From NCBI RefSeq assembly GCF_017875315.1, contig NZ_JAGGMM010000001.1, positions 186,001 to 250,000 of the forward strand: 64,000 nt of DNA. Direction: 5' to 3'. The position numbers and the translations under genes were made by a program. The notes beneath the pieces were generated by a model. The model did no database searches, had not been told where the DNA came from, and was given only the letters and a program-made list of their open reading frames with translations. The number at the start of each line of letters is the position of its first letter. The stretch's first letter is position 1. This document shows positions 1 through 64,000 of the stretch, piece after piece. The DNA comes from Methanomicrobium sp. W14 (GTDB lineage: Archaea > Halobacteriota > Methanomicrobia > Methanomicrobiales > Methanomicrobiaceae).

Positions 1-115
1 AACATATAATAATTTTTAAAATCTTAGAAAAGGTTAAAGCGACTAATAGAAAAGATTTATATCAAAATATTTAAGATAAAAAAATGTGAACTAACTGAAA
101 GGGGGAAACGAATAA

Positions 116-1177
116 ATGGAATTTTCTGAACAAATTAAATCATTAGTTGCAAGGATTCCCAAATTATCCGAAAATGTCTCAACTGAAGAAGCTACAAAAA
201 ATGCATTAATTATGCCTTTGATCAATGTTTTGGGCTATAATGTTTTTGACCCTACAGAGGTTATACCGGAATATACTGCGGATCACGGAACTAAGAAAGG
301 AGAAAAGGTTGATTATGCAATTGTAATTAACGGTGAACCTTTGATTCTTTTTGAATGCAAAGATGTAAATTCAGAATTAAGCAACCAGCAGGCATCACAA
401 TTGTTTAGATATTATAGCGTCACACCTGCTAAAGTGGGAATTCTTACAAACGGTATAATCTACAGGTTCTTTTCTGATCTGGATTCTCCAAACAAAATGG
501 ACGACAAACCGTTTCTTGAGATAAACATGTTAAACCTGAGAGAGAAAGACATTCAGGAATTAAAAAGATTTACGAAAGAATCCTTTGACCCTGATGATTT
601 AACTTCCGTTGCAATATCACTCAAATATACTCATGAAATAATGAATATACTGCAGGAGGAACTGGAAAATCCTTCAGATGATTTTGTGAGATTTTTTGCC
701 AAGCGTGTCTATGACCGCCCCCTTAAGAAAAACACTCTTGAAAGGTTCAGGACAATAGTGAAGGATGCCCGTAATCAGTTTATCAACGAAAAAATTAACA
801 ACAGATTAAAACTTGCTATGTCCGATCACAAAGAAGAACAGGAGGAAACTTCGGAAAACGGGACACCAGAAGAAGATAATGGCATTGTCACAACTGTTGA
901 GGAACTGGAGGCATATTACATAGTCCGGGGAATCTTAAGAGAAATAATTCCGGCAAACCGGGTATCATTAAGGGATACAAAGGGCTATTGCGGAATTTTG
1001 CTGGATAATACAAACCGCAAACCAATATGCCGTTTAAGATTTAATACCAAACAAAAGCATTTGGGTGTCTTTAATGATAATAAAAAGGAAGAGAAAATCC
1101 CGATTAATGATCTTGCCGATCTTTACAATTATTCAGACAGTTTAAAGAATATAATAAAACTCTATGACTCCCAATAA
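116..1177 (+). CDS. Stand-alone HsdR-N-like PD-(D/E)XK nuclease domain protein
   Basis: The 353-residue protein resembles the N-terminal nuclease domain of type I restriction subunit R, without the helicase part. Visible nuclease motifs are E25 in TEEATKNALI, D66 in VDYAI, E80-x-K82 in LFECK, and a QxxxY-type motif (QLFRYY, about residues 95-100). A charged linker (about 235-260) leads to a C-terminal module of about 90 residues ending near LKNIIKLYDSQ, which is often seen on such lone proteins. The ATG follows a strong ribosome site, GGGGG. The gene is more AT-rich than its neighbours and has no methylase or specificity subunit beside it, so it may be an acquired defence or DNA-repair gene. 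The nuclease fold is well supported; the biological role is unknown. Confidence 0.7.
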   Translation: MEFSEQIKSLVARIPKLSENVSTEEATKNALIMPLINVLGYNVFDPTEVIPEYTADHGTKKGEKVDYAIVINGEPLILFECKDVNSELSNQQASQLFRYYSVTPAKVGILTNGIIYRFFSDLDSPNKMDDKPFLEINMLNLREKDIQELKRFTKESFDPDDLTSVAISLKYTHEIMNILQEELENPSDDFVRFFAKRVYDRPLKKNTLERFRTIVKDARNQFINEKINNRLKLAMSDHKEEQEETSENGTPEEDNGIVTTVEELEAYYIVRGILREIIPANRVSLRDTKGYCGILLDNTNRKPICRLRFNTKQKHLGVFNDNKKEEKIPINDLADLYNYSDSLKNIIKLYDSQ

Positions 1178-1382
1178 AAATTTTGTCCGGCGAATGAAAC
1201 TATTTGAAAACGCTTAACCTATACCTTGGTGACACATAACAATTTAAAATTACAGGACTACAGATCAATTATCCTAAATAATTATCTCACAGTCAGCTAT
1301 TTTATAATACGAATTCCAAATGTAATCAGAAATATATCCCGGAAATCCATATTTCCCGGAAACGTTAACGGAGAAGTTTAAA

Positions 1383-1994
1383 TTGCGTGTAAAGATTTGC
1401 GGTGTTACAAATGCAGATGACGCCATGTTCATAGAAGAGTCCGGAGCGGATGCCATAGGTGTCGTAATATCTCCTGAATCTGCCAGAAATGTGACTTTGG
1501 AGAAAGCAGACCTGATTTTTTCATCTCTTGGACCTTTTATCACCAGAGTCGTTGTGACGCATACAACTTCACCCGGTGAACTTGATAAAATTCTTTCCGT
1601 AAATCCTGATGCTGTCCAGCTTTCGTCAGGAATCAAGATGCCTGAATATTTCAGCGGAAGGGTTATCAGGGTAATCGGAAAAAATACCCCGGTACCGGAT
1701 GACTGCGACGCACTCATAATCGATGAAAGCCGCGGAAGCGGCAGACTCTATGATCATTCGTTTGCAAAGGAAATTTCTGAAAAATCGGATATCCCTGTAA
1801 TTCTTTCAGGAGGCCTGAACTCTTCCAATGTCCACCATGCAGCAGAAGAGATAAGACCATATGCAGTGGACGTCTGTTCCGGCGTCGAAGAAAGACCGGG
1901 AATAAAAAACAGGTTTGAAGTGCTTGAATTTCTCCGCGAATGCGGAAAGGCTCCGGGGGTAAAACTGAAGAAAGGTGTCCTTTTAGACCTGTAA
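1383..1994 (+). CDS. trpF: Phosphoribosylanthranilate isomerase
   Basis: TrpF converts N-(5-phosphoribosyl)anthranilate to the carboxyphenylamino-deoxyribulose phosphate in tryptophan synthesis. The protein has the TrpF start RVKICGVT, whose Cys is the catalytic base, the barrel motif VILSGGLNSSNV, and the phosphate-binding end YAVDVCSGVEERPGIK. At 203 residues it is the normal family length. The start is TTG, chosen because GGAGA lies 8 bases upstream and the family begins exactly here. No other trp gene is beside it, so it is separated from the trp operon. The next gene is convergent. Confidence 0.93.
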   Translation: MRVKICGVTNADDAMFIEESGADAIGVVISPESARNVTLEKADLIFSSLGPFITRVVVTHTTSPGELDKILSVNPDAVQLSSGIKMPEYFSGRVIRVIGKNTPVPDDCDALIIDESRGSGRLYDHSFAKEISEKSDIPVILSGGLNSSNVHHAAEEIRPYAVDVCSGVEERPGIKNRFEVLEFLRECGKAPGVKLKKGVLLDL

Positions 1995-2047
1995 AATTAC
2001 CCTGAATTTGTCCTGGTTAATTGTATTTTTCCTCACTTACCTGTATT

Positions 2048-2491
2048 TTATGAAACGTCCCCGATGAAAGGGCCGGGCTCTTTGTCCACGTCGAATTCGT
2101 CCAGAAACGGCATGAGCCCTTTTACGTATATCTTTTTTGAACCTTCCTCTGAAGTTATCTCTCCGTAATCTATTATTTTTATCATCAGCGGGAATTCCTT
2201 AAGTCTCTGCTCAAACGTTGGGTCGTTTTCTTTTCCGAATTCAAGAAATCTGGATGCTGCAATAAAAGGTCTGCCGAATTCGTCGTCGCCTGCGAAGTCA
2301 GCCAGGTCTTTTTCATATGTCGAGTTTTCTGCCAGCTCCTTCTCGAAGTAGAGGACAACTTCAAGGTCGTATTTTTTGGAGAGCCGGTTTAAATCAAGGA
2401 CATTGCATTCTTTTCCCTTAACCGCACCTATTTTTTCCAGTTTTTCTTCAAGGTTTTTTCCTTTTGCATAGTCAATACTTTTTCCAGCCAT
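2048..2491 (-). CDS. Uncharacterised acidic protein, 147 aa
   Basis: I do not recognise this protein. It is soluble, rich in Glu, Asp and Lys, with no signal peptide, membrane segment or cysteine cluster apart from one Cys (KECNVLDL). It looks like a compact alpha/beta protein: hydrophobic strands such as LEVVLYF and FPLMIKIIDYGEIT alternate with charged helices. The start MAGKSIDYAKGK has a good upstream ribosome site (AGGAGAAT on the coding strand). It faces trpF convergently and lies divergent to the ferritin-like gene, with which it could share a regulatory region. Codon use looks normal for the window, so it is a real gene of unknown function. Confidence 0.7.
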   Translation of the reverse strand: MAGKSIDYAKGKNLEEKLEKIGAVKGKECNVLDLNRLSKKYDLEVVLYFEKELAENSTYEKDLADFAGDDEFGRPFIAASRFLEFGKENDPTFEQRLKEFPLMIKIIDYGEITSEEGSKKIYVKGLMPFLDEFDVDKEPGPFIGDVS

Positions 2492-2609
2492 ATTCTGTAG
2501 AATTCTCCTGAAATTTGTATGAACACTATATTACAAAATCTATTTGGTGGCAAATCACCGTAAAATATATCAATATTTGGGATTTTTAATTACATGAGGT
2601 TAAGAAAAA

Positions 2610-2918
2610 ATGCCGGAATTTGGAAATCCTTTTTCAGGACTAAAGAATGACCGTAAACTGACGGATGAAGAACTTATAAGAGCAGTCAGATTTATGGTTG
2701 CAGCAGAGTACGAAGCAATACAGCTTTACATGCAGCTGGCGGATTCAACTGATAACAAACTTGCCAAAGACGTCCTGATAGATATTGCAGATGAGGAAAG
2801 GGTTCATGCAGGGGAATTTTTGAGACTTCTGCGTGAGATTTCACCTGACGAAGAGGAGTTTTACAGACAGGGATACGCCGAAGTTGAAGAAGAGATTGAA
2901 AAACAGTCCAAAAACTAA
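2610..2918 (+). CDS. Small ferritin-like di-iron protein (EncFtn/rubrerythrin type)
   Basis: A 102-residue two-helix ferritin-like protein. Candidate iron ligands are E33 and E36 in VAAEYEAIQLY and E62, E63 and H66 in DEERVHAGEF. This single ExxH motif is the pattern of encapsulated ferritin (EncFtn) proteins, which build a full ferroxidase centre by dimerising, and of half-rubrerythrins. The acidic tail (EVEEEIEKQSKN) is short and I see no clear encapsulin-targeting peptide. No encapsulin shell gene lies nearby and there is no rubredoxin-like C-terminal domain. Likely roles are iron oxidation or storage, or peroxide defence, in this strict anaerobe. The fold is well supported; the precise subfamily is inferred. 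Confidence 0.75.
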   Translation: MPEFGNPFSGLKNDRKLTDEELIRAVRFMVAAEYEAIQLYMQLADSTDNKLAKDVLIDIADEERVHAGEFLRLLREISPDEEEFYRQGYAEVEEEIEKQSKN

Positions 2919-3134
2919 ATTTCACCCGGTTTTAATTCAAAAATCTTTTTTGTATTTTGTTCACTTCAGTTCTTATCCGCTTTTCAGGGATAACCATTTT
3001 TAAATTAGTTTCGTATAAATACAGTCCTCTCCTCTTTGAATCAGCATTTGTATTTCAGTATTGTTTATGCCGGCTGATGTTTGCCAAAGTGGATATTCTA
3101 ATACTTCCTAAAGATAAGTAAAGGTTTGAGGTTT

Positions 3135-3737
3135 ATGTCAGAGTGTAGTAGAGTTCAGGATATGATCCGCCTGATGGCGTCAAAAATCAATGAAATGGCG
3201 GAATCTTTGTCGGATTCAGAGGTGCAGAATTTTATAGATGAGATAATGCATGCCGACAGGATATATGTGATGGGCGCCGGAAGGTCAGGTCTTGTGGCAA
3301 AGGCCTTTGCGATGAGACTGATGCACCTTGGTCTGAAATCATATGTAATAGGAGAGACGATTACCCCCGCAATGAAGAAGGGAGATATTGTCGTTGCCTT
3401 CTCGGGTTCCGGTGAGACCAAAACTATTGCAGAGCTCTGCGAGACCGCAAAGTCCATCGGGGGAAAAATATGCCTTGTGTCCTCGAAGAAGGATTCAAGA
3501 ATCGGAAGGATTGCCGATACTGCCGTAGTTATCGAAAGCCACAGGGATACGGTAAAGGATGAATCGGCAGAGTATGAAATCCGCCAGATGATGGGAGAGC
3601 ACAAATCGTTTGCACCTCTCGGCACTCTTTTCGAGACCGCATCGATGGTCTTCAGCGATTCTATAATATCTGCGATTATGGAAATCACGGAATGCGACGA
3701 GACCGAGCTTAAGGGAAGACATGCGAATATAGAATAA
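3135..3737 (+). CDS. hxlB: 6-phospho-3-hexuloisomerase (SIS domain)
   Basis: This enzyme interconverts 3-hexulose 6-phosphate and fructose 6-phosphate. In archaea the reverse ribulose-monophosphate pathway supplies ribulose 5-phosphate for nucleotides. The SIS domain is clear: VMGAGRSGLVAKAFAMRLMHLG, the phosphate-binding VVAFSGSGETKT, and the C-terminal APLGTLFETASMVF that is typical of this isomerase. I chose ATG at 3135 (MSECSRVQ, 200 residues); an in-frame TTG nine bases earlier is possible. GAGG lies just upstream. No hexulose-phosphate synthase is adjacent. It runs in the same direction as the following aminotransferase, 33 bases away. Confidence 0.9.
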   Translation: MSECSRVQDMIRLMASKINEMAESLSDSEVQNFIDEIMHADRIYVMGAGRSGLVAKAFAMRLMHLGLKSYVIGETITPAMKKGDIVVAFSGSGETKTIAELCETAKSIGGKICLVSSKKDSRIGRIADTAVVIESHRDTVKDESAEYEIRQMMGEHKSFAPLGTLFETASMVFSDSIISAIMEITECDETELKGRHANIE

Positions 3738-3770
3738 ATAAAAGTAAAAAAGGCAGGAGGCTTCATTTTA

Positions 3771-4886
3771 ATGGTGAATAAAAATCCTTTTTCCGACAGG
3801 GTTCTTACAGTGCAGATGTCAGGAATACGAAAGTTTTTTCAGAAGGCAAAGCCTGACTCGATAAATCTTGGAATTGGCCAGCCGGACTTCCCAACGCCTG
3901 AACATATCAAAAATGCCGGGATTAAGGCCATAGAGGACAACCTGACGGGCTACACTTTTAATTCCGGAGTTCCGGAATTAAGGGAAGCCATCTCAGGCAA
4001 ATTCAGGCGCGAAAATGGTCTGGACTATACCCCTGACCAGATAATCGTTACCGCCGGTGCTGGTGAAGCGCTTCATATTGCAATGGAGACACTCGTAAAC
4101 CCTGGTGACGTTGTTCTCTATCCCGACCCGGGATTCGTATCATACAAGGAATGTGCCGTTCTTGCCGGCGGAAGACCCCGTGGAATCGCACTTGATGAAA
4201 ATTTTCACATCGATGTCGAGTCCTGCAAGGAGCAGATGGACGGTGCAAGGGTTCTGGTATTGAACTCACCCGGAAATCCGACCGGTGCGGTCGAAAGCGA
4301 AGAGACGATAAAGGCGGTGTCACAGTACGCGGAGGACAAGGGCGTCACGATAATCTCGGATGAGGTCTATGAGCATTTCATATACGAAAAAAAGCATTAC
4401 TCCGCTGCAAACTATTCCGATGACGTAATGACGGTCAACGCCGCGAGCAAGACCTTTTCAATGACAGGCTGGAGGCTTGGGTTTATCGGAGGTCCTGAAA
4501 ACTATATAGAACAGTGCCTGAAGGTCCACCAGTACTGCCAGACCTGCGCCACATCTATCTCGCAATATGCGGCGATTGCTGCATACAACGGTAGTACGGA
4601 CTGCGTTGAAAAAATGAGGCGTGAATACGCACAAAGAAGGAATATCATGTATGAAGGTCTCAAAAGGCTTGGATTTGAGTTCTCAAAACCTGAGGGTGCC
4701 TTTTACATGTTTGTGCCGATGGAGAAGAAAATGTTTGAAGACATCATAGACGCCGGAGTTGTGGTAATCCCCGGTGATGCCTTCGGTGAAAATGCGACGG
4801 ACTACGCAAGATTCAGCTACGCGGCTTCACGTGAGGATATCAGTGAAGCTTTAATCAGAATTGAAAACAAAATTAAGGTGAGGTAA
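3771..4886 (+). CDS. PLP-dependent aminotransferase, class I/II
   Basis: A fold-type I aminotransferase of 371 residues, the usual length. Seen motifs are the N-terminal LGIGQPDFPTPEHI, the cofactor-binding TAGAGEALHIA, the substrate-site LNSPGNPTGAV, and the Schiff-base lysine K227 in NAASKTFSMTGWRLGF. It is probably an aspartate, alanine or broad-range amino acid aminotransferase; the sequence alone does not settle the substrate. An AGGAGG ribosome site precedes ATG. The stop is followed two bases later by the M42 peptidase start, so the two genes are almost certainly co-transcribed. Confidence 0.9.
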   Translation: MVNKNPFSDRVLTVQMSGIRKFFQKAKPDSINLGIGQPDFPTPEHIKNAGIKAIEDNLTGYTFNSGVPELREAISGKFRRENGLDYTPDQIIVTAGAGEALHIAMETLVNPGDVVLYPDPGFVSYKECAVLAGGRPRGIALDENFHIDVESCKEQMDGARVLVLNSPGNPTGAVESEETIKAVSQYAEDKGVTIISDEVYEHFIYEKKHYSAANYSDDVMTVNAASKTFSMTGWRLGFIGGPENYIEQCLKVHQYCQTCATSISQYAAIAAYNGSTDCVEKMRREYAQRRNIMYEGLKRLGFEFSKPEGAFYMFVPMEKKMFEDIIDAGVVVIPGDAFGENATDYARFSYAASREDISEALIRIENKIKVR

Positions 4887-4887
4887 A

Positions 4888-5931
4888 ATGTTAAAAGATT
4901 TATTGGGAAAACTTTCCGATGCACATGGCCTCTCAAGCTATGAAGGAAATATACGGGATATAATAAAAGAAGAGCTTGCGGGATATGTTGACGAAATGTA
5001 CACCGACAGGATGGGAAACCTTATTACGGTCAAAAAAGGTGACGACTTTAAGTTCATGGTTGCGTCGCATATGGACGAAATAGGATTTATGGTCCAGTAC
5101 ATCGACGAAAAGGGTTTTATTAAATTCGTTCCGATAGGCGGATGGTTCACTCCGACGGCATATACCCAGAGAGTGGTTCTTCACGGCAAAAAAGGAGATA
5201 TTACCGGGGTAATCGGTGCGAAGCCGCCTCATGTGATGTCGGCCGAGGACCGCAAAAAGGAACTTAAGATTGAGGATATGTTCATCGACATCGGTGCCGT
5301 CAGCGACAAGGACGCAGCGGACCTCGGAATAGAGATAGGGACTCCGATTACTATCGACCGTGAATATAAAGAGCTTGCAAACGGCAGGATAACCGGAAAG
5401 GCAATGGACAACCGTGTCGGCGTCGCTTTGCAGATTGAAGTTTTAAAACAGGTAAAATCACCTCATACAATATACGGTGTATTCACAGTTCAGGAGGAGC
5501 TTGGGCTTAAAGGGGCAAAAGTCAGTGCATTTGCAATAAACCCGGACTGCGCAATAGCAACGGATGTTACAATACCCGGCGATCACCCCGGGATTACGAA
5601 GAGTGAGGCTTCTGTTGAGATGGGCAAAGGGCCTGTTCTTGGTCTTGTCAGCGCCGCCGGAAGGGGTCTTATGGCGGACTGGAACGTATCCGACTGGCTC
5701 AGAAAAGCAGGTGACAAAAATAAAATACCATACCAGCTTGAAGTTGGAGACGGCGGAAACACCGATGCAACGATTATCCATCTCGTAAGGGAAGGTATAC
5801 CAAGTATACCCTTCTCAATAGCGTCACGTTATATCCACTCTCCTGTAGAAGTAGTCGACTTAAAGGACGTGGAAAACGGAATAAAGCTTCTTGTCGAAGC
5901 CCTTAAGACAAAACCCAAATTCAAAAATTAA
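4888..5931 (+). CDS. M42-family (TET-type) metalloaminopeptidase
   Basis: A di-metal aminopeptidase of the glutamyl/TET class that trims peptides released by the proteasome; archaeal TETs form large dodecamers in the cytoplasm. The metal-site motifs are all visible: VASHMDEIGFMV (His and Asp), MDNRVG (bridging Asp), QEELGLKGAK (catalytic Glu pair), ATDVT (Asp), and a C-terminal HSPVEVV with the last His. The 347-residue length is normal. It begins two bases after the aminotransferase, which suggests coupled amino acid salvage. Confidence 0.9.
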   Translation: MLKDLLGKLSDAHGLSSYEGNIRDIIKEELAGYVDEMYTDRMGNLITVKKGDDFKFMVASHMDEIGFMVQYIDEKGFIKFVPIGGWFTPTAYTQRVVLHGKKGDITGVIGAKPPHVMSAEDRKKELKIEDMFIDIGAVSDKDAADLGIEIGTPITIDREYKELANGRITGKAMDNRVGVALQIEVLKQVKSPHTIYGVFTVQEELGLKGAKVSAFAINPDCAIATDVTIPGDHPGITKSEASVEMGKGPVLGLVSAAGRGLMADWNVSDWLRKAGDKNKIPYQLEVGDGGNTDATIIHLVREGIPSIPFSIASRYIHSPVEVVDLKDVENGIKLLVEALKTKPKFKN

Positions 5932-5996
5932 TATTTTTTATCTTTTTTATTCTTTCAAAAGAATCAAATATCAGATGTTTCTATAAGTCAGTTATT

Positions 5997-6491
5997 ATGA
6001 GGCGGTTATATCTTACTTTTATGGTGATTTTTTTTGCAGCTTTTGTGTTTTCTGCAGGCTGTACCGGTTCGGACGGTCAGTCCGGTCAGACGCAGACTCC
6101 TACAGAGACCGCACAGGCTACGACAGAAGCCACCGAAACTCAGGCTCTGCCTTCTGATATGGTGCCCGGACCGACGGAACAGCCTTCTTCTGATTACACT
6201 GTCGCAATACAGGTCAACAAGGACCAGGTCTACGGGACTATAACAGTCTATTTCATGGGCGGTTCCGGGCAGAATTTTGTCTCTACCATCACAGTTGACG
6301 TTTATTATCCTGACGGAGCAAGCGAGAGCAAAAATCTAAGTTACGAGAACATAGGAGACAGCGTGGAGTTTCCGGCAAACAAGTACGAGCAGGACAGGGT
6401 AAAAGTGACAGCTGTGTATCCCGGCACAATCGGAACGTATGTAGTCTATGACCAGCTTGTCCCGCAGGACCCGCCCCTGGTGCCGGAATGA
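5997..6491 (+). CDS. Predicted lipoprotein
   Basis: A 164-residue exported protein. It starts with a basic and hydrophobic signal peptide (MRRLYLTFMVIFFAAFVF) followed by the lipobox SAGC, so it should be lipid-anchored at the outer face of the membrane. A Thr/Glu/Gln-rich linker (about residues 25-65) precedes a beta-rich domain (DYTVAIQVNKDQVYGTITVY). That domain resembles others found in small secreted Methanomicrobiales proteins but I cannot name it. It stands alone between the M42 gene and argG; no function can be assigned. Confidence 0.75.
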   Translation: MRRLYLTFMVIFFAAFVFSAGCTGSDGQSGQTQTPTETAQATTEATETQALPSDMVPGPTEQPSSDYTVAIQVNKDQVYGTITVYFMGGSGQNFVSTITVDVYYPDGASESKNLSYENIGDSVEFPANKYEQDRVKVTAVYPGTIGTYVVYDQLVPQDPPLVPE

Positions 6492-6604
6492 TTCATTTTA
6501 GTTTATCCTTTTTTTGAAGAGTCAATGAGAGTATTAATTTATCTTTAATTACAAACAACCTAAGCAGATTTTATTTTTATTAAAGCTATAACGGAGAAAA
6601 TTCA

Positions 6605-7801
6605 ATGGGAAAAGGAAAAGTAGTTCTTGCCTTCTCAGGCGGTCTTGACACTTCAATATGTGTCCCGCTTTTAAAAGAGCATTATGGGTTTGATGAAGTA
6701 ATTACCGTAGCAGTTGACGTGGGTCAGCCCCCGGAGGATATAAAAACAGCTACAGACAAAGGCAACAAAATTGCCGACAGGCATTATACAATAGACATCA
6801 AAGACAGGTTTGTCGAAGAGCAGCTGTTTCCGTCAATAAAGGCCAACGGCTCGTACGAGGGCTATCCTATGGGAACGGCGCTAGCACGTCCCCTAATAGC
6901 AGAAGAGATTGTAAAAATAGCCAGAAAGGAAGGTGCAGAAAGTGTTGCCCACGGGTGCACCGGAAAAGGCAACGATCAGCTGAGGTTTGACTTTGTCTTC
7001 AGAAAGGAGGGCCTTAATATAATCGCTCCTATGCGTGAGATGAACCTTACACGCGAATGGGAGATGGACTATGCCGAAAAGCACGGTGTACCTGTTCCTG
7101 TTGTAAAAGCAAAACCGTATTCTGTCGATGAAAACTGCTGGAGCAGGAGCATCGAGGGTGGTGTTCTGGAAAAACCCGAAAACCATCCGTCAAACGACAT
7201 ATATGCCTGGACAGTCTCTTCAAAGGACGCCCCGGACGAACCCGAAGAGGTCCGCATCGGGTTTGAAAAAGGTATCCCTGTGTCCTTAAACGGCAAAAAA
7301 ATGAATGGAATAGACTTAATCCTTGAACTGAACTGTATAGCCGGAAGAAACGGTGTAGGAAGAAACGATATGATAGAAGACCGTATCCTGGGCCTTAAGG
7401 CACGTGAAATCTATGAGCACCCTGCGGCGACAGTTCTTCTGAAGGCTCATCCGGATCTTGAAAGGCTTGTATTAAGCCGCCAGGAACTTGCATTTAAGCA
7501 TATCGTTGATGAAAAATGGTCAGAACTTGGATATATGGGGTTAATTCACGAACCTTTGTTTGAGGCACTGAGTGCATTTGTAGACAAGACCCAGGAGAGG
7601 GTTACTGGTTTTGTTGATGTTATACTGTACAAGGGAAGCGTTACAGTTGCAGGGAGAAGTTCCCCGAATGCCCTGTACTCCGATGATCTTGTTTCGTTTG
7701 AAAGCAAAACGATAGACCAGAATGATGCAGTGGGGTTCTCGGCATATTACGGTTTCCAGGCAAGAATAAAAGATATGATTGCAAAGACAAAATCGGAATA
7801 A
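6605..7801 (+). CDS. argG: Argininosuccinate synthase
   Basis: ArgG joins citrulline and aspartate with ATP to give argininosuccinate in arginine synthesis. The PP-loop ATP site [17 protein letters not shown] is at the N-terminus, followed by [15 protein letters not shown] and the citrulline/aspartate-binding [11 protein letters not shown]. At 398 residues it is full length. The ATG follows a weak GGAG site and an AT-rich promoter region. argF lies about 4 kb away on the other strand, so the arginine genes are dispersed here. The following 258 bases (7802-8059) hold no gene that I can see. Confidence 0.97.
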
Positions 7802-8059
7802 GCCTGATCTAAAAATATATTTTTTTGTTTCCTGTTAAGTCCTTACTTTTGTTTTTGTAATTCTGTTGCCTTTTGACTGCATAGTCGCCGGTTAATTGCG
7901 TAACTTCTGCCGTTCGTAAAAAAATTTTTGGAAAAATCTGTAAAAACCGGTTAAATTTGAAATTCATATGAAAATCCCATAATATTTCTCTTTTTTTATT
8001 GCGGCCGTTTCTCTGAAAAGAAAGGTTTAACCCTGAAAAGATTAGTACAGAATTATGTA

Positions 8060-9550
8060 ATGTGTGCCTTTTTTAGTTTTAAAAAGAAGATGCCGAATAT
8101 TGTAGAGAGCCCCCCTCCTCCATCCATGGGGCAGGGTGCAGGTATGAGGGTTCCTGAATACAAGTCAAAGCCTTATTTTATAGTGGCTTCGGTTGAGATG
8201 GGCAATACAACAACGAAATGCATCCTTACCGGCACCAATCTTGAGACAGGAAGGACTTACGTCATAAATAAAACCGTCTCGATGAGCAGGGACGTAAGAC
8301 CGCCCAAACCCGGAGAGGCCGTGTTCGGTGAAACGCTTGTAGGGACACCAATAACAAGGGAGTCTGTGACAGAGCTTGTCAGGGATACTCTGATTCAGTG
8401 TCATAAGGAGGCAGACCTTTCAATAAAAGACGATCTGGACTTTGTCGTCAGAAGTACCGGAGTTGTTGCGGCAATGGACTCCCCGGACCAGGTAGGGGAT
8501 TTTGTAATAGCCCTTGCAAACGGGTGCCTTGCGGCAGGAGTCCCTCCAAAAAAGATGACTCCTCCGATGGGTATTAATAATCTTCCTTTAAAATTAAGGG
8601 AATTCAGCTTTGCCGACAAACTTACGTTCTGCGGGACTGTTGCAGGAGTTTCGCCGCCTGTAGGGTCTTCGGGTGTTGAAATGGTTGCAAACGAGATGGA
8701 GGGCGAGCTTGCAATGGCCGGAATAAAGGAGGGTGCAAAATGGACAAACGTTGACTTCAGAAATCCGTGCATTTCCATTGATTTCGGTACGACGCTTGAC
8801 GGGCGTATAACAAGCGATGTACCCCCCGATGACGAATGGCCTTTTGCAAAGACAATAGGCAATTTCTGCGGGCTTGCCGGCGCAATTCCAGATGCAATCG
8901 TCAGGGGAACCGGTAAAGTAAAGGAAAATACCGGGACTGCCCTTGATCTTTTCGGAGATAAAAGCCTGAAGAGTAACCTCTCCAAGAAGAAGACAAAGGT
9001 TGTTCGGGACTATGAAGAACAGATAAGAAATATTGTCGATATAAGAATAGTTCCTTCTGACAGGACACGCTTTGGAAAAGTGCCCGTATGTGCAGACCTT
9101 GCTATGAAGTCCGGAATTGCCATGATAGGCAGCGATGCCGGAGTCAACTTCAGTGGATCGGATAGCTTAAAAGCTATTGGTGCAGAGATATATGAAAAAC
9201 ATGGTGCAGGCGTCTTAAACGATGTCATTGACAATGTCTGTGCCGATATCGCACTGAGGCTTGTTGATGTAGCTGCCGAGAACAAACTTGTCCCGCCAAA
9301 CTCTTCGATAGGATTCACAGGCCGTGCCGCGATTTCAGGAAGAAAACCTGACTATATTATGGAAGGTATTGAGGAAAGAGGGTTTTACGATGACCCTTAC
9401 GATCATGTGATTTTTGTTGATGACGGGCTTGCAAGAGGTGCTGCTCTTATGGGAAGGTGCATGTGTTCAATGGGAAAGCCTAAAGACCCTATCGGCGGTG
9501 TAAGAGGCGGTCCCTGCATTATGTCAAGGCGTATAAAAATAGGGAAGTAG
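8060..9550 (+). CDS. Methanogenesis marker protein 14
   Basis: Matches the methanogen-restricted family known as methanogenesis marker 14, whose biochemical function is unknown. It has an ASKHA-like (actin/sugar kinase) ATP-binding pattern: VEMGNTTTKCIL near residue 45 as phosphate 1, ISIDFGTTLDGRI near residue 240 as a second nucleotide motif, and IGFTGRAAISGRKPDYI near the end. This is reminiscent of activators of corrinoid or radical enzymes, but that is an inference. The N-terminal 35 residues (PPPPSMGQGAGM) are low-complexity, and the exact start (ATG 8060 or 8090) is uncertain. A small protein follows 31 bases later and is probably co-expressed. Confidence 0.82.
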   Translation: MCAFFSFKKKMPNIVESPPPPSMGQGAGMRVPEYKSKPYFIVASVEMGNTTTKCILTGTNLETGRTYVINKTVSMSRDVRPPKPGEAVFGETLVGTPITRESVTELVRDTLIQCHKEADLSIKDDLDFVVRSTGVVAAMDSPDQVGDFVIALANGCLAAGVPPKKMTPPMGINNLPLKLREFSFADKLTFCGTVAGVSPPVGSSGVEMVANEMEGELAMAGIKEGAKWTNVDFRNPCISIDFGTTLDGRITSDVPPDDEWPFAKTIGNFCGLAGAIPDAIVRGTGKVKENTGTALDLFGDKSLKSNLSKKKTKVVRDYEEQIRNIVDIRIVPSDRTRFGKVPVCADLAMKSGIAMIGSDAGVNFSGSDSLKAIGAEIYEKHGAGVLNDVIDNVCADIALRLVDVAAENKLVPPNSSIGFTGRAAISGRKPDYIMEGIEERGFYDDPYDHVIFVDDGLARGAALMGRCMCSMGKPKDPIGGVRGGPCIMSRRIKIGK

Positions 9551-9581
9551 TGAAAGTAGTCCTTTTGGAGGTTTTATTTTT

Positions 9582-9830
9582 ATGGAAGAAAAAAAAGAGG
9601 CTGAACTTTATGATGTAATTGTGCCGCCGGGTGTTCCGAGAAAAATAATTCTTGATATCTCGGAAAAGTTTGACGTGGAGGTCGTAGACAGGCCCCGTGC
9701 GGTCAAATTTGCGAATATGGACGGAGACGTAAGAAACCTTATCGCTTTCCGGTGCGATGCAAAAACGGCGCAGGAAGTTCACGACTATATGCTCTCTGAG
9801 CTCAGAAAGTTCGTGGACGGGGACGAATAA
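9582..9830 (+). CDS. Small conserved methanogen protein, 82 aa
   Basis: A compact soluble protein I recognise only as an uncharacterised methanogen type. Its predicted pattern is beta-alpha-beta-beta-alpha: YDVIVPPGV, RKIILDISEKF, VEVVDRP, RNLIAFRCDA, AQEVHDYMLSELRKF. It has one Cys and no membrane segment. A strong TTTGGAGG site precedes ATG. The close spacing (31 bases) to the marker 14 gene suggests one operon and possibly a physical partnership with that ATPase-like protein. Confidence 0.72.
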   Translation: MEEKKEAELYDVIVPPGVPRKIILDISEKFDVEVVDRPRAVKFANMDGDVRNLIAFRCDAKTAQEVHDYMLSELRKFVDGDE

Positions 9831-9839
9831 AATATTTTT

Positions 9840-9867
9840 GACCGGGCGGAATTTTTCCCGGCCAGTC
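9840..9867 (+). terminator. Possible hairpin terminator after the marker 14 operon
   Basis: An imperfect GC-rich inverted repeat (CCGGG...TTTTT...CCCGG) starts ten bases after the stop codon of the small partner gene and is followed by a short T tract (CCTTTT). The stretch from here to 10363 holds no convincing gene. It contains a weak AGAGG/CCTCT hairpin near 9997-10021 and two copies of CCGGAAGAT near 10203 and 10248. Confidence 0.35.
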
Positions 9868-10363
9868 ATCCTTTTCTGCTTTAACAGGACTATCCCCTGA
9901 TTTTCAGCAATCCGTTTAAATTCACCTTTGACTGCAAAATCAGCGGGATGTGTCCATGAATTAGAAAAAGATCTTTAAGAATAAAGTGATTCAGGTCAGA
10001 GGGGTTTTTAGAAATCCTCTTTAATTAAATTCCGGATAATATCTCATAAACTGAAAAACTATTTTCGAAATAATGAGTCATTTTACCCCTGACGTCATGA
10101 TGAGTTTTAGGAAAAAACCGGGAGAATTTAGTATCCCAACTTATTCTACACATATTAGCTTTTCACACCTGTCCATAACCGGGCATAAGCTTCAGAATCT
10201 TTTCCGGAAGATGACCTGTCCCTCAGGCGGATTATCAAAGGTGTTATCCGGAAGATAAATTGTTTTCGGGCCACTCAATAAAACTCTCCGGGGAGAATAT
10301 TGCAGACACAAAATGATTTCGGGACAGCACACGTGATAGCACAGAAAAAACTGAGAAAACCAA

Positions 10364-10377
10364 AATTATATATAATA
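10364..10377 (+). promoter_or_regulatory. TATA-box promoter of the ferredoxin gene
   Basis: The run AATTATATATAATA is a textbook archaeal box A. A start point about 25 bases downstream would fall near 10395, giving a leader of about 70 bases before the ferredoxin ATG. Confidence 0.55.
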
Positions 10378-10385
10378 TCAATAAA

Positions 10386-10428
10386 AAGGGAGAACGTGAT
10401 AACATCCTAAGGTAAGCGTTCTGCCCTT
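10386..10428 (+). promoter_or_regulatory. Long inverted repeat at the ferredoxin start site or leader
   Basis: The arms AAGGGAGAACG (10386-10396) and CGTTCTGCCCTT (10417-10428) pair over 11 base pairs with one bulged G; the spacer is 20 bases. It sits across the expected transcription start point, so it could be a two-arm operator for a dimeric regulator. If transcription starts further upstream it would be an RNA hairpin in the leader. It lies 38 bases before the ferredoxin start. Confidence 0.5.
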
Positions 10429-10466
10429 GGTGGTGTTGGAAAAAGAGAAATGGTGGTAGAAAAACT

Positions 10467-10637
10467 ATGACATATATTATAACAGAAACCTGTGTAGGGT
10501 GCGGAAAGTGTGAACCCGAGTGCCCTGTTGACGCTATTAAAGAGGGGTCTCTCTATAAGATTGAGCCCGGCAAATGTGTTGACTGCGGTCTTTGTGATGA
10601 AATCTGCCCTGTCGACGCAATTTATCGCAAGATGTAA
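10467..10637 (+). CDS. 2x[4Fe-4S] ferredoxin, 56 aa
   Basis: A complete bacterial-type ferredoxin too short for the usual ORF cut-off. Two classic cluster motifs are seen: C9-x2-C12-x2-C15-x3-C19-P (CVGCGKCEPECP) and C37-x2-C40-x2-C43-x3-C47-P (CVDCGLCDEICP), each followed by VDAI. It would carry low-potential electrons, for example between hydrogenase, pyruvate or 2-oxoacid oxidoreductases and formylmethanofuran dehydrogenase. A GGTGGTAG ribosome site precedes the ATG. It is a single-gene unit with its own TATA box and a striking inverted repeat upstream. Confidence 0.95.
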   Translation: MTYIITETCVGCGKCEPECPVDAIKEGSLYKIEPGKCVDCGLCDEICPVDAIYRKM

Positions 10638-10646
10638 GCCGGGCAC

Positions 10647-10680
10647 CCTTTCCTTATGAAAGGTAAAAACCCAAATTTTT
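10647..10680 (+). terminator. Terminator-like hairpin after ferredoxin
   Basis: CCTTTC (10647-10652) pairs with GAAAGG (10658-10663) around the loop CTTAT, and runs of T follow within 15-20 bases (ATTTTTACATTTTT). It starts ten bases after the ferredoxin stop, consistent with a monocistronic transcript. Confidence 0.45.
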
Positions 10681-10826
10681 ACATTTTTCAAAAGAAACTT
10701 AAATAATCGGGCAGACCTGCTGCGGGAATTTTTAACTCTGTTTTCCCCCTTCATTGAGGCATTTAAAATATGTCAGCAACAGATCATCAGATAAGCCATA
10801 TCACTTGCAAAAAAAAGTTTTATAAT

Positions 10827-11108
10827 TTATTTTGTGTCGGTAACTTTGATTATGTGATATCCGAACTGTGTCTTTACAGGCCCTGTGATATCTCCTTTTT
10901 TTGTCTTAAAGCTTGCTTCCTCAAACTCTTTTACCATCATGCCTTTTGAGAACCAGCCGAGGTCTCCACCCTTTTTGCCCGAGGGGCATGTCGAAAACTT
11001 TTTTGCAAGAGTCCCGAAATCATCGCCTGCATTTATCTTTGAAAGGATATCTTTTGCCTCTGCCTCGGTTTTTACAAGTATGTGCGAAGCTCTGACCTTT
11101 GTTGTCAT
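10827..11108 (-). CDS. Parvulin-type peptidyl-prolyl isomerase
   Basis: A 93-residue single-domain parvulin that speeds cis-trans isomerisation of Xaa-Pro bonds. The family signature is nearly complete: [15 protein letters not shown] at the start, [22 protein letters not shown] in the middle, and [14 protein letters not shown] at the end, with active-site His, Cys and His residues. I start at the ATG giving [10 protein letters not shown]; upstream in-frame codons are not family-like. There is no signal peptide, so it is cytoplasmic. Confidence 0.93.
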
Positions 11109-11245
11109 TCTTAAAACTATAGTATATACGGCAAAATAACTTTGCATTTTTGAGATGCAGCTGCATCATATAAGAAGAGCCGGACACCCCGTCACGCACG
11201 TATGTTTTTTTGCAGGCTTAAAGGACGACTTTTTTAGAACTCTTC

Positions 11246-11401
11246 CTATTCTTCTTTTGTATTCACTTCGTCTGTTATTTCCCATTCGCCTCTTTCAACC
11301 CTTCCGGCAATTACCATCTTGTGCGCAAGAGTGCATCTTGGGTCTTTTATAATTTTGTCTAACTCCTTTTGTGTCAGTTTCATGTACCTTGGCATGGACA
11401 T
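11246..11401 (-). CDS. Small basic protein, 51 aa
   Basis: A short ORF with convincing start signals: GGAGA lies 7 bases before ATG. The product begins MSMPRYMKLTQKELDKIIKD and is basic in the first half and acidic at the C-terminus (EITDEVNTKEE). One helix (QKELDKIIKD) is clear. I do not recognise the family. It lies 137 bases upstream of parvulin on the same strand and may be co-transcribed. Confidence 0.55.
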   Translation of the reverse strand: MSMPRYMKLTQKELDKIIKDPRCTLAHKMVIAGRVERGEWEITDEVNTKEE

Positions 11402-11624
11402 ATTATTGTCTCCTTGTTTTTTTCATCAGGTGATGGACTTTTGGTTTTTGGATAACTGTTTCCTGCATGAATTCTTAGGAGAGACAAAAAAATAAATCCG
11501 GCGGTCAGGTGTTTTGAATGATGCAAAGGTTTATTTTGGAAATATCATGCCTGAAAACATCTGTTTTATTGACTAAACAGAAAATCAAAAAGAATTAAAG
11601 TCATTTTGTTCATATGTTTACCAA

Positions 11625-11906
11625 ATGGTGTGGATAAAGTCCCTTGAAGGAAGCTATGTTAACGAATCGAACATTCTCTCAATAACTTTTGACAATAAAT
11701 GCAATTCATTCGTTGCAGTTGTAGGATACAAAGAGGCCAGGCTTCAGCATAAAATATTCCAGAACCGTGCTCTTGACAATATACTTGCCGGTGACAGGCC
11801 GAAAAGCGAGAATGAGATAATAGAGGAGATGATAGAGTATATAGAAAAGGCAAAAAGAGAATCGTCACCGTTTATTCTTGACTTTGACAAACTTATAAAT
11901 GCATAA
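11625..11906 (+). CDS. Uncharacterised small protein, 93 aa
   Basis: Unknown function. The N-terminal half looks like a beta sheet (SITFDNKCNSFVAVVGYKEA) resembling a small SH3/PH-like barrel, and the C-terminal half is helical and charged (ENEIIEEMIEYIEKAKRE). There is no signal peptide or membrane segment. The ribosome site is weak. The nearest genes are both on the minus strand, so it is probably expressed alone. The 223 bases before it (11402-11624) contain no other feature I can support. Confidence 0.55.
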   Translation: MVWIKSLEGSYVNESNILSITFDNKCNSFVAVVGYKEARLQHKIFQNRALDNILAGDRPKSENEIIEEMIEYIEKAKRESSPFILDFDKLINA

Positions 11907-12015
11907 TTTTTAGTCCAAACCGGAAAAACAGGCAAAATAACATTTTTCACAGGAAAAAAAGCCTGTGTTATGTATACATGCATCCCGAAAATATGTGCGT
12001 GATGCTAAAAAAAAT

Positions 12016-12930
12016 TTATTTGTGCAGGAGCTTTACCAAAAGCGCCTTTTGTGCGTGAAGACGGTTTTCAGCCTGCCTCCATACAATACTGTTTTTTCCT
12101 TCGATGACTTCGTCAGTTATCTCTTCCCCCCTGTGTGCAGGAAGACAGTGCATAACGACAGCTTTTGGGGACGCTTTTTCCATAAGCTTTCTGCTGACGC
12201 AGTATCCGGAAAAATCCCTGAGTCTTTTTTCTTTTTCATTTTCAGAACCCATGGATATCCAGGTGTCAGTGTATATCACGTCAGATCCTAAAACAGCTTC
12301 ATCAGGGCTTTCAAAGAATCTGACGTTTCCGCCGGCTTCAATCGTCGATTTTACAATATCCCCGTCAGGTCCATAGCCTTTGGGAGTTGAGACCCTCACC
12401 TCAAATCGGGTATACAGAGATGATAAAATCAGCGAGTTGCAGACATTATTCCCGTCGCCTATCCATGCGACTTTCAGTGACGAAAGGTCTTCTCCGAACG
12501 TCTCCCTCATAGTCATGACGTCGGCAAGAATCTGGCAGGGGTGCTCTTTGTCGGAAAGACCGTTTATCACGGGAACAGTTGCATATTTTGCTATTTCTTC
12601 AACGGTTTTGTGATAGAAAGACCTTACCATAATCGCTGAGAGGTAACCTGAAAGGACGCGTGCGGTGTCTTTTATTTCTTCTCCTCTTCCAAGCTGCATG
12701 TCGTTAGGGTTAAGAAATATCGCGTGTCCTCCAAGTTCAAACATTCCTGTCTCAAATGAAATGCGTGTTCTTGTAGAAGCTTTTTCAAATATCATCCCAA
12801 GGCTTTTTTTGTACAGGAGGTCCCCAAGTATCCCTTTTTTTCTTTTTTCCTTTAGGTCTGATGCGAGGTTTAAAACATCCGCAAATTCCTGTTTTGTAAG
12901 GTCTGTAACTGATAAGATATCCTTTTTCAT
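12016..12930 (-). CDS. argF: Ornithine carbamoyltransferase
   Basis: Transfers the carbamoyl group to ornithine to form citrulline. Diagnostic motifs are the carbamoyl-phosphate loop [11 protein letters not shown], the substrate motif [25 protein letters not shown], the ornithine-binding STPKGYGPD and [11 protein letters not shown], and [13 protein letters not shown] near the C-terminus. At 304 residues it is full length. Its start codon overlaps the purD stop by four bases (ATGA), so translation is coupled to purD. The product feeds ArgG, encoded about 4 kb upstream in the window. Confidence 0.97.
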
Positions 12931-14219
12931 CTGATCTCCTTCATGTGCCTGATGCGCCTTTCAAGGACTTCGAGTGTCCCTATATCTTTTCTGTGGCGTA
13001 CACCGCCTTTGACTGATTCAGCGGCAGACTCTGCAATAGATTCCGCCTCTTTGAGGGTTTCGGCGCAGCCTACGAATGCAAGGGTCCTTGAAGTCTGGGT
13101 ATAATACTTTCCGTTCTTTTCCGTAATATTGGCATAGTATATGTATGCCTCCCCTAAGTCGCCTATCTCTACGGGTTTACCTGATTTGGGAGAGTCCGGA
13201 TAGCCTTCCGGGACAAGGTACTTGCATACTGATGCCTTTTTCTCGAACTCCACATCCGCTTCTGAAAGCGTTCCTTCAACAATCTTCTTTACAATTTCGC
13301 AGAAATCGGATTTTAACAGCGTGAGAAGATTCATCGCCTCCGGGTCACCGAACCTTGCGTTGAACTCTATGACTTTCGGGCCTTCTGAAGTGTTCATGAA
13401 CTGACCGTAGAGCATTCCCCGGTAAGGTGTGCCTGCACTTTTCATGTATGCAACCACGTCCTTCATAATAGAAAGTGCCTTATTGTAGTCAGTCTCCGAG
13501 ACGAACGGAAGCATGTTATCAGGCATCGTATAGGAACCCATTCCCCCTGTGTTCGGCCCGATATCACCTTCAAAAGCTCTTTTGTGGTCCTGGACCAAGG
13601 GCATCGGGACAAGGTGGACTCCGTCGACGAATGCCATAAGGGTGAACTCTTCGCCTAAAAGCCTTTCCTCAAGGACGACCTGCCCACCTATTTCTTTAAT
13701 ATATTTGCAGGCACCGTCCTTTTCAAAGTGCTCTCCCATTATTTTGACACCCTTTCCCCCTGTAAGACCTATGGGTTTTATTGCAAGATCCCTGTCATAG
13801 TCCTTTATGAATTCACAGGCGTCATCAGAGTTATGAAATACGCGGTATTTCGGGCACCCTGCAACCCCGTATTTACTCATCATTTCCCTGCAGAACGCCT
13901 TGTCTGTCTCAAGACGGGCTGCTGCACGGCTCGGACCCACACAGGCTACCCCGTGTTCTTCAAGAAAGTCCACAATTCCGGCTTCAAGGGGAGCTTCAGG
14001 TCCTATCACTGCATATTCGGCACCTGATTTTATGGCAAACTCCGTAATTGCAACAGGGTCAGTCTCCCTGCATATAAGATAGTCCGAACACAGCCCTACA
14101 ATGCCCGGGTTTTTCTTTGCCATAACAGAATATATTTCGCATGAACCGCTTCGTGAAAGAGCCTTTACGATAGCATGTTCTCTGCCTCCTCCGCCTACGG
14201 TAAGAATTTTCATAACCAT
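12927..14219 (-). CDS. purD: Phosphoribosylamine-glycine ligase
   Basis: Second step of purine synthesis: ATP-dependent joining of phosphoribosylamine and glycine. The protein has the N-terminal [17 protein letters not shown], the ATP-grasp segment [36 protein letters not shown], and the metal-binding [14 protein letters not shown]. At 430 residues it is normal. The chosen ATG is eight bases after a GGTGAT ribosome site. It overlaps argF by four bases, forming a purine-arginine operon; carbamoyl phosphate links arginine to pyrimidine rather than purine synthesis, so the pairing looks organisational. Confidence 0.96.
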
Positions 14220-14250
14220 TTTTCATATCACCAGATTTATTGTTTGTATT

Positions 14251-14778
14251 TCAGGCTGATTTATTCAGGATTTCTGAAGCTCGTACAAGTGAATAAAGTT
14301 TTGTATTATTTTTTTTCAGGTTTTCACAGCCGCCCTGTTCACGGTCGACAACCGCAACAACCGTATCGGCTGTTGCACCTGCTTTTCTAAGCTGTTCTAT
14401 TCCGTAGATTACGCTTCCTCCGGAAGTCACAACATCCTCTACAAGAAGAACATGTTTTCCCTTTACGTCACCTATTATATTATCTGATATTCCATGATCT
14501 TTTTTTTCCTTTCGGATAATACAGTATGGTTTTTTTGAAGATAAAGAGACGGAGACGGCAATTGGTACTGCACCTACAGCTACTCCCGCAATGACGTCGA
14601 AATCAAATTTTTCCGCTATTTTTGCAATCTCAGATCCTATGGCCGACAAAAGCGCAGGATTTGTAGATGCGGTTTTAATATCTATATAATATGTGCTTTT
14701 CGCTCCTGATGCAAGAGTAAAGTCTCCGAACTCTATAGCGCCGTACTTAATAAGAATATCTGCAATTTCACTTACCAT
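14251..14778 (-). CDS. pyrE: Orotate phosphoribosyltransferase
   Basis: Makes orotidine 5'-phosphate from orotate and PRPP. Motifs seen are the N-terminal YGAIEFGDFTLASGAKSTYY, the KPYCIIRKEKKDHG catalytic loop with conserved Lys residues, and the PRPP-binding VLLVEDVVTSGGSVI. Starting at MVSEIADIL gives 175 residues, the normal archaeal size; a longer start would add an unrelated stretch that overlaps carS. The start overlaps the end of carS by seven bases, so the two genes are translationally coupled. pyrC lies about 5 kb away. Confidence 0.96.
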   Translation of the reverse strand: MVSEIADILIKYGAIEFGDFTLASGAKSTYYIDIKTASTNPALLSAIGSEIAKIAEKFDFDVIAGVAVGAVPIAVSVSLSSKKPYCIIRKEKKDHGISDNIIGDVKGKHVLLVEDVVTSGGSVIYGIEQLRKAGATADTVVAVVDREQGGCENLKKNNTKLYSLVRASEILNKSA

Positions 14779-15326
14779 GGAACATCTTTGACTCCTATTA
14801 TGTATCCTATCATATTGGCGCCCCTGTGTAATAGAGGTGTGACTATAAGTATCCACAAAAGTATTGCAGGGGTTATGTTTGCAAATGTCCAGGCGGGGTC
14901 AAACAGCAGGACCAGGAGAAGTGATCCTGCAACCAGGTCATACTGGTCCGCTATCAGCCATTCCTCACCGCGTTTTTTGTTGAGTCTCCTTTTAAAAAAA
15001 CTCTTGATAAGGTCTCCTAAAAGAGCACCTGTTGCAAGGAGGGTTACGGATAATGGCGTATGTATGGAAAATCCGATTTTATCCCCTATAAGTATGAGAA
15101 TAAGTCCTATGATTATCCCTGAAAAAACGCCTCCGAAAAATCCTCTCCACGTTTTTCCTTCTCCGAATATTCTCCTGCCGTCATGCCAGTTTCTGCCGAA
15201 GTCAATTGGTTTTCCTCCGCCGAATACTGCAGCGGCCGAATTGGGAACATATGCAGGCAGCATAATCCACAACGCCGCGATAAGCGACATCAGAATTCCG
15301 GTAATATCAATATTAAAGGGCGACAA
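14772..15326 (-). CDS. carS: CDP-archaeol synthase
   Basis: An integral membrane enzyme that activates digeranylgeranylglyceryl phosphate with CTP, the step before polar head-group attachment in archaeal lipids. The 184-residue protein has about five membrane segments and the family motifs NSAAAVFGGGKPIDFGRN, GEGKTWRGFFGG and GDLIKSFFKRRLNKKRGEEW, which contain the conserved Asp and Lys residues at the CTP site. The start is TTG (MSPFNIDITG) with a poor ribosome site. The divergent gene 140 bases away encodes the tetraether lipid synthase, so lipid genes are clustered around this promoter region. Confidence 0.93.
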   Translation of the reverse strand: MSPFNIDITGILMSLIAALWIMLPAYVPNSAAAVFGGGKPIDFGRNWHDGRRIFGEGKTWRGFFGGVFSGIIIGLILILIGDKIGFSIHTPLSVTLLATGALLGDLIKSFFKRRLNKKRGEEWLIADQYDLVAGSLLLVLLFDPAWTFANITPAILLWILIVTPLLHRGANMIGYIIGVKDVPW

Positions 15327-15468
15327 TATGACTAATATAAAGAATTAATAAAATAAATAATGTATCAAAACCTATATGAAAAGCCTGATGAATAGACTGG
15401 ATGTAACCAATCCTTTTATTTAATCAAATCCAGAATAGAATTAAGTAATCAATTGTGTGAGAGCAAAT

Positions 15469-16959
15469 ATGGTGATAAAAACAACAAAGGGTCTTTGTCC
15501 TGAATGTGGCGCATTACTTCCTGCCGATATTATTGAGGAGGACAATCAGATATGGATTGTCAGGACATGCCCTGAACACGGCAAATTCAAAAGCCTGTAT
15601 TGGTCGGATGCGGAGATGTACAAGCGTTTTGATGCATATGATACGGAAGGGAACGGTTTGGAAAATCCTCAGAGGTGTGCATCCAGTGATGAGTGCCCTT
15701 TTGCATGTGGCATATGCAACAATCATAAGTCCACTACGCTTCTTGCAAATATTGATCTTACAAACCGGTGCAACCTGAACTGTGATTTTTGTTTTGCAAA
15801 TGCGCGTGCCTGCGGCTACGTCTACGAGCCGTCATTTGATGAAGTATTATCAATGCTTAAGATGCTGAGAAACGAGAAACCATGTCCTGCTCCTGCGGTT
15901 CAGTTTTCCGGCGGGGAACCGACGATGAGAGATGACCTGGTGGAAATTATTACGGCTGCAAAAGATTTGGGGTTTAAACAGGTTCAGATGGCCACAAACG
16001 GGGTAAAAATGGCAAGGGACAAAAAACTTGTAAAAGACCTGAAAGAGGCCGGGCTGAGCACTGTTTATCTTCACTTTGATGGGGTTACAAAAGAGACCAA
16101 CCCTTTCATAAATATCAGCAAGAAAGCTATTGAAAACTGCGCTGAGGTCGGTCAGGGTATAGTTCTTGTACCAACCGTAATAAACGGAAAAAACGATCAT
16201 GAAGTGGGGAATATCATCAAATTTGCTGCGGATAATATAAAAGTTATAAGGGGTGTAAATTTCCAGCCTGTCGCTTTTACAGGTGCTGCATCAGAGGACG
16301 ATGTAATAAAGGAACGCGTGACGATTCCTGACCTGCTCGATAGAATAGAAAGACAGACTGACGGGGAACTGAAAAAAGATTATTTCTACCCTATTCCCTG
16401 CGTTGTCCCTGTTTCAAAGCTTGTTGAGGCTTACACCGGAAAACCGCAGATTGAGTTTACAACGCACCAGCACTGTGGTGCGGCAACTTATGCATTTGTG
16501 ACGGAAGACGGTCTTGTTCCCGTAAACAAAATGATAGACGTTGACGAGTTTTTCAGGGTAATTACTATAATGTCTGAAAAACTTGATGATAAAAAAACTC
16601 TCAACAAATACCTGACTCTTGCCGAAGGTCTGAAAGGTTTTCATTCATCTTTTAAGAAAGGTGAAAACAACAGTTCCGGGATGTTCTGGAAAATGCTCTA
16701 CCAGGCCCTCGTAAAACAGGACTTCGAAGCTTTAAGGGATTTCCACTGGAATGCTCTGTTTATAGGAACAATGCATTTTATGGACAACTACAACTATGAT
16801 GTGGGAAGGGTTCAGAGGTGCTGTATACATTATGCAACACCTGACGGAAGACTGATTCCTTTCTGCACGTATAATTCCGGTCCGGTGTTCAGGGAACAGG
16901 TCTGGAAGAAGTTTTCAAAACCTGCCGGACAGCACGATCCGATTGAGAAAGTAGACTGA
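15469..16959 (+). CDS. tes: Radical SAM tetraether lipid synthase
   Basis: Homologous to the MJ0619-type enzyme shown to join the tails of two diether lipids into tetraethers. The radical SAM motif is CNLNCDFCF (about residues 101-108) with the SAM motif QFSGGEPTMRDDL after it. Extra cysteines typical of the family include the N-terminal CPECG and CPEHG, the cluster CASSDECPFACGICNNH before the core, and the C-terminal RCCIHYATPDGRLIPFC. ATG at 15469 is preferred over an upstream in-frame GTG. MJ0619 was once proposed to methylate methanopterin, an older assignment to keep in mind. Being next to carS and followed by an MptN-like ligase preserves the MJ0619-MJ0620 pairing. Confidence 0.85.
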   Translation: MVIKTTKGLCPECGALLPADIIEEDNQIWIVRTCPEHGKFKSLYWSDAEMYKRFDAYDTEGNGLENPQRCASSDECPFACGICNNHKSTTLLANIDLTNRCNLNCDFCFANARACGYVYEPSFDEVLSMLKMLRNEKPCPAPAVQFSGGEPTMRDDLVEIITAAKDLGFKQVQMATNGVKMARDKKLVKDLKEAGLSTVYLHFDGVTKETNPFINISKKAIENCAEVGQGIVLVPTVINGKNDHEVGNIIKFAADNIKVIRGVNFQPVAFTGAASEDDVIKERVTIPDLLDRIERQTDGELKKDYFYPIPCVVPVSKLVEAYTGKPQIEFTTHQHCGAATYAFVTEDGLVPVNKMIDVDEFFRVITIMSEKLDDKKTLNKYLTLAEGLKGFHSSFKKGENNSSGMFWKMLYQALVKQDFEALRDFHWNALFIGTMHFMDNYNYDVGRVQRCCIHYATPDGRLIPFCTYNSGPVFREQVWKKFSKPAGQHDPIEKVD

Positions 16960-16996
16960 TAAACCCTTTTCATTTTTTCTTTCAGGTGTCATCATT

Positions 16997-17791
16997 ATGA
17001 TACGCATAGTAAAAAAGCCGACTGACACAGATTCTGATAATTCCACCGGAATGGTTGCGGATGAATTATCCAAAAGAGGTGTCCCCTTTTCATATCTTGA
17101 CCTTAACGGAACAGATCCTTTCTCCGGTGAAATATGCGGTGATCTTATATGGGTCTGCGGCATAAAGCAGGACGGACTGCAGTACGAGATAATAAACGCC
17201 CTTAACCTGAACAACAGGGTTGCGAACTCTCCTGAATCAATAGCTGTATGCGCAAGCAAGGTACAGACAACAGCAAGACTTCTGAAGAATGGTATAAGCA
17301 CTCCTGATACCATATTTACCGGAAGTCTTAATGACGTTGAAAAATTCCTGGAAAAACATGAAAAAGCGGTCTTCAAGCCGGTTTATGGTTATGACGGAAA
17401 CGGAATATACCCGTTTTCGGACATAAGCGGTCTAAGGGACAGCCCTCCGTTTTACGTGCAGGAGTACATAGAAAACGACCGCGATTACAGGGTTTTTGTA
17501 ATTGACGGGGAAGCTGTGGGAGCAATAAAGAGGGTTTCCTCTTCCTTTGCGCACAATATACATCAGGGAGGCTGCGGGAGTGCACTGCAGGTAATCCCTG
17601 AAGAGATGGCCTGCATCGCCTCGCAGGCGGCGAAAGCCATAGAAACAGATTACTGTGGAGTTGATCTTCTGCCAAAGGGCGATTCGTATACTGTCCTTGA
17701 AGTGAACGGTACACCTAACTGGCACTGCATGAAGGCGCCAATACCGTCGCTTCTTTCAGAATTCCTGATAGATGCAGGTAAAAGTCTCTGA
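16997..17791 (+). CDS. mptN: RimK-type ATP-grasp ligase, probable methanopterin glutamate ligase
   Basis: A 264-residue ATP-grasp enzyme of the RimK/LysX class that attaches an amino acid. Seen are KVQTTARLLKNGISTP (start of the grasp domain), KPVYGYDGNGIYPF (ATP loop), FYVQEYIENDRDYRVFVI, and the metal-binding VLEVNGTPNWHCM. In Methanocaldococcus the neighbour of the tetraether synthase homologue is MptN, which adds glutamate to tetrahydromethanopterin to give tetrahydrosarcinapterin. The same gene order here (38 bases apart) supports that assignment, but substrate specificity is inferred from context. Another RimK-type peptide or cofactor ligase is possible. Confidence 0.6.
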   Translation: MIRIVKKPTDTDSDNSTGMVADELSKRGVPFSYLDLNGTDPFSGEICGDLIWVCGIKQDGLQYEIINALNLNNRVANSPESIAVCASKVQTTARLLKNGISTPDTIFTGSLNDVEKFLEKHEKAVFKPVYGYDGNGIYPFSDISGLRDSPPFYVQEYIENDRDYRVFVIDGEAVGAIKRVSSSFAHNIHQGGCGSALQVIPEEMACIASQAAKAIETDYCGVDLLPKGDSYTVLEVNGTPNWHCMKAPIPSLLSEFLIDAGKSL

Positions 17792-17800
17792 TAATAGTTA

Positions 17801-18100
17801 TTACGGATATTTCTCTTCGGGATTTTCATCAATCTCTTTTTCTGTTTTCAGTGCGAGTTCATGCATTCTGTCGGCAATCCTTTTTGATGCTGACGGCTCT
17901 ACCTCTTTCATAGCCTGCGCAATCTCTTCTCCCAGAACAAATATAGCATGCTTGTGCTCCATCTTGCTTTTATGAATCTGGTTGGGTTTGATTTTCAGGG
18001 CGTCGTACTCCGAAAAAACAGCGTTCGGGTTTTCTTTTTCAAAATTCTCCTTTATGGTATACATAAACTGGTGGAGAGCAATTAATTCTTCTTTATGCAC
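17801..18100 (-). CDS. UPF0058 family protein
   Basis: A small all-helical archaeal protein of unknown function. The start HKEELIALHQFMYTIKENFE is the family signature. I place initiation at a GTG so that the protein begins directly with this motif (99 residues); longer starts add a non-conserved stretch. The middle contains SEYDALKIKPNQIHKSKMEHKHA, where His and Lys residues are conserved in the family. It lies downstream of dnaG on the same strand, about 60 bases away, and could be co-transcribed with it. Confidence 0.85.
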   Translation of the reverse strand: MHKEELIALHQFMYTIKENFEKENPNAVFSEYDALKIKPNQIHKSKMEHKHAIFVLGEEIAQAMKEVEPSASKRIADRMHELALKTEKEIDENPEEKYP

Positions 18101-18160
18101 AGGTATCACATTCCTATATAAAGTATAAAATCCGGCATTAACGTTGCTCCTCAAACCAAT

Positions 18161-19354
18161 TTAAGGTATCTTCAAAAGTCTGATGGAAACCGGCTTTTTT
18201 ATTATGCCCTGAAAATCAGGAGCAGCTATAAATTCAAGACCTGACATCGCAGCCTGATCGATAACCTTCTGGTTTATGCTTTTGCCTGTTATAAGGCCAT
18301 AAGCCCTGCCTGATTCCTCGCTGAATGCAGTTTCCATGTTTTCAGACGGGTATTCATTCAGGGTCTGGTAATCTTTTGACAAAAAGCGTATATGACCTGA
18401 TTTTTTTACATTTTTCATCTGGTCCAGAAGTTTATCCTCGGAACCAGTGTTTCCGTTTTTACCGGCTGTGTCCTTTTTTTCTTCCCTATCTTCATAAATT
18501 GCAGTACTGTACACGTTAAAGTCCACTTCCCCGTCGCGCCCCAGGATGACTTCAACCGGCACTTTATTTCTCAGAGGCTTGATTATCTCTTTTCTTGACA
18601 TGTCCTCGACGCTTCTTCCGCGCGGACTTATGGCGACAAAATCTATGTCTGCCACCTGGAGAAGTTCGCTGAGTATCAGGTCGCCACCCCTGTCGCCGTC
18701 AAGAAATACTGTTGCGGTTTTAGTCCTGCAGAGTTCAATTATAGTCTCCGGGATGTTCGTCCCCTCGACAGCGACCACGTTTTTTATCCCGTATTTAAGG
18801 AGATTTATGACGTCAGCCCTGCCTTCAACTATTATTATGGCGTCAGAGTCCTCTACGTTCGGTCCGGCAGGAAGCTTCTCCTTCCCGATTTCAATAATCT
18901 TTTCTATGCGTGAATATTCCCGCACTTCGTCTATGATATCGTTTGTATCTATGAGGCCCTCGTCAAAGGAGACCATTAAAATTTCTTTTGCCCTGTCTAC
19001 AATCTTTTTTCGTTTTGAAATCCTTATATCCTCTATCTTTTTTACGCTGAATACAGCTGAACATGGTCCTATCCTTTCAATTGTCTCAAGAGAGGCTGCA
19101 AGAAGAGCGGTCTCAGCCCTGTCTATCGAGGAATATATGAGGATTTCCCCTTTTGTGTTTCCTTTTTTGCTGGCTGTTTTTACATCAATTCTTCCGATCC
19201 TCCCGGTTCTCTGGAGATCACGAAGGTCGAGGTCTTCTCCAAGAAGTCCTTCGGTCTGCCCGAAGACTGCCCCGATGACATCCGATTTTTCTACCACTCC
19301 TTCAGCTTCAAATTCAATGTGTATCTGGTATTTTGTAGTTTCCGGTGAATACAA
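18161..19354 (-). CDS. dnaG: Archaeal DnaG-type primase/exosome subunit
   Basis: The archaeal DnaG protein has a TOPRIM core, here VEGRADVINLLKYG (Glu motif) and FLDGDRGGDLI (DxD motif), set in a 397-residue archaeal framework without zinc-finger or helicase-binding domains. In archaea it is a stable subunit of the RNA exosome and can act as a primase. It opens with TKYQIHIEFEAEGVVEKSDV, a family-typical sequence. The start is TTG, supported by GGAGG eight bases upstream. A long charged linker (EDREEKKDTAGKNG) separates the core from the C-terminal part. Confidence 0.95.
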   Translation of the reverse strand: MYSPETTKYQIHIEFEAEGVVEKSDVIGAVFGQTEGLLGEDLDLRDLQRTGRIGRIDVKTASKKGNTKGEILIYSSIDRAETALLAASLETIERIGPCSAVFSVKKIEDIRISKRKKIVDRAKEILMVSFDEGLIDTNDIIDEVREYSRIEKIIEIGKEKLPAGPNVEDSDAIIIVEGRADVINLLKYGIKNVVAVEGTNIPETIIELCRTKTATVFLDGDRGGDLILSELLQVADIDFVAISPRGRSVEDMSRKEIIKPLRNKVPVEVILGRDGEVDFNVYSTAIYEDREEKKDTAGKNGNTGSEDKLLDQMKNVKKSGHIRFLSKDYQTLNEYPSENMETAFSEESGRAYGLITGKSINQKVIDQAAMSGLEFIAAPDFQGIIKKPVSIRLLKIP

Positions 19355-19609
19355 TGATAATTCCTCCTGTAATGTGATGAATATGAAAGTCCGGTTTTAA
19401 CGGTTCTTCATAAGGCAAGATGACTAATAGTAGCTGAAATTATTTAAAATATTTTCATATTATATGAATAATTTATACATTCTGGATTTTTTAAATTACT
19501 GCATAAATTGCAGTATTAGGAAAAAAATCTTAAAAAAAATCTTTATTTTCACGTGTGAAAATTAATTTTTCATAATTGTTTCGGGATACTAAAAATCATA
19601 CAGTTATTA

Positions 19610-19775
19610 TAAAAAGCAAATGTGGCCCGGCATTAACAAACATGGATCACCAGAAGCACTTTGGCTTATCTTCACCTGTTATACCCAAATGGCCGGGCCT
19701 TTGCCTGTCACGCACCCGGGTTGTCCCGAAGATCACATCCAGACACGTAGCCAATAGATCACCCGGGGACCTAAT
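19610..19775. ncRNA. Candidate structured RNA between dnaG and pyrC
   Basis: A GC-rich island of about 150 bases in an otherwise AT-rich 460-base gap. Two closed elements are visible: GGCCCGGC (19624-19631) pairs with GCCGGGCC (19692-19699), enclosing 60 bases, and GTCCCG (about 19723) pairs with CGGGGAC (about 19764-19770), enclosing a second arm. GATCAC occurs three times (GTGATC on the minus strand). On the minus strand a TATA-like CATATATT precedes it and TTTTT follows the 76-base element, favouring minus-strand transcription; a plus-strand TATAAAA is also present. It does not fit tRNA, SRP RNA, RNase P RNA or 5S rRNA on inspection. The rest of 19355-19814 is AT-rich with nothing to report. 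Confidence 0.45.
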
Positions 19776-19814
19776 ATATGATGCGCACAATATCGGCGCA
19801 TAATTTATGCTTTA

Positions 19815-21089
19815 TTATTGTATATACCCTTTTCCCGGAATATGACTCGCAAAGCCTTTGTGAAATTCTCCTTTCTCGTAAGCGATATTTCCCCCGATTA
19901 TCGTATATTCAGGAAAAATCGCATTCATTCCCTCGTATGGGGTCCATCCTGCTTTGCTGTGAAGAATGTCAGACCTGATTTTAACAGGATTTTTAGGGTA
20001 TACCGCAAAATCACCGGTATCATTTTTCATAAAGCCCGGAGATTTTATGCCGAGTATCCTTGACGGGTTGTATACTGTTTTTTCAATTACAGATTTCAGG
20101 GTAATCCTTTTTTCGGCAACTTCGTTTAAAAGCAGGGGGAGCATAGTTTCCACACCGGGTATGCCGGAAGGGATTTCTGAAAAAGGTGTCTTTGTTTTTT
20201 CTGAAAAAGTATGCGGGGCATGGTCCGATGCTATAACGTCTATTTTGTCCCAGTAGCCCCAGATAGCTTTTCTGACATCCTCGTGCCTTACGGGAGGGTT
20301 TACCTTTGCCAGCCCGTCGTCCTCTTCAAACATTTCTGTAGATAAAAATAGGTGGTGGGGCATCACTTCAAAGGTAACGTTTTTACTGCTTAAAACCGCC
20401 CTGACCGACTCCGGAGATGAAAGATGACACATATGAATTCTAAGGCCCTCCGGTGCGATATCAAGCACTTCCCTTACTGCTTCTGCCTCGCTTTTGCATG
20501 ACCTTATTTTTTCATGGCACAAAAGGGAGTTGTCTTTTCCGGGCCCGGTCTTCTCCGCATGAACGGTTACAAGAGCGTTCTCACTTAATATTTCACCGAA
20601 AACTTTTGCGAGGAATTCCGGGTTAACTGGTTTTCCATAGCTTGATTCCGCAAAAAAAGTTTCACCGAATGCGACAGCTCCTGTTCTGTACATCCCCTTT
20701 ATATCACATCCGGGACTGACACCACCGTTGATGCCAAAATTGCAGTATGAAAGGGATTTCGCTTCATCTCTTCTTTTTGAGAAGGACAATGCGTCGGTTA
20801 CAGGAGGAATAGTATTGGGCTGGTCGATTACTGTTGTCACTCCACCTGCAAGGGCGCTTTTTGAACCGCTTTCCCATGTCTCCTTGTATGACTGCTCCTC
20901 TCCTCCACGCATATGGACATGCATATCGGTTGCCCCTGGTATACAGAAATATCCTGTGCAGTCGATAGTCCTTTCAGAGCGAAGCTGTGAACCTGAATGG
21001 ACAACCAGTCCGTCTTTAACAGATATGTCCTTTACAAGCCCGTCAGGCATCATTACACTCTTTAAAACCAGATCACATTCAGAATTCAT
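19815..21089 (-). CDS. pyrC: Dihydroorotase
   Basis: Closes carbamoyl aspartate to dihydroorotate in pyrimidine synthesis. The amidohydrolase barrel motifs are GATDMHVHMRGGEEQ (metal His pair), the later VTVHAEKTGPGKD and IHMCHLSSPESVRAV (metal His residues), and IASDHAPHTFSEK (catalytic Asp). At 424 residues it is the normal class I length. The metal-bridging Lys expected of many class I enzymes is not obvious and should be checked by alignment. It is a single gene facing the dnaG region. Confidence 0.92.
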   Translation of the reverse strand: MNSECDLVLKSVMMPDGLVKDISVKDGLVVHSGSQLRSERTIDCTGYFCIPGATDMHVHMRGGEEQSYKETWESGSKSALAGGVTTVIDQPNTIPPVTDALSFSKRRDEAKSLSYCNFGINGGVSPGCDIKGMYRTGAVAFGETFFAESSYGKPVNPEFLAKVFGEILSENALVTVHAEKTGPGKDNSLLCHEKIRSCKSEAEAVREVLDIAPEGLRIHMCHLSSPESVRAVLSSKNVTFEVMPHHLFLSTEMFEEDDGLAKVNPPVRHEDVRKAIWGYWDKIDVIASDHAPHTFSEKTKTPFSEIPSGIPGVETMLPLLLNEVAEKRITLKSVIEKTVYNPSRILGIKSPGFMKNDTGDFAVYPKNPVKIRSDILHSKAGWTPYEGMNAIFPEYTIIGGNIAYEKGEFHKGFASHIPGKGYIQ

Positions 21090-21161
21090 TGCGTCAGAAA
21101 CTCCGGTGCTGTAAGCTAATAGTCTGGGGTGATAAGATAAAAGTGTAAGGTTTATTGATTT

Positions 21162-22169
21162 TCAGCAGACTCTCGGGACAGGGTCTCCTACGGGAGTCTC
21201 AATGAAGCGTTCCCCTCCTATTGAAGTCTCCATTATAACGGATTTCCCTTCGGTCACCCTTCCGATTATTGCCGCATCTTTTCCGTATTTATGTCTTTTA
21301 ATTGCGGCAAGTATCTTTTCAGCATCATCTTTTGCAACGCCCATAACGACTTTGCCTTCGTTTGCAACGTCAAGAGGATTTATTCCCAGAAGTTCGGAAG
21401 CGCTTTTTACACTTCTTCTTATGGGCAGATCCTCTTCGTATATCCTTACCTGTACGCCGGACTTGTCGGCCATCTCATTTATTGCGTTTGAAAAACCTCC
21501 CCTTGTCGGGTCCTTCATCGCGTGGATTTCACCGGCATTCATGGCGCTTTCAACAAGACCCCAGGTCGGGGCAACATCGGATTTTATCTGCTCTCCAAGG
21601 TCAAAGCCTTCGCGGGCAGTGATAACGCAGAGACCGTGGTCTCCTATTGTGCCGCTTACAATGATTACATCCCCCGGTTTTAACCCGTTGTCACGTACAG
21701 GCTTTTTCACTGCACCTATCCCTGCCGTATTTATTATGATTCCGTCCAGAGAACCCTTTTCGACAACCTTTGTATCCCCGGTAACGATTGATGCGCCGCA
21801 TTCATCAAGCGCACTGTCCATTGAGGAGACTATTCTTTCAAGAACGTCTATGTCAAAGCCTTCCTCTATTATCATTGCGCATGAAAGGGCTACAGGTTTT
21901 CCTCCCATCATCGCAAGGTCGTTTGCAGTCCCGCATACGGCGATTCTTCCTATATCCCCTCCGGGGAAAAAGAGCGGTCTTACGACATGCGAGTCTGTCG
22001 TAAATACGATATTCTGCTCTCCGAACGGAACAACCGCTCCATCATCAAGCGATTCAAGGCCTATTCCACCTGCGTTGTTGTTTTTGTATTTTGTAAGCGT
22101 CTTTCCCAGAAGGTCCGAAAAAACGGCCCCTCCGGCTCCGTGCATAAGATTGACCTGGTTGGCTTTCAC
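21162..22169 (-). CDS. hypE: Hydrogenase maturation protein HypE
   Basis: HypE dehydrates the carbamoyl group carried on its C-terminal cysteine into the cyanide ligand of the [NiFe] hydrogenase active site. The protein ends in GDPVPRVC, with the acceptor Cys as the last residue. The PurM-like ATP domain shows GLESLDDGAVVPFG, TTDSHVVRPLFFPGGDIG and MKDPTRGGFSNAINEMA. At 335 residues it is full length. Its start overlaps the hypA stop by four bases; it is the last gene of a hypC-hypA-hypE operon. Confidence 0.97.
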   Translation of the reverse strand: MKANQVNLMHGAGGAVFSDLLGKTLTKYKNNNAGGIGLESLDDGAVVPFGEQNIVFTTDSHVVRPLFFPGGDIGRIAVCGTANDLAMMGGKPVALSCAMIIEEGFDIDVLERIVSSMDSALDECGASIVTGDTKVVEKGSLDGIIINTAGIGAVKKPVRDNGLKPGDVIIVSGTIGDHGLCVITAREGFDLGEQIKSDVAPTWGLVESAMNAGEIHAMKDPTRGGFSNAINEMADKSGVQVRIYEEDLPIRRSVKSASELLGINPLDVANEGKVVMGVAKDDAEKILAAIKRHKYGKDAAIIGRVTEGKSVIMETSIGGERFIETPVGDPVPRVC

Positions 22170-22507
22170 TCGTCATCCACCTCTATTTCAATGTTTGTAA
22201 CAGAAATCTCCCTCCCGTCGATAATTTCCGGAAGGGAACCGCAGTTCGGACAGACATATTTCTCGTTTCCTTTGTATCCGCATTTGCATATGCTTTTTAC
22301 GGGAATCGTTTTTGCCTCAAGTTTACAGTCCTTAAACAGTGCGTCGTCCTCGCACATTGTTTCAAAAAGAAAGATAACCTGTTCAGGGTTTATCATAGTC
22401 ATCTCGCCGACGTCAACACAAACTTTTTTTATGCGGGTGGCGGAATTTTCAAGAGCTGCACGCTTTGATGTCGCAAATATGTCGTAGGCAATAGTATACT
22501 CGTGCAT
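22166..22507 (-). CDS. hypA: Hydrogenase nickel incorporation protein HypA
   Basis: HypA delivers nickel to the hydrogenase large subunit. The nickel-binding N-terminus MHEYT is intact with His2. The structural zinc site is seen as CKCGYKGNEKYVCPNCGS (about residues 74-91). At 113 residues it is normal. It overlaps hypE by four bases and shares one base with the stop of hypC, so the three genes are translationally coupled. Confidence 0.95.
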   Translation of the reverse strand: MHEYTIAYDIFATSKRAALENSATRIKKVCVDVGEMTMINPEQVIFLFETMCEDDALFKDCKLEAKTIPVKSICKCGYKGNEKYVCPNCGSLPEIIDGREISVTNIEIEVDDE

Positions 22508-22731
22508 CAGTCCTCCATTGCCGCGTAAACTTCCTTGAACAGCTGACGCGTCTGGAGTGCCTCCTCACGGGATAGAGTCTGAATGGCAAATCCTACGTGG
22601 ACCAGAACAAAGTCTCCTTTATGAACGTCCACAAGATCAATTCTGACCTCCTGCTGAAGGTCGCCATAGTCAACGACAGCTATGTTGCCGTCCTTAATTT
22701 CCAGCACTTCTGCCGGAACTGCAATGCACAT
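22507..22731 (-). CDS. hypC: Hydrogenase maturation chaperone HypC
   Basis: A 74-residue chaperone that binds the iron-cyanide-carbonyl intermediate and passes it from the HypD complex to the hydrogenase precursor. The N-terminus MCIAVPAEVLEI carries the essential Cys2, and VDVHKGDFVLVHVGFAIQ is the family core. It is first in the hypC-hypA-hypE operon. hypD, hypF and hypB are not in the window. Confidence 0.96.
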   Translation of the reverse strand: MCIAVPAEVLEIKDGNIAVVDYGDLQQEVRIDLVDVHKGDFVLVHVGFAIQTLSREEALQTRQLFKEVYAAMED

Positions 22732-22798
22732 TGTATAACCCCTCTTTTTCCGGATCGAGTCAATTTACACCCGGATTTGGTTTTGATTAAAACAATAA

Positions 22799-22882
22799 CG
22801 CCGAGAAGGAGATTTGAACTCCTGAGGTGTAAACACCAGTGGCTTTCAAGGCCACCGCCTTTCCGGGCTAGACTATCTCGGC
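22799..22882 (-). tRNA. tRNA-Ser (anticodon UGA)
   Basis: A complete type II tRNA read on the minus strand. The acceptor stem GCCGAGA pairs with TCTCGGC, and the discriminator base is G as expected for serine. The anticodon arm is GTGGC-CTTGAAA-GCCAC, giving anticodon TGA for UCA codons. A long variable arm (about GTGTTTACACC) and the T arm GGAG-TTCAAAT-CTCC are clear. CCA is not encoded and no intron is seen. Confidence 0.97.
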
Positions 22883-22910
22883 CCGCTTCTTAATAGTTTG
22901 ATTTTTTCCC

Positions 22911-22920
22911 TTAAAAATAT
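22911..22920 (-). promoter_or_regulatory. TATA box of tRNA-Ser
   Basis: On the minus strand ATATTTTTAA lies 29 bases upstream of the first tRNA base, the expected position for an archaeal box A. Confidence 0.5.
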
Positions 22921-22927
22921 GGTGTTA

Positions 22928-24031
22928 TTATCTTCTTAACGCAAAAGCCGCCAAAGCCACTGCAATAATGCAGGACAAAAGCCCGATTGGGAAAACAAAG
23001 CCGGATTGTGTCGCAGATGGCGTACTTTCGGATTCAAAGACTGCCGGTGCACTGTCGTTTACAGTTATGGATGAGGCGCCTGTTGCGTAGAGTGTTACGT
23101 AGCCGCTGTCTGATGTTTCCGCAGGGTACACCTTTACATAAACGGTTCCTGCTGGCACTGGTATTGTAAAAGATTCGGCTGTGTTGTCGGCGTAGTTGTT
23201 GACCATCCTGATTGTTCCGCTGTCTGTGGAATACTCCATGACCCAGTTATGACCTTTTGAAGTTTTGACGCTGAGTTCACCTGCGTTTGTCTGAATTGAG
23301 AAGTACGCAGGACTTGTATATGAAGCGAATGACTGCGCTGACATTGTCTTTGTCTGCGTGTCAGAGCCTGTGGATGTTGTGGTCGGCGATGCCGTTTCTG
23401 TGCTTACTGAAGTGAACTCCTGGTGTCTTATGAGTCCTGCCGTGTCGGAAAATGATACGTAATAGTTGCCTGGATGCTGGATTTCGACGTTTTTGATGAA
23501 TTGTCCGTTTGAGTTGGTTTCAATCCACTGTTCAGGAAGTATAATATTCCCCTCTCCGTCATCCACCATGATTTCAATACCCTTGTCGCCCCTTGTAGTG
23601 CTTCTTCCGGCGACTTTAAGGTAACCGTTGAATTCCTGTTTCAGGGGTGATGCTATTTCAATCTCAGCCGTTCTGTCGATAATCTGAAACAATACCGTGG
23701 TTGTTGAGCTTGAACCAAAGTCTATATCGCCTGGTGAGGATACTCCAATTTTATAAGTCCCCGGTGAGAGGTCGTCTGTCTGAAATTTTGCACTCCAGTC
23801 TCCGCCCGACTGAATCGTGAATGACTGCTGTTCAATTTCTTTTATGGACCCCTGCTGGCTGTAGAGAGTTATCGTCATCGTAGTCCCCGGATTTATCGTG
23901 CTTGTGCCTGCTATTACTATAGTGTCACCGAGGCCCACGGTTGGGGGGACATCAAAGTTTATTACATCGGCGTTAACCCCTCCGCATACTACCATTGCCA
24001 AAAGCAGTATAATGCATGCTATCTTTTTCAT
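22928..24031 (-). CDS. Secreted beta-sandwich protein with C-terminal membrane anchor
   Basis: A 367-residue surface protein. The N-terminal signal peptide is MKKIACIILLLAMVVCGGVNA. Two or three Ig-like beta domains follow (about residues 22-220; LKVAGRSTTRGDKGIEIMV is one strand pair), then a Thr/Ser-rich linker, a pre-peptidase-like C-terminal beta domain (SFTIPVPAGTVYVKVYPAE), and a hydrophobic tail FVFPIGLLSCIIAVALAA ending in ARR-like positive residues. The layout matches methanogen cell-envelope proteins (DUF3821/MEMAR_RS02690-like), though that family name is tentative. Its start codon lies only 28 bases from that of the divergent RaSEA gene. Confidence 0.75.
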   Translation of the reverse strand: MKKIACIILLLAMVVCGGVNADVINFDVPPTVGLGDTIVIAGTSTINPGTTMTITLYSQQGSIKEIEQQSFTIQSGGDWSAKFQTDDLSPGTYKIGVSSPGDIDFGSSSTTTVLFQIIDRTAEIEIASPLKQEFNGYLKVAGRSTTRGDKGIEIMVDDGEGNIILPEQWIETNSNGQFIKNVEIQHPGNYYVSFSDTAGLIRHQEFTSVSTETASPTTTSTGSDTQTKTMSAQSFASYTSPAYFSIQTNAGELSVKTSKGHNWVMEYSTDSGTIRMVNNYADNTAESFTIPVPAGTVYVKVYPAETSDSGYVTLYATGASSITVNDSAPAVFESESTPSATQSGFVFPIGLLSCIIAVALAAFALRR

Positions 24032-24059
24032 GTTTACAGGATCAACTACTATAGCATTA

Positions 24060-25046
24060 ATGATATCTGAACAGACTGAAAAACCTCTTGCATGCTGGAA
24101 AAGCAAAGAACTCCATCTTGGTGAAGTTATAGACTGTCTTACGATTATTTTTAAGTCCGGCGGGTGCTCCTGGAACCGCTGCAGGATGTGCGGATATAAA
24201 AATGAGAGATTCGCAAGAATCTCCGAAGACTACCTTACAGACAGGTTGATGAATCAGCTTTCGTTTGTCTTAAACGAGTTTGACCCGAAAAGCTATCAGA
24301 TGGTCAAAATTTTTACATCCGGAAGCTTTTTTGACTCCGGTGAAGTGCCTCCCAAAGCCAGATCTGAGATAGGCAGGGCTTTTCGCGGCAAGACCATAAT
24401 CGCCGAATCAAGGACTGAATTTGTAAAATCGGATATCTTATCTGAATTTATAGAAAAGATTGATGACGGCTCAAAGGAGCACCCTTTTTATGTTGCAATG
24501 GGCCTTGAAACTACAAACGACTACATTAGGGACAAGTGCATAGACAAGGGCCATACTTATGATGATTTCAAAAAAGCAGTCGCTGAAGGAAGAGATGCCG
24601 GGTCGGGAATAAAGACGTACCTTATGATGAAGCCGCCGTACCTGACGGAATCAGAGGCGCTTTCGGACATGAAGAAGTCGATTGCCGATGTAACCGGATA
24701 TTCCGATATTATCTCCATGAACCTGTGCACTGTTCAGAATAAAACCGAAGTTGAAAGGCTGTGGAAACAGAAAGCCTACAGGCCGCCTTATCTTTGGAGT
24801 GTGCTTGATGTCTTAATAGACGCGAAAGTGCATATCCTCTGCGACCCCGTCGGGGGAGGAAAAAGCCGCGGCCCTCACAACTGCGGAGTATGCGACCCGG
24901 ATATCGTCGGTGCAATAAGGGATTACTCCCTTACTGATGACAGAGACTTACTGAAAATTTATTACGATAAGGGGTGCGGGTGCATGGACGAATGGAGGTA
25001 TGTCCTCAGGGAGGAAAAACCGTACTGTATGCCCCTGACCAGCTAA
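24060..25046 (+). CDS. raSEA: Archaeosine biosynthesis radical SAM protein RaSEA
   Basis: Works with ArcS to convert lysine-modified preQ0 at tRNA position 15 into archaeosine. The cluster motif is CSWNRCRMCGYKNE with Cys36, Cys41 and Cys44, a CX4CX2C spacing that departs from the usual CX3CX2C and matches this family. Further family signs are KIFTSGSFFDSGEVP, FYVAMGLETTNDYIRD, and the Cys-rich end HNCGVCDPDIV and KGCGCMDEW. I start at MISEQTEKPL (328 residues); the upstream in-frame extension only reads through the divergent signal-peptide gene. Confidence 0.87.
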   Translation: MISEQTEKPLACWKSKELHLGEVIDCLTIIFKSGGCSWNRCRMCGYKNERFARISEDYLTDRLMNQLSFVLNEFDPKSYQMVKIFTSGSFFDSGEVPPKARSEIGRAFRGKTIIAESRTEFVKSDILSEFIEKIDDGSKEHPFYVAMGLETTNDYIRDKCIDKGHTYDDFKKAVAEGRDAGSGIKTYLMMKPPYLTESEALSDMKKSIADVTGYSDIISMNLCTVQNKTEVERLWKQKAYRPPYLWSVLDVLIDAKVHILCDPVGGGKSRGPHNCGVCDPDIVGAIRDYSLTDDRDLLKIYYDKGCGCMDEWRYVLREEKPYCMPLTS

Positions 25047-25141
25047 AACAAAATAAAAAAAATATCACAATAATTTAAAAAAAGAATGAATTAAAAAAAA
25101 TACCGGATAATTTGAACATAATAAAAAATGTAAATTCTTTT

Positions 25142-26386
25142 TTAGTTCTTTTTATTATTGTCTTTTTCGTCATCAATCAGGTATTTTGCAAGGAGAGGCA
25201 GAAATGCTCCGGCATCGCTTACAACGCCTATGGCCTGGGCAGACCCCCTGTCACTGAGTTTCGTCACGGATGCAGGGTTTATGTCGACGCAGATTGTCTT
25301 TACGTATGACGGCAGGCAGTTTCCTATGGCAATGGAATGAAGAAGCGTTCCTATCATAATGACCATGTCAAGTCCGCGCAGGTGTTTTCTCATCTCCTCC
25401 TGTGCTACCATCACATCGGTTATTACGTCAGGGAGAGGTCCGTCGTCCCGTATTGACCCGGCAAGGACGAACGGGACGTTGTTTTTGATGCATTCATACA
25501 TTATGCCTTTCTTGATTAAACCGCATTCAACTGCCTTTCTGATTGACCCGGCGCGTATAACCTCGCTGATGGTGGTGATGTGGTTTTTATGCCCGCCGAC
25601 TGCAAGAGTCCCTGTATCAAGGTTCATTCCAAGAGACGTCCCGAACAGGTTGTACTCTATATCATGCGTGGCAAGAGCGTTTCCGGCAAAGAGAGCGTCT
25701 ATATATCCTGCCCTGATTATCTTTGCAAGGGCCGGGGCGGCTCTTGTATGAACTATTGCAGGGCCACCTACAATTCCGATTTTACCTCCTCTTTCTTTTA
25801 TCTCCTTCATTTCGCCGGCTATTTTCTTGATTATTGTCTCGCTCGGCCTTTCCGAGGAGACGGTATTCTGCATGAATTCAAACTGGTTGACTTTTCTGGA
25901 CCTTTCAGGCGGGACAATCCTGACACCCCTTTCACCGATTACGATAAGGTCACCTTTTTTTATTTTTGCAAGAGGGGTGCATAATGCACGCGGAGTTTTT
26001 TTCTCTATTACAATATGGCAGTCCATCTCGATGTTTTCCACAGAAATCCAGTTGCCGTTGTATTTTACAAATGTCGGGTGGTTTGTTGTGGAGTAAAACC
26101 CTTTAGGAAGAATTTTGTCGCCTTCGGCTTCCTCAAGCCTGATGTCCTCCATTTCCGGCATTCTTGCCCCGAGCCTGTGGAGTTCGCTTAAAATATTCTC
26201 AAGTTTGTCTTCGGTTTCTGAACTTATGATGAGCCTGGCATAACTTGGGTCCTGTTTTCTTTTTCCGATATCAAAGGTGGTAATCTCAAAATTGCCGCCC
26301 ATATCCAGAACTTTGTCAAAAACACGGGTCATAATGCCGGAATCTATAATATGACCCTGAAGTTCAATCTCACGGGACGCTTCCAT
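25142..26386 (-). CDS. Archaeal ornithine cyclodeaminase (TIGR00300 family)
   Basis: The 414-residue protein belongs to the LOR/SDH-related archaeal family in which a methanococcal member was shown to be an ornithine cyclodeaminase making proline from ornithine. The N-terminal part (REIELQGHIIDSGIMTRVFD) is the LOR/SDH domain, and the C-terminal NAD-binding part contains KIGIVGGPAIVHTRAAPAL, ALFAGNALATHDIEYNLFG and TICVDINPASVTKLSDRGS. It may explain proline synthesis here and drains the same ornithine used by ArgF. A frequently confused alternative name is arginine dihydrolase-related AgrE; the dihydrolase domain is absent. Confidence 0.85.
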   Translation of the reverse strand: MEASREIELQGHIIDSGIMTRVFDKVLDMGGNFEITTFDIGKRKQDPSYARLIISSETEDKLENILSELHRLGARMPEMEDIRLEEAEGDKILPKGFYSTTNHPTFVKYNGNWISVENIEMDCHIVIEKKTPRALCTPLAKIKKGDLIVIGERGVRIVPPERSRKVNQFEFMQNTVSSERPSETIIKKIAGEMKEIKERGGKIGIVGGPAIVHTRAAPALAKIIRAGYIDALFAGNALATHDIEYNLFGTSLGMNLDTGTLAVGGHKNHITTISEVIRAGSIRKAVECGLIKKGIMYECIKNNVPFVLAGSIRDDGPLPDVITDVMVAQEEMRKHLRGLDMVIMIGTLLHSIAIGNCLPSYVKTICVDINPASVTKLSDRGSAQAIGVVSDAGAFLPLLAKYLIDDEKDNNKKN

Positions 26387-26492
26387 GTATTATAATTTAT
26401 CTTGTAAAATAATAGTATTTGCTGTATTTGAAGAATTCAGGACATTTAGCTACAATTTTGCATTTAATTCATTAAACTCTCTTTAAGCAGAA

Positions 26493-26610
26493 AAGGACTG
26501 TTCTGTGAAGACCTGAATGTCCAAAAGAGTCCTTCATGAAGGAGGTGATTCAGCGTGCCGGGAAGAAAAGCACGCATAAAATTTATGTGATGATTTTTAT
26601 TTTTTTTCGA
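26493..26610 (+). promoter_or_regulatory. Leader-like element with competing hairpins, full SD and 11-residue ORF
   Basis: AAGGACT (26493-26499) can pair with AGTCCTT (26528-26534). Alternatively TCCTTCATGAAGGA (26530-26543), a perfect 14-base palindrome, folds and hides the SD. The SD GGAGGTGAT (26541-26549) matches the whole anti-SD and sits five bases before GTG at 26555. That GTG opens an 11-residue ORF (26555-26590, MPGRKARIKFM); the start lies in a CGTGC/GCACG stem. A T-rich tract (26592-26607) ends the unit. No plus-strand gene follows for 1 kb. This looks like a small regulatory mRNA or attenuator. Confidence 0.45.
26555..26590 (+). CDS. Possible 11-residue basic peptide
   Basis: GTG start five bases after the strongest SD in the window (GGAGGTGAT). 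The peptide MPGRKARIKFM is basic. An alternative start, ATG at 26536, would give a 28-residue peptide in another frame ending near 26622. The peptide may be incidental to a regulatory RNA, so confidence that it is made and functional is low. Confidence 0.3.
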   Translation: MPGRKARIKFM

Positions 26611-26674
26611 ACTTTAGTTTAAATCCTTAAAATTCTGATTTTTCGTCTTTCCTGACCTCTGTCCGTAATTGATT

Positions 26675-27532
26675 TTAAATGAGTGGACCGGGAGTTTTTT
26701 GGGATGAAACAGGCAGCTTTTCTGATTTTACAAGGACCTGTGAACTGGTGCACCTAATCTTTTCGAGTATTATCTCCTTTCCTTTCTGTGTCATCGCATA
26801 TACCGGGACAGTTGCTCCGCCCTGGAGAAGGGCTTTTTTTCCGGCCGTATTTCTTACATTCTGTGATGCACATGCAGAAATTATGTCGCAGTTCTCAGAC
26901 AGAAGTTCAGCCTCCTTTTGGTTTGCACCTGTCGTGTGGACACCGATAACAACAGTTTTTGGGTTTTCGCTTTTTATTTTAAGAGCATCGCTTCCTGATG
27001 CAACGGTAACGGCCACATTTGAAAACCCCAGCTTATCTGCTTTAATATATCCTTTGTACGGGTCTATTCCGGCATCATCAGGGAAAGGGACGAACCCGCC
27101 GTTTTCATTTATCCTGTCTATGACTTCCGTATAAGGGCAGGTTTTGATAAGTCCCGACATTTTTCCGCCAATTCCCTGGATAAGGCGGGGATTTTTTGAT
27201 ATAACCGTTCCGGCACCGTCGCATGCAATGACGGCACAGTCTATGATTTTGTTTTCTACAGCACATTTCAGAAGTTCAGAGGCGCCGAACAGCACGAAAT
27301 CGTCATCCGAGAGAACCTCTCTTTCTCTTGTGCACATGCCGAACGAGGAGATCCTCTCTTCAATGTTTTTTTTAATTTCGTCAGGGCTCATGTTTCTGAC
27401 AGGATAATTAAACCTTTCCGCAAGGGGGCATTGTGAAAGCAGGGGTTTTCCTGCCGAAAATACTTTGCCGTTCCTGACAACGACCCGTGCCTTTCCTGCC
27501 GCCTCTATTATGTGCTCATCGGTGAAGTTCAT
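26675..27532 (-). CDS. Probable methanogenesis marker protein 8 (DUF2099)
   Basis: I recognise this as the methanogen-associated DUF2099 family often labelled methanogenesis marker 8; function unknown. Features in order: DEHIIEAAGKARVVVRNGKV (beta-rich N-terminus), a Cys in SQCPLAERF, SSFGMCTREREV, then IIDCAVIACDGAGTVISKNP and IQGIGGKMSGLIKTCPY. The second half has a Rossmann-like pattern (VAVTVASGSDALKIKSENP; TVVIGVHTTGANQKEAE). Scattered cysteines suggest a metal or cluster site, which is inference. The C-terminal 20 residues (SEKLPVSSQKTPGPLI) look disordered. It is a single gene with no close partner. Confidence 0.65.
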   Translation of the reverse strand: MNFTDEHIIEAAGKARVVVRNGKVFSAGKPLLSQCPLAERFNYPVRNMSPDEIKKNIEERISSFGMCTREREVLSDDDFVLFGASELLKCAVENKIIDCAVIACDGAGTVISKNPRLIQGIGGKMSGLIKTCPYTEVIDRINENGGFVPFPDDAGIDPYKGYIKADKLGFSNVAVTVASGSDALKIKSENPKTVVIGVHTTGANQKEAELLSENCDIISACASQNVRNTAGKKALLQGGATVPVYAMTQKGKEIILEKIRCTSSQVLVKSEKLPVSSQKTPGPLI

Positions 27533-27586
27533 CAGGAGGGATAATTAGTTTTTGATGATAAATAATATTAGCAACTTAAAAATTAA

Positions 27587-28354
27587 GTGAGTCCTGAAAT
27601 GCCGGGTAATATTGTAGTAAAAAAAAGATTTCTGGAGCTTGATTCCTTCAGGGGTCTCGCAATTTTTATGATGGTCTGGTTTCACCTGATTTTTGACCTG
27701 ACCTACTTCGGCATATATTATGTAAACGTGAGCACCGGGTTCTGGAGGTATTTCGGGTACACTACAGCGGTAATGTTTGTTTTTATTGCAGGAGTATCGG
27801 TTTATATAAGCAGTGAAAGGTCCAAAAAACATCTTTTCGGGTTTAAATATTACATAAAGTTTTTCAAAAGAGGTTTATTTCTTATTTTAATCGGCGAGGT
27901 TATAACTTTCGTGACCTGGGCGGTTATCGGTGAAGGATTTATTGTATTCGGTATTCTTCATCTTATCGGGTTTTCAGTCTTTGTCTCACCTTTTTTTATG
28001 AAACTAAAAAAATACAACCTTTTGGCGGGTTTCCTGGTAATCATTGCAGGCTTTCTGATATCAGGAACGACAGGCCCTTATTTCCTGCTTCCTTTCGGGA
28101 TAACTCCCCCGGGGTTTGTATCTCTTGATTATGAACCGGTATTCCCGTGGTTCGGGGTATTTTTAATCGGAATCAGTGCCGGGACATATTTTTATCCGGG
28201 GGCAAAAAGGAGGTTTTCAGGTTTTTCCGTTTCAGACAATATATTCTTTAAATTTATGAGTTTTATGGGGAGGCATTCACTTCTGATATATCTTATCCAC
28301 CAGCCTGTGATTGTCCTTCTGCTGTCATTGTCTGCGGGTAGAATCCTGATTTGA
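27587..28354 (+). CDS. Multi-pass membrane acyltransferase-like protein (DUF1624)
   Basis: A 255-residue membrane protein with about seven helices. The N-terminal FLELDSFRGLAIFMMVWFHLIFDL has the Arg-Gly and His pattern of the DUF1624/heparan-glucosaminide acetyltransferase-like and OatA-like families, which move acyl groups across membranes onto sugars or other surface acceptors. Another conserved spot is PWFGVFLIGISAGTYF and, at the end, HSLLIYLIHQPVIVLLL. The start may be GTG 27587 or ATG 27599. It is divergent to marker 8; the substrate is unknown. Confidence 0.75.
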   Translation: MSPEMPGNIVVKKRFLELDSFRGLAIFMMVWFHLIFDLTYFGIYYVNVSTGFWRYFGYTTAVMFVFIAGVSVYISSERSKKHLFGFKYYIKFFKRGLFLILIGEVITFVTWAVIGEGFIVFGILHLIGFSVFVSPFFMKLKKYNLLAGFLVIIAGFLISGTTGPYFLLPFGITPPGFVSLDYEPVFPWFGVFLIGISAGTYFYPGAKRRFSGFSVSDNIFFKFMSFMGRHSLLIYLIHQPVIVLLLSLSAGRILI

Positions 28355-28404
28355 ATTGCTAAAAATATTTATGTAATATTAAGTTTTTAAAAGGGCCAGA
28401 CAGA

Positions 28405-30069
28405 TTATTCCGCCTGAAAAAGGGGAATGTCCCTGAAACCTGAGACATCGAATACACCTCTTTCAGTTATTCTTATCTCTGGTATTACTGTAAGCGAAAG
28501 AAATGAAAGGTACATGAAGGGGTTTTTGATGCACCCTGTTGATTTTAAAATCTCTTTTAATTTTGTTATATCTTCGTTTACTTCATCGTATGACTTATAT
28601 GACATAATTCCTCCGCATTCAAGAGGAAGAATAAAGCCTTTTTCATCAACGTAGACTGACATTCCGCCGCCGGACTTTTTAAGAAGATTTACAGAGGCAA
28701 GAATGTCTTCATCAAAGGCCCCGACAGAGATAATGTTATGCGAGTCATGGGATACCGATGATGCAATCGCCCCTTTTTTCATTTTAAAACCGTGAACCAG
28801 TCCGAGACCTGATTTTATTCCCCTGTACCTGTCGCATACGACGCATTTGAGTATATCATTCCTAAAGTCCGGAATTTCATCAGGTTTTATCTCTTTTAGG
28901 ATGTTTTCTGTAAGTATCTGCCCCTTAATTATTCCTGCAATGTGCGCTTTGGCCATTGTTTTTTGCGGGATATCAAGTGGTATATTTTCAGGAACTTTAA
29001 ATTTGTAGTCAATTGTTTCAGGTTCTTTGTACCCGGTGTCTTTTACCTGTCTGCCGGATTTGTATGTCTCAAGGACACTGAATTCGTCTGAATCGTCTAT
29101 TATGCAGAAGTCGGCAATCCGCCCGGGTGAAAGGGCTCCCCTGTCGGTAAGCCCGAACCTTTCCGCCGGTGAAAGCGTTGCCATTCTGTACGCAAGCTCG
29201 GGTTTTAGTCCGCAGCTTATCGCTTTTCTTATGCAGTCGTCGATATGACCGTCCCTGATTAGGGTGTCGGCGTGCCTGTCGTCGGTTGCAAACATGCATT
29301 TTGATACGTTGTATGGGGTTACGACAGAAACAAGGTCTTTGAGGTTTTTTTCGGTCGAGCCCTCCCTGAGCATGATGTACATTCCCTTCTCAAGCTTTTC
29401 CCCTGCTTCTTTTGCCGATGTGCATTCATGGTCGCTTGAAATACCCTGCATGATATATGCGTTCAGTTCTTTCCCGGATAAAAGGGGGCAGTGGCCGTCG
29501 ACTACGTCAAAAATCCGAAGTTTTTTATAGACTTCATCATCCCCGGAAAGAACGCCCGGATAATTCATCATTTCCCCTAGTCCTGCGATGTTTTCTGATT
29601 CGGAAAACGTTAGCAGGTCAGATGATGTGACAGAGGCGCCGCCCATGTCAAGGTTTGTCGCCGGAACGCATGATGGAGCCGTATGGAATATGTCAAGAGG
29701 AGTATTCCGGCTCTCTGAAATCATGTATTTTATTCCTTTAACCCCGGCAACGTTTGCTATTTCATGCGGGTCTGCAAAAACGGTAGTGGTCCCTTTTTTT
29801 AATACAAGGCGGCCGTACTCACGGGGGGTGAGAAGAGAGCTTTCTATATGGACGTGTGCGTCTGAAAGCCCGGGCAAAACTTTTGAACCTTCAAGGTCAG
29901 TCTCACATTTTCCGGTATAATTTCCTTCTCCAAGTACTATGCCGTTTTTTACGGCGAAAGAGGTTTTTTTCCACCTGCATGTATATGGACTGAATACTTT
30001 TGCATTAAAAAAAACAGTGTCTGCGTCTTCATTTCCAAGTGCAGCATTCAGAAGGTCTTTGTGTATCAT
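28405..30069 (-). CDS. ade: Adenine deaminase
   Basis: Deaminates adenine to hypoxanthine for purine salvage. Amidohydrolase motifs are seen in order: VLPGLSDAHVHIESSLLTP (metal His), TTTVFADPHEIANVAG, GLGEMMNYPGVLSGD (Glu ligand), DGHCPLLSGKELNAYI (His), and ATDDRHADTLI (Asp). The C-terminal half contains the Ade-specific VSHDSHNIISVGA. Starting at MIHKDLLNAAL (554 residues) leaves one base between it and the lipoprotein gene before it. The length is within the family range. Confidence 0.95.
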   Translation of the reverse strand: MIHKDLLNAALGNEDADTVFFNAKVFSPYTCRWKKTSFAVKNGIVLGEGNYTGKCETDLEGSKVLPGLSDAHVHIESSLLTPREYGRLVLKKGTTTVFADPHEIANVAGVKGIKYMISESRNTPLDIFHTAPSCVPATNLDMGGASVTSSDLLTFSESENIAGLGEMMNYPGVLSGDDEVYKKLRIFDVVDGHCPLLSGKELNAYIMQGISSDHECTSAKEAGEKLEKGMYIMLREGSTEKNLKDLVSVVTPYNVSKCMFATDDRHADTLIRDGHIDDCIRKAISCGLKPELAYRMATLSPAERFGLTDRGALSPGRIADFCIIDDSDEFSVLETYKSGRQVKDTGYKEPETIDYKFKVPENIPLDIPQKTMAKAHIAGIIKGQILTENILKEIKPDEIPDFRNDILKCVVCDRYRGIKSGLGLVHGFKMKKGAIASSVSHDSHNIISVGAFDEDILASVNLLKKSGGGMSVYVDEKGFILPLECGGIMSYKSYDEVNEDITKLKEILKSTGCIKNPFMYLSFLSLTVIPEIRITERGVFDVSGFRDIPLFQAE

Positions 30070-30070
30070 T

Positions 30071-30433
30071 CTACCCGACAACTATATTTCTTATTTCTGC
30101 GGATTCACGTTTTCCGTTTTGGAGTATGTATAAATAGATTTTATATGAGCCTTTATCAAGATTTGCCGGAATTGTGAATTCATTTGGTCCCTGTTTTAAG
30201 GTGACGCTCTGGAGGTATTTTCCTGTTTCCTTCTGCCTGAAATTATCCAGGGAGTAGACGGTTATCTGTAAAGTGGCGTTTTTTTCTTCGGCTTTGTTGT
30301 ACACCTGGACATTCAGGCTGGAGTTGCTGTATTTGATATCTCCGAACGAGCATTTTACGCAGCCTGATACGGTCAGAGAGACGCCAAGAAGAATTATTAC
30401 AGCTATGCAGACAAACGTTTTTTTAAGGGACAT
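30071..30433 (-). CDS. Predicted lipoprotein
   Basis: A 120-residue exported protein starting MSLKKTFVCIAVIILLGVSL with lipobox TVSGC. The mature part is a single beta domain (NATLQITVYSLDNFRQKE; GSYKIYLYILQNGKRES) that looks like an FxLD or Ig-like fold common in methanogen secreted proteins. It ends one base before the adenine deaminase start, so the two are likely one transcript even though they are functionally unrelated. Confidence 0.72.
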   Translation of the reverse strand: MSLKKTFVCIAVIILLGVSLTVSGCVKCSFGDIKYSNSSLNVQVYNKAEEKNATLQITVYSLDNFRQKETGKYLQSVTLKQGPNEFTIPANLDKGSYKIYLYILQNGKRESAEIRNIVVG

Positions 30434-30598
30434 TAAATCTATGTAAAACCGCAAGAACTTAAATCATTCGCTTATATGGTCTTCAGAAAAGCAGCGGAAA
30501 TGAACAATGCCACTATACATACAAAATTTCCCTGGTTTTGTGACTCAGGTTTCATACAAAAAAAGAGAATGTGTTGGATAGAGGATTTATAATCTGGT

Positions 30599-30853
30599 TT
30601 ATGATTCTGAAGGCATTTCAGGTTGTATTACTGATTTATCGCACGGGGGCATTTCACCGCCTGGTCTGCCTGCCGTACCGTTCATATCAGGCATTTATCC
30701 GGATTCGTCACCTGATGGAGTGTTTGTCGCTGTCTGTGTAGCTATGGACGATGTATCAGACGATGACGATGTGCACCCGCACAAAAATATGCACATGAAT
30801 AATGCGGATAATGTCGTTAAAAGCATTAAACTCTTTTTTTTGTTAAAATTCAT
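30599..30853 (-). pseudogene. Small lipoprotein gene with an in-frame TAA
   Basis: A GGTG ribosome site precedes ATG at 30853. The frame reads MNFNKKKSLMLLTTLSALFM then CIFLCGC (lipobox) and a Ser/Thr-rich linker for 52 residues, ending at TAA (30695-30697). The very next codon in the same frame is ATG, and the frame stays open for 31 more residues (MPDMNGTAGRPGGEMPP, ending in SES). The second part looks like the usual Gly/Pro/Met-rich tail of small Methanomicrobiales lipoproteins. Either a nonsense mutation broke one gene, the short form is functional alone, or the tail is reinitiated. Confidence 0.5.
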
Positions 30854-31041
30854 AATTTTTCACCTTTCTTTTGTGTATTCCCGGATTCCAATCAGTTTTA
30901 TTAATTTCAATGCTTCGGAGCGGCGGGAAGACTTGTCTCGTTTGATTTCTCCTATGACAAGTCCGGTTTATGAAAACTGTTTTTCCGGCCTTTTGAATTT
31001 AAGGTCAAGATCAAATGTGATTCTTTCAGCGTAAGTTTTTG

Positions 31042-31062
31042 ATACAAGAGTGATTCTTGTAT
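31042..31062. repeat. Perfect 8-bp inverted repeat
   Basis: ATACAAGA and TCTTGTAT flank the five-base spacer GTGAT in the gene-free stretch 30854-31643. It could be an operator or RNA hairpin. The same stretch also holds TCCACCA/TGGTGGA (near 31323 and 31356). I see no convincing gene there. Confidence 0.4.
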
Positions 31063-31141
31063 ATGTCGTTGTCAGAACATGATGAAATTTTTTGTAGTCA
31101 TAGGAAAATGGGCTTTTAAGAAAAGCTTTTTGCTCTTCTGC

Positions 31142-31170
31142 TGAGCCCGCACCGGGCTCATTTGTTTTTA
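31142..31170 (+). terminator. Strong hairpin followed by T tract
   Basis: TGAGCCCG (31142-31149) and CGGGCTCA (31153-31160) form a perfect 8-bp stem with loop CAC, followed by TTTGTTTTTA. This is an intrinsic-terminator shape on the plus strand although no plus-strand gene precedes it, which suggests a small RNA ends here. Confidence 0.45.
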
Positions 31171-31439
31171 TACGGTTTTTACGGTGATTCCCGTGTTTTT
31201 TTTGTGCTTGATTTCTAAATACGTATCACCTGGGGGACCTGTTTCCCGGCGAATATTTACACGGGTATCATTGTGTATTCATACAGAAATTACGGAAACT
31301 TCCGGCTGTATTGAGATGAAAATCCACCATGAAAAAGAATTAATCTTATATCGTTGGTGGAACTCATCTCATTCTTTTGTTTTTCATTCCTTTCAGGCAA
31401 ATGATAACTGGTGTATTTTAAGGAGAACAAATATAAGCA

Positions 31440-31460
31440 AAGTGGACTTTCCGTCCACTT
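31440..31460 (+). promoter_or_regulatory. Perfect inverted repeat near the parA promoter
   Basis: AAGTGGAC and GTCCACTT flank TTTCC. A TATA-like AAATATAA lies at about 31427-31434, so the palindrome would straddle a start point near 31455, about 190 bases before the parA start. It is a candidate operator or leader hairpin for the chemosensory operon. Confidence 0.4.
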
Positions 31461-31643
31461 ATTTATGCTTGTTTCGGGCCGGAATTTTTTATTTTTTAAT
31501 GCATGTATTAAAGCTTCTTTTTTCAAACCTTAAATTAAGGTCAGGAAAAACAGAAATATTAAATATCTACTTTTATTTTATCTTCGTTATCTTTTTTAGT
31601 ACGGTTAACCATAAAAACTAATGGATAAAGGGGTGACAATCTT

Positions 31644-32486
31644 ACGACTGTAATTACTTTTGCGCATCATAAAGGAGGAACAGGCAAAACGACCTCCTGC
31701 CTTGCCATAGCAGGCTGTCTGGCGGGTGCAGGCGAAAAGGTCCTTGTAATTGACTGTGATCCGCAGGCAAACGCCACAACAGGCCTTGGTATTGACTCTG
31801 AAGACCAGTCAAAAAATATATATGATGTCTTTATGAATGTCTTTGATGGTTTTCCTGATGTATCTATAAAAGACGTTATAGTAGAGACAAAATCCGGAAT
31901 TCATCTTGTGCCGTCCTCTCTTGATCTTGTCGGAGTAGAACCGTATCTTTATGGTATAAACGAGAGGGCAGTTGTTTTAAAAGATGCCCTGAAGCCTGTT
32001 ATTAATGAATACAGATACATTTTGATAGATACTCCTCCAAGTATGGGGCAGTTTGTCATAAACGGAATTATTGCAGCCGACAGAATTGTCTTAACTCTTG
32101 ACAGCAGCGTCTTTGCCCGCAAAGGAATGGACAGTTTGGAAAGTATATTCGAAGATATAAAAGAGAATACAGGTAAAAACAAAACGCCTGATATGGCGGT
32201 TATAACACGCGCAGGTGTGCTCTTCGAAAGAAAATCCCCCATGGATGAACTGAAGATAATATTCAGACAGCTATTGTTCTCCGAAACCCCTGGCAGAGAA
32301 GAGATGATAAGGCAGGATGAACTTGAAAAGGATATTATGAAAAAAATAAAGGAAGTGTTCTCTGTTCCGTATGACTCTTCTGTATATTCAGCTCAGAAAG
32401 AGGGTACGCCTGTCACAGTCCTTTACCCTGACAGTCCTGCTTCTTTGAAATACAGGCAGATTGCGGAAATTATCAGGAGATGGTGA
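31644..32486 (+). CDS. ParA/Soj-type ATPase of the chemosensory locus (ACG start)
   Basis: A 280-residue ParA-family ATPase. The deviant Walker A motif KGGTGKTTS is at residues 10-18, followed by VLVIDCDPQANATTGLG and the Walker B region YILIDTPPSMG; it should form DNA-bound dimers that position cargo. The frame is closed by TAA at 31626 and holds no ATG, GTG or TTG before codon 64, which is already past the Walker A and DxDPQ motifs. The only sensible start is ACG 31644 (MTVITFAHHKGGTGK), seven bases after SD GGGGTGA. It ends seven bases before a soluble chemoreceptor, suggesting that receptor is the cargo, as with PpfA and TlpT in Rhodobacter. Confidence 0.85.
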   Translation, partial: TTVITFAHHKGGTGKTTSCLAIAGCLAGAGEKVLVIDCDPQANATTGLGIDSEDQSKNIYDVFMNVFDGFPDVSIKDVIVETKSGIHLVPSSLDLVGVEPYLYGINERAVVLKDALKPVINEYRYILIDTPPSMGQFVINGIIAADRIVLTLDSSVFARKGMDSLESIFEDIKENTGKNKTPDMAVITRAGVLFERKSPMDELKIIFRQLLFSETPGREEMIRQDELEKDIMKKIKEVFSVPYDSSVYSAQKEGTPVTVLYPDSPASLKYRQIAEIIRRW

Positions 32487-32492
32487 TATAAT

Positions 32493-35414
32493 ATGCCGGA
32501 AGACAAAATTTCCCAGAAAAGGCCCGGAAGGAAGGCTTTGTTTGCAGGAGCATATGCCCCGAAGGAGGCTTCCCCCATGCCGAAAAATAGTATGGTTGAG
32601 GATTTCATTGCCAGCACGACGATTTCCCTTAGAGATTTCACCTCGGGAAAAGATGACATCAGGATAGATGAAGACGAAGATAATGCAGGCCTTAAAAATT
32701 TTGCAATAGAAATCAATAAAATTCTTGAAAAATCCGGTTCTGTCCTGGATAACGGAAATGATGATGAAATAAGATCTTTGAAATCGAAATTACAGTCTCT
32801 TGAAGATACAAACAAAAATCTCTCTGAAAGTCTCAAAAATACCGAATCTTTGAATTCGGCTTCTGATGATTATGAAGAAGAGATAAAATCCCTGAAATCG
32901 AAATTACAGTCTCTTGAAGATGCAAACAAAGCTCTCTCTGATAATCTTAAAGAGGCTGAGTCCTTAAGTTCAGTCTTAAAAGATTATGAAATTAAGGTGG
33001 AGTCGCTGAAATCAAAGGTAAATTCTTTGAATGATTCAAATGAGAATATGTCAGCGGCTTTTAATAAAGTAGAGAGTGAATTTGAAGATTATAAAAAGTC
33101 TGCAATGAAAAAGCGGGACGAAGAGGTAGACCTTGCATTAAAAAGTGCACGGGAAGAAACAGAGAAATCCGTTATATTGCACAATGCCGAAAAAGAAAGG
33201 CTTAATTCTGTAATCTCCGAGAAGGATTCTCTGAATGAAAACCTGAATAGAGAACTTTCCTTAAGGGAAGAAAAAATTCTTGATTACCAGTCTGCTGTTT
33301 CAGGATATAAGGAGATTATAAAAAATATCGAGACTGAAATTTCGGCAAAGAACGAGTCTTTTGATGCCCTTCAAAAGGAGTTCGATGCTTTCAAAATAAA
33401 GTACGAAGAGGAATCTGATACCAGAAAATCAGAGGAAAATGATCTCATCCTTGAAAAGGAGAGACTGATTTCTCATTTTAAACAGAGAGCAGAAGACCTG
33501 GAGTCCGCCTGTGCAAAGGAGCGTGAGGAAAAGGAAAGATATCTCCGGGAGGCAGACCTCCTTCGTCTTCGTTGCGGGATTATTGTTCAGGAGAACCCGC
33601 TGCCTGCACTTCTAACAGATGCTTCATTCAGAATACTGGAGGCAAACGGACCTTTTGAAAAAATGAGCGGAATTTCTGCATCCAAAATTAAAAATACCAG
33701 TCTAAAAAGCTTCGAAACAGTTGAAATTAAAGGTGAAGGGCCTTCAGAATCTTTAAAGACAAAAAAACGTAGTTATTCAGAGGCAAAAATAAGATTTCCG
33801 TCAGGTATGCGTTACCTGAAACAGTACGGCATTCCTGTTGCAGGTGAAAATAACACTATAGAAAATATCCTTGTTGTTTACGTTGACGTGACAAAGGAAC
33901 GCGAAGAATCGGAAAAAATACAAAAACAGATCTCCGAGATTTCATCCCTTAAAAAACGTTCTGAAACAATAATACAGGAAAATCCCATGCCTATGCTTTT
34001 CCTTGACGGCAGTTTCAGAGTCCTTGTTGCAAACAGGGCTTTTGGGGAGCTTGCAGGAACCGGTCTTTCCGGGATAAAAGGCAAAAATATCTCAGACCTT
34101 GATCTGGGCAGGGAAAGCAGAAATACTTTGGAAAGCGCTTTATCGTCAAAAGAGAGGGCATTCAGTGAAATAACAGCAGGTTTGTCCGACGGGATAATAC
34201 TTGAACAGTACGCAATTCCAATAATGGATGACAAAGGAGGAGTCTCAAATATTCTTGTTGTCTTCAATGAAGTCACAAAACTTCGCAGGAAAGAGTCAGA
34301 TCTCAGTAATTTAATAAATAAATCCCAAAATGAAGCGAAACTTCTTGAAAAAAGCGTTGAATCGGTGACTAAGAGTATGGCGCTTCTTTCCGGGGGTGAC
34401 CTTTCCGTGCAGGCGGAAATTGCTGAAGATGATCCTTTAAAAATGTTAAAGGAGAAGTTCAACGACTCAGTATCTTCAGTAAGAAGCGTTATAGAAGACA
34501 TCTCAGGAAAGACCGGCCGTATCGAAAAAACCGCCGGAGAGCTGCACGAGAATAATGAAGACATAGCAGGAGCGACAGAAAAGCTTGCGACTAACGCCTG
34601 CGAGTCTTCAGAGTTTTCCAAAAATCTCACCGACAAGTTCGGCGAGATAGGCAACAGGATCTCGGACCTCTCCGCTTCTATAGAGGAGATATCGAGTACG
34701 GCGCAGGAAGTTATGAAGAAGACTCAGCTTTCAGCATCCGATGGCAAAAAAGCAGCTGTTGTCGGAAAAGAGGCTTATCTCAAGATGGAGTCTGTCGGTG
34801 AAATCTCAAAAAGAAGCGTTGAAGAGATAAATTCACTTAATGACGAACTTTACAGGATAAATGATATTGTCAAGCTTATCAGCGGCATTGCCGAGCAGAC
34901 CAACATGCTTGCGTTAAACGCTGCAATTGAAGCGGCAAGGGCAGGAGAGCACGGAAGGGGCTTTTCCGTTGTCGCAGGAGAGGTAAAGGAGCTTGCAGGT
35001 GAGTCCAAGAAGGCGACTGTCGAGATACAGGAGTTAATAGAAAGCATTCAAAAAAACAGCGAGAAAACCGCAGGCTCAATGAAACGTGTCAATGAAGAGA
35101 TAAAGACCGGAATTGAAAGTACAAATTCTGCAATTGTGGCACTTAACAAGATTGCCGGGGAAATTGAAATCGCATCAAACGGAATGACCGAGATATCAAA
35201 GGCGACGGACACGCAGGCAAGGGACACCAACACCTTCATGCAGTACGTTGAAGCGGCGAACGAGATGACAAAGGAGAATATAAAGAGAATCGAAAATGTT
35301 GCGGCCCTTGCTGAAGAGATCTCGGCGATTTCAGGTGAAGTAGGAGGAATCTCCAACGAAATGCATGACATGTCGGTCGACCTGAAAAAATCAATTGGAA
35401 AGTTTGGGGTATAA
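32493..35414 (+). CDS. Soluble chemoreceptor with coiled coil and two PAS domains
   Basis: A 973-residue methyl-accepting protein with no membrane segment, so it should form a cytoplasmic array. Order: basic N-terminal tail with [13 protein letters not shown] (about residues 9-21); a long coiled coil (about 70-355) with a 38-residue repeat (units start [11 protein letters not shown]); PAS 1 (about 362-470) and PAS 2 (about 490-605), each opening with xIxQENPxPxL; a HAMP-like segment (about 613-666); and the signalling hairpin whose tip is about residues 798-835 ([19 protein letters not shown]). The N-terminal tail resembles ParA-stimulating tails of ParB. No CheR-tethering pentapeptide is seen at the C-terminus. 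Confidence 0.9.
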
Positions 35415-35547
35415 AACCAGTAATTTTAAAATAACTCCTGAATTTTTATTTTTTTAACTGTTGCTCCAAAGCAAAAAGGATAAGTCGTTGTGATGGCTGA
35501 TTCATATATACCATAAATATAAGAAAACATTTCATGGCAGTTTTATT

Positions 35548-36345
35548 ATGATAGATTCGGAATTTCAGACGTTAAAAAGAACTATAGAAAAACTTCTGGG
35601 AATACAGTGCGGGTGTTATAAAGAGGATTATATTAAAAGACGCGTTCTGTCCAGAATGAGGATCACCGGCAAAGAGAAGTACAGGGAATACAACTCCCTG
35701 ATTCTCTCGGACAAATCCGAACAGGAGCTTTTAAGAAACGCTCTTACTATAAACGTTACAAAATTCTACAGGGACAAAGAAGTTTTTGATTTAATAAAAT
35801 CTGATATATTCCCCGGGATAATCCGCAGTAAGGGGCGTATGCGCATATGGAGTGCAGGGTGTGCAACGGGAGAGGAGCCTTATACGCTTGCTCTGATAAT
35901 CCATGATATTACACGGCTTAATCCTGATGTGTCAGTGACAATTTTTGCAACAGACCTTGACAGGGAAGCCCTTAAAAAGGCCAAGGAGGGAATCTATGAT
36001 AAGAGATCCCTTGAGAATTTAAACGAAAACCAGGTGAGAAGGCATTTTACCGAGACTGAAGACGGGAAATATGAAGTGAAACCGCATTTAAAAGAGATGG
36101 TGAGATTTTCCCAGCATGATCTCATGAGCGGCAAGCCGGTAACAAACTACCTTGATATGATTTTGTGCAGAAACGTCACAATCTACTTTACTGAAGAGCA
36201 GAAAAACGACCTTGCACGGATGTTTCACCCTGCCCTCGTATCAAAAGGGTTCTATGTAATGGGGAAAACCGAATTTATGAGTCGCGAGGTCGAGGAGCTT
36301 TACGACCCGTATAACACTCTTCAGAAAATTTATACAAAAAGATAG
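35548..36345 (+). CDS. cheR: Chemoreceptor methyltransferase CheR
   Basis: Methylates glutamates of chemoreceptors with SAM for adaptation. The 265-residue protein has the N-terminal helical domain (DYIKRRVLSRMRITG), the INVTKFYRD motif, the SAM-binding IWSAGCATGEEPYTLAL, FATDLDREALKKAKEG, and DMILCRNVTIYFTEEQ. It follows the soluble receptor by 133 bases that include a TATA-like ATATAAG region, so it may have its own promoter. CheA, CheW, CheB and CheY are not in the window. Confidence 0.95.
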   Translation: MIDSEFQTLKRTIEKLLGIQCGCYKEDYIKRRVLSRMRITGKEKYREYNSLILSDKSEQELLRNALTINVTKFYRDKEVFDLIKSDIFPGIIRSKGRMRIWSAGCATGEEPYTLALIIHDITRLNPDVSVTIFATDLDREALKKAKEGIYDKRSLENLNENQVRRHFTETEDGKYEVKPHLKEMVRFSQHDLMSGKPVTNYLDMILCRNVTIYFTEEQKNDLARMFHPALVSKGFYVMGKTEFMSREVEELYDPYNTLQKIYTKR

Positions 36346-36368
36346 AATATTTTACGGCAAAAATTCCT

Positions 36369-36593
36369 CTATTTTTTGTTTTTACCGCATAATCTTTGCA
36401 TAAGCTCCTTTTTTTTGTTTACCCGCTTAATCTCATTCCAGATAATGTAGAAGTTTAATCCTACCACTACTATTATCAATGTCATTCCAAGGCCCAGAAG
36501 CAGCCCCTGCGTCGTGAAGAATAAGGCAACCAGCAGAACCAGGAATGATACCAGATAAAAAATTACCCAAGTCTGCGTTTCCTGAGGATCCAT
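36369..36593 (-). CDS. Small two-helix membrane protein, 74 aa
   Basis: Unknown function. Two membrane helices (WVIFYLVSFLVLLVALFF and LLLGLGMTLIIVVVGLNFYI) are followed by a basic cytoplasmic tail (NEIKRVNKKKELMQRL). It is convergent with cheR, only 23 bases away. The 230 bases upstream (36594-36823) are AT-rich and hold promoters for this gene and the next. Confidence 0.6.
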   Translation of the reverse strand: MDPQETQTWVIFYLVSFLVLLVALFFTTQGLLLGLGMTLIIVVVGLNFYIIWNEIKRVNKKKELMQRLCGKNKK

Positions 36594-36823
36594 TATAGCT
36601 GATTTATCTTTAGATTACATCTATATGAAATTTTTTTTATGATATTCTGTGATTAATAAAATAAACACTAATTTTAACCTATAATTTTAGTGCATTTTTT
36701 TCTTAATATCTAAAATATGCAATATTTATCAAATGAATCCGTCTTTTCGGGAAGCAGGCTTTATAACCCATTTTTCAGGCACAAAAAATAATATTTATCT
36801 GTGTTTATTACAGATAATCAAAT

Positions 36824-37588
36824 GTGGACAGACTAGACTGGGTAACTTTTCTGGCTGCAATCATATTTGTAATATGTATTGCGCTGTATGTTAATTATCC
36901 AAAAACCGGAGGGGGAGCGCTGCCAGGGACTGAAAATATTAATTCATATCCGGATTCATGCAGTGACGGTTCCTGCTGTATGCCTAAAGTGCATTATACT
37001 TACAATGTTACCCCGAAAACAGGCCCCATAAAGATAAACTACAACAATGAACTCGGTCAGATCTACTCCTCAGGTTCAGGCGGATACCCCAGACTTATTC
37101 TGCCTGACCTGAATAAACCGACAGGTGACGTTTCCGCTGACGGCAGTAATACGTATTACACCATGAGCAGTAGCTTTTATTCTTCCGATATCTTTTCAAG
37201 CAATCTGTGGGAGTCGGGAAACATCACGACATTCGCCTTTTTTGACGGAAAGAATTCAGGTTTTTCTGAAGTCTTAGGCGTTCCATATCAGCTGTGGAGA
37301 ATAAGGTCATCCATGACTTGCAAAGGAAATCCGGCATATTCGTCTTTGACGTGGGCTCTTGTCGATTACTCGACCGGGGATATCATCACCGGCGGATATA
37401 TTCTTCCAGACAATGAGATTGTTAAGAAAGTGGAGATTTCAAACCGCAAAATGTATTTCATGATAAATGCAGAAAATGTCCAGTCGTTCAGTCTTGATTT
37501 GGAGACTCCTGAGATGGCATACGAGGAGGCGCACATCACTCCAAAACTTACAAGTCTTGTGGATTTCCTGAATACCATGCAGAACTAA
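36824..37588 (+). CDS. Membrane-anchored extracellular protein
   Basis: A 254-residue protein with one N-terminal membrane segment (VTFLAAIIFVICIALYV) that is probably an uncleaved anchor, then a Cys-rich piece (CSDGSCCMP) and a beta-rich extracellular domain full of Ser, Tyr and Gly. I do not recognise the domain. The start is GTG (MDRLDWVT), with a TATA-like sequence about 30 bases upstream, so the mRNA may be nearly leaderless. Confidence 0.6.
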   Translation: MDRLDWVTFLAAIIFVICIALYVNYPKTGGGALPGTENINSYPDSCSDGSCCMPKVHYTYNVTPKTGPIKINYNNELGQIYSSGSGGYPRLILPDLNKPTGDVSADGSNTYYTMSSSFYSSDIFSSNLWESGNITTFAFFDGKNSGFSEVLGVPYQLWRIRSSMTCKGNPAYSSLTWALVDYSTGDIITGGYILPDNEIVKKVEISNRKMYFMINAENVQSFSLDLETPEMAYEEAHITPKLTSLVDFLNTMQN

Positions 37589-37732
37589 AAAAAACCATTT
37601 AAACTAATATTGTATTATTCGTAAAAAAAAGGGAAAAAATTATTTTTTTAAGATACGGATAAAAGAGGATATTAAATCGCGGGTATAATTCGTCTTTAAA
37701 AAATTAAAGTTTTTTTTATTGAAATCTTTTTT

Positions 37733-38185
37733 TTAGTGCGCGGCCTCGACTGAAATCTCCAGTACACCGTTTTTTGTAGTGTACTTCATAGTCTCTTTTT
37801 TTATTTCAGGAATTTTCACATCGGCAAAATGTTTGACTCCGTCAGTATAGGACGTAATGTACAGGGAATTCTCATGAACCGATATTGCCGTGTTAGACAT
37901 ATCCGAGCCCGGGATATTTGCATAGATTAATATCCTGTCTCCGTCTTTGTGGACTTCGGTATGCGGGTTGTTCAGCATCAGGCCGGAGTTTAATTCTTCA
38001 TTCAGCCCTTTAGTGCGCTCGGAACTATCTGAGGCCGGCCTGATTTCAATCGGAATCCTTCCGCCGGCGATAGTAATGGAAAATTTTCCGTCAGGGGGAA
38101 AATTTCCTTTACTCATAGCCTGCTCAATTATCTTTTTGATAATTGCATTGAATTTGTCCTTGTTGTCTTTGCTGTCTTCAGGCAT
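37733..38185 (-). CDS. Hsp20/alpha-crystallin family protein
   Basis: A small heat-shock-type protein of 150 residues. The alpha-crystallin core is about residues 75-148 (HTEVHKDGDRILIYANIPG; VKIPEIKKETMKYTTKNGVLEISVE, where GVLEI is the family signature). The N-terminal half (KFNAIIKKIIEQAMSKGNF) is helical. The family prevents aggregation of unfolded proteins. It lies 26 bases downstream of the CDC48 gene on the same strand, so chaperone and unfoldase are likely one operon. Confidence 0.82.
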   Translation of the reverse strand: MPEDSKDNKDKFNAIIKKIIEQAMSKGNFPPDGKFSITIAGGRIPIEIRPASDSSERTKGLNEELNSGLMLNNPHTEVHKDGDRILIYANIPGSDMSNTAISVHENSLYITSYTDGVKHFADVKIPEIKKETMKYTTKNGVLEISVEAAH

Positions 38186-38211
38186 TGCTCTTTTCAGTTG
38201 GTCTCCCGGTT

Positions 38212-40704
38212 TTATTCCTGTATAGTTTTCTCAAGCGATTCTGTTAACCCTGATATCTTTTCAAAGTCTTTAGATCTGCCATAAACCGCCTTTTCAAGTT
38301 CCTCTCTCTTCTCTTTTTTGGTATTTGTTTCGTCGCCGAATTCAGAGCGCTTTATAACTGAAACGGCTTTTTCAAGTATCTGCCTCTCGTCGCCGGAGTA
38401 TATTATAGGCCATGCCTTGCGTTCATACTCTTCAATTGCTGTTTTATCCAGAGAACTTTTAATCTTTTTCATCGCGGCGTCAAAGTGCTTCTTTGTCACA
38501 CGCACGTTGACAAGGGCCTTTGCCCTCTCTTCGCCGGACCTTCCCTCCATTGTTGCTATGAACTCACGCATTGCCTGAAGTTTTGCCTCTCTTACGACAA
38601 GCTCTATGTCTGCACCTACGTAGCCCTCGCTTCTTTTTACGAGTTCATCAATACTGACGTCGTCTGACAGGATGCTTGCGGAGTTTTTCAGGTACACTTC
38701 AAATATCTTCTTTCTTCCTTCTGCATCCGGAGGCGGGACATATATAATTCTGTCCAGACGTCCGGGTCTCATCAGGGCTTCGTCAAGCATGTCGGGGCGG
38801 TTTGTGGCACCCAGCACTATAACGTTCGTGAGCTCCTCAAGTCCGTCAAGCTCGGTCAGAATCTGGCTTACGACACTTTCGGTGACATGCGACGACCCCT
38901 GGTATGCCCCTCTCTTCGGGAGCAGTGCGTCGATTTCATCGAAGAATATTATCGACGGAGACGCCTGTCTTGCCTTTCTGAACACATCCCTTACACCTTT
39001 TTCGGATTCACCTACCCACTTAGAGAGAAGCTCCGGGCCTTTTACAGATATGAAGTTGCATTCGCTTTTGTTTGCAACGGCTTTTGCAAGGAGGGTTTTC
39101 CCTGTTCCAGGCGGTCCGAAGAGAAGTATTCCTGACGGAGGTTTTGTGTCGAACTTGTCGAATATCTCAGGATACTTCAGAGGCCACTCAACGGACTCAG
39201 TAAGCTCCTTTTTGATCTCATCAAGACCTCCTATATCCTCCCATGATATGTCGGGGACTTCCACGAGGACTTCACGCATTGCAGATGGTTCAACGTGCTT
39301 TAAAGCCTCCTCAAAGTCATTCCTTGTGACTTTAATCCTGTCGATTATCTCTATCGGTATGTCCTCTCCGGTTTTGATATCCTTTAGCTCTTCCCTTAAG
39401 GCGTGCATTGCTGCTTCCTTTACCAGAAGGGATATATCAGCGCCTACGAAACCGTGGGTCACAGCCGCAAAGGGTTCAAGGAATTTTCTTCTTTTAATCT
39501 CGTCCTCGTGTTTTTTACCCTCTTCTTCACCCATTTCGGCAAACTTGTGGCTTAGCTCGACACTTTCCTCGGGCGTAATCTCTATGTCGTTTAAGTCAAG
39601 CGGGACACCACGGGTGTGCACCTGAAATATTTCGAGGCGGCCTTTTCTGTCGGGGATTCCTATCTCAATCTCCCTGTCAAACCTTCCTCCGCGGCGAAGA
39701 GCCGGGTCTATGTTGTCCGGAAGGTTTGTTGCGGCGATTACTATTACTTCGCCGCGGCCTTTCAGCCCGTCCATTAAGGCAAGGAGCTGGGCTACGACTC
39801 TTCTTTCAACTTCGCCCTTTGTCTCCTCGCGTTTCGGTGCAATCGAGTCTATCTCGTCGATGAATATGATGGTCGGTGCGTTCTGCTGGGCCTCTTCAAA
39901 GACTTCCCTTAATTTGCCCTCGCTTTCACCGTAGTACTTGCTTATTATTTCAGGCCCCGAAAGGGTCATGAAATTGGCGTCGACCTCGTTTGCAACTGCC
40001 TTTGCGATTAAGGTTTTTCCTGTTCCGGGGGGTCCGTACAATAAAACTCCCTTTGGAGGTTCTATTCCGAGCTTTTCAAATATTTCCGGGTGCCTTAGAG
40101 GAAGTTCTATCATCTCCCTTACCTGGTCAAGTTCTCTTCCAAGACCCCCGATATCCTCGTAATGGACGTCCGGGATATCCTTTTTGCCTTCTTTTGGTTC
40201 GTAAGGTGTTTCTTTTATCTCTATTTCGGTTTCAGGCCCGACGATTGCAACACCGGCCGGCTTTACTTTTGAAATTACGAAGGTCAGGGCATTTCCTATG
40301 ATATTGACCCTGAAAGTCTCGCCTTCGCTTACGGGACGGCCGTTCAGGACTCTTGCCATGTACTGCTCTCCGCCCCTTAGTGTCAGTGGCTGGGTCGGGT
40401 GTATTACAATTTTTTCGGCGTACTTTGCCTCGACTTTCCTGATTACGACTTTTTCGTCAATACCTGTCTGGGCATTACTCCTGATATTTCCGTCAATTCT
40501 TATGACGGCCCTTCCCGAGTCCTGGGAATATCCGGGCCATACGATTGCGGCTGCTTTTTTGCCTTTTCCTGATATTTCTATTACATCTCCGCTTCTAAGG
40601 CCCAGGGCGTTCATCACATCTATACTTATTCGTGCGATACCACGTCCTGCATCTTCGTGCAGGGCCTCTTTAACCGTGACTTCATATGATTGTGAATTAC
40701 TCAT
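38212..40704 (-). CDS. CDC48/VAT family AAA ATPase with D1 insertion
   Basis: An 830-residue hexameric unfoldase that extracts and unfolds proteins, feeding the proteasome. The N domain (1-185) has the double-psi barrel start [18 protein letters not shown]1 has Walker [13 protein letters not shown] and Walker [16 protein letters not shown]2 has [12 protein letters not shown] and [14 protein letters not shown]. Both arginine-finger regions ([13 protein letters not shown] and [14 protein letters not shown]) are intact. About residues 366-405 in D1 hold a charged insertion ([18 protein letters not shown]) between the IHTRG-like region and THGFVGAD, which most archaeal relatives lack as far as I recall. 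The long acidic C-terminal tail replaces HbYX. Confidence 0.95.
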
Positions 40705-40907
40705 TGATATTTACCTCTTTAAATCATGTTTACCTATAGTAATCACCAATAATATTTAAAATTTTGGTTGGTTGCAATATAAAATTCCGGGTTGCCGAAG
40801 CTTGGAAATCTTCAGAAAAACGTAAGCAAAAAAAATCCTTTCATAAGAATCCGACTAAAATATGGTCTCGAATCCGGTTGCACGAAATATAAAAATCCCA
40901 AAAAAAA

Positions 40908-41558
40908 TTATTTCAGAAGAATTTCTTTAAGTTTCTTTATGTCCTTAATATGATACTGCCCTTCTGATGCCTCACTTCCACTGTGGCAGTATATAAGCAT
41001 TGAACCGAGTATAATAAGAGGAATTCTTACTGCTTTGTATTTTTTACCCATAATGCTTGTAATCAGAGGTTTCTGGCTTTTTATAGTGAAATCGATAAAC
41101 GAGGAGACATCATCGCAGTTTTTCGGAGTGACTACTATTTTTGGTATATCTCCGTATTCTCTTAATCTGGTTTCTATTTCTTTCAGCTCTTTCGGGCCTG
41201 GCATATATTTCAGGTGGACTGAAGATATTATTCTGACTCCGGATTTTTTTATTTCAGGAGCATATTCTGAAAAATCCCTTTCAATGTCAATGTAGTCGGC
41301 ACAGGAGACCCATGGTTCAATCGACCTTCTCCACGTTTTTGAGTCTTCGGAAAAGTTGCCGCCCTCTTTTTTGCTCCTGATGGTGATTATGCATGGAATT
41401 TCATCTTTTTTATCCGTGCAAAGTTCCAGAATCCGTTTTTCTGCAGCACTATCACTGACAAGGTCAAGCCTTATTTCCCTGAAATCGGCACCGTATAATA
41501 AGGCGTCATCCCATCTGTCAGGACTTGAGAGCGAAAGAGCTGTTTTCATATCTTTCAT
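40908..41558 (-). CDS. aroD: Type I 3-dehydroquinate dehydratase
   Basis: Third step of the shikimate pathway. The 216-residue barrel shows the ARO signature EIRLDLVSD (Glu and Arg bind substrate), catalytic His in SSVHLKYMPG, Schiff-base Lys in IPKIVVTPKN, and a final loop SGSEASEGQYHI. Sequence is rather diverged from bacterial AroD but every key residue has a counterpart. ATG 41549 is an alternative start. It is a single gene between CDC48 and the divergent radical SAM gene. Confidence 0.82.
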   Translation of the reverse strand: MKDMKTALSLSSPDRWDDALLYGADFREIRLDLVSDSAAEKRILELCTDKKDEIPCIITIRSKKEGGNFSEDSKTWRRSIEPWVSCADYIDIERDFSEYAPEIKKSGVRIISSVHLKYMPGPKELKEIETRLREYGDIPKIVVTPKNCDDVSSFIDFTIKSQKPLITSIMGKKYKAVRIPLIILGSMLIYCHSGSEASEGQYHIKDIKKLKEILLK

Positions 41559-41725
41559 TTAAAATTAATACAACGGGCATGTCTAAATTATTTTTGCACT
41601 TAAGACCTGTTTTCAACAATCTCTTTTAGAATATGAAAAGAAAATGTGAAGACCTGCCTGGTGAAAATTCTCATCATAAACTTTGAAGTCCTAAAAGTGC
41701 AAAATAATACTAGTCGGGTGATTTT

Positions 41726-42487
41726 TTGAAAGTGAACTTTGGAGGATTTGTCCCGCTGAGTACTGTCGACTGGCGGGGAAAATCGGTATGTACCGTCTTT
41801 TTTCGCGGCTGTCCGGTAAGGTGTCATTACTGCCATAACCGAAAGCTTCAGACAGGAAGCGACATCAGGGATACAAATGAAGTATTCGATATGATAAAGG
41901 AGTCCAGAATAGCAATCTCAGGTGTCATTTTTTCAGGCGGGGAGCCTACAATGCAGGGTGATGCCCTTGCCGAACTGATGGAGATGAGCAAAAAATCCGG
42001 GCTTATGACCGGAGTTCAGACAAACGGGGCATACCCTGAGACACTTGAAAGACTTATCAGTCAGAGCCTTGTGGACTATGTTCACCTTGACATAAAGACG
42101 AGATGGGAGCATTATCCTCTCCTTTTAAAGGTGAAGCAAAAGACCGTTGAAAATATAAAAAAATCACTCGAGATATGCAAGTCCGCTTATTTCTCAGGAG
42201 ACCTCCCCGAATTTCAGGTCGCCTGCACTCTCTTTCCGGGCCGTGAAGACGATGTCCTGTATATTTCAAAGGAGACCGAAGGAGTCGACCTTATTCTCCA
42301 GCAGGGTGTTGAAGGAAATATGGATACCCTTAAGTTCGAAGACCTTAAAAAAATTGCAGATAAGCTGAATAGGACCGTAAGAATAAGTACACGGGAAGAC
42401 GGAGAAGTTACGTACGAAAATAACCGGATAGTAATAGCGGATTCCATTGTCCTGACAGATATTCTTCAGGCAAGAAGGAATTACTGA
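41726..42487 (+). CDS. Radical SAM activase-like protein (NrdG/COG1180 type)
   Basis: A 253-residue radical SAM protein of the anaerobic ribonucleotide reductase or pyruvate-formate-lyase activase class. The cluster motif is CPVRCHYC (CX3CX2C) near residues 28-35, followed by the SAM motif VIFSGGEPTMQ. The C-terminus is longer than in NrdG itself. It starts with TTG (or GTG two codons later), downstream of GGGTGAT. It begins a plus-strand run that continues to the RecJ-like gene; no glycyl-radical enzyme is adjacent, so its target is unknown. Confidence 0.8.
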   Translation: MKVNFGGFVPLSTVDWRGKSVCTVFFRGCPVRCHYCHNRKLQTGSDIRDTNEVFDMIKESRIAISGVIFSGGEPTMQGDALAELMEMSKKSGLMTGVQTNGAYPETLERLISQSLVDYVHLDIKTRWEHYPLLLKVKQKTVENIKKSLEICKSAYFSGDLPEFQVACTLFPGREDDVLYISKETEGVDLILQQGVEGNMDTLKFEDLKKIADKLNRTVRISTREDGEVTYENNRIVIADSIVLTDILQARRNY

Positions 42488-42524
42488 TAAAAAATATGTT
42501 TTTTCGGGTCAGGTCGATTGTAAA

Positions 42525-43079
42525 ATGCAGGTAATTGGTGTAGTGGGTCTTCCCGCAAGCGGCAAAGGTGAATTTTCGCGTATTGCAAAAGATATGAACA
42601 TCCCGGTAGTCGTCATGGGTGATGTCGTAAGAAAAGCCGTTCTTGACGCCGGTCTTAAGATAAACGACAAAAACATGGGGGAGATGTCGCGCTGTCTCAG
42701 GCAGGGAATGGGGATGGACGCACTTGCACAGTTAACAGTCCCCATAATAGACGGCATGAAATCAGGTGTAGTCCTTGTCGACGGGATACGCGGAGATTCT
42801 GAAGTTGAGACTTTTATGCACCACTTTAAAAATTTCAGTCTCGTCGCAGTAAAATCCCCGTTTGAAACAAGGCTTAAGAGACTTTGCGAAAGAAAAAGGG
42901 AAGACGACGAAAGCGATAAAAAAGGGCTGAAAGAAAGGGATGAAAGAGAGACCGGCTGGGGCCTTCTTGACGCCATGTCAATGGCGGAATATGAAATCGA
43001 CAATGAAGGCACAATAGAAGAATTTGAAGCGAAAGTAAGAGATGTTATTGAAAAAATAAGGAATAAAAATGAGTGCTGA
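42525..43079 (+). CDS. UPF0200 nucleotide kinase-like protein
   Basis: A P-loop protein of 184 residues with Walker A GLPASGKGEF at residues 8-17, a lid-like basic stretch (KRLCERKREDDESDKKG), and VLVDGIRGDSEVETF as the Walker B region. It looks like a dephospho-CoA kinase or adenylate kinase relative, but its substrate is unknown. It overlaps the next gene by 11 bases, so the two are co-translated. Confidence 0.83.
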   Translation: MQVIGVVGLPASGKGEFSRIAKDMNIPVVVMGDVVRKAVLDAGLKINDKNMGEMSRCLRQGMGMDALAQLTVPIIDGMKSGVVLVDGIRGDSEVETFMHHFKNFSLVAVKSPFETRLKRLCERKREDDESDKKGLKERDERETGWGLLDAMSMAEYEIDNEGTIEEFEAKVRDVIEKIRNKNEC

Positions 43080-43839
43080 TTTTTATTTTGCCTCTTCAGC
43101 AAAGATCTGGTCTTCAATTGAATGGGTTTACGGAATAAAGGATGCAGGTTATACCGGGTGGGAAATTTCGGCCGAAGGGAACTACAGGCTTGACAATCCC
43201 GGTTCCTATTCCCGGATAAAGGAGGTTTTGGAAACGACCGGTCTTAAGGCAAGCGTACATGCGCCTTTTTCGGACTTAAACCTCGCTTCAATGAACTACC
43301 CTATTTACAACGAGTCGGTAAGACAGCTTTCCGAGTGCGTCCGCCTGGCTTCGGACATAACAGAAAGGGTCACAATTCATCCCGGCTATCTGTCGCCTGC
43401 CGCAAAACTTGTCCCTGACAAAGTGTGGTCCCTGCATAAGGATGCACTAAGGCAGATAGGCAGTGTGGCGGAAGAATACGGTGTCCTGGCATGCCTTGAG
43501 AACATGCCCGATATCGGGGACTTTTTGTGCAAAGACCCCGAAGAAATATTTGGGATGGTTGACAGGGTAGAGGGTTTCGGCGTTACAATAGATGTAGGCC
43601 ATGCAAACACAGCAGGAATGCTGGACGGTTTTTTGAAAAAAACAGGTCTGGCCTCGCATATGCATCTGCACGGCAATTTCGGCGAAAAGGATGAACACCT
43701 GCCGGTAGGAAAAGGAAACATTGACTGGAAAAAGGTATTTTCGACAATAAAAAGCAATTACTCCGGCATCTGTGTCGTTGAAGGAAGAAACATCGGGGAA
43801 GCTAAAGAAAGCTGCCGTGAGATAAGGGGGCTTTATTGA
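43069..43839 (+). CDS. Xylose-isomerase-like TIM-barrel protein (AP endonuclease 2 family)
   Basis: A 256-residue barrel of the sugar-phosphate isomerase/epimerase and endonuclease IV superfamily. Metal-ligand motifs can be read at ASVHAPFSDLNLAS, VTIHPGYLSP, CLENMPD, TIDVGHANTAG and HLHGNFGEKDEHLPVGKGNIDW, the last being typical of a full metal site. The product could be an isomerase or a DNA-repair nuclease; I cannot tell. It overlaps the genes on both sides (11 bases before, a TGATG overlap with RNase Z after). Confidence 0.78.
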   Translation: MSADFYFASSAKIWSSIEWVYGIKDAGYTGWEISAEGNYRLDNPGSYSRIKEVLETTGLKASVHAPFSDLNLASMNYPIYNESVRQLSECVRLASDITERVTIHPGYLSPAAKLVPDKVWSLHKDALRQIGSVAEEYGVLACLENMPDIGDFLCKDPEEIFGMVDRVEGFGVTIDVGHANTAGMLDGFLKKTGLASHMHLHGNFGEKDEHLPVGKGNIDWKKVFSTIKSNYSGICVVEGRNIGEAKESCREIRGLY

Positions 43840-44777
43840 TGAGCGGAGAAACACTGCAGGTGTATTTCCTCGGGACTGCCGGGGCCCTTCCGACTCCAAA
43901 CAAAAACCCGTCGTGCATTATGATAAAGAGAGGCTCCGACACCCATATTTTTGACTGCGGTGAGGGTGCACAGCAGCAGATGATGCGTGCAAGAACCGGG
44001 TTCACGGTAGATGCGATTTTCATTACGCACTGGCATGCCGATCATTACCTTGGTCTTCCCGGTCTTGTCCAGACAATGTCTTTTATGGGCAGAAAGGAGC
44101 CGCTGAACATCTACGGCCCGAAATGGATACATGAGTTTGTATCTTACCTTGAAGGGATATCAAAAACCCGTCTCGGTTTTGAGATACTCCCGAACGAGAT
44201 AAGAGAAGGGTCGGTCGTCCCTTTTCCGGGCTACACTGTGCGTGCTTTTTCATCACACCACGGCATGCCGGGTCTTGGATACATTCTTGCAGAGGATGAA
44301 AGGCCGGGAAGGTTTGACCGTGATAACGCAACATCACTGGGTGTAAAGCCGGGGCCTTTATTCGGAAAACTACAGAGAGGTCAGAGTGTTGTAGTTGAAA
44401 AGGATGGTCAGAGAATAACGGTAAATCCGGCGGAAGTGATGGGACCCCCTCGTCCCGGAAGAAAAATAGTCTATACCGGTGACACACGTCCTGACTGCAC
44501 AGAATGGAAAAAGTGGGGAAATGATGCAGACCTTCTTATTCATGACTCAACGTATGATGACTCGGAAAAAGAGAGAGCTCTTGAAGTTTTTCATTCAACG
44601 GCAGGCGAAGCGGGCGGCATTGCTTCGGCGATAAATGCGCAGCGTCTTGCTTTGGTCCATATAAGTTCAAGATATACAAATATGGCAAGCCATATACAGG
44701 ATGCAGAACAAACATATAAAGGCGAGATCTTTGCTCCTGAAGATCTGGACATGATAGAAATACCATTTAGAGGATGA
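43839..44777 (+). CDS. rnz: Ribonuclease Z
   Basis: Cuts the 3' trailer from tRNA precursors. The metallo-beta-lactamase motif is THWHADHYLGLPGL near residue 60, with the N-terminal FLGTAGALPTPNKNPS, the phosphate-binding FDCGEGAQQQ, YTGDTRPD, and HSTAGEAGGIA near the C-terminus. At 312 residues it is the short RNase Z form. ATG 43839 overlaps the stop of the barrel gene (TGATG). The tRNA-Ser in this window lacks encoded CCA and would be a substrate type. Confidence 0.95.
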   Translation: MSGETLQVYFLGTAGALPTPNKNPSCIMIKRGSDTHIFDCGEGAQQQMMRARTGFTVDAIFITHWHADHYLGLPGLVQTMSFMGRKEPLNIYGPKWIHEFVSYLEGISKTRLGFEILPNEIREGSVVPFPGYTVRAFSSHHGMPGLGYILAEDERPGRFDRDNATSLGVKPGPLFGKLQRGQSVVVEKDGQRITVNPAEVMGPPRPGRKIVYTGDTRPDCTEWKKWGNDADLLIHDSTYDDSEKERALEVFHSTAGEAGGIASAINAQRLALVHISSRYTNMASHIQDAEQTYKGEIFAPEDLDMIEIPFRG

Positions 44778-44792
44778 TTGACATGGGTGAAG

Positions 44793-45998
44793 ATGATGAA
44801 GTTTCAGGCAGTAGACGGTTATCAGCTTCGCCTGTTTATAACGGGTCTCTTTGCTCTTTTAATCAGTGCAACAGCTGCAATTGCAGCAGGAATCTATCTC
44901 GGTTCGGTTTCTGACGTTCTTGCGTACCTTCCGTCGCTGATGGTTCTTGTACCGCCTTCTATAAACATGAGGGGGAGTATCTCAGGTGTCCTTGCATCAC
45001 GTCTCTCATCGTCGATGCACCTTGGAGAGTTCGAGATAAATTTTTCGAAAAACAGTCTTCTCGGGTTAAATACAAGGGTTTCACTGTATATTTCAATTTT
45101 TATCGCGTTTGCACTCGGAATAATCGCTTATGTGATATCATCCTTCTTTGGAATAAACGGCATCAACCCATGGGACTATCTGGTCATTTCGGTATTTTCC
45201 GGTGTTTTATCAAGCCTTATCGTAATGGGATTTGCGCTTGTTGTAATCATTTCCAGCTACAACCGTGGAGTTGACCTTGATATGGTAGGTTCCCCGTCGG
45301 TCACCACGGCAGCAGACCTGATTACGATACCTATACTTGTTTTAACTGCGCTGTTTGTTCTGGGTCTTTCTCAGGAGGTAAGGTATATTCTTCTGGTTCC
45401 CGTGATTTTTTTCTTTGCACTGAGCGTATACTCTTCATTTTTATCAGGTAATGAGAAAAAAAGCATATCAAAGGAGATAGTGACGCTTCTGGTGCCTCTC
45501 TCGGTACTATGCACATTTGCAGGCGTAACCTATGCATCAGACATAGACAAACTTGTTGATTTCGCGGTTTTCCTGGTACTTATCCCTCCTTTCACCGGGG
45601 GTTGCGGATCAATCGGCGGAATTTTATGCTCCCGTCTTGCAACCGGAATGCACACCGGAGAGTTAAGTCCGCATATATTCCCCGGGAAAGGGACGGGGTG
45701 GTATTTTGCGTCAACTTATCTTTATGCATGTATTATCATGCCTTTTCTTGCCGTTGTCGCAAACTCCTGCGCAATTTATCTTGGTATGAGCACACCTGGT
45801 TTTTATGAAGTCCTTATCACCTGTCTTGTTGCCGGGATGATTGTAATAACATTTGTAAATCTTGTAGGTTATATCACGGCAAGTGTGTCCTTCCGCAGGG
45901 GTTTTGACCCTGACAACTTCGGTGTTCCTGTTATAACAAGCTTCATCGACCTTGCAGGTGCGACAGTTCTTGTAACTATAATAAACCTGATTACCTGA
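44793..45998 (+). CDS. SLC41/MgtE-type divalent cation transporter
   Basis: A membrane protein of about 400 residues with two homologous halves of about five helices. Each half carries the conserved channel motif: PPSINMRGSISGVLASRLSS and PPFTGGCGSIGGILCSRLAT, both followed by MHxGE. This is the SLC41/MgtE integral domain without the cytoplasmic CBS part, so it probably moves Mg2+ or a related metal. The start is ATG 44793 or 44796, after GGGTGA. The PhoU/TrkA-C gene 61 bases downstream may supply the missing cytoplasmic sensor. Confidence 0.82.
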   Translation: MMKFQAVDGYQLRLFITGLFALLISATAAIAAGIYLGSVSDVLAYLPSLMVLVPPSINMRGSISGVLASRLSSSMHLGEFEINFSKNSLLGLNTRVSLYISIFIAFALGIIAYVISSFFGINGINPWDYLVISVFSGVLSSLIVMGFALVVIISSYNRGVDLDMVGSPSVTTAADLITIPILVLTALFVLGLSQEVRYILLVPVIFFFALSVYSSFLSGNEKKSISKEIVTLLVPLSVLCTFAGVTYASDIDKLVDFAVFLVLIPPFTGGCGSIGGILCSRLATGMHTGELSPHIFPGKGTGWYFASTYLYACIIMPFLAVVANSCAIYLGMSTPGFYEVLITCLVAGMIVITFVNLVGYITASVSFRRGFDPDNFGVPVITSFIDLAGATVLVTIINLIT

Positions 45999-46059
45999 AA
46001 GGACGGATACTTAACAAATATCTATTTAGCAGAACAATAAAATACTAGAATATAAATCC

Positions 46060-47262
46060 ATGACCGAACTAGAATATCAGCCTGTCAGTTTTAAGGATGT
46101 TCTTATAGAAATGAAGGACATTGCCGAACTGATGGTTGATCTGGCCTATTCTGCAATCCTTTTTGAGAATGAAGATATTGCTCATGAAGTCCTGAACCTC
46201 GAAGAAAGCATGAACCAGCTTGTCTACCAGGCACGCATCCAGAGTATTCTCGGGGCAAGAAGGACTGATGAAGCCGAGTCGATGAGCGGGATGCTCCAGG
46301 TGGCCGAGGCTGCCGAGAGGATTTCGAATTCTGCCTCGGAAATAGCGATGATTATTCTCAAAAATGTGAAGTTTCCCGCAAAATTAAGGCAGGTCCTGCC
46401 TGAAGCCGAAGAGGTTACAGTAAGGGCGAAAGTTATGGAAAACAGCCAGATTGACGGTAAAACTCTTGGTGAGCAGAAGCTTCAGAGTACAACCGGAATA
46501 AGGGTTATTGCCATAAGGCGTGGCGTTACGTGGATATATGATCCGGGCAGGGACACACGTATTCTTGACGGGGATATCCTGATTGCAAAAGGTCTTGAAG
46601 GCGGAATCAGTACTTTTTACTCAATTGCTGGTGTATTGCCAAAAAAAACCGAGGAAGAGCCTGAAGATGCCGTGGTTTCAGATCTCGACAGGGCGGTTTC
46701 CCTGATAATCGACATGAAAGACCAGAGTGAGCTTGCAGTAGGACTTGCCTACACCTCACTTTTGTTTGACAGCCGTGAAGTTGCTGATGAGGTCGTTGCA
46801 CTTGATTCCAGAATGGATGACATGAGGTACAGGCTTGATTTGTGGATCCTTGAGGCAGCCAAAAGAATTTCAAATGTTGAATATTTAAGAGGTCTTTTGT
46901 ACATGTCGTCTTTTGCGGAGAATATAAGCAATGCGGCTTCGTCAATTGTAGATGTCATCAGAAGGGATATAGAAATACCTCCTGTATTCAAAAGAATAGT
47001 TCGAGAATCAGATGAGATTATTACAAAGGTAAGCGTAGGCAAAAGTTCAGCATTAAATGGCAAAACTCTTAAAGAAGCATCTTTGGAGACTGTTACGGGC
47101 ATGGTTGTACTTGCGATAAACAGTCATGGCCGCTGGAAGTATCGGCCCGGTAAAAATGATGTTATTCATGCCGGTGATATAATTATAACAAAAGGCAGAA
47201 GGGACGGGGAGTGCAGACTTCACAACCTTTCCGGACAGACTGAAGATGCAGACAGATGGTAA
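46060..47262 (+). CDS. Duplicated PhoU-TrkA_C regulatory protein
   Basis: A soluble 400-residue protein made of two similar halves. Each has a PhoU-like helical segment (EMKDIAELMVDLAYSAILF; DMKDQSELAVGLAYTSLLF), then an RCK-C/TrkA-C ligand-binding domain (SQIDGKTLGEQKLQSTTGIRV; SALNGKTLKEASLETVTGMV). TrkA-C domains sense nucleotides or ions and gate transporters. It follows the SLC41-type transporter in the same direction, a pairing known in archaea, so it is probably its cytoplasmic regulator. Its ATG has a TATA-like region just upstream and may be separately promoted. Confidence 0.85.
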   Translation: MTELEYQPVSFKDVLIEMKDIAELMVDLAYSAILFENEDIAHEVLNLEESMNQLVYQARIQSILGARRTDEAESMSGMLQVAEAAERISNSASEIAMIILKNVKFPAKLRQVLPEAEEVTVRAKVMENSQIDGKTLGEQKLQSTTGIRVIAIRRGVTWIYDPGRDTRILDGDILIAKGLEGGISTFYSIAGVLPKKTEEEPEDAVVSDLDRAVSLIIDMKDQSELAVGLAYTSLLFDSREVADEVVALDSRMDDMRYRLDLWILEAAKRISNVEYLRGLLYMSSFAENISNAASSIVDVIRRDIEIPPVFKRIVRESDEIITKVSVGKSSALNGKTLKEASLETVTGMVVLAINSHGRWKYRPGKNDVIHAGDIIITKGRRDGECRLHNLSGQTEDADRW

Positions 47263-47295
47263 CTGATAACTGATAATTTATATGGAAGTGAATAT

Positions 47296-49137
47296 ATGGA
47301 AAAATCTGATAATGTAGTTTATCGTCTCGGCCCTAACTGTGAGCTTGACGATATAGTTGTTGGGAATATATATGAAGTGAAAGTCCAGGGCTTTGCGAAA
47401 TTCGGGACATTCGTATACTTAAACAGTCACATAAAAGGTCTCATACATGTTTCAAATGTAAAATCCGATCACAAGGAAGGGGAAGTCCTGTATGTCAGGG
47501 TAAACAACATCCGCGACAACGGGAATATAGACCTTGAAGAGGTCGTGTTAGAGGAAGGATATGACGTTAAAGCGCTTCAGTGCAAAAAATCTCCTGTACG
47601 TCTTTCAGATCTTAAAAACAAGGTTGGAAGAGTCATAAGTATTGACGCTGAAGTAGCCCAGATAAAGCAGACGACCGGCCCTACTATATTTACCCTCATC
47701 GATGAGACCGGCTCTGAAAATGCAGCCGCCTTTATCGAAGCCGGTAAAAGGGCATATCCTGAGGTAGAGCTTGGAGATATGGTATGTCTTACCGGAGAGG
47801 TCATGATGAGAAACGGCCAGCTCCAGGTCGAAGCCAGCAATATACGTGTCCTTTCCGATGAGGAAAAAGAAGAGGTAAAACAGCGTATAGCAATAGCCAC
47901 CGAGGAGAGGGCAAAACCGGCTGATATTCCGTTTTTAATCGAGAGTGAGGTCCTGGAAAAACTAAAACCCGAGATGCAGAGGGTTGCCCAGATAATCAGA
48001 AAGGCGATATTTACAAACCAGCCGGTCGTCCTCAGGCATCATGCCGATGCCGACGGTATCGTTGCGGCAGTATCCGTTGAAAAGGCAATTATCTCACTTA
48101 TCCGTGAGGAAGGCGGAGACCAGGACACAGAGAGCCACCTCTTCAAACGTGCACCTTCAAAAGCGCCATTTTATGAGATTGAGGACGTAACACGCGACCT
48201 TGACTTCGCATTGCGTGACAACGTAAGGTTCGGCCAGAAGATGCCTCTGGTTCTTATGATGGACAACGGTTCAACCGAGGAGGACGAACCTTCGTACAGG
48301 GTTGCAAAGGTGTATGACCTGCCTATTGTCGTTGTGGATCACCACCACCCTGACAAGTCCACTGACGAATACCTTGAAGCACACGTGAACCCATATCACG
48401 CCGGAGGCGATTTTGGTGTTACCGCGGGTATGCTTGGTGCAGAGCTTGCCAGAATGATTTATCCCGGAATAGAGGATGAGATAAAACATTTCCCGGCAGT
48501 TGCAGCTGTTGGTGACAGAAGCGAGGCTCCGGAAAGGGAAAAATATCTTGCACTTGTCGCGGACAAATATACCGAAGACGACTGCAAGAATATTGCACTT
48601 GCACTGGACTATGAACAGTTCTGGCTGAGGTTTAACGACGGCAGGGAGATTATAAAGGATATCCTCAATATCAACAACAACCCTGAAAGGCACAAAAAGC
48701 TTGTCGACCTTCTTGTCCGCGAAGCAAATCTTGCAATTGAAGAACAGCTTGACACTTCTCTGCCGCATGTAAAGGACAGACTGCTTGAAAACGGTTCTAA
48801 CCTGTTTACAATAGATGTAGAAATATTTGCACACCGCTTTACTTTCCCTCCTCCGGGAAAGACGTCAGGCGAGATACATGACCTCCTGTGTAAGCAGAAC
48901 GAGGGAAAGCCCGTTGTTACTCTTGGAATCGGTCCTGACTTCGCTGTTATACGTTCCCGCGGTGTTCTTATGAATATTCCCCAGATGGTGCGTGAGCTAA
49001 GAGACGAGATTAAAGGCGGCGGAGTTAACGGCGGAGGACACCTTGTCGTAGGATCAATAAAATTCGTTGAGGGAATGAGAGATATTGTTGTGGAAAAACT
49101 TATTGAAAAGATTGGGCAGTTCCCCGTGGAAATATAA
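47296..49137 (+). CDS. DHH-family RecJ-like nuclease with S1 and OB domains
   Basis: A 613-residue archaeal RecJ-type phosphoesterase. In order: S1 RNA-binding domain (about 20-80, VGNIYEVKVQGFAKFGTFVY), OB-fold (about 105-180), DHH domain (VLRHHADADGIVAAVSVEKA, MDNGSTEEDEPS, IVVVDHHHPDK), and DHHA1 near the end (GGGVNGGGHLVVGS). It probably degrades single-stranded DNA or RNA, with a possible role at replication forks or in RNA turnover. It is the last gene of the plus-strand run. Confidence 0.88.
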   Translation: MEKSDNVVYRLGPNCELDDIVVGNIYEVKVQGFAKFGTFVYLNSHIKGLIHVSNVKSDHKEGEVLYVRVNNIRDNGNIDLEEVVLEEGYDVKALQCKKSPVRLSDLKNKVGRVISIDAEVAQIKQTTGPTIFTLIDETGSENAAAFIEAGKRAYPEVELGDMVCLTGEVMMRNGQLQVEASNIRVLSDEEKEEVKQRIAIATEERAKPADIPFLIESEVLEKLKPEMQRVAQIIRKAIFTNQPVVLRHHADADGIVAAVSVEKAIISLIREEGGDQDTESHLFKRAPSKAPFYEIEDVTRDLDFALRDNVRFGQKMPLVLMMDNGSTEEDEPSYRVAKVYDLPIVVVDHHHPDKSTDEYLEAHVNPYHAGGDFGVTAGMLGAELARMIYPGIEDEIKHFPAVAAVGDRSEAPEREKYLALVADKYTEDDCKNIALALDYEQFWLRFNDGREIIKDILNINNNPERHKKLVDLLVREANLAIEEQLDTSLPHVKDRLLENGSNLFTIDVEIFAHRFTFPPPGKTSGEIHDLLCKQNEGKPVVTLGIGPDFAVIRSRGVLMNIPQMVRELRDEIKGGGVNGGGHLVVGSIKFVEGMRDIVVEKLIEKIGQFPVEI

Positions 49138-49304
49138 TATTCCAAAATACATACCATTTATATATTAACTGAATTTCCTGATTTTAATCCGGTGTAGCAG
49201 TTTTTGGATATTATCTTACTCTTGGAATTAAAAAATAACGTAAATATACGCGAAAAATATATATGTGGGTTTAACTAATAAAGATTTGACTTACGGAGGG
49301 GAGA

Positions 49305-49556
49305 ATGAGAATAAAAAAAGAGACTGATAAAGAATACACATCCACGCAGGACAGGATACTGTATTATCTGAAAACCGGTCTTGAAAAAGGTAAGCACTAC
49401 TTCAAGTCGAAGTACATTGCAAAGGATTTGGGTCTCTCGCCAAAAGAAGTCGGAACAAATCTTGCAATTCTTGCAGAAATCTGTGATGAACTGGAGATAT
49501 CACGCTGGAGTTATTCAAACAGCACAACCTGGAGAGTAACGCCGCGTGCGGCCTGA
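49305..49556 (+). CDS. Small winged-helix protein (DUF7123-like)
   Basis: An 83-residue protein with a winged-helix pattern: TSTQDRILYYLKTGLEKGKH, SKYIAKDLGLSPKEVGTNLAILAE (recognition helix), and RWSYSNSTTWRVTPRAA (wing). Similar small proteins occur widely in Halobacteria and methanogens. It probably binds DNA, but no target is evident. It has a strong GGAGGGGAG ribosome site and a TATA-rich promoter (AAATATATATG). Confidence 0.75.
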   Translation: MRIKKETDKEYTSTQDRILYYLKTGLEKGKHYFKSKYIAKDLGLSPKEVGTNLAILAEICDELEISRWSYSNSTTWRVTPRAA

Positions 49557-49637
49557 AAATGCCTGTATAATGCTTTTTTATTTTATAACGGAAAGTTTTT
49601 AGTAAAGTAGATATATGTACCGGTGAAATTTCATAAT

Positions 49638-49853
49638 ATGAGTCAGGAAAAAATAGAATTTGTCTCAAATATTGAATTTATAGCGGATATTGATGAGAAT
49701 AAAGACTGTATTATGAACCAGAGCACGAGTCAGGACTCGCCGAAAAAAGATTCTGGAAATCCGTCTGGTCTCTGGTTCAACATAGACGTTCCCAAGAGCC
49801 ATTCCATGAAAATGGGAGACAGGGTTCGTATAACAGTAGAAAAGATAGATTAA
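49638..49853 (+). CDS. Uncharacterised small acidic protein, 71 aa
   Basis: Unknown. The ATG start gives MSQEKIEFVSNIEFIADIDE; an in-frame GTG 15 bases earlier is possible. The sequence has two beta-rich ends (SNIEFIADI and GDRVRITVEKID) joined by a Ser-rich linker, and GLWFNIDVPKSHSMKMGD is the most distinctive segment. It may be a small barrel. Confidence 0.5.
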   Translation: MSQEKIEFVSNIEFIADIDENKDCIMNQSTSQDSPKKDSGNPSGLWFNIDVPKSHSMKMGDRVRITVEKID

Positions 49854-50007
49854 ATGTGGAAATTCTTTCTTTTTGAATGCATTGATTTTCAAAATTATTT
49901 CCAGACTGATCTATAAAAATAAATATTTATATCGTAAAAATCAACGAAGTAGAGATCTATTGTATATTCAAATATTTCATGAAATTAATATGGAGTCCGG
50001 TAATTAA

Positions 50008-50625
50008 ATGAAAAGGAACCTTAGCAAGTACATTGCCGTCGGCAGCCTGTTGTTTCTGTTTTTTTTTGTAGCTACATCAGGATGCACATTTGCACCCGGC
50101 AATAATTCACAGAACAGTACCGGTGATTTATATAACCTTCTGAATAAAGCTGAGGAAAGGCTTTACTCAATAGACTGGAATTCTGAGAGTCCCGGAAATA
50201 TAAGGTCGCAGATTTTAGCCTCGGAGACTGATATTAAGAATATATTTGATACTCTCTCTTCAATGCAGCCTAAGTCTTCTGAAGATTCGGAAAAAATCTA
50301 TGTACTCCGTGCCCTTTCGTGTTCATATCTTGATATGACAGCCTCCATGATGGACCTGACAAACGTTATAGAGCATTACAACAGTGCAGAGTATTACGCT
50401 TCTTTGTATGACAACCACAACTGGGAAATGGAGGTTTTAACAGCCGATGACGCTCTTGCATCTGCAAGAAACAACCTTTATTCGGCGAAATACAGAATTT
50501 CAGGGGTGAATATGAACATGGTCCCGATTGATTACCAGGGGGACGTCACTGAAATGAAAGTAAGAATTGATGAAATGGAGACTTTAATGGACAACCTTGC
50601 CGATGAATTTTCCCGGGTCCAGTGA
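50008..50625 (+). CDS. Predicted lipoprotein with helical domain
   Basis: A 205-residue exported protein. Signal peptide MKRNLSKYIAVGSLLFLFFF leads to lipobox TSGC. The mature protein is all-helical, with TPR-like or four-helix-bundle character (IYVLRALSCSYLDMTASMMDLTNVIEHYNSAEYY is the core region, seen at about 110-145), similar to other small archaeal helical lipoproteins. No partner gene is evident. Confidence 0.7.
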   Translation: MKRNLSKYIAVGSLLFLFFFVATSGCTFAPGNNSQNSTGDLYNLLNKAEERLYSIDWNSESPGNIRSQILASETDIKNIFDTLSSMQPKSSEDSEKIYVLRALSCSYLDMTASMMDLTNVIEHYNSAEYYASLYDNHNWEMEVLTADDALASARNNLYSAKYRISGVNMNMVPIDYQGDVTEMKVRIDEMETLMDNLADEFSRVQ

Positions 50626-50755
50626 TAGCCTTGTGCAGTTGTCCGGAAAATCGCCGGTCACAATAAAATAATAAAAATATAATTTATTAAAAACCTGAAT
50701 TTTTCAGGACTTCATGTTTATTTTTTTAAGGCGGCTTTTAAAGTTTTAAATTTAT

Positions 50756-51001
50756 TCAATACCGCTTTTCCTGATTGTCTTTTTCTTCCAGAACTGTGCC
50801 GTCATACGGGCAGTAGACTTCGTTTCCGAAGGTCTCCCACCCGCATACTGGACAGACTTTCCTGTGCTTTTCCCTGAAAAAAAACGGAATTATTGGTATA
50901 AACAGGAATAAAAAGAATACGGGCAGGCCTATAATGAAGAAAAAAACTGTGATGAGAATAGAGACTGCAAAAAGTGCTGCACTTAAAACAATTCTGTTCG
51001 T
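50756..51001 (-). CDS. Zinc-ribbon membrane protein with ACG start
   Basis: An 81-residue membrane protein not found by a standard ORF search because the frame has no ATG, GTG or TTG between its TGA at 51038 and its end. ACG at 51001 lies five bases after SD GAGGTG (51012-51007) and gives MNRIVLSAALFAVSILI, a natural start for the first of two hydrophobic helices (about 5-25 and 28-43). A zinc-ribbon end follows: KVCPVCGWETFGNEVYCPYD with three Cys. The SD and start lie within the last codons of mfnF, so it is translationally coupled. The coding frame is strongly supported, the ACG start by inference. Confidence 0.7.
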   Translation of the reverse strand, partial: TNRIVLSAALFAVSILITVFFFIIGLPVFFLFLFIPIIPFFFREKHRKVCPVCGWETFGNEVYCPYDGTVLEEKDNQEKRY

Positions 51002-51918
51002 TTTGCCACCTCGTATACAGAAAATGCGGGCAGTGCGTCAGGAAAGATATCCTTTCTTTCTGAAAGACTTTTGCACCCGAAAAATTTTGAGATTATGCCG
51101 GACCCGATTCCTGCGGCTATTATGTCCGCTGAGCCTGTATCTCTGAGAGTTTTTTCAGTGTACTTTTTTATAAGTTCCATTTGTTCACTGTAAAATGCCT
51201 TTGCAATCTCAAGTGCACCTGATTCCCCTATTTCGTACAGGTCTGAACAGACAACTCTTGAAAGCCTCTGAAGCGATGCATTGTATGAGACTTCTGCCCC
51301 GTCGGGAGCCGGTGTCGTATAATCATTACACCCGATGTTTCCAAGGACTAAGTGTGCATCCGCACTCTGGGCGAAATACTCGCAGCTTACAAGGGTGTCG
51401 TAGCCGTCTACGACGACGTTTCTTAAAAGAGACGGTATTGTAGACCTCAGAGTCCCCGTGTATACAAGGTATCCTTTTCTCAGGCGGTCAAGGTCTGTAA
51501 GCCCCTTAAGGGAGTCAAATGAGTTCAGGGGTATTATATCGGTTGTAGTGCTCCCAAAGTCCACTAAAACACTGTCAGGATAGTCTTTTCTTAAAAAATC
51601 TGCGGATGCAAGCCAGTTTGCAGCTGCAAGGACATGCGAAGGACCTTCATGAAATGCACCGTCGGTCCCGTAGAAGAGGGACTTTGGTATAGCCTCTGAG
51701 ACGGAATTGCAGATATATTCTATTCCCTCGTCTTTTCCGGAAAAACCATCGGCAAGTTCTCCGCTCATAACCACAGCCGCTTTTTTTCCGGAGTATTTTT
51801 TAAGAAGGTCCTTTAAAGGGGACTTCTTCCACATAGGACAGTAATGTATGCTGACTGTATTTCCGTCAAATACTTTCAGGTTCGCTCCTCCCACATCTAT
51901 ACCTACAAGGTCACTCAA
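50983..51918 (-). CDS. mfnF: Methanofuran biosynthesis protein MfnF
   Basis: MfnF joins the furan methylamine phosphate unit to gamma-glutamyltyramine in methanofuran synthesis. It is an ASKHA-like protein of 311 residues starting MSDLVGIDVGGANLKVFDG, with VLVDFGSTTTDIIPLN near residue 130 and AAGIGSGIISKFF near the end; this matches the family formerly labelled as an H4MPT-linked C1 transfer protein. Its start overlaps mfnD by eight bases, and its end overlaps the zinc-ribbon gene. The enzyme assignment rests on family recognition and pairing with MfnD. Confidence 0.82.
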   Translation of the reverse strand: MSDLVGIDVGGANLKVFDGNTVSIHYCPMWKKSPLKDLLKKYSGKKAAVVMSGELADGFSGKDEGIEYICNSVSEAIPKSLFYGTDGAFHEGPSHVLAAANWLASADFLRKDYPDSVLVDFGSTTTDIIPLNSFDSLKGLTDLDRLRKGYLVYTGTLRSTIPSLLRNVVVDGYDTLVSCEYFAQSADAHLVLGNIGCNDYTTPAPDGAEVSYNASLQRLSRVVCSDLYEIGESGALEIAKAFYSEQMELIKKYTEKTLRDTGSADIIAAGIGSGIISKFFGCKSLSERKDIFPDALPAFSVYEVAKRTELF

Positions 51919-52804
51919 TTGTTGTCACCCCGCCTTTTGCATTGAAAGAGACTCTTCCTTTCAGGTGCACGCAGTCGGGGACATTTCCTTTTGAGGATTC
52001 CACCAGGATATCTGCAATCTCCTCCTCCATAATGCTGCATATCCCAGTAAGGCTTGTAGTCGGCCTCGGGTTTACGTCAACTACGCAGATTCTGTTCTCT
52101 GAGACCACCATATCGATGCCGGTGTATCCCTGGCAACCGAGAACATCAATGCATTTAACAGCCTCTCCTATGATTTCATGGTTTCTGGGGTGAAAAAAAG
52201 GAGTTTCACCGCCGCAGTAAAAAAACCTGTTGTTGTCACGTTTTATATACTGTTTGTTGACGGACAGGATAAGAGGCTTTTTTCCGGTGTATGAAAGGCA
52301 GGTATCTCCGGTGACTCTTCCTCCGACAAGGCTCACACTTATATTCTCGCCTTCAACAAACTCCTGCCCGAATTCACCGAACCCCGGTTCTTCATCCGAA
52401 AGACGCATATTCTGGCCGTCGACACCGTTTATTTTTTTTATGAGCCTTACACCCTTATCGGTTTCTCCGGGCACATCAATTCCGTGGGAGGAAAGTACCG
52501 AACCTGTGTGGCGTTTATTCGAGCACAGTGCAATGTTCAGACTTCCGCAACCAATATTTCTCGTATTGTCCTCTATTATCTTTGTAAATTTTGACAGAAT
52601 ATCATCCGGCGCAATTACAAGGCCGACATCACATTCCGGAGCCAGTCTTTTTAATTCGCCGGCAAAGTCCTCCCCTCTTTTTGGAGAATATACTTCATAG
52701 CCGCAGCGCTCGAAACTTCCGGTAAGAGTTTTAAGCATTGCCGCACCCTCTGGTGCAAGCTCAGGACTATTGAATACAGTATATTCGGCAATAAGTGCCC
52801 TCAT
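51911..52804 (-). CDS. mfnD: Tyramine-L-glutamate ligase (ATP-grasp)
   Basis: MfnD attaches the first glutamate to tyramine during methanofuran synthesis. The ATP-grasp fold shows KRHTGSVLSSHGIDVPG, GQEFVEGENISVSLVGG, GYTGIDMVVSENRICVVDVN and the metal-binding VNPRPTTSLTG. The start MRALIAEYTVF (297 residues) is used; the longer frame has no ribosome site. It overlaps mfnF, consistent with the conserved mfnD-mfnF cluster. Confidence 0.82.
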   Translation of the reverse strand: MRALIAEYTVFNSPELAPEGAAMLKTLTGSFERCGYEVYSPKRGEDFAGELKRLAPECDVGLVIAPDDILSKFTKIIEDNTRNIGCGSLNIALCSNKRHTGSVLSSHGIDVPGETDKGVRLIKKINGVDGQNMRLSDEEPGFGEFGQEFVEGENISVSLVGGRVTGDTCLSYTGKKPLILSVNKQYIKRDNNRFFYCGGETPFFHPRNHEIIGEAVKCIDVLGCQGYTGIDMVVSENRICVVDVNPRPTTSLTGICSIMEEEIADILVESSKGNVPDCVHLKGRVSFNAKGGVTTIE

Positions 52805-52866
52805 AAATATAATTTTTGAACCTGAAAAGAGATTAGACTGACGATTGGAGCCGGACTGCAAAAAAT

Positions 52867-54087
52867 TTATTTTTCGTTGTTTTTCAGTTCTTCAATTGCT
52901 TTTTCAAGCTTTTCTTCCATATTTCCTGCAATATCCTCATCTTTTGCTTCATTGCCAGGGCAGTCGTTTTTACCTCCCGGAGACTTCAGGTATTCAATCT
53001 TTGACCTCATCCATCGGACTTCACGTTCGCAGTTTTTGTTAAGGCCGTAATAATACCCGAGAGCAAATGAGAGCACACATACAAGAACTGATAAAACGCC
53101 GACAACACCGCAGATAAAGCATGTCTCAAAATATCCTTCCTGCGGGTTGTTAACTCCTGTCAAAACGGTACTTGCCGGACTGTTTGTTTCGGAAGCTTCT
53201 GTGGGAGCGGCAGTTTCTTTTTGCGTTGCAGGCATTTCTGATGAAATTTTCTCTGAGCCGGGGTTTTCAACAACAGTTTCAATTTCATTGTTTGAGTAGT
53301 CCGATTCGTTTATTTTAAGGTCGGAATTTGCAATAATTTTTATAAAAGATGTGCTGCCGGAATATTTTGAATCTGCGGGCTCAAATATTGTAATACTTTT
53401 TCCTGCAGGAAGGTAACCTGTTGAGCTTTGTGAATCTGTTTTCATGCCGTCAATGTATATTTCGGTTGTGCTCTGTTCCGCATCGGCATCCCCTGTGTTT
53501 TTTATAGTATATGAGATTCTTGAAATTGTCCCCTTATCCCTGTCAAAATCAGCGCTGATATTTTCGATTACCAGGTCAGGTTTTGGCTCTTCAAGGCTTT
53601 TTACATTGATTTCTGCGTACCAGTCTGAAGGACCGAAAGTTTTTGTCATGCCGCCGCTGGTTAATACCGTATATCCAGGTGTAATTTTCCATATCCCCGG
53701 CATATTCGGAGAAAAGTTTTCGACTATTGCATAGTAGTCATCAGGGTATATCGATTTTCCTATGTAGTTTCTCCCAAGCCTTGTAACATTTCCGTCCGGA
53801 GATGTCACATCAAAATACAGTCCTCCGGGCTGATCGATAACAATCTGATTTGTAGCGTTTGAATCGTAATGGAGCAGGTATTTTGCTGTTATTTCATCTC
53901 CAGGGTAGATATCCTCTGAATTTCCAAGTATTTTATATGTAAAAAGGCTCAGTCCTTCCGGAGATGTTTTGGGAGAATCAATTGAATAATATATATAATC
54001 GGCTGAAACTGCTGTTACAAGAAACAGCGATATCATCAAAGCAGCAAAGCATACATGTTTTATATTCGGATTTGGCATAAAGATCAC
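52867..54087 (-). CDS. Surface protein with CARDB domain and coiled-coil tail
   Basis: A 406-residue exported membrane protein. N-terminal signal peptide (HVCFAALMISLFLVTAVSA), an Ig-like domain (about 30-150), then a CARDB-type domain (LVIENISADFDRDKGTISRI; SYTIKNTGDADAEQSTTEIY), a Thr/Ser/Glu-rich stalk, one membrane helix (GVVGVLSVLVCVLSFALGYY), and a cytoplasmic charged coil (EEKLEKAIEELKNNEK). It is likely a cell-surface adhesin or sensor. ATG 54078 is an alternative start. Confidence 0.72.
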   Translation of the reverse strand: MIFMPNPNIKHVCFAALMISLFLVTAVSADYIYYSIDSPKTSPEGLSLFTYKILGNSEDIYPGDEITAKYLLHYDSNATNQIVIDQPGGLYFDVTSPDGNVTRLGRNYIGKSIYPDDYYAIVENFSPNMPGIWKITPGYTVLTSGGMTKTFGPSDWYAEINVKSLEEPKPDLVIENISADFDRDKGTISRISYTIKNTGDADAEQSTTEIYIDGMKTDSQSSTGYLPAGKSITIFEPADSKYSGSTSFIKIIANSDLKINESDYSNNEIETVVENPGSEKISSEMPATQKETAAPTEASETNSPASTVLTGVNNPQEGYFETCFICGVVGVLSVLVCVLSFALGYYYGLNKNCEREVRWMRSKIEYLKSPGGKNDCPGNEAKDEDIAGNMEEKLEKAIEELKNNEK

Positions 54088-54231
54088 ACACTATTGTTTT
54101 TGTATATTGGCAAAGGATATTATAGTTGCCTAAAAATTCCTCTTAAATCAACAGAAATATTTGATTAAATTATCCGGATATTTTATTTGCCTATGAAATA
54201 TCTTATCTACAGAAAAATCCGATACTATGGG

Positions 54232-55026
54232 ATGAATAAATCTGTGAGACCCAGAATACTTCTGACAAACGATGACGGAGTTACTTCCGAAGGGCTATGG
54301 GCGGCATATGAGGCGCTTTCGGAGTTTGCGGACGTGACTGTTGTAGCGCCGTCATCGCAGCAGAGTGCAGTGGGGAGGTCTATATCCATATTCGAGCCGA
54401 TAAGGGCAACAAAAATTGCAATCAACGGGAACGAGGCATATTCTGTCGGGGGAAAACCGACTGATTCCGTAATAATTGGTCTTTACGCGCTTAAAATAAA
54501 TCCTGACCTTGTCGTATCCGGGATAAACATCGGCGAAAACCTCTCCTTTGAATCGGTGATGACCTCGGGGACAATCGGTGCGGCGCTTGAAGCAGCCAAT
54601 CATGGTTTTCCTTCCGTAGCTTTTTCACTTCAGGTTGAAGACCAGGGCGATAAGTTTGACGATCCCAAATTTTCAGGGCTTGATTTTGAAGACGCCAGAA
54701 AAGTTACGTCTGAAGTATGCAGAAAACTGCTTGAATCCGGTTTTCCAAAAAAATGCGATGTAATAAACGTAAATATTCCCAAGAAATCGTCAGGTGTTTA
54801 CGAGGTTACGCATCTTGCCGACAGGCTGTTTGAAACGGGTGTCGAAAAAAGGCTTGACCCTAGGGGAAGACCTTACTTCTGGATAAACGGGCCGATATTT
54901 GACAAGGCTGATGCGGGAACGGACGTCTGTTCTATCTCTAAGGGCAACATTTCCGTAACACCTATAACCCTGGATTCAACTGCATATTCAGGAATGGATG
55001 AAGTTAAAAATATATTTAATATCTAA
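54232..55026 (+). CDS. surE: 5'/3'-nucleotidase SurE
   Basis: A divalent-metal phosphatase acting on nucleoside monophosphates. Seen are RILLTNDDGVTSEGLWAAYE with the metal DD pair near residue 14, VVAPSSQQSAVGRSIS, GKPTDSVIIGLY, and LVVSGINIGENLSFESVMTSGTIGAALEA. At 264 residues it is typical. I start at MNKSVRPRILL; an upstream in-frame TTG adds 15 residues. Confidence 0.94.
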   Translation: MNKSVRPRILLTNDDGVTSEGLWAAYEALSEFADVTVVAPSSQQSAVGRSISIFEPIRATKIAINGNEAYSVGGKPTDSVIIGLYALKINPDLVVSGINIGENLSFESVMTSGTIGAALEAANHGFPSVAFSLQVEDQGDKFDDPKFSGLDFEDARKVTSEVCRKLLESGFPKKCDVINVNIPKKSSGVYEVTHLADRLFETGVEKRLDPRGRPYFWINGPIFDKADAGTDVCSISKGNISVTPITLDSTAYSGMDEVKNIFNI

Positions 55027-55069
55027 TTTTTTAACGAAAATCGAAAAAACCAAAGCGACTGTAGTTTTT

Positions 55070-55555
55070 TCAGGCTTCTGATTTTGATAATCTGCCGACT
55101 GAGTCTGTCATTGCTTTTTTTGCACGTTCGTCAGTTTCGCGGTCAAGAGCGCTTTTAAGGGATTCGTATGCCGGATTTCCACCTGTAACTCCGAGGGAGA
55201 CGGCAGTGATTCTTCTTACGTACTCGTTTTCATCAGAAAGAAGCGGGATTAAAGGTGCGGAAAGTTTTTCTTCCCCAAAAAATCCCAGGCTTTTTGCCGC
55301 CATGTACCTTACATGGTCTTTGTTGTCATTCAGTTTTTTTACCAGAGGTATTACAGCCCTTTCGTCTTTTATAAGGCCGAGCGCCTCTGCCGCCCTGTAC
55401 CTGATTTTCCATTCGGGGTTGTCCAGAAGGCTTAACAGCTGCGGTACGGCTTTCGGTCCTGATTCCACAAGATTTTTTGTAGCCTCTTCACGTGTCTTTT
55501 TATCAGTGCTGTATAGAGATGATATATTCCGGCTGATTTTGTCTTCAGGCATCAT
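55070..55555 (-). CDS. HEAT-repeat (PBS lyase-like) protein
   Basis: A 161-residue protein made of four HEAT-like repeats of about 31 residues (VPQLLSLLDNPEWKIRYRAA; VIPLVKKLNDNKDHVRYMAA; APLIPLLSDENEYVRRITAV). Each has the A-helix, P/D turn and conserved Arg-Ala pattern. Such proteins are scaffolds. ATG 55555 or 55552 (MPEDKISRN) is the start. It begins MPEDK, as do the Hsp20 gene and the chemoreceptor gene here, a coincidence that I do not interpret. Confidence 0.82.
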   Translation of the reverse strand: MMPEDKISRNISSLYSTDKKTREEATKNLVESGPKAVPQLLSLLDNPEWKIRYRAAEALGLIKDERAVIPLVKKLNDNKDHVRYMAAKSLGFFGEEKLSAPLIPLLSDENEYVRRITAVSLGVTGGNPAYESLKSALDRETDERAKKAMTDSVGRLSKSEA

Positions 55556-55599
55556 AGTATATTTTTTCGTAATACTAAATAAGATTTGATATCCTGAAA

Positions 55600-56913
55600 T
55601 CACGCAGGAAGAAAGCTGTCGATATATGACAGAATTGTTTCAACTTTTTCCTTTGAGAAAGGCCCATCTTCGTATCCTGATTCAAGTGTTATTGAGTCAT
55701 TAAACGTTGATACCGTAACCAGAAATCCCGGTGGCCATGAAACAACGGGAATAAAAAAAGCATCAGTAATTGAAAGTTTTTTTTTATCTGGTCCCAGAAC
55801 AGGGTAATAGTTCTCGGCCTTTATTATTCCTATATTTGAAAAAACAGGATTTTTAAAATTATTTTTTTCATATGATGCCATCATCCGGTCAAAAAAATTT
55901 TCAATGAATTCCGGGCCCTTTGAATATATGTCTTCATAAAATGCGATGCATCCAAGCCCCATGTTGCCGGATTTTTTTCTCTTAGTCACACTTGTAATCT
56001 GTTCCAGTATGTCTGAAAGTGTGGAATTCTTTCTGGCAGTAACTGACAGCTGGTATGCAATGGAAAGGTTCTGTGGGTTTTTCCCGTTCTCCCTTCCGTA
56101 ATACTTTCTTACGTCGGCGGCAGTCAGTATTGATTTTTCAGATTCCCCGGCTGAATCGCATGAATTTATCTTTAGCAGTGCAAGGAAAAAAGCCCCGGCA
56201 ATCATATCATTTACAGTTGCACCGTATTTTTTCCCGAATTTTTTTATTGCAGAAAGTCTTTTCCGGGAAAGTGTCAGAATTGAAATTCGTGGTATTCCGT
56301 GTCCGGTGTGCTCAAAGGGAAATGCCCACCTGTCAGTAAAAGGCTCCTCCGAATCAAGCTCGTGTTCTATAACTTCTTCCGGAAATTTTTCAAGTATTCT
56401 GCCGGTCTCGCGGTAGTACCAGCCCTTTGGACTTGTCTGGTAATTTGGGTCTTCAATAAGCTTTGTGTAGATATGAAATATCTCTTCGGATGCACGCATC
56501 AGTCCTGAAGCGTCACTAAACCCGTGGTGGCATGAGATGACAACTGAATCGTGCGAATCTTCTCTCAGGATACATGTCTTTATCTGCGGGCCTTTGTATA
56601 CGTCTACCCTTTCGGGAGGGTTTTCCAATATGCACTTTTTTGAACCGGTGGTGTATTTTACGGAGAATAGGTCGCTGTACTTTATCTCAGGCATTTTTTC
56701 CCAGAAAAATGAGCCCTCTTTTTTGACAAAGCGTGACGATGCGTACGGGTTGTTTTTTGTATACATCATGACTGCGCATTTAAACGTATTTTCATCGAGT
56801 CTCCCGTTAAAGTCCAGAAAAATATGCATGGTCGGCTCGTAGATTCTGTCAAAGTAAACATTGAAGACGTCAAAAGCAGGGGCAACTGCTTTTTCAGTGT
56901 CAGGGTTAGTCAT
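55600..56913 (-). CDS. Condensation-domain-fold acyltransferase
   Basis: A 437-residue protein of the CoA-dependent acyltransferase superfamily to which non-ribosomal peptide condensation domains, carnitine transferases and wax-ester or alcohol acetyltransferases belong. The catalytic motif HHGFSDASGL (HHxxxDxxG) is near residue 128, and KYGATVNDMIAGAFFLALL is a second family motif. There is no carrier or adenylation domain beside it. It could acylate a lipid, alcohol or surface sugar; the substrate is unknown. Such stand-alone proteins are unusual in archaea. Confidence 0.75.
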   Translation of the reverse strand: MTNPDTEKAVAPAFDVFNVYFDRIYEPTMHIFLDFNGRLDENTFKCAVMMYTKNNPYASSRFVKKEGSFFWEKMPEIKYSDLFSVKYTTGSKKCILENPPERVDVYKGPQIKTCILREDSHDSVVISCHHGFSDASGLMRASEEIFHIYTKLIEDPNYQTSPKGWYYRETGRILEKFPEEVIEHELDSEEPFTDRWAFPFEHTGHGIPRISILTLSRKRLSAIKKFGKKYGATVNDMIAGAFFLALLKINSCDSAGESEKSILTAADVRKYYGRENGKNPQNLSIAYQLSVTARKNSTLSDILEQITSVTKRKKSGNMGLGCIAFYEDIYSKGPEFIENFFDRMMASYEKNNFKNPVFSNIGIIKAENYYPVLGPDKKKLSITDAFFIPVVSWPPGFLVTVSTFNDSITLESGYEDGPFSKEKVETILSYIDSFLPA

Positions 56914-57098
56914 ATCCTGGTTCTCTCTCCTTAAATTTGTTTAAACATCCTTTTCTGATAGGATTATTCTTTTGTGCGTTTTTTTCCTGTAGTCCCGCAG
57001 CCTTTGTAAAGGATACATATGATATTTTTTAACTTAGAACTTGTTATGATCTGCATTTTTTTAATAAAATCCGTTTATTTTGGTAAAAAATTTAGGGG

Positions 57099-57386
57099 TT
57101 ATCTCAGGAGAAATCCTGAGAATATAAAGTAAAAGAAGAGAATGTGCAGAAAAACAAAAAAATATACAAGCCAGAATTTTTTCTTTTTTGTCTTGTGATG
57201 AGTCACCTTCATTGCTGCAAGTGCACCAAACGGTCCTGCAAGTGCGAATATAAGAAGAGTTTTTTCCGGAGTCCTCCTGATATTTTTCAGGGCCCTTTTT
57301 TTGTCGTCTGAAAATTTATAGAATGACGCTATGTTTATGAAAGCATATACTGCTATAAGTACTAAAAAAATCTCTATATAAATCAT
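57099..57386 (-). CDS. DUF1294 membrane protein
   Basis: A 95-residue protein with three membrane helices around the DUF1294 signature RRTPEKTLLIFALAGPFGALAAMKVTHHKT (about residues 37-66). The function of the family is unknown. It is isolated, with AT-rich flanks of about 185 bases downstream and 269 bases upstream that hold nothing else I can support. Confidence 0.85.
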   Translation of the reverse strand: MIYIEIFLVLIAVYAFINIASFYKFSDDKKRALKNIRRTPEKTLLIFALAGPFGALAAMKVTHHKTKKKKFWLVYFFVFLHILFFYFIFSGFLLR

Positions 57387-57655
57387 CCCTGAAATGCCGC
57401 AGAATCACATTTTGTCTGGTATCCTATAAATACAGACCTGTTATATGTTAAGGTAAATTAAATAAGAGTGAAAATAAAAGTCTTATTGAATAGATCTATG
57501 AATTTGGGCTACAGATTACATATTGGCAAATATTATTTGCTTTAAAAATTTTATATAGTTGTATATCTGTTTGAGGTCTGTCAGAGAAATGTTTTTTAAT
57601 ATCCTTTCCCAATATGAGGTCAGGTTATTTTAAAGAATGGATATATTTATAAAGA

Positions 57656-59026
57656 GTGGTATTTTTGCAGCCGCATGATGATTATAACAGCAATTATGGC
57701 AGGAGTGAAAAACCTGCTTCACAGGTCCGGGTAGGGGGCCGGCTGTACAGCCTGATGCTTGACCCTGAAAATATGACCCTCAACCCTGTATCTGATCGTG
57801 GAGTTTCCCCTTATGTTTATCCTTACAGTGTAATATCAGGACTACACCCGTTATCGGATGACTATCATGAACCATGCATTGAGGTTACCATAAGCTACGG
57901 TGAAACCGATAATGTCTCCATGGTAATGACCTTTGACTACGAGGACGAGAGAAACTCGGTTCTGATGCAGATTAAAAGCTATATGGATTCTGCCGGCAGT
58001 GCACATGACAAAGGCTACGAAAAATATCCGGACGGCAGCGTGGGTGCAGGAGACAAATACGCTGAATCCGGCTATGACCCGGAAGTATATTCGCCAAAGA
58101 GAGGATATTCAGAAGACAAATACGCTGAATCCAGCTATGGTCCGGATGAATATTCGCCAAAGAGAGGATATTCAGAAGACAAATACGCTGAATCCGGCTA
58201 TGGTCCGGATGAATATTCGCCAAAGAGAGGATATTCAGAAGACAAATACGCTGAATCCGGCTATGGTCCGGATGGGTATTCGCCAAATAGAGGGCATTAC
58301 AGGGACGAATACACTGATGCAGATTCTGATTTTGGGAAATCGGGTGAGAGTGAATATGAAAGCTACAGCAGTTACGGGGACTATGACTCAAATTCACGTA
58401 AATATGATCCGCGAGATTCAGGATACCGCCAGTCGTCCGGAGACTACAGGTATTCGGTCGGAGACCTTTCGCTTATAGAAAAAATTTCAGGGTTTATCAG
58501 GTCTCCTTCTGAGACATTCGAAACGCTCGGGTCCGAAGATGATCTGAAATCCGGGATTTTGTACGGCTTTTTGATGCTGGCTTTGTTCTCAGTCATCGGT
58601 GTTTTGCTGACTGCTCTTCTGGCTTCTGCATTTGCTCCTGAAAGCACGGTTTATGGCGGTCTTCTGTCGAGCACTCCTGAACTTGTCCGGATGATCCTTG
58701 AATATCTTATATTCGGAGCATTGTGCATATTCTTCTATGGCCTTCTGGTGTTCCTGTTTACAAAGATTACAGGGCAGGACCTTTTGTTTTCCGAGTCATT
58801 TGCGACGACTCTTTATTCAACGACGGCAATAGGGACAATTGGGCTTATTCCCCTGTTTGGTCTCTTTATAGGGCCCTTGTGGATGGTATTTCTCCAGATA
58901 AAAGGTCTTTGCTGCGCTTATGATGCAGAGACTGTTCCTGCGGCCGTATCCGCAATAGCTCCGGCTGTTATAATGTTTATTGTCTTTTATTATTTTGTTT
59001 TAAGCGGAGAGGTGGCATTTATATGA
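57656..59026 (+). CDS. Yip1-domain membrane protein with 21-residue tandem repeats
   Basis: A 456-residue three-part protein. An N-terminal beta-rich domain (about 22-112) looks PH-like, a Tyr/Ser/Glu/Gly-rich region (about 120-265) carries four 21-residue repeats of the kind DKYAESGYGPDEYSPKRGYS, and a C-terminal Yip1-type domain has about five membrane helices from residue 300 (FLMLALFSVIGVLLTALL; FLFTKITGQDLLFSESF). The start is GTG with no ribosome site, so it is uncertain. The last four bases overlap the next gene's start. Confidence 0.72.
   Translation: MVFLQPHDDYNSNYGRSEKPASQVRVGGRLYSLMLDPENMTLNPVSDRGVSPYVYPYSVISGLHPLSDDYHEPCIEVTISYGETDNVSMVMTFDYEDERNSVLMQIKSYMDSAGSAHDKGYEKYPDGSVGAGDKYAESGYDPEVYSPKRGYSEDKYAESSYGPDEYSPKRGYSEDKYAESGYGPDEYSPKRGYSEDKYAESGYGPDGYSPNRGHYRDEYTDADSDFGKSGESEYESYSSYGDYDSNSRKYDPRDSGYRQSSGDYRYSVGDLSLIEKISGFIRSPSETFETLGSEDDLKSGILYGFLMLALFSVIGVLLTALLASAFAPESTVYGGLLSSTPELVRMILEYLIFGALCIFFYGLLVFLFTKITGQDLLFSESFATTLYSTTAIGTIGLIPLFGLFIGPLWMVFLQIKGLCCAYDAETVPAAVSAIAPAVIMFIVFYYFVLSGEVAFI
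58052..58303 (+). repeat. Four 63-bp tandem repeats inside the Yip1 gene
   Basis: Units begin with GACAAATACGCTGAATCC at 58052, 58115, 58178 and 58241, exactly 63 bases apart. Copies 2 and 3 are almost identical and copies 1 and 4 carry a few changes. The period is a multiple of three, so copy-number change would keep the frame. Confidence 0.95.
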
Positions 59027-59679
59027 AGAAAGACAAATCATTTTCAATAAAACTGATTGCTCTGCTGATCTTATGTTCAGCGTTTTTTATATTGCCTGTT
59101 AGTGCTAATGACTTCAAGCCTGATTTCGACTGGGACATTTATAAAATAAATACTGATGACTGGGCCGGATATTCTGACTACAATGCATACAGCGGAACAA
59201 TCTATAAAGTAAACTTCTATGACAAGACAAAAGGCGGCAGGGTCAGTTCATGGAAGTGGGAGTTCGGAAGTGATGACTGGACAGGGTCAACCAAACAGGA
59301 CCCGGTAAAAATTTTTACTGAGAAAGAGGTTAAGGACCAGGACTACACAATAGAGGTGACCCTGACCGTCGTAAGCACAGACGGAGATTACGAACAGACA
59401 ACGAATACAGTATTTTTCGATTCCAATGACCCGTGGAATTTAAAGGAGATACATGTTCTGACTCCAAAGCCCACCGCAACACCGACAACAATTGCGACGA
59501 CAGTCCCCACTACCGAGCCGACACCGGAGCCGACGCCAACGCCCGTCCCTACGCCAAAAGCCTCGCACACTTTCAGTCTTGGCGGAATATCCAAAGAGAT
59601 GACAAAACTCCAGGACAGTTTCGGTGACTATATTGTCGTGATAAAGGGATTTTTTAATTCACTTGGAATATCAGTCTGA
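59023..59679 (+). CDS. Secreted PKD-like protein with Pro/Thr stalk
   Basis: A 218-residue exported protein. Signal peptide (IKLIALLILCSAFFILPVSA), a PKD-like beta domain (VSSWKWEFGSDDWTGSTKQD; YTIEVTLTVVSTDGDYEQTT), a Thr/Pro stalk with (T/P)EPTP repeats, and a weakly hydrophobic C-terminal segment (YIVVIKGFFNSLGISV). It overlaps the Yip1 gene by four bases, so the two membrane-related proteins are made together. Confidence 0.78.
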   Translation: MKKDKSFSIKLIALLILCSAFFILPVSANDFKPDFDWDIYKINTDDWAGYSDYNAYSGTIYKVNFYDKTKGGRVSSWKWEFGSDDWTGSTKQDPVKIFTEKEVKDQDYTIEVTLTVVSTDGDYEQTTNTVFFDSNDPWNLKEIHVLTPKPTATPTTIATTVPTTEPTPEPTPTPVPTPKASHTFSLGGISKEMTKLQDSFGDYIVVIKGFFNSLGISV

Positions 59680-59777
59680 TTAAATAAAGACTAAAAAACA
59701 TTTTCTTTTTTTGATATCTTTTGCATCCGGTTTTTAATGAATGTATAAAACAGTCAATTTAATGATATTAGGTTATT

Positions 59778-60866
59778 TTATGTTTTGCAGACTGTGCATT
59801 TTCTAATCGACAGCGCCATAAAAACAGAGAGCACCGAGATCGAAAGAAACGCCGGCAGGTAGCCGTAATATTGTGCAAGCAGACCTGCAAAAAGCGGAAG
59901 AAAAGTCATGCCTGCGTACCCGGAAGCGTTGAAAAGCCCCATGACGGCGCCCTGCCTGTAGCCTGTCTCTGCAAGAAAATTCATCTGTGAAACCATGATA
60001 AAGCCTGCTGCAGCTCCAATCAGGGCAAAAACAGTTATTGTTGCAATTGTGTCTGCATACGGCACCGCATAACTTAAAAACACCGCTGCTGCCGTAACAA
60101 CGGCAAAACTACTGATTGTAGGGACGGGCTTTAAGTTCATGCGTGGTGCTGCAAGCGATGCGCCGATTGTTGCAATATTCATAGCACCTATCTGTATGCT
60201 TAAAATAAGCGGGTCGCCATCTGAAAAATCCGGATAAAGTGATGTTACAGCCCCTGTTGCTCCTGTAAGTATTATTATCGACAGGTATAGCAGAAAGTAT
60301 TTTTTTGCAATAGCTGCCGGACTTCCGGTTTTCTCCCTGTTTTCAGAGTTAAAGTCAGCAATAAAACCTATCAGTGCAGGAACAAGAGACAGTGCCGTGA
60401 ATACGATAATTCCGCCTGAAGGCCCGAAATAAGGGTTTAAAATCCCTGATGACAAAAGCCCCAGGACAAGACCCAGGTTGAGTGATGCAAAATAGTATCC
60501 TGCAAGTTTTGTGTGCTGTTCCTGCTCGTTAATCCATGACATAGCACACGAGACGAAAAGCCCTGCTGCTATTCCCTCAATTAACCTTGCAGATATTATG
60601 TACACAGGGCTTTTGAGTTCAAGAAGCATCAGCCCGGATATAATGGTCAGTATAAGTCCGGCCCTGATAAGAAGAACCCTGTTTATTCTGTCGGAAAGCA
60701 TTCCGGCAGGAAGGACAGTTATGAATGCGCCGAAAAAGTATGCAGAGTAGATGGCACCCTGAATAAGAGGCATCTCGTCTGCAAATGAAGGCAGTACCGG
60801 GACGATTGCATTTGAAAGCGCCATAATTATGAATGTCCCGCAAAATGCTGTCAGCCGGTTTTTCAT
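59778..60866 (-). CDS. MFS transporter
   Basis: A 362-residue major facilitator protein with about 12 predicted helices. The helix 2-3 loop signature is PAGMLSDRINRVLLIRAG, and helix 5 has LGLVLGLLSSGILNP. The N-terminus lacks a signal peptide. Family members export drugs or sugars; the substrate is unknown. It is the last gene downstream of fttA on the same strand, 32 bases away. Confidence 0.87.
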   Translation of the reverse strand: MKNRLTAFCGTFIIMALSNAIVPVLPSFADEMPLIQGAIYSAYFFGAFITVLPAGMLSDRINRVLLIRAGLILTIISGLMLLELKSPVYIISARLIEGIAAGLFVSCAMSWINEQEQHTKLAGYYFASLNLGLVLGLLSSGILNPYFGPSGGIIVFTALSLVPALIGFIADFNSENREKTGSPAAIAKKYFLLYLSIIILTGATGAVTSLYPDFSDGDPLILSIQIGAMNIATIGASLAAPRMNLKPVPTISSFAVVTAAAVFLSYAVPYADTIATITVFALIGAAAGFIMVSQMNFLAETGYRQGAVMGLFNASGYAGMTFLPLFAGLLAQYYGYLPAFLSISVLSVFMALSIRKCTVCKT

Positions 60867-60898
60867 TATCTGCCTGTTTTAACTGTTTTTTAAAAAAA

Positions 60899-62788
60899 TT
60901 ATACCATGCGGTATGTTTCAAGATTTCTTGGCGAATGGGTCTCGATCCTGAAGCGTTTGTATATTGAGCTTGCAAGATCGATTGTGTTCTTTTCCTCGCC
61001 GTGTATTGTAAATATCTTTTCAGGTCTCGGGTTTAAGTGGTTGACGTAAGCCATGAGCTGCCTTCTGTCCGAATGACCGGAAAATCCGTCGACCGTCTCT
61101 ATTTCAAGGTTCAAAACGATTGTTTCGCGTCTTCCCATAGGAACTTCTTTCCACCCTTTCTGGATCCTTCTGCCTATTGTTCCTTCTGCCTGGTATCCTA
61201 CAAATATGAGCGTGTTCTGTTCGTATGGTGCAAGTGCGTAGAGGTATTCCATAACAGGACCGCCGTTAAGCATTCCGCTCGTTGTGATGATAATGCACGG
61301 ATCTCCCCCTATTACGTCCTGCCTTATTGTCGGGGAATCAACCTGGACAAAGCAGTCTGCAAGGAACGGGTTCATACCTTCCTGGAAGATCAGTTTTCTT
61401 AAGTCAGGGTTCAGGTATTCGGGGTATGTCGTGTGAATTGCGGTCGCCTCTTTGATCATTCCGTCAAGATAAACCTTTACTTTCGGGATTTTTTCAAGGC
61501 GCATTCCCTCTTCAAGTGCAAGCATTACCTCCTGCGACCTCCCTACGGCGAATGCAGGAATTATCACTTTTCCCCCGCGCCTGAGAGTTTCGTTGACTAT
61601 GTCGTAGAGTTTTGACTCGGCGTCATTTCTCGAAGGCTGGAGATCCTCGGCACCACCGTATGTGCTTTCCATAAACACTGCTTCAAGCCTTGGGAACTGT
61701 GACGTTGCAGGGCCGAAAAGTCTTGTCTTTCCGTAGTTGAAGTCTCCTGTGAAGGCGATGTTGTAAAGGCCGTCTCCTACATGGAAATGCGCAATTGCGG
61801 AACCGAGTATATGCCCGGCGTTGTGGTACGTAAGCTTTATGTCAGGAGCGATGTCGGTGACGCTGCCGTAATTTAAGGTAATCGATCTTTTCAGGTACTC
61901 CTGGACTTCCTTTGAAGAGTAAGGCACCTGGTTCACATCGTTTGAGATTACATCAAGATAGTCGAGCTGAAGCATTACAGCAAGGTCTCTTGTCGCAGGT
62001 GTACTGTATACAGGCCCTTCGTAGCCGTACTTGTATAGCATAGGAACAAGTGCACAGTGGTCAAGGTGTGCATGAGTAAGCACAACGGCGTCAAGGGATT
62101 TGAGAGGGCTTATTTCGGGAACGTAAAGGTATGGGAACCCGTCGGAGCTTCCCGGTTTTTCACCGCAGTCGATAAGTATCTTGCTTTCAGGTGTTGAAAG
62201 AAGAAATGCCGCTCTTCCTACTTCCCTGCAGCACCCGAGCGTTGTTACACGGACCCATTTGTCCTTGCTTGTAATGTCCCGGTGTATTCTTCTTCCTATT
62301 GTGCGTAAAAATGCTTTCCTTTCATCTTTTACAGCACGCAAAAACTGCCTTGTCTGTTTGACGGTTGAACTCTCTATCGGAGGAGTCCTTACGACTTTTG
62401 GAGTCCAGCCTATTTCTTTTGTGATATCCCTGAGAGTCGTTCCGTTTTTGCCTATTACAACACCAGGCTTTTCAGCTTCTATTAAGACCTCACCGGTATC
62501 GGGATCAAAGAAAATATCTGTTATTCCCGCCCCGTCAGGCACAACAGCATTTATTTTTGTTGTAGCTATTTCGGGGTCTTCAAGAACGTTGGGTCTTACG
62601 ACTATTCTTTTCCTAAGATCTCTTGCAAGAATTTTTATAAGGTCTGCTTCGTCTGCAAATTTCTTAGGGTCATCCGTATAGATTACAAGTTCCGGGCCTT
62701 CGAATTCGACTTCGGATACATTTATACCGGCCGGAACTTTTGCGTTAATCTTCTCTTTTAGCTCTTTAAGCCTGTCTTCTATTAACAT
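60899..62788 (-). CDS. fttA: FttA/aCPSF1 ribonuclease and transcription terminator
   Basis: The archaeal beta-CASP nuclease that cuts nascent RNA and ends transcription. N-terminal KH domains (about residues 1-145, including VIGKNGTTLRDITKEIG), a metallo-beta-lactamase domain with LTHAHLDHCALVPM and FTGDFNYG, the beta-CASP insert (IIPAFAVGRSQEVMLALEEG), and GFSGHSDRRQLMAY near the C-terminus are all seen. Starting at MLIEDRLKEL gives 629 residues, normal for the family. It follows psmB, a conserved archaeal neighbour, about 40 bases away. Confidence 0.95.
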   Translation of the reverse strand: MLIEDRLKELKEKINAKVPAGINVSEVEFEGPELVIYTDDPKKFADEADLIKILARDLRKRIVVRPNVLEDPEIATTKINAVVPDGAGITDIFFDPDTGEVLIEAEKPGVVIGKNGTTLRDITKEIGWTPKVVRTPPIESSTVKQTRQFLRAVKDERKAFLRTIGRRIHRDITSKDKWVRVTTLGCCREVGRAAFLLSTPESKILIDCGEKPGSSDGFPYLYVPEISPLKSLDAVVLTHAHLDHCALVPMLYKYGYEGPVYSTPATRDLAVMLQLDYLDVISNDVNQVPYSSKEVQEYLKRSITLNYGSVTDIAPDIKLTYHNAGHILGSAIAHFHVGDGLYNIAFTGDFNYGKTRLFGPATSQFPRLEAVFMESTYGGAEDLQPSRNDAESKLYDIVNETLRRGGKVIIPAFAVGRSQEVMLALEEGMRLEKIPKVKVYLDGMIKEATAIHTTYPEYLNPDLRKLIFQEGMNPFLADCFVQVDSPTIRQDVIGGDPCIIITTSGMLNGGPVMEYLYALAPYEQNTLIFVGYQAEGTIGRRIQKGWKEVPMGRRETIVLNLEIETVDGFSGHSDRRQLMAYVNHLNPRPEKIFTIHGEEKNTIDLASSIYKRFRIETHSPRNLETYRMV

Positions 62789-62826
62789 AAAAAAACGTCC
62801 CAAAAAAAAGAAATGGGTATTATTGA

Positions 62827-63444
62827 CTAATTTGTAATTCCTTTCTTACTGAACTCTTCGTATTTGTCTTTTGTTATAACGACAATGCTGATGTCCTCAC
62901 CGGATGCGGAGTCCCTCCTCATGGCGGATGTTACAGCTCTTGCTGCGAGTTCTGTTGTCTCTTTTTCATTCATTCCCTTTTCATAGCGGTCTTCTAAGAC
63001 ACCATATGCGAAAGGAGAGCCTGAACCTGTTGCAACTATATCTTCTTCAGGCGAGGCGCCTCCCATTGCGTCAACAGAATAGATTGAAGGGCCGTTTTTG
63101 TCTACACCGCCCACAAGAAGCTGAACGTAGTAGGGCATCATCCTGTGCTGGTTTAACACATTGCTTAAAAGCGATGCGGCTGCACCGACTGTCATTGGTC
63201 TTCCCCTTCTGATGTCGTAGAGGCTGCATTCAACCTGCATAAGCCTGACCAGCTGCTGGGCGTCACCTACACCTCCGGCTGTTGTCATACCAATCTTTTC
63301 TGCTATCTGGTAGACTTTTTTTGCTTTTTTACTTGCAATCATATTGCCCATCGTGGCTCTTCTTTCGGTGGCAAGTACAACACCGTCATCGAAGATGAGC
63401 CCGACTGTTGTTGTTCCTTTTAATATCTCGGAGCTCTGCTGCAT
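62827..63444 (-). CDS. psmB: Proteasome beta subunit
   Basis: The catalytic ring subunit of the 20S proteasome. The start [10 protein letters not shown] is a ten-residue propeptide, and Thr11 (TTTVGLIF) becomes the N-terminal nucleophile after self-cleavage. Asp and Lys of the active site follow in [10 protein letters not shown] and [28 protein letters not shown] is also diagnostic. The mature protein is 195 residues. An upstream in-frame extension has no ribosome site and no family match. Confidence 0.97.
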
Positions 63445-63635
63445 AAATAGTACACTCCCATTTTTGTCAAATGATGAGTTTGAAAGAGTATAAAAACGCT
63501 TCAGATATACAGATGCTATAATCTGACTTAAATGTTTTTGTATAACCCGTAACAAACCCGGCTTTGCCCGAAAAGGTCGAAGCTTACAATTTATAAGTTT
63601 TTTTCTAAAATTAAAAAATATAATCTGATTATTTT

Positions 63636-64000
63636 TCAGTTTATAAGAATTTTTATCAGTTTGCGATCAAAGAGCATTGATGTTATCTTTTTGTCGCCGT
63701 TTACTACAGGAAGCTGGTCGACCCTTGAGCGTTTCATCTTAAGGGCACATTCGCTGACTTCGGCGTTCTGGGGGACCGCGACGACGTCCTTTACCATGGC
63801 CTCCTTTACCAGTTTGTCGGGAAGCTGAACTTTGGAAATGCCGAATGATATCGTATGCATGTCCCTGATGCTCTCCCATGTCCATTCATCGTCGTCGGTT
63901 CCGTTTGAAAGGTCGCTTACTTCAACGCTGTCCTCTATCATCGCGTTTTTGATGAGATCACGTTCCGAGATTATGCCTGTAAGCATTGAGTCACGGTTGA
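63636..64000 (-). CDS. CBS-domain protein (partial)
   Basis: The gene runs off the window's right edge, so its N-terminus is missing. The visible frame includes [20 protein letters not shown] and two more conserved CBS strands, [20 protein letters not shown] and [20 protein letters not shown]. The pattern is a CBS pair that binds adenine nucleotides. Acidic inserts ([13 protein letters not shown]) lie between the domains. It is upstream of psmB on the same strand, with a 190-base gap (63445-63635) that has no other feature. Confidence 0.8.

Follow-up and report, generated by a model that had tools for sequence, protein, structure and literature searches.

A probable ParA-type positioning system for cytoplasmic chemosensory arrays in methanogenic archaea

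Introduction

In Rhodobacter sphaeroides, the ParA-like ATPase PpfA is paired with the cytoplasmic chemoreceptor TlpT, the N-terminus of which is the partner of the ATPase (PMC3964821, PMC5706961), and in Vibrio, ParP links an N-terminal part that interacts with ParC to a CheW-like domain (PMC5706961). Among archaea, the ParA/MinD-superfamily ATPases MinD4 and MinD2 of Haloferax volcanii affect the position of the chemosensory array (PMC11588486).

The locus described here lies in the genome of Methanomicrobium sp. W14, within a stretch of 64,000 nucleotides (the window), and comprises genes for a ParA-type ATPase, a soluble chemoreceptor with a basic N-terminal tail, and CheR. To our knowledge, the placement and inheritance of large protein arrays in archaea are almost unknown, the Haloferax MinD proteins being the main case, and no account of a ParA-receptor system in archaea was found in the literature searched. 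The locus probably encodes an archaeal ParA positioning system of the PpfA/TlpT type, the cargo of which is the cytoplasmic chemosensory array, and the results suggest that archaea may distribute internal chemotaxis arrays as bacteria distribute plasmids or chromosomes.

Results

Gene order and the ParA start codon

The features of the locus, all on the + strand, are as follows.

31632..31636, +, Shine-Dalgarno-like GGTGA, 7 nt 5' of the inferred ParA start codon (sequence, spacing table)
31644..32486, +, ParA-type ATPase gene, 280 aa (Pfam AAA_31, 2.5e-48; PDB relatives Soj/ParA; AlphaFold2 fold)
31671..31694, +, deviant Walker A (KGGTGKTT), ParA residues 10-17 (invariant or nearly so in 36 aligned homologues)
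32238..32276, +, inserted amphipathic helix PMDELKIIFRQLL, ParA residues 199-211 (AlphaFold2 helix; hydrophobic moments; alignment with bacterial ParA)
32493..35414, +, soluble chemoreceptor (MCP), 973 aa, ATG start (Pfam PAS and MCPsignal; no TM segment)
32520..32552, +, ParB-like N-terminal tail, receptor residues 10-20, proposed ParA-binding/activating peptide (positional conservation; genome-wide pattern search; model of the related locus L080)
33963..34289, +, second PAS domain, receptor residues about 491-599 (Pfam)
34797..35267, +, MCP signalling domain, receptor residues 769-925 (Pfam PF00015, 2.2e-41)
35548..36345, +, CheR methyltransferase (Pfam PF01739, 7.4e-57)

The original prediction placed ParA directly before a soluble receptor and then CheR, an order that stands, with a gap of seven bases that does not: the last base of the ParA stop is 32486 and the receptor ATG begins at 32493, leaving 6 bases between the genes. 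The receptor has no membrane segment, as had been proposed, its highest 19-residue Kyte-Doolittle mean being 1.05; it has two PAS stretches in Pfam, and its residues 1-360 match coiled-coil families. The window was also correctly described as holding neither CheA, which is at C1:864415, nor CheW, all nine CheW-domain matches in the genome falling outside the 64 kb.

A stop codon precedes the ParA frame, which contains no ATG, GTG or TTG upstream of the P-loop, and the inferred ParA start is the non-canonical ACG at 31644-31646. In relatives the inferred start codon is AUU, AUC or AUA, preceded by conserved Shine-Dalgarno-like sites in the spacing table, so that the non-canonical choice is itself conserved, which was unexpected.

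An ATPase on the Soj/ParA side of its superfamily

The ATPase belongs with ParA proteins: it contains HHKGGTGKTTS, and the signature lysine and the ParA-type motif 2 (DPQ.NAT) are invariant or nearly so in the 36 homologues. The folds nearest to its AlphaFold2 model are those of Soj and Myxococcus xanthus ParA, with 9a6n, 6iub, 8jmj and 8ray as the best Foldseek matches of the predicted ParA models, which points to a Soj/ParA fold. Its score against the archaeal MinD family (TIGR01969, minD_arch) is 83.8 bits, well under the cut-off of 201.75, and inspection by eye saw no MinD-type C-terminal membrane helix.

Three of the four residues lining the pocket for the ParB arginine in M. xanthus ParA are conserved (Y60, D61, D94), whereas the fourth, E117, is replaced by Y101, and L152 by Q136, replacements that count against array positioning. 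Alignment with bacterial ParA further revealed that the C-terminal IPR[NS]V[RK]LSEAPSHGKP of chromosomal ParA is replaced by a VP[YF]S..VYEAQ..G.PISH-type sequence, and at these C-terminal positions the basic residues of nucleoid-binding chromosomal ParA are not kept. As these arginine and lysine positions are not conserved, nucleoid binding by this ParA is putative, and this too counts against the reading. Like the start codon, the loss of the canonical DNA-binding residues together with the gain of an amphipathic helix was unexpected.

The receptor tail

The short, basic receptor tail, with the core P-G-R-K-A-L-F, is a conservation island on otherwise divergent proteins and, within the N-terminal region, the best-conserved stretch, as the original prediction required of the orthologues: its columns mostly carry 2.9-4.3 bits and the following 40 residues mostly less than 1.1, the hydrophobic L and F being nearly invariant. 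The peptide pattern occurs once in the genome, in this receptor only. The proposed likeness to ParB is borne out by an activator motif of the same kind, since the ParB next to bacterial ParA carries an N-terminal LGRGLxALI that resembles GRKALF, a similarity of motif and not proof of homology.

AlphaFold2 models of ParA-tail fusions gave some indication of how the tail may fold. In the fusion from the relative L080, which has a longer linker, the predicted helix covers exactly PGRKALFT, with a pLDDT of 72 for the block and mostly below 50 for the flanks, and ParB on M. xanthus ParA has likewise been modelled as a helix (PMC12462528). In the window fusion, for which the TGA was read through as a folding device only and not as a claim of natural readthrough, the tail lacks order outside ALF, which reaches a pLDDT of at least 50, and the short linker is perhaps the cause of this failed placement. 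Both models are of monomers with a short linker from reading through the stop, and the docking site of the tail lies outside their view.

Distribution of the pair

An orthologue of ParA, defined by full-length matches above 185 bits (paralogues scored below 50 bits in the family search), is present in 104 of the 199 sampled genomes of the order and, among the matches listed, in Methanophagales and at least one further, more distant family of the phylum. Pairing with a tail-bearing sensory protein extends to over a hundred related species, on chromosomal contigs up to 3.9 Mb. The tailed partner lies 3' of ParA in every locus of these three groups where the contig permits, and CheR follows the partner in most relatives; the order of ParA with a receptor or CheW protein and CheR is conserved across 22 genera, Methanophagales and one more distant family. 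The predicted adjacency therefore holds at every readable locus as next gene or near, but not strictly: the partner is usually the next gene, and in a single genus group and one additional species it is two or three genes on, with one or two genes between.

The N-terminus of the partner has the consensus [RK]-P-G-R-K-A-L-F-x-G, and the looser G-R-[KRQM]-[AGVT]-[LV]-[FL] holds wherever the contig allows, including G135 and G157, where an earlier apparent absence was resolved as the variants GRKTLF and GRKAVF. The strict pattern PGR[KR]ALFxG occurs in 68 of 104 genomes with ParA versus 0 of 95 without, counts that are not independent because the sampled genomes are related to one another, a limit that applies equally to Fisher values derived from them. 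All strict matches are downstream of ParA except one chance match (G093:C1:471317), and the reversed control pattern had no match in the 199 genomes.

Every untruncated tail carrier has an MCP domain (44) or a CheW domain (15), indicating that the constant companion of ParA is the tail, mounted on a protein of the array core. The expectation that the carrier is a receptor is right for the window and not for ten genera in which a PAS-CheW adaptor takes its place, an arrangement seen in many Methanoregulaceae-like genomes; such adaptors lie next to ParA where the receptor is tailless. ParA also co-occurs with CheA in these related and hence non-independent genomes (both in 96, ParA only in 8, CheA only in 35, neither in 60). 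The 35 genomes with CheA and without ParA indicate that chemotaxis does not need ParA, and some of the eight with ParA that show no CheA are near complete; both observations count against the reading.

Discussion

Other explanations of the locus

A ParA by descent could be run on the membrane like MinD via its inserted amphipathic helix, so that a membrane gradient positions the tail-bearing arrays; this is unlikely. The helix is missing from chromosomal ParA proteins in the alignment with bacterial ParA, most homologues carry within the insert a short amphipathic helix that is often basic (for example GGLALFLKRIFSP, GFFSSFFHRLFPSG and DIFSRLRDLFYKKPEP), and the insert is helical in both AlphaFold2 models, of the window and L080 fusions. 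These features, the missing C-terminal basic residues and the positioning of chemosensory arrays by MinD4 and MinD2 in Haloferax (PMC11588486) agree with a membrane surface. However, the insert is short in Methanophagales, poorly conserved in sequence and neutral or acidic in some species, and both the closest folds and the minD_arch score set the protein apart from MinD.

Two explanations separate the tail or the ATPase from array positioning. Since the tail is short and basic, it might itself bind DNA and tether the receptor to the nucleoid, with ParA as an independent neighbour, as does the basic N-terminal tail of FrzCD of Myxococcus, also a soluble receptor (PMC5716589). This is very improbable, as FrzCD tails keep charge and not sequence (PMC5716589) whereas here the exact P-G-R-K-A-L-F-x-G is kept, never occurs without ParA among the 199 genomes, and is found on CheW adaptors beside ParA where the receptor is tailless. 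The conserved tail sequence and its link to ParA thus make direct DNA binding unlikely as the main role of the tail. The Soj/ParA-like fold would also suit a partition ParA of the chromosome or of an integrated plasmid that lies beside chemotaxis genes by chance, the chance of which is close to nil. A plasmid-type ParB elsewhere had been named as evidence against the original prediction, and the genome has none: the ParB_N domain (PF02195) had no match in it (G000), with 10 of 14 controls matched. The chemotaxis gene order is also kept across the lineages given above, and ParA is missing from many complete relatives. A plain DNA-partition ParA was rejected on the lack of ParB and the conserved chemotaxis neighbours.

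Proposed mechanism and significance

Under array positioning by a ParA of the PpfA type, ParA-ATP dimers would attach to a surface inside the cell, the nucleoid being the likeliest, and the receptor would be built into the array via its C-terminal signalling tip, so that many flexible basic N-terminal tails project from the array as a multivalent ParB-like activator. Each tail may dock on a ParA dimer as a short helix, as the modelling suggests, and trigger ATP hydrolysis and release; cycles of binding and release along a gradient of ParA would serve to space, anchor or partition the array, with one array inherited per daughter. The archaeal version of PpfA/TlpT foreseen in the original prediction is supported, with the tail as the putative activator of ParA. 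A hybrid machine of ParA descent with a ParB-like partner peptide and a MinD-like surface is quite unlikely; in it, the inserted helix would replace the lost DNA-binding residues to give a membrane-run system, and the AUU, AUC, AUA or ACG start would keep the dose of ParA low, with the array protein on AUG.

Methanophagales are anaerobic methane oxidisers, and in them and in this methanogen order the compact two-gene module can be tested directly with one ATPase and a peptide of 12 residues. Because natural variation places this peptide on either a receptor or a CheW adaptor, evolution seems to treat the tail as a movable address label for proteins of the array core, and the conserved non-canonical ParA start codon is a rare archaeal case for start-codon choice as dose control.

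Comparison with known systems

Unlike Haloferax MinD4 and MinD2, the window ParA falls on the ParA/Soj side, shares its locus with the gene for its cargo and is paired with a ParB-like peptide on its partner. It shares with ParABS the ParA fold, the deviant Walker A and a partner N-terminal G-[RK]-x-A-L-[FIL] resembling the LGRGLxALI of ParB (PMC12462528), but differs in having no ParB CTPase, a chemotaxis-protein cargo and C-terminal DNA-binding basic residues that are not kept. Loci of Omnitrophica and Cyanobacteria (L163-L165) similarly have a ParA with a YxxQxxGxPISH-type C-terminus beside a poly-HAMP receptor, a HAMP protein or CheW/CheR; they are bacterial, with divergent tails (QAAKKALF in Omnitrophica, NSGLQVFF in Trichodesmium).

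The relatives in ten genera whose tailed protein has its CheW domain at the C-terminus resemble ParC/ParP, and a ParP-type partner, with a ParA-interaction N-terminus and a CheW-like domain, is present in 15 relatives; the window uses an MCP receptor instead, and in the relatives PAS domains lie between tail and CheW and no polar landmark is known. As in PpfA/TlpT, which was compared by description, the ParA-type gene in the window adjoins that of a soluble chemoreceptor, whereas the present system is archaeal, has an explicit, nearly invariant tail motif on either a receptor or a CheW adaptor, and has a ParA that starts on a non-canonical codon and contains an inserted helix. The exchange of the tail between receptor and adaptor also brings PpfA/TlpT and ParC/ParP, the two bacterial designs, together in one clade.

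A conserved ParA-partner module

The 2.54 Mb genome of this archaeon (G000; window C1:186001-250000) carries ParA, a chemoreceptor and CheR in the order that the original prediction described, and no membrane segment was found in the receptor, in agreement with its proposed solubility. The features of the locus are as follows.

31632-31646, ParA start region, Shine-Dalgarno-like site followed by ACG
31644-32486, forward strand, ParA, 280 aa
32190-32330, variable insert with short amphipathic helix (ParA residues about 188-230), by eye similar to the MinD membrane helix
32493-35414, forward strand, soluble PAS receptor, 973 aa, N-terminal tail at residues 10-20
35548-36345, forward strand, CheR

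Orthologues of this ParA occur in 25 of 28 genomes of the family and 104 of 199 genomes of the order (22 of 38 genera), named relatives among the matches listed being Methanoculleus, Methanoregula, Methanolinea and Methanospirillum species and Methanophagales, names that suggest an order like Methanomicrobiales. Adjacency or near-adjacency of ParA and partner, on which the prediction depended, is conserved wherever the contig allows among more than 80 inspected loci: where no tail was visible beside ParA, there was either a contig border or a tailed protein two or three genes further on (L096, L111, L112, L117, L122, and L099, with the tail on a CheW protein). Several genera, though not that of the window, have a small gene resembling GTPases (e.g. 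MDRSRLKIVIFGAYNAGKSTFIRAIDP) upstream of ParA, divergent from it on the opposite strand (L056-L060, L063, L066-L068, L026); a polarity role like that of bacterial MglA is conceivable. Some genomes of family f1 have a duplicated or second ParA-tail-receptor unit (L064, L065), one copy at L064 having a TGA inside ParA and a broken receptor frame.

The receptor tail

The same peptide opens the partner in every inspected locus showing one, lying in roughly the first 30 residues. Variants include KPGRKALFTGP in Methanoculleus-like genomes, KPGRMALFAAP, METIGRKALFEA, KPGRKALFEDV in Methanophagales and VRRAGRKVLFDAP in one genome yet more distant. The predicted conservation of the receptor N-terminus was borne out, tail positions mostly holding 2.9-4.3 bits against mostly less than 1.1 over the next forty, in a profile of sequences lined up on the motif, which thus describes an island of conservation and not an independent motif discovery. 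The receptors themselves vary from about 350 to 1400 residues, with a PAS, poly-HAMP or no sensory part.

The strict pattern PGR[KR]ALFxG matched 68 of 104 genomes with ParA and none of 95 without, and its reversed control gave no match in the 199 genomes of the order, these being related genomes and so not phylogenetically independent counts. The remaining ParA-bearing genomes, where inspected, had variants outside the strict pattern or a contig border. CheA is present in 35 of the genomes without ParA, none of which has the tail pattern, indicating that the tail tracks ParA and not chemotaxis as such. Genome-wide, the tail pattern has a single site in G000, the window receptor, among at least 12 receptor domains. 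The same genome, which has a single CheA, also holds a row of four receptors (742-865 aa) at C2:484000-500000, all soluble and tailless, with CheW genes adjoining.

As proposed, the tail resembles the N-termini of ParB proteins encoded beside bacterial ParA (LGRGLSALL, LGRGLDALI, LGKGLSALI). In the model for Myxococcus xanthus, the ParB motif (L11, R13, L15, L18, I19) forms a short helix on the edge of the ParA dimer, with R13 near Y81, E82, D110 and E117 of ParA (PMC12462528). Alignment to 8ray_B, by its residue numbering probably M. xanthus ParA-D60A, places these at Y60, D61, D94 and Y101 of the window ParA, the first three conserved among homologues and Y101 outside the conserved set; the hydrophobic site L150/L152 corresponds to the family-specific M134/Q136. 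At locus L150 (5668-6036), the gene after another archaeal ParA encodes 122 aa with GGKKGKGIDALLPSAKK at the N-terminal end; this would be a small adaptor of ParB-like kind, bearing the classical motif.

Two ParA-tail fusions were folded; joining the proteins across the ParA stop, read as glycine, served only as a modelling device. Their ParA part is nearest to Soj/ParA structures. With the linker of about 10 residues in the window fusion, the tail was disordered except for ALF at pLDDT ≥50; in the fusion from the relative L080, whose linker is longer, exactly PGRKALFT formed a helix (block pLDDT 72) with mostly low-confidence flanks. These monomeric models, in which the docking site is not visible, lend modest support to docking of the tail on ParA.

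Proposed mechanism and ParA surface

By analogy with PpfA/TlpT and ParABS, ParA-ATP would bind a surface and the many tails displayed by an array would trigger its ATP hydrolysis, the resulting gradient moving or holding the array so that it is shared between daughters. Of what this scheme rests on, the gene order, the conservation and the exchange of carrier are observed, and docking comes from modelling. The nucleoid may be the surface bound, and the main rival is membrane binding, since the basic C-terminal residues of chromosomal ParA are replaced here and most homologues carry the amphipathic-helix insert.

ParA start codon

ParA appears to be translated from a non-canonical codon. Among 71 aligned sequences of the order, the start position is ATT in 40, ATC in 12, ATA in 11, ATG in 7 and, in the window, ACG. 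In 35 of the 71, the frame from the upstream stop (or within 120 nt) to the P-loop offers no ATG, GTG or TTG, and a non-canonical start seems required; in others, such as Methanoculleus-like sequences, a GTG three codons upstream may serve. The downstream partner starts with ATG in 59 of 61, under a start choice that favoured ATG. This apparent start, which follows a Shine-Dalgarno-like site (window 31632-31646; L045-L122) and is AUU, AUC or AUA in most relatives, is conserved across the order.

Comparison with known systems

Bacteria are known to position chemoreceptor arrays by means of ParA, and in Haloferax such arrays are known to be affected by ParA/MinD proteins. No report of an archaeal ParA-receptor module was found in the literature searched, most subscription journals being outside its reach; the present module would add an archaeal, order-wide case with an explicit, portable ParB-like label. 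Bacterial ParA genes of the same C-terminal type (L163, L164, L165) suggest a wider chemotaxis-ParA group: in a cyanobacterium the neighbours are CheW and CheR genes, in Omnitrophica a poly-HAMP receptor whose tail reads QAAKKALF, and in Trichodesmium a HAMP protein.

Gene order, tail conservation and the ParB-like motif favour the predicted archaeal counterpart of PpfA/TlpT, with the amendment that relatives also bear the tail on CheW proteins. Among untruncated carriers, 44 have an MCP signalling domain and 15 a CheW domain, none both and none neither, both domains being parts of the array core. The CheW carriers (tail-PAS-CheW) span ten genera of family f5, their origin requiring two changes on the ParA tree, or possibly one. 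The receptor carriers resemble TlpT, a bacterial receptor partner, and the CheW carriers resemble ParP, a bacterial CheW-like protein, which in bacteria are two separate solutions (PMC3964821, PMC5706961).
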